NCBI GenBank assembly: GCA_014763905.1
Contig: JACXUN010000048.1
Location: 1-8,936, forward strand
Direction of reading: 5' to 3'
Length of the DNA stretch: 8,936 nucleotides
Source of the DNA: Campylobacterales bacterium
GTDB taxonomy: Bacteria; Campylobacterota; Campylobacteria; Campylobacterales; Sulfurovaceae
Part shown: positions 1-8,936 of the stretch, one piece after another
How positions within the stretch are numbered: the stretch's first letter is position 1
Layout: each line of letters opens with the position of its first letter
The notes under the pieces: model-generated
What the model was told of the DNA's origin: nothing
The model's database searches: none
The model's input: the letters and a program-made list of their open reading frames with translations, nothing else
Program-made: the position numbers and the translations under genes

Positions 1-837
1 TTACTATCCTCTACCCTTGCGGTAGCTGATAAATTAGGAATCAAGATCACAATCCTCGAAGAGGCTAGCTGCTGCGGTGCCAGCCACTTACAAGATTTCG
101 ATGAGTTTTTAGCTCATGTATTGAACGCCCGAAATATCTGTTATGCAGAGAAGCACGGTTTGACCATGATTACAATCTGTAATACCTGCCAACTCAATTC
201 AGCGATGACCAAACATGCTCTCGATAGCGATGCTGATTTGAGAGCGAGAGTCAATGAAAAATTAGCCGAAGTCGGATTGGAGTATAAAGGAACGAGTGAG
301 ATCAAGCACTTCCTCTATGCATTGATCGATGATTACGGTCTGGATGCGATTCGTGAAAAGGTGGTTACGCCGCTGAGCAGCTTCAATATCGCTCCATTTT
401 ACGGATGTCACAATATCCGACCAAGCGAACTGCATGAGCATAGCAACGGGGGAGAGAACCCATATGTTCCAACCTCACTGGACAATCTCATTGATGCCTT
501 AGAGGGTAAACCGGTAGATTACTCCAGCAAAAACAAATGCTGTGGTTTCCACGTTGAGCTTCAAGCTAACCATACCTCGGAAGTACTTACCGGGAATGCC
601 TTATTGGATGCAATCGATAACAATGCGGATATGGTCGTTACCCCATGTCCACTCTGTCACCTCAAAATGGATACCTACCAAGACAGTGTCAGTAAAGTCA
701 TGGGTCGTGATGTGGAAATCCCGGTTCTTCATATGCCACAAATGGTTGCTCTCGCACTCGGTGCGACCGAAAAAGAGATCGGACTCAACTATCACGTTCA
801 AAAAGCAAAGCATATTTATAGCCAAGCTCACGCATAA
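1..837 (+). CDS. HdrB/SdhE-like iron-sulfur subunit with two CCG domains (5' partial)
   Basis: The frame is open from base 1, so the start lies upstream; the TTG at 121 is internal. The visible 278 residues carry two cysteine-rich CCG motifs. The first has CCG at visible residues 24-26 and CxxC at 60-63, with its first Cys outside the window. The second is complete: C136 in FYGCHN, CCG at 180-182 and CPLC at 216-219. The 34-35 residue spacing between CCG and CxxC fits the family rule. Such proteins bind unusual [4Fe-4S] clusters and serve heterodisulfide reductase (HdrB) or, in Campylobacterota, the SdhABE/MfrABE succinate dehydrogenase or methylmenaquinol:fumarate reductase, where this subunit couples the flavoprotein and iron-sulfur subunits to the quinone pool. 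That complex is preferred because of the phylum and because the protein at 2093-3160 looks derived from it. The family is usually near 290 residues, so only about a dozen are missing. Subunit identity (sdhE/mfrE against another HdrB paralogue) cannot be settled without the upstream genes. Confidence 0.88.
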   Translation, partial: LLSSTLAVADKLGIKITILEEASCCGASHLQDFDEFLAHVLNARNICYAEKHGLTMITICNTCQLNSAMTKHALDSDADLRARVNEKLAEVGLEYKGTSEIKHFLYALIDDYGLDAIREKVVTPLSSFNIAPFYGCHNIRPSELHEHSNGGENPYVPTSLDNLIDALEGKPVDYSSKNKCCGFHVELQANHTSEVLTGNALLDAIDNNADMVVTPCPLCHLKMDTYQDSVSKVMGRDVEIPVLHMPQMVALALGATEKEIGLNYHVQKAKHIYSQAHA

Positions 838-860
838 TTCAATCCCCCCCTTTCTTTTCC

Positions 861-882
861 ATCCCAAGCTCACGCTTGGGAT
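861..882. terminator. Perfect 9-bp hairpin between convergent genes
   Basis: ATCCCAAGC at 861-869 and GCTTGGGAT at 874-882 form a perfect stem with a 4-base TCAC loop. It sits between the stop codon of the HdrB-like gene at 837 and that of the minus-strand gene at 888, the place for a bidirectional terminator. No clear T tract follows on either strand, so it may instead be a 3'-end-stabilising hairpin or a dispersed palindrome. A C7 run lies just before it (844-850). Confidence 0.4.
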
Positions 883-887
883 ACCGT

Positions 888-1169
888 CTATCTAATATTT
901 CGTTTCTCTTTTTTGAGGAAAGGTTTTTTAAGCATGTAGATCAATGAAGGGAAATAATGATCACAATTTCCATCACGATTCAAAACTTCACAACGCTCTT
1001 GTGCTATTTGCAAATAAGATTTACTAAATAGCCCTGTGCTTGGGAGTCTTTTTTTTTCTAAATTGGAAGGATGACGACACTCATGCTCTTCCATGCAAGA
1101 AAGACTACCGCTCATACTATAAAATGTCTGCTTATACCAAATACAACTCTTACATTCTTTTTTATACAT
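888..1169 (-). CDS. Small six-cysteine protein of unknown function
   Basis: This is a 93-residue protein with no signal peptide or membrane helix. Its cysteines are at 6, 9, 25, 31, 60 and 69: CKSC near the N-terminus, CMEEHECRHP in the middle, and ERCEVLNRDGNCDHYFP near the end, followed by a lysine-rich tail. The pattern suggests a small cytoplasmic zinc- or iron-binding protein, but I recognise no named family. The ATG at 1167-1169 has a strong Shine-Dalgarno sequence on the minus strand (AGGAGA, complement of 1176-1181) six bases upstream, which supports both the gene and this start. The gene converges on the HdrB-like gene, with a hairpin between them. The even cysteine spacing and good ribosome binding site argue against a chance ORF. 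Confidence 0.68.
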   Translation of the reverse strand: MYKKECKSCIWYKQTFYSMSGSLSCMEEHECRHPSNLEKKRLPSTGLFSKSYLQIAQERCEVLNRDGNCDHYFPSLIYMLKKPFLKKEKRNIR

Positions 1170-1211
1170 GGTTGTTCTCCTGAATGCTTATAATATTATC
1201 ACATACTTTAT

Positions 1212-1217
1212 ATTATA
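1212..1217 (-). promoter_or_regulatory. Possible -10 box for the six-cysteine gene
   Basis: On the minus strand this reads TATAAT exactly, about 43 bases before the ATG at 1169. There is no matching -35 box at 17 bases, and the surroundings are very AT-rich, so the match could be chance. A second candidate (GATAAT, complement of 1195-1200) lies closer to the gene. Confidence 0.3.
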
Positions 1218-1228
1218 TATTGCTAAAA

Positions 1229-1298
1229 TATAATCGGTTTTGAATTCTATTGCTTATGAAATACATTTGGTAATTTCAAACAGTGGAAACCGATAATA
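1229..1298. repeat. Nested inverted repeat in the 1170-1325 spacer
   Basis: TATAATCGGTTT (1229-1240) pairs with AAACCGATAATA (1287-1298), 11 of 12 bases complementary. Inside it, TGAAAT (1257-1262) pairs with ATTTCA (1273-1278) around a 10-base loop. The structure lies after the lipoprotein gene and before the six-cysteine gene, both on the minus strand. In that direction the outer stem is followed by TTTT (complement of 1225-1228), so it could be a terminator or a structured leader; it could also be an operator for the downstream gene. Nothing else was seen in this 156-base spacer apart from candidate -10 boxes. Confidence 0.4.
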
Positions 1299-1325
1299 TC
1301 TCCGGCTATTGCTCCTAACATCTAT

Positions 1326-1739
1326 CTACTTTATCTTTAGACCACTAAAATCGACATTACGACAATCACCACCTACATTACAGAGCATCAAAACACCAAG
1401 AATTATCACATTTTCACCTGTATCGAGCAGAATCCCTTTTGAGGTTGCATAAAGCCTAGTTGACCAATCTTCAATCTTATCTGCCGAACTTTTGCTCACA
1501 TAACATTTCTTGGTATAACCTTCGGAAGAATAGATCAGATCCACACATCGATATTCTACCTTTTTGGCTTCCAGTATTGAGGGTAAATCCTCTTTGCCCT
1601 TAACCTCCAAATACGCTTTTGGTGTAGTACCGTTCCATGCATGAATCGTTCGACTGCAACCATTTAATACTAACCCGATACTCAACACGAGTATCGATCT
1701 ATAAAGCTTTTTTTGTAAATTCACATTACACCATCCCAT
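1326..1739 (-). CDS. Putative small lipoprotein of unknown function
   Basis: This encodes about 137 residues from the ATG at 1739. In-frame alternatives are a TTG at 1751 and a GTG at 1724; the GTG has a purine-rich GGGATGG upstream and would give a more typical signal peptide length. The N-terminus has lysines and arginine, then a hydrophobic stretch (SILVLSIGLVLNGC) ending in a lipobox-like LNGC. Asn at the -2 position is unusual, so lipidation is likely rather than certain. The mature part, about 110 residues, has four more cysteines, including CNVGGDC near the C-terminus, which could form disulfides in the periplasm. No family is recognised. The short ORF at 1754-1863 ends just upstream on the same strand, suggesting co-transcription. 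Confidence 0.62.
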   Translation of the reverse strand: MGWCNVNLQKKLYRSILVLSIGLVLNGCSRTIHAWNGTTPKAYLEVKGKEDLPSILEAKKVEYRCVDLIYSSEGYTKKCYVSKSSADKIEDWSTRLYATSKGILLDTGENVIILGVLMLCNVGGDCRNVDFSGLKIK

Positions 1740-1753
1740 TACACCGATCAAAG

Positions 1754-1863
1754 TTAAATATTGTGATAGTTCTCTACCTCTTCACGTTCCCATTGCGGAA
1801 ATTGGGAGAGATAAAAGGAACTGCCGTCATCGACAATAATATGATTGGTATAAGTTTTTTCAT
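1754..1863 (-). other. Very short ORF before the lipoprotein gene, with apparent frame break
   Basis: On the minus strand an ATG at 1861-1863 follows an AAAAGGGG purine tract. Read directly it gives a 29-residue signal-like peptide (MKKLIPIILLSMTAV and so on) that stops at 1774. Another frame, open from 1879 to its stop at 1754, looks more like folded protein (NHIIVDDGSSFYLSQFPQW, then an acidic end) but has no start codon. One extra A in the six-A run just after the ATG would join them into a 36-residue product ending three bases before the first possible lipoprotein start. This could be a small gene with a homopolymer frameshift, a sequencing error, a remnant, or a genuine 29-residue peptide. 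Confidence 0.35.
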
Positions 1864-1892
1864 AATATGTAAGCCCCTTTTAAATATAATAA

Positions 1893-1915
1893 CCTGAGTT
1901 CGACGGGATATCAGG
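1893..1915. other. Short hairpin upstream of the small minus-strand ORF
   Basis: CCTGA (1893-1897) and TCAGG (1911-1915) can pair around a 13-base loop. On the minus strand this lies about 30 bases before the ATG at 1863, so it could be in a leader. The stem is only five base pairs and support is weak. The rest of 1916-2039 is AT-rich with no ORF or other structure I can support. Confidence 0.2.
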
Positions 1916-2039
1916 CTAATAGACTATATCATAATGTTTCTTAGGTCACCGTTTTTTCTTTTACACGCCATCGATGGTTAAAATCTCCACACCGATAATC
2001 AATCATTAAGAAAATTATTAACCAAACAGTATAAAAAAG

Positions 2040-2068
2040 TTAACAATTGGCTATACTCAACCCATAAT
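2040..2068 (+). promoter_or_regulatory. Sigma-70-type promoter for the SdhB/HdrB-like gene
   Basis: TTAACA (2040-2045) and CATAAT (2063-2068) are each one base from consensus and separated by exactly 17 bases. Transcription would begin near 2075, giving a leader of under 20 bases before the ATG at 2093. That leader holds the AAGGA ribosome binding site (2082-2086). The gene therefore probably has its own promoter despite sharing strand with the HdrB-like gene at the left end. Confidence 0.55.
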
Positions 2069-2092
2069 ACTACACTGTTTCAAGGAATCACA

Positions 2093-3160
2093 ATGGAGTT
2101 TTTACATAACATCGAGTTAGAGGTTAGAGCTTTTTTCTTCAATGCCGCGACCGATTACCTCCCTTACTATAAAAACTTTACCTTTTCTATCAATAAAAAC
2201 GATAGAACCAAACCGCTTAAAGATCTACTCCCGATGATCAAAGAGCAAAACCCTATGTTTGCCTATCCGGTCAAAGATCTGCTTTTCCGTGTTAACGACT
2301 TAGTCGTTACCGGAGAAGAGAGTCTGATGGAGGTCGTTGATCAATTGGGTACACAATTGACCATCGATCCGGCACTTAAGTTCCGTTCTGATAATGGATT
2401 GATCTTAAACAATCATGACTTCTTGCACCAGTTCCGAACAATTTTCAAGCGTCATAAAGAGGATAAAGAGGATTTAGCCTACTATATCTCACTCTATCCG
2501 GTTCATTATGCTTCGGAAACCTTTAACTATAATCATGAGTATATTGGTGATGCCATTTTAATCACAGCCGCTCATATGATCGAGAAATACCCTCAGTATA
2601 AAGCGGAGATTTTAGCCGCTATCAACGATGAGTTCAACGGGATCGTCTGCTGCGAATATGAGAACCATGTCTATAACGGGGTTGATTACAGTGAAACCAT
2701 TGCCTCATTGAAAAAAGAGATCAAGGTTCAAAACACGCAATCTCTACTTGAAAAAGTTACGGCAAGCTGTCTTAAAAAGATGAAAAAACCGTTGAAAGTG
2801 GATAGTGTAGAAGGGAAAAACATCGCTCTGTATATCGGTAGCCGAGATAACTCTTCAGTAACAGAGATTCATGAGCAGATCAACAATGTCGGTCAACTAA
2901 TCACTTTTAATATGGCAACCAAATTAGCCGGTCAAACACTCATGGATAGCAATCCAACGCTGGCTCACAAAAAAGCCGGAACTATGCTGCTGGATGCATT
3001 TGATAGCGGAGCAGAGGTTTTAGTCTGTGTCAATGATAAAGATTGCGAAATTTTCCAAAAAGCTCTAGGAGAGATCGAAAGTGAAATGGGGCGGGAGATT
3101 GGCATGGCTCTTCTGCCGCTTTCTCAATTTCAAGAGATGAGCAGTCAGGTAGAAGCTTAA
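2093..3160 (+). CDS. Degenerate SdhB-HdrB composite protein, DUF5644-like (function unknown)
   Basis: This 355-residue protein appears cytoplasmic, with no signal peptide or membrane helix. Residues 8-120 follow the layout of the SdhB ferredoxin-like domain, including a stretch (LTIDPALKFRSDNGLILNN) matching the SdhB part just before its helical domain, but without its cysteines. Residues 127-210 match the SdhB helical domain (YIGDAILITAAHMI, then an acidic segment, GIVCCEYE, then ETIASLKKEI), again without the ferredoxin cysteine sets. Residues 243-345 resemble the second CCG domain of the neighbouring HdrB-like protein: LLDAFDSGAEVLVC here against LLDAIDNNADMVVTPC there. Only Cys 186, 187, 226, 312 and 318 are present, too few and misplaced for the normal clusters. 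I recall DUF5644/HdrB C-terminal-type proteins beside this complex in Campylobacterota, unverified. A structural or assembly role for the complex is inference. The start has AAGGA six bases upstream. Confidence 0.8.
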   Translation: MEFLHNIELEVRAFFFNAATDYLPYYKNFTFSINKNDRTKPLKDLLPMIKEQNPMFAYPVKDLLFRVNDLVVTGEESLMEVVDQLGTQLTIDPALKFRSDNGLILNNHDFLHQFRTIFKRHKEDKEDLAYYISLYPVHYASETFNYNHEYIGDAILITAAHMIEKYPQYKAEILAAINDEFNGIVCCEYENHVYNGVDYSETIASLKKEIKVQNTQSLLEKVTASCLKKMKKPLKVDSVEGKNIALYIGSRDNSSVTEIHEQINNVGQLITFNMATKLAGQTLMDSNPTLAHKKAGTMLLDAFDSGAEVLVCVNDKDCEIFQKALGEIESEMGREIGMALLPLSQFQEMSSQVEA

Positions 3161-3181
3161 ACAAAGGGTACTTTAGTACCC
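3159..3181 (-). terminator. Terminator hairpin overlapping the RNase T2 stop codon
   Basis: GGGTACT (3166-3172) and AGTACCC (3175-3181) form a perfect 7-bp stem with a 2-base loop. On the minus strand the stem is followed by TTTGTTT (complement of 3159-3165), giving an intrinsic terminator for the RNase T2 gene. The RNase stop codon (complement of 3173-3175) lies in the loop and start of the second arm. The convergent gene stops at 3160, so the two transcripts end within about 20 bases of each other. Confidence 0.6.
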
Positions 3182-4150
3182 AAATTCATCTACTTTACCT
3201 TTATAACATCGGCTTTTCGGTGTTTCTCCTAATTTTAAGAGTTCCGATAACTGCTCACTGCCACTTCCAAGATGTAGCCAAAGTTCTGTCACCAAACCAT
3301 CCCGACAATTCATAGTCACATGATCTCCGGCTCCTTTGCCAAACTCGTTATCCACTATTTTGCGAATCTCTTTAAGATAAACCGTCTTCCCTATATTTTG
3401 AACAAAATAGGATTGCACTTTGGAACGGTTGAATTGATCCAAAAAACTCAACGCATCACGATAATAGGTATCCGCATCGGTACCGTAGCAGCTTCCGTGT
3501 TTGATCCACTCATGACGATGAAGATTGGCTCGATAGCCCGACATCTTTTGACTCAGTTCGCTTCGGGTTGTTTCAGATAATGTCAACGGTTCGAGTCGAT
3601 TCCACTGTCTATTTTTGTCCATACCGATTGCTTTTTTATCGACCTGACAATATTGATTGTTTTTCGGCTGTGGCCAGAGTCCATGCAAGGTAAAATGCGA
3701 ACTAAAGAAACTATCAGCCTGCATTGTTTTACACTCTTTGACTCGATGATGTGTTTCACAAAAAGCATTCTGCCACGACACGGCTAGCAGATTCTGTGGA
3801 CTGGTTTGTTTGGTCTTGGTTTGACTCTTTTCTTGAGAGGCTTGGGACTTGCGATTCAGTGCATTGACCAGACGATAGCCAATTGTCTTGGGTTTCTGGA
3901 AACAACTCTCATCAATCCAAAGTAAAATCGGACGATTTCCTTCGATGAGGGTAAGTACCTGTCCCTCTTTTAGCTCCGTAATCCGATAAGTTTTTCCCGC
4001 TTCGACATTTAATATATCTGCCTTTTGGGTATGTTTTATATCATAATAGGCAGGACATGATGTGGTGGCTTTGAGATAGATTTCCGGATCATCGGCATGA
4101 GATATCCACGGGAGTGCTATCAATAGTGAAGAGAGGAGTAACCTTTTCAT
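3173..4150 (-). CDS. Secreted ribonuclease T2 family protein (RNase I-like)
   Basis: The 325-residue protein begins with a signal peptide (residues 1-19, cleavage after SHA), so it should act in the periplasm or outside. Both RNase T2 active-site segments are present: FTLHGLWP at 153-160 with catalytic His156, and HEWIKHGSC at 213-221 with Glu214 and His218. Such enzymes cleave single-stranded RNA through a 2',3'-cyclic phosphate. The mature part has eight cysteines, consistent with disulfides. Residues 20-90 form an extra N-terminal segment before the catalytic domain, short and strand-rich like an SH3-type module (a guess), then a Lys/Gln/Ser-rich linker at about 100-118. The ATG has AAGGA (complement of 4156-4160) five bases upstream. 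It is a single gene, convergent with 2093-3160. The likely role is scavenging external RNA for nucleotides or phosphate, inferred from the family. Confidence 0.93.
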   Translation of the reverse strand: MKRLLLSSLLIALPWISHADDPEIYLKATTSCPAYYDIKHTQKADILNVEAGKTYRITELKEGQVLTLIEGNRPILLWIDESCFQKPKTIGYRLVNALNRKSQASQEKSQTKTKQTSPQNLLAVSWQNAFCETHHRVKECKTMQADSFFSSHFTLHGLWPQPKNNQYCQVDKKAIGMDKNRQWNRLEPLTLSETTRSELSQKMSGYRANLHRHEWIKHGSCYGTDADTYYRDALSFLDQFNRSKVQSYFVQNIGKTVYLKEIRKIVDNEFGKGAGDHVTMNCRDGLVTELWLHLGSGSEQLSELLKLGETPKSRCYKGKVDEFGY

Positions 4151-4190
4151 TCTGTTCCTTTTTGGTGCATTTTCATAATTATCAAAAGTA

Positions 4191-4282
4191 GTTTACACTT
4201 AGGAACCGATGGCTTTAGCCTCGCTCACATTTTTTTTCGGGACTAAAGTCTCCGCTTCCTAAGAAAGTGAATAAGTGTAAAC
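4191..4282. repeat. 92-bp inverted-repeat element, possible dispersed repeat or MITE-like sequence
   Basis: The outer ends are perfect 10-bp inverted repeats, GTTTACACTT (4191-4200) and AAGTGTAAAC (4273-4282). Inside, 4199-4223 and 4238-4262 are 25-base arms that match as inverted copies at 19 positions, around a 14-base loop with a T-rich run. Each arm is itself palindromic (GGCT-TT-AGCC on the left, GACT-AA-AGTC on the right). A 10-base insertion-like stretch (4263-4272) breaks the symmetry on the right. It lies upstream of the RNase T2 gene, in a 238-base spacer (4151-4388) otherwise without structure I can support. No ORF is inside. It could be a non-autonomous mobile element, a genome-wide hairpin repeat, or a regulatory cruciform. 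Confidence 0.55.
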
Positions 4283-4388
4283 GATTTATGAAGAATGCAT
4301 TTTTAGATTATTAAAAAGCAATCATACTATCAATCGTGTAAGAAGTTATCCAAAAGAGGTCTAAAAAAGTTAAAACTGTAAGCGATTG

Positions 4389-4757
4389 CTAACTTTTATT
4401 ACACCTGATCCCCGATCCCTCCAGACAGAAATCCTCTTTGCACTCGGCTCCTTCATATTGGCTGCAGCATCGGCATACTTCGCGTTTGACGATCTCTTTG
4501 TCTTTTCCCGGGAATTGATCTTTGAAGAGTCCGTAGACATAGTGACCGAATTTTCCCTCTGCCGCTTTATCGTTTTGAAACTTTTTTTCCAATGACCCCA
4601 GATAGGGCTTTACTTTTTGATTGACCTCACTGCGAATGGTATTGATCTCTTTGTACTCTCGTCTGTTGGAGAAAAAATCCGCAATAAATTTGAAGGTGTT
4701 AAGTATCAAAATGACCGCAATAAAAGCAAAAATAACCAGTACAACTCTGTTTTCCAT
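4389..4757 (-). CDS. Membrane-anchored protein with a cysteine-rich C-terminus, unknown function
   Basis: This 122-residue protein has one hydrophobic helix at about residues 4-26, a charged, probably helical middle (about 30-90), and a compact C-terminal segment with six cysteines at 95, 97, 98, 106, 111 and 119 (CRCC, then C, C, C). The positive residues after the helix (NRREYK) suggest a cytoplasmic C-terminus, where the cysteines could bind zinc or an iron-sulfur cluster; the opposite orientation with disulfides is not excluded. No family is recognised. The ATG at 4755-4757 is preceded on the minus strand by AAAAAGGGCTTACAAT, a purine-rich but distant ribosome binding site. The gene is divergent from argG with 103 bases between, so the two promoters lie back to back. 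Confidence 0.65.
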   Translation of the reverse strand: MENRVVLVIFAFIAVILILNTFKFIADFFSNRREYKEINTIRSEVNQKVKPYLGSLEKKFQNDKAAEGKFGHYVYGLFKDQFPGKDKEIVKREVCRCCSQYEGAECKEDFCLEGSGIRCNKS

Positions 4758-4798
4758 ATTGTAAGCCCTTTTTAAGACGTATTATCCAGTAGAAACAA

Positions 4799-4827
4799 TT
4801 AACAATCAATTAAAAAAATGATAAAAT
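4799..4827 (+). promoter_or_regulatory. argG promoter
   Basis: TTAACA (4799-4804) is followed after 17 bases by TAAAAT (4822-4827), with an extended -10 TG at 4819-4820. A transcript would start near 4834, about 27 bases before the argG ATG. The same TTAACAAT -35 region occurs at 2040. No obvious ARG box was recognised here. Confidence 0.55.
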
Positions 4828-4860
4828 TCGCCTCATATTTTATGTTAGAAAAGGCACAGC

Positions 4861-6084
4861 ATGGCAAAAAAAGAAGTAAGAAAAGTGGTTCTTGCCTACT
4901 CAGGCGGACTGGATACCAGTATCATTTTAAAGTGGCTTCAAGATGAATATCAGTGTGAAGTGGTGACATTTACCGCTGACTTGGGACAAGGTGAAGAGGT
5001 CGAACCGGCTCGTCAAAAAGCTTTGGCTATGGGGATTAAACCGGAAAATATCTTTATCCTAGATCTTCGTGAAGAGTTCGTTCGTGATTTCGTATTCCCG
5101 ATGTTTAGAGCTAATACGATCTACGAAGGAGAGTATCTGCTCGGAACCTCTATCGCTCGACCGCTGATCGCCAAAAAACAGATCGAAATCGCTCGTCAAA
5201 CCGGAGCCGACGGGGTGAGCCACGGTGCAACCGGAAAAGGAAACGATCAAGTACGTTTTGAGTTGGGATATCTGGGACTGCATGGAGATATTACCGTGAT
5301 CGCACCATGGAGAGAGTGGGATTTGAACTCTCGTGAAAAACTTTTGGCATATGCCGAAGCTCACGGTATCGATATCAGCAAGAAAAAACAGGGACAAGCC
5401 TCTCCCTACTCAATGGATGCCAACCTGCTTCATATCTCGTATGAGGGATTAGTACTGGAAGATCCAAGCCGAGAGCCAGATGAAGCGATGTGGCTCTGGA
5501 CAACGGCACCGGAAAATGCACCAGATGAGCCGGAGTATATCTCTATCGAGTATAAAAACGGTGATCCGATTGCCATTAATGGGGAAGCGATGTCTCCGGC
5601 AACCATTCTGGCAACCTTGAACCAATACGGGAATAAACACGGAATCGGACGGGTTGATATCGTAGAAAACCGATATGTCGGGATGAAAGCACGCGGATGT
5701 TATGAGACTCCGGGTGGAACCATTATGCTCAAAGCCCACCGTGCGATTGAGTCTATTACTTTAGATAGAGAAGCAGCCCACCTCAAAGATGAGTTAATGC
5801 CACGATACGCTTCACTGATCTATAATGGATACTGGTGGTCACCGGAGCGTGAAATGCTTCAAGCAGCTATCGATGCGACCCAAAAAGAGGTAGAGGGAAC
5901 CGTACGACTCAAACTCTACAAAGGTAACGTCATGGTAGTCGGTCGTGAATCAGAAAAATCTCTCTTCTCTGAAGCCCACTCAACATTTGAAGAGGATAAT
6001 GTATACGATCAGAGTGATGCCGAAGGATTTATCAAGCTCAATGCTCTTCGATTAATGATCGCCGGAAAGAAGAAAAAAGCTTAA
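4861..6084 (+). CDS. argG: Argininosuccinate synthase
   Basis: This 407-residue cytoplasmic enzyme joins citrulline and aspartate with ATP to give argininosuccinate, the penultimate step of arginine synthesis. The N-terminal ATP-pyrophosphatase loop AYSGGLDTS is at 12-20, the second family signature [12 protein letters not shown] at 122-133, and conserved blocks GTSIARP (95-101), [14 protein letters not shown] (from 182) and YETPGGTIM (about 281-289) are intact. The length is normal for the family and no key residue appears missing. The ATG has AAGG (4851-4854) six bases upstream and a good promoter before it. No other arginine genes are nearby, so the gene stands alone. No terminator hairpin was seen in the 44 bases after it, so some read-through into the next operon is possible. 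Confidence 0.98.
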
Positions 6085-6097
6085 AAAAAATTATTTA

Positions 6098-6106
6098 TGT
6101 TAAAAT
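6098..6106 (+). promoter_or_regulatory. Possible extended -10 promoter of the sensor-motor operon
   Basis: TGTTAAAAT (6098-6106) is an extended -10 element resembling the TGATAAAAT of argG. It would start a transcript near 6113, just before the AAGGA ribosome binding site (6115-6119) and the ATG at 6129. No -35 match is seen at 17 bases, and the short leader makes this tentative. Confidence 0.35.
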
Positions 6107-6128
6107 TTCCTAAAAAGGATATCTGCAA

Positions 6129-7082
6129 ATGTTTAGTTTTATAAACCTGCTCCAATCTCTTGCAAATAGAATGAAGAAAAACAAAGGGCTTTGGTTCACA
6201 ATGCTCACACTTCTTTCAACTGTCGGTATCATCTTGTCAATGTTTCTCATCAACTACATGAGCAGTAACGTAGCTCATAAAATATATATGAAAATCCACA
6301 GAGTCAATGCAACCCATTTAGAAAACATTTTAGACCAAAAATATGACACCCTGCTCTCGATCAGTGATATTTTGGCGATCCAGCCTGAAATCGCAGCAAA
6401 TATAAAATCGAAATCAGACAAATCTATCAACAACTATTTAGAAAGTGTACAAACTACTATAAACAAAACTTTAGGCAGCGATCCTGTTCTCGTACATTAC
6501 TATGCAAAAGATTTCACAGCTACAAAATCTGAAAACTTTAAATACGCCAACATAGTTATGGCATCACAAACTTCTATTTCGGGTATAGTCGTCAATAAAA
6601 TCGGAACAAGAATTATCGTTATGACCCCCGTTATGGACAACAACGAAACCATAGGGGTAATCGAACTCTCTCAAGATATCTCAAGTGTTAAAAATGATTT
6701 TGCAAAATTTGGTAAAGACTTTGTATTTTTAATTGACAAATCACAACTTCCATTTATCGATCTCTCATTTAAACAAGGGATGCTTGAAGATATAAATGAA
6801 CAACTCAAAATCTTTTTTCATCAATACGATGCAGGATTTTATACTTATTTGACACATATAGATTTTGTACAACTCAATCAGGACAAATTTCATGTTGACA
6901 AGTCTTACTATATAGATACGACTGAAGCTTTAGATATTGACGGGAAAAACATCGGGCAATTTGTGATCGGTGAGAGAGGTGCACAAGAGGATTCATTTGT
7001 AACTATCACACAAGATCTTATAAAGTCAGTTACAACTGTTGCGCTTGGACTTGTTATATCACTCATCTTGTTCATGTTTTAA
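6129..7082 (+). CDS. Membrane protein with periplasmic Cache-like sensor domain and no output domain
   Basis: The 317 residues read as a short cytoplasmic N-terminus with basic residues, a first membrane helix (about 22-44), a large periplasmic domain (about 45-296) and a second helix (about 298-317) that ends at the stop codon. The domain starts with a long helix (HRVNATHLENILDQKYDTLL), as in Cache sensors of chemoreceptors and kinases. Residues 115-205 follow the dCache_3-type pattern: a YYAKDF strand, then SGIVVNKIGTRIIVMTPVMD, NETIGVIELSQDI and FVFLIDKS. The segment DIDGKNIGQFVIGE before the second helix is also typical. There is no HAMP, kinase, methyl-accepting, GGDEF or other cytoplasmic part, so a signal would have to pass through the membrane to a partner, probably the channel protein encoded 9 bases downstream. 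Start supported by AAGGA nine bases upstream. Ligand unknown; Cache assignment rests on pattern only. Confidence 0.82.
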   Translation: MFSFINLLQSLANRMKKNKGLWFTMLTLLSTVGIILSMFLINYMSSNVAHKIYMKIHRVNATHLENILDQKYDTLLSISDILAIQPEIAANIKSKSDKSINNYLESVQTTINKTLGSDPVLVHYYAKDFTATKSENFKYANIVMASQTSISGIVVNKIGTRIIVMTPVMDNNETIGVIELSQDISSVKNDFAKFGKDFVFLIDKSQLPFIDLSFKQGMLEDINEQLKIFFHQYDAGFYTYLTHIDFVQLNQDKFHVDKSYYIDTTEALDIDGKNIGQFVIGERGAQEDSFVTITQDLIKSVTTVALGLVISLILFMF

Positions 7083-7091
7083 GGGATCAAA

Positions 7092-8642
7092 ATGAAACGT
7101 CTAAAGATCATTAAGTCTTATCTTGTTTTATGGTTGTTCATCTATTTTATGATCTATTCAAATTTTGATGAAGTAGTTATATTTTTCAGCTCGAGTCTTT
7201 CGTTTAACATTGCTGTTTTAACACTGCTTATCATCGGTATTATAGTTATTATGCGTTCTACTATCAACTTGGTTATGCTTGCGGGTACTTTTGGAACTTT
7301 GGCTTATAAAAAAGAAAACTTGAGTTTTTACCTTCAAGGGATTGATAGGATTATGCCTGCAAATATTGCCCACATGTTTCACTCAAGGGCTGAAAAAGGT
7401 GTACTTTTATTTACATCCGAAGAGTCTCGTGCCGTGATCGATTGGATCGAAGAAAGATTTTCCCACCAAAGCAGATATATCAATTATTTTGTTGGTACGG
7501 TTTTAATGATCGGTCTTCTGGGAACTTTTACGGGTCTTCTTGTAGCAATCGATGAGATGGGAAGAATTATTCTCTCTTTAACGGGAGATATCGATCTTGG
7601 TGAAGTTATACGCGGATTTTCGGGTCCTCTTGGCGGTATGGCTGTTGGTTTTGGTTCTTCACTTTTCGGTGTTGTTGCAGCTATTATCATGGGTGTTATG
7701 GGATATATACTCAACAAAAACCAAGAGATTCTGATCGAAGGTGTAGAGGACTGGCTCAAGGGCAAAATTATCGATACGCCTAGTGGTAATACCGGTGGCG
7801 GAATGTCTGTTGCTGTCTCTGCTGAAGGGGGTCAACTTCCTGAACAAAGAAGTTCTTTTATGGATGTTTTTGTTGACACTATCGGTTCACTTACTAAAGA
7901 GATGTCAAACATAGCCAAAACAAATGACAGACTGCATTCTATAACTATTGCCTCTGTACAAACGGCAAGAGATGAGCATGAACAAAACTATGAACTTTTT
8001 GAAAGGATCAATGAGAATCTTTCAACTATTTCGAGCGTTACTAAAGAAGGGATGCTCAGTACTGGAGAGAAAATTGAGCAGCAGTCATTAGCTATGAGTG
8101 AGCTTTTAGATGTGCAAAAAAATCTTAATGCAAATCTGAAAAATGAGATCCAACTACTGTTAAAAGAGCTCGAAAATGCTCAAAATAACAATACAGCCGA
8201 GATCCAAAAAGTGCAAACTACACTCGTAGATATAGCTACAAAATTAAATACGGAAAACGAAACCCTTGAAAGACTCGAGAAACTTTCAAAAGTAAATATC
8301 ATTGACTTGCGCTCAGAACATAAAACATTGACACAGATAGATGAAACTCTTAAGAAAAATCTTCAAACTCTGCATGAAAGCTTGGCAAATTTAGGTGCAT
8401 CATCCAATAACAACGCAAAAGCTCTCTTGGAAAAATTCGAACAGCAAATCACTCAAGAGATCGAACAACAAAAAATCTATCAAGAGGAACTCCTCAAACA
8501 AAACGAACTGCTCAAGCAGATTGTCGGTAGTTCAAATGAGAACAATGCAACACTCAAAGTAATCGCCGCAAAAGAGCGTGTCAACGTAGATCTTCGAAAT
8601 GCTGAAAAATCGTCAGGATTTTTCTCTAAGCTTTTTAAGTAG
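7092..8642 (+). CDS. MotA/TolQ/ExbB-type proton channel subunit with long coiled-coil tail (ZorA-like)
   Basis: The 516-residue protein has membrane helices at about 8-22, 38-68, 130-155 and 180-207. The last two carry the MotA/ExbB signature: GLLGTFTGLL (141-150) and GPLGGMAVGFGSSLFGVVAA (178-197), with small and hydroxyl residues lining the expected ion path. Residues 72-128 form the cytoplasmic loop between helix pairs. A glycine-rich linker (about 229-248) leads to a Gln/Asn/Glu/Lys-rich region, about 255-500, expected to be mostly coiled coil and strongest around 445-478. The C-terminus ends in an aromatic, basic FFSKLFK. MotA and ExbB lack such a tail; ZorA of Zorya defence systems has one, projecting from a five-subunit channel into the cytoplasm. 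The AAGGGA ribosome binding site (7081-7086) overlaps the previous stop codon, and the partner gene follows after 8 bases. Probable role: the stator or channel part of an ion-driven motor. ZorA identity is inferred, not proven. Confidence 0.85.
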   Translation: MKRLKIIKSYLVLWLFIYFMIYSNFDEVVIFFSSSLSFNIAVLTLLIIGIIVIMRSTINLVMLAGTFGTLAYKKENLSFYLQGIDRIMPANIAHMFHSRAEKGVLLFTSEESRAVIDWIEERFSHQSRYINYFVGTVLMIGLLGTFTGLLVAIDEMGRIILSLTGDIDLGEVIRGFSGPLGGMAVGFGSSLFGVVAAIIMGVMGYILNKNQEILIEGVEDWLKGKIIDTPSGNTGGGMSVAVSAEGGQLPEQRSSFMDVFVDTIGSLTKEMSNIAKTNDRLHSITIASVQTARDEHEQNYELFERINENLSTISSVTKEGMLSTGEKIEQQSLAMSELLDVQKNLNANLKNEIQLLLKELENAQNNNTAEIQKVQTTLVDIATKLNTENETLERLEKLSKVNIIDLRSEHKTLTQIDETLKKNLQTLHESLANLGASSNNNAKALLEKFEQQITQEIEQQKIYQEELLKQNELLKQIVGSSNENNATLKVIAAKERVNVDLRNAEKSSGFFSKLFK

Positions 8643-8650
8643 GCGCATAA

Positions 8651-8936
8651 ATGGCAAAAAGATGTCCTGAAGAGTTCAATCCATGGCCACCATTTGTGGA
8701 TATCTTTGCGTCTGTAATCTTGGTTATGATGCTCTTTTTACTCATCACCATCGTAAACATCGGTTACTACGCTCAATTTAAGTACAAAGTGTCATACACG
8801 GCAAGTACCATTACACAAGCACCTATACAACCTGAAGATCAGACAAAAATTCAAGAAACAAAAAAAGAGTCTGAAAAAACAAAAGAAGAGGAAGCAGAAG
8901 ATAGTTTTTCTTTTCATAAGATCGTTGCTCCTGTCC
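8651..8936 (+). CDS. MotB/ZorB-like motor partner, N-terminal part (3' partial)
   Basis: The first 95 residues are visible; the frame is still open at the window edge. The short cytoplasmic N-terminus contains NPWPPFVD, followed by one membrane helix (about 15-38, rich in V, L, M, I). Asp17 sits at the start of the helix where MotB, ExbD and ZorB carry the proton-binding aspartate. After the helix comes a Lys/Glu-rich linker (about 65-85), as expected before a periplasmic, often OmpA-like peptidoglycan-binding domain, which would be outside the window. AGG at 8641-8643 overlaps the stop codon of the channel gene and gives a ribosome binding site seven bases before the ATG, so the two are translationally close. 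Together they form a plausible MotAB/ZorAB-type pair. Whether an OmpA domain or defence genes follow cannot be seen. Confidence 0.8.
   Translation, partial: MAKRCPEEFNPWPPFVDIFASVILVMMLFLLITIVNIGYYAQFKYKVSYTASTITQAPIQPEDQTKIQETKKESEKTKEEEAEDSFSFHKIVAPV

Follow-up and report, generated by a model that had tools for sequence, protein, structure and literature searches.

The described systems closest to the locus reported here are the SiiA-SiiB pair of Salmonella SPI4, the LapD-LapG pair and ZorAB of Zorya, along with the dCache_3 chemoreceptors of the same order. According to the sections of PMC6272769 and PMC12607715 relied on here, SiiA-SiiB is a MotAB-type pair coded with the TolC, HlyD and ABC genes of a giant protein, and SiiA is laid out as a membrane helix, a linker and a peptidoglycan-binding fold. 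The corresponding sections of PMC12607715, a 2025 review, state that secretion of SiiE into the supernatant of Salmonella is unaffected by deletion of siiA and siiB, and call it unclear how SiiAB uses the proton-motive force on the giant adhesin. The LapD-LapG pair regulates whether a giant type I-secreted adhesin of the LapA type is held or released (PMC6272769, in part), and in ZorAB, also a motor pair, a long cytoplasmic tail is found together with an Asp in the membrane helix of the B partner and a peptidoglycan-binding domain (PMC11890865, in part). Here we describe a trio of genes coding for a Cache sensor, a channel protein (A) and its partner (B), which shares features with these systems. 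We read the trio as the part of a type I secretion system that does the sensing and driving, the system serving giant RTX proteins that are putative adhesins; taken as a whole, with its inferred steps, this reading has our moderate confidence. Among the matches listed for the open-licence literature, no title or abstract start named a Cache sensor together with a secretion motor, and no paper joining Zorya terms with SiiB was found in that literature.

The window, i.e. the whole stretch of DNA that was analysed, is the entire contig C234 (8,936 nucleotides) of a 1.75-Mb draft genome of a Campylobacterales bacterium in 364 contigs. The ORFs, called with a simple custom caller, place the trio after argG (4861..6084), a native-looking upstream neighbour regarded as context outside the system, and all four genes lie on the + strand. 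The sensor gene (6129..7082) codes for 317 aa and the gene for channel protein A (7092..8642) for 516 aa, while the gene for partner B (8651..8936; ORF 8651-8935) is cut by the contig end after the first 95 residues; the intergenic gaps are 9 and 8 bases. An earlier note, made from the letters of the window, had read these genes as a three-gene operon with the same gaps, and the ORFs bear this out. A scan of species genomes returned 52 named loci, all under Campylobacterota (or Epsilonproteobacteria) names, in which B directly follows A in every case and the sensor gene directly precedes A in 51, the exception being cut at its contig end. Since the same three-gene order recurs in this way, the operon goes beyond chance, and the synteny search in other Campylobacterota that the earlier note had proposed finds the sensor gene conserved with the A-B pair.

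The association was also followed genome by genome. Among 398 genomes of the order, A gave a strong match in 46 and a weak one in five more, the line between strong and weak having been drawn after viewing the match lists, at a gap from 160 to 21 bits. Cache domains being common, the sensor profile matched 187 of the 398 genomes at E values up to 0.001; its strong matches, cut at a gap from 157 to 116 bits in the best match per genome, were confined to exactly the same 46 genomes as those of A. For both A and the sensor, these gaps rest on first looks that scored only some of the candidates. At the chosen cut-offs, none of the 398 genomes had the sensor or A alone, and a Fisher test of their co-occurrence, which ignores kinship, gave a p value of 2e-61. 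The two genes lie within 60 bases of each other in 37 of the 46 genomes and 628 to 5632 bases apart in the other nine. Moreover, in six of 20 further loci (three of the 20 are on contigs as long as those of named loci: L101/L057, L102/L015 and L115/L034), the sensor gene stands just before the RTX gene instead, still within the cluster. The sensor thus stays in the cluster where the gene order shifts, which indicates that the trio is kept together. The tie of the sensor to the motor pair, which had been claimed from the window, therefore holds in 46 of 46 genomes and fits a sensing envelope machine.

The sensor was characterised by its ORF, Pfam, hydrophobic stretches, a structure model and fold matches. 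It has an N-terminal membrane helix, a periplasmic double Cache domain (dCache_3, residues 64-282, 6318..6974; E 1.5e-7, 31.7 bits against a cut-off of 25.7) and a second membrane helix at the extreme C-terminus (residues 300-317, 7026..7079), directly followed by the stop codon. The structure model has a pLDDT of 87.9, and the membrane-distal fold of the Cache domain resembles CitA/DcuS. In an alignment of 35 of the 51 sensor-bearing loci plus the window, all 36 rows have the two hydrophobic stretches and an identical end column after the second membrane helix. The last helix is the most conserved segment measured (mean majority 0.82, entropy 0.58), and the dCache_3 domain is the least conserved part of the sensor among those segments. 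A Pfam scan and the ends of the 36 rows gave no cytoplasmic MCP signalling domain, and neither HAMP nor a cytoplasmic output domain was found in the sensor. The nearest sensor relatives examined are chemoreceptors, six of which were compared, chosen near the top of the weaker sensor matches and not as the strict top six. Like the sensor, the dCache_3 chemoreceptors of the same order have a periplasmic dCache_3 domain between two membrane helices, whereas the sensor lacks HAMP and the MCP signalling domain and ends in its second membrane helix. Judged by its sequence, the sensor is a chemoreceptor-like protein without the signalling half.

Channel protein A is of the MotA/TolQ/ExbB type. Scanned as a protein, it scored 17.8 bits against MotA_ExbB, below the Pfam cut-off of 22.9, and in the genome search, with neighbours included in the frame, 24.1 bits, over the cut-off. 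It has four hydrophobic stretches, the last ending near residue 209; the channel core (residues 132-209, 7485..7718) holds the last two of them, and Thr145, Ser189 and Ser190 are invariant in 17 rows. The tail (residues 210-516, 7719..8639), cytoplasmic by the inferred topology, would be helical according to its profile, which weakly matches helical and coiled-coil chains. A coiled-coil tail of about 260 residues had been described in the earlier note; a long tail is indeed present, its length was measured as about 300 residues instead, and the helical or coiled-coil match is weak. Across the 52 loci A ranges from 318 to 731 aa (L056 is cut), and a conserved end motif of the tail was found in only four of the 52. 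An inverse relation between the lengths of A and TolC (rho -0.36, p 0.046), drawn from those 31 of the 52 loci where TolC comes after B and neither gene is truncated, was rejected as weak and clade-confounded.

In partner B, Asp17 (codon 8699..8701) stands at the start of the membrane helix and is invariant in an alignment of 52 rows, which agrees with the MotB/ZorB-like partner with an Asp at the helix start that had been read from the window. Of 51 B frames, 48 have the motif around it, and the remaining three were called from a later start; a second alignment of B (A2) comprised 20 of the 52 loci and the window. As a full-length stand-in for the missing part of B we used P0186, a near-identical B of 238 aa from a metagenomic sibling, which differs at two positions, counted by eye, over the first 95 residues; for P0186 and for P0001, an A with 98% identity, the longest contig is 6929 bases in each case. 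In the predicted structure of B, a long linker of low confidence joins a membrane helix to a peptidoglycan-binding fold, and the best structural match is SiiA, whose layout (PMC6272769 and PMC12607715, in part) the predicted B would share. Sequence searches of the PDB gave no match for the comparison with SiiA-SiiB.

In relatives, the trio is accompanied by secretion genes. Clustering of the neighbours, with family scans on representatives to verify the cluster assignments, gave a TolC-type outer-membrane protein (OEP), an HlyD adaptor, an ABC transporter and large RTX proteins. The LssB-type ABC transporter of the relatives reached 684 bits, short of its cut-off of 693; in one relative, 49 repeat stretches lie in the 3068 available residues of an RTX protein, which is at least that long. 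A gene of the TolC cluster occurs in 47 of the 52 named loci; in the remaining five, one contig ends after B and four have an RTX gene (cluster c11) after B. Genes of the ABC and HlyD clusters occur in 28 and 27 of the 52, respectively. Of the 20 further loci, 19 have TolC adjoining B, 12 have both ABC and HlyD, and 18 have an RTX-cluster gene. The two scanned members of another cluster (c10) scored 17.9 and 27.4 bits against an RTX cut-off of 23. On this sequence evidence, the trio belongs to a type I secretion locus in relatives. Neither the TolC and giant RTX partners nor the lack of a cytoplasmic output domain in the sensor was visible to the earlier note. Many loci also have, after TolC, a gene for a GGDEF-EAL protein (e.g., L038 14291-16465, L039 14202-16358 and L055 16071-18230), followed in many loci by a protein of cluster c7 and then a Sel1-repeat protein. 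The c7 proteins matched no family above a cut-off in the family scans, and a LapG among the neighbours was rejected since c7 has no such family and no LapG-type protease was recognised in the neighbours scanned. All three Arcobacter-type TolC proteins scanned (806-1388 aa; L038 11871-14291, L017 11858-14929 and L055 11908-16074) carry a SPOR domain and may thus be attached to peptidoglycan.

Set beside SiiA-SiiB, a MotA/TolQ/ExbB-type A stands next to a B with an Asp in its membrane helix, a SiiA-like periplasmic peptidoglycan-binding domain is present in the predicted B, and relatives have the TolC, HlyD and ABC genes in the same locus together with the gene for a giant protein whose secretion is predicted from sequence. 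The trio differs from SiiA-SiiB by the added Cache sensor gene, the long tail of A and its occurrence in Campylobacterota, and SiiE has immunoglobulin repeats, whereas the candidate substrates of the trio are RTX proteins. A-B is predicted to be a SiiAB-like ion-driven motor, which the sensor would switch and which would hold or release the secreted RTX protein. We consider it highly probable that the trio forms a motor linked to secretion and fitted with a sensor, and for direct gating of the motor by the sensor we regard the chances as about even. In the mechanism that we envisage, a periplasmic ligand would change the Cache domain, and the change would pass via the second membrane helix of the sensor, packed on A or B in the membrane. 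Ions would then flow past Asp17 of B, and this flow would turn or strain the A-B motor, anchored to peptidoglycan by B; the motor would act on the TolC conduit, so that the RTX protein is held at the surface or freed. By analogy with SiiAB, we take the running motor to mean retention. A bolder and rather doubtful version, to which we give roughly one chance in three, is that a headless chemoreceptor has been rewired within the membrane, the ligand directly switching the flow of protons or sodium and the motor mechanically holding or freeing a giant adhesin in its secretion channel. If true, this would be a chemical clutch for cell attachment, working without kinase or protease, and an example of direct signalling from a receptor to an ion channel by way of membrane helices. 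The pairing of a SiiAB-kind motor with a ligand sensor, seen in all of the 46 genomes where either is clearly found, offers a testable input for such a motor and suggests that environmental Campylobacterota sense a chemical when choosing between sticking and leaving.

The alternative that survives best is that the A-B motor helps the giant RTX protein to be exported or to cross the outer membrane and does not govern its retention, the sensor tuning export. The linkage with TolC, ABC and RTX genes is equally expected in that case, and an attachment of the channel to peptidoglycan could come from the SPOR domain seen in the three Arcobacter-type TolC proteins scanned. However, the ABC transporter already provides energy, and the supernatant secretion of SiiE, reported to be unaffected in the siiA and siiB deletions of Salmonella (PMC12607715, in part), speaks against it, so we consider it unlikely. 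Less probable still, at about one chance in ten, is that the sensor works through chemoreceptors or through the LapD-like GGDEF-EAL protein as signal carrier, and not directly on the motor. Its nearest relatives examined being chemoreceptors, the sensor could fit such a route, and many trio loci code for the GGDEF-EAL protein; its LapD match is weak, far below the cut-off in the one protein scanned with NCBIfam. Against this, many sensor loci lack the GGDEF-EAL gene in the stretch shown, including those nearest the window (L008, L009, L013 and L014), whereas A accompanies the sensor in 46 of 46 genomes. Furthermore, the sensor has no cytoplasmic part and its last membrane helix is its most conserved segment. 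Unlike LapD-LapG, the trio has neither a c-di-GMP domain nor, among the neighbours scanned, a recognised LapG-type protease.

The earlier note had proposed a new Zorya-related type as one of two options, and a Zorya-like phage defence with an added sensor would indeed suit the long tail of A, a Zorya trait found here in the window, where about 300 residues follow the last hydrophobic stretch. It would also suit the weak ZorA matches of A and the ZorB-like layout of B, which matched ZorB1 weakly (13.5 bits). However, A scored only 25.1 bits against the PADLOC ZorA models in the window, and 34.4 and 27.2 bits in two relatives, whereas five ZorA controls of the order had best scores of 85-216 bits. 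In a tree of the channel core (49 rows, 128 columns) covering A, ZorA, flagellar MotA, ExbB and TolQ, with SiiB absent, the A rows form their own group (93/89), and ZorA lies beyond a branch with 98/97 support, although long branches meet in this tree. From the 53 loci examined for it, three gave no frame (L068, L122 and L137), four were unassigned (L067, L069, L144 and L146) and three were dropped as missed by the core pattern (L156, L164 and L168); four of nine further A rows were dropped for the same reason (L024, L030, L038 and L055). The group labels are our own and were partly checked with NCBIfam, where two of three ExbB-labelled rows scored best as tolQ. As the window contig ends inside B, the search for Zorya effectors covered relatives' loci, and PADLOC recognised no ZorC, D, E, F or G among nine neighbours from four of these loci or in B. 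The check for defence genes near the relatives' loci thus came out negative for the effectors, and gave one candidate match: a 421-aa ankyrin-repeat-like neighbour in L012 matched the candidate defence model PDC-M72A with 206.7 bits. Seen in a single locus, this protein otherwise matches the general Ankyrin model (96 bits); it was not counted as defence linkage, nor was a 590-aa neighbour in L010 that matched Cas10 models with 21 bits. Compared with ZorAB (PMC11890865, in part), the trio therefore differs by its low ZorA scores, its separate clade and conserved neighbours that are type I secretion genes and not defence effectors, and we reject the Zorya reading as very improbable. That an unrelated sensor lies next to an ordinary pair of the flagellar MotAB, ExbBD or TolQR kind, by which the earlier proposal was to fall, is the least probable of all and is rejected too, since A, although within the MotA/TolQ/ExbB superfamily, forms its own clade outside the 96/89 branch beyond which flagellar MotA, ExbB and TolQ lie, the own genome has other MotA/ExbB-type genes on other contigs, and sensor and A are common to the same 46 genomes.

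One of these other contigs, C57 (L070), encodes a second MotA-type protein of 374 aa (976-2100, - strand) and a MotB-type protein with an OmpA-like motif (2-970, - strand), the pair adjoining frames read as mreB/mreC; the MotA-type protein scored 57 bits with the ZorA models, more than the A of the trio, and has matches of similar length in many genomes of the order.

The complete system is seen in the relatives only. In the own draft genome, a search run without a positive control gave no match to the relatives' TolC, no LssB transporter was above the cut-off and no RTX repeats were found. The absence of these genes may be a gap in the draft, since the contig ends inside B and the assembly is in 364 pieces. 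A possible LssB fragment on contig C250, where the flanking frames were read as purL-like and tRNA-nucleotidyltransferase-like, was set aside. The A of the trio is present in one of 34 genomes of the genus; in the family, two of 175 genomes matched, one clearly and the second only in the coiled-coil part (21.9 bits). The argG of the window is the sole match in its own genome, and argG is matched in 30 of the 34 genus genomes, so a misbinned contig was rejected and the contig is likely native, though A is rare in the genus. Apart from the 98% sibling, a Sulfurimonas MAG has the nearest A among those found (73% identity). Considering the rarity of A nearby, the native-looking argG and the other genes that follow argG in the place of the trio in a genus relative (L005 2799-4218, one read), we infer that the trio was gained by transfer. 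Elsewhere in the window, positions 3173-4150 (- strand) code for an RNase T2 family protein, and positions 1-837 (+ strand) for a 5'-truncated cysteine-rich protein whose best match, under the model cut-off, is the membrane anchor of 8-methylmenaquinol:fumarate reductase.
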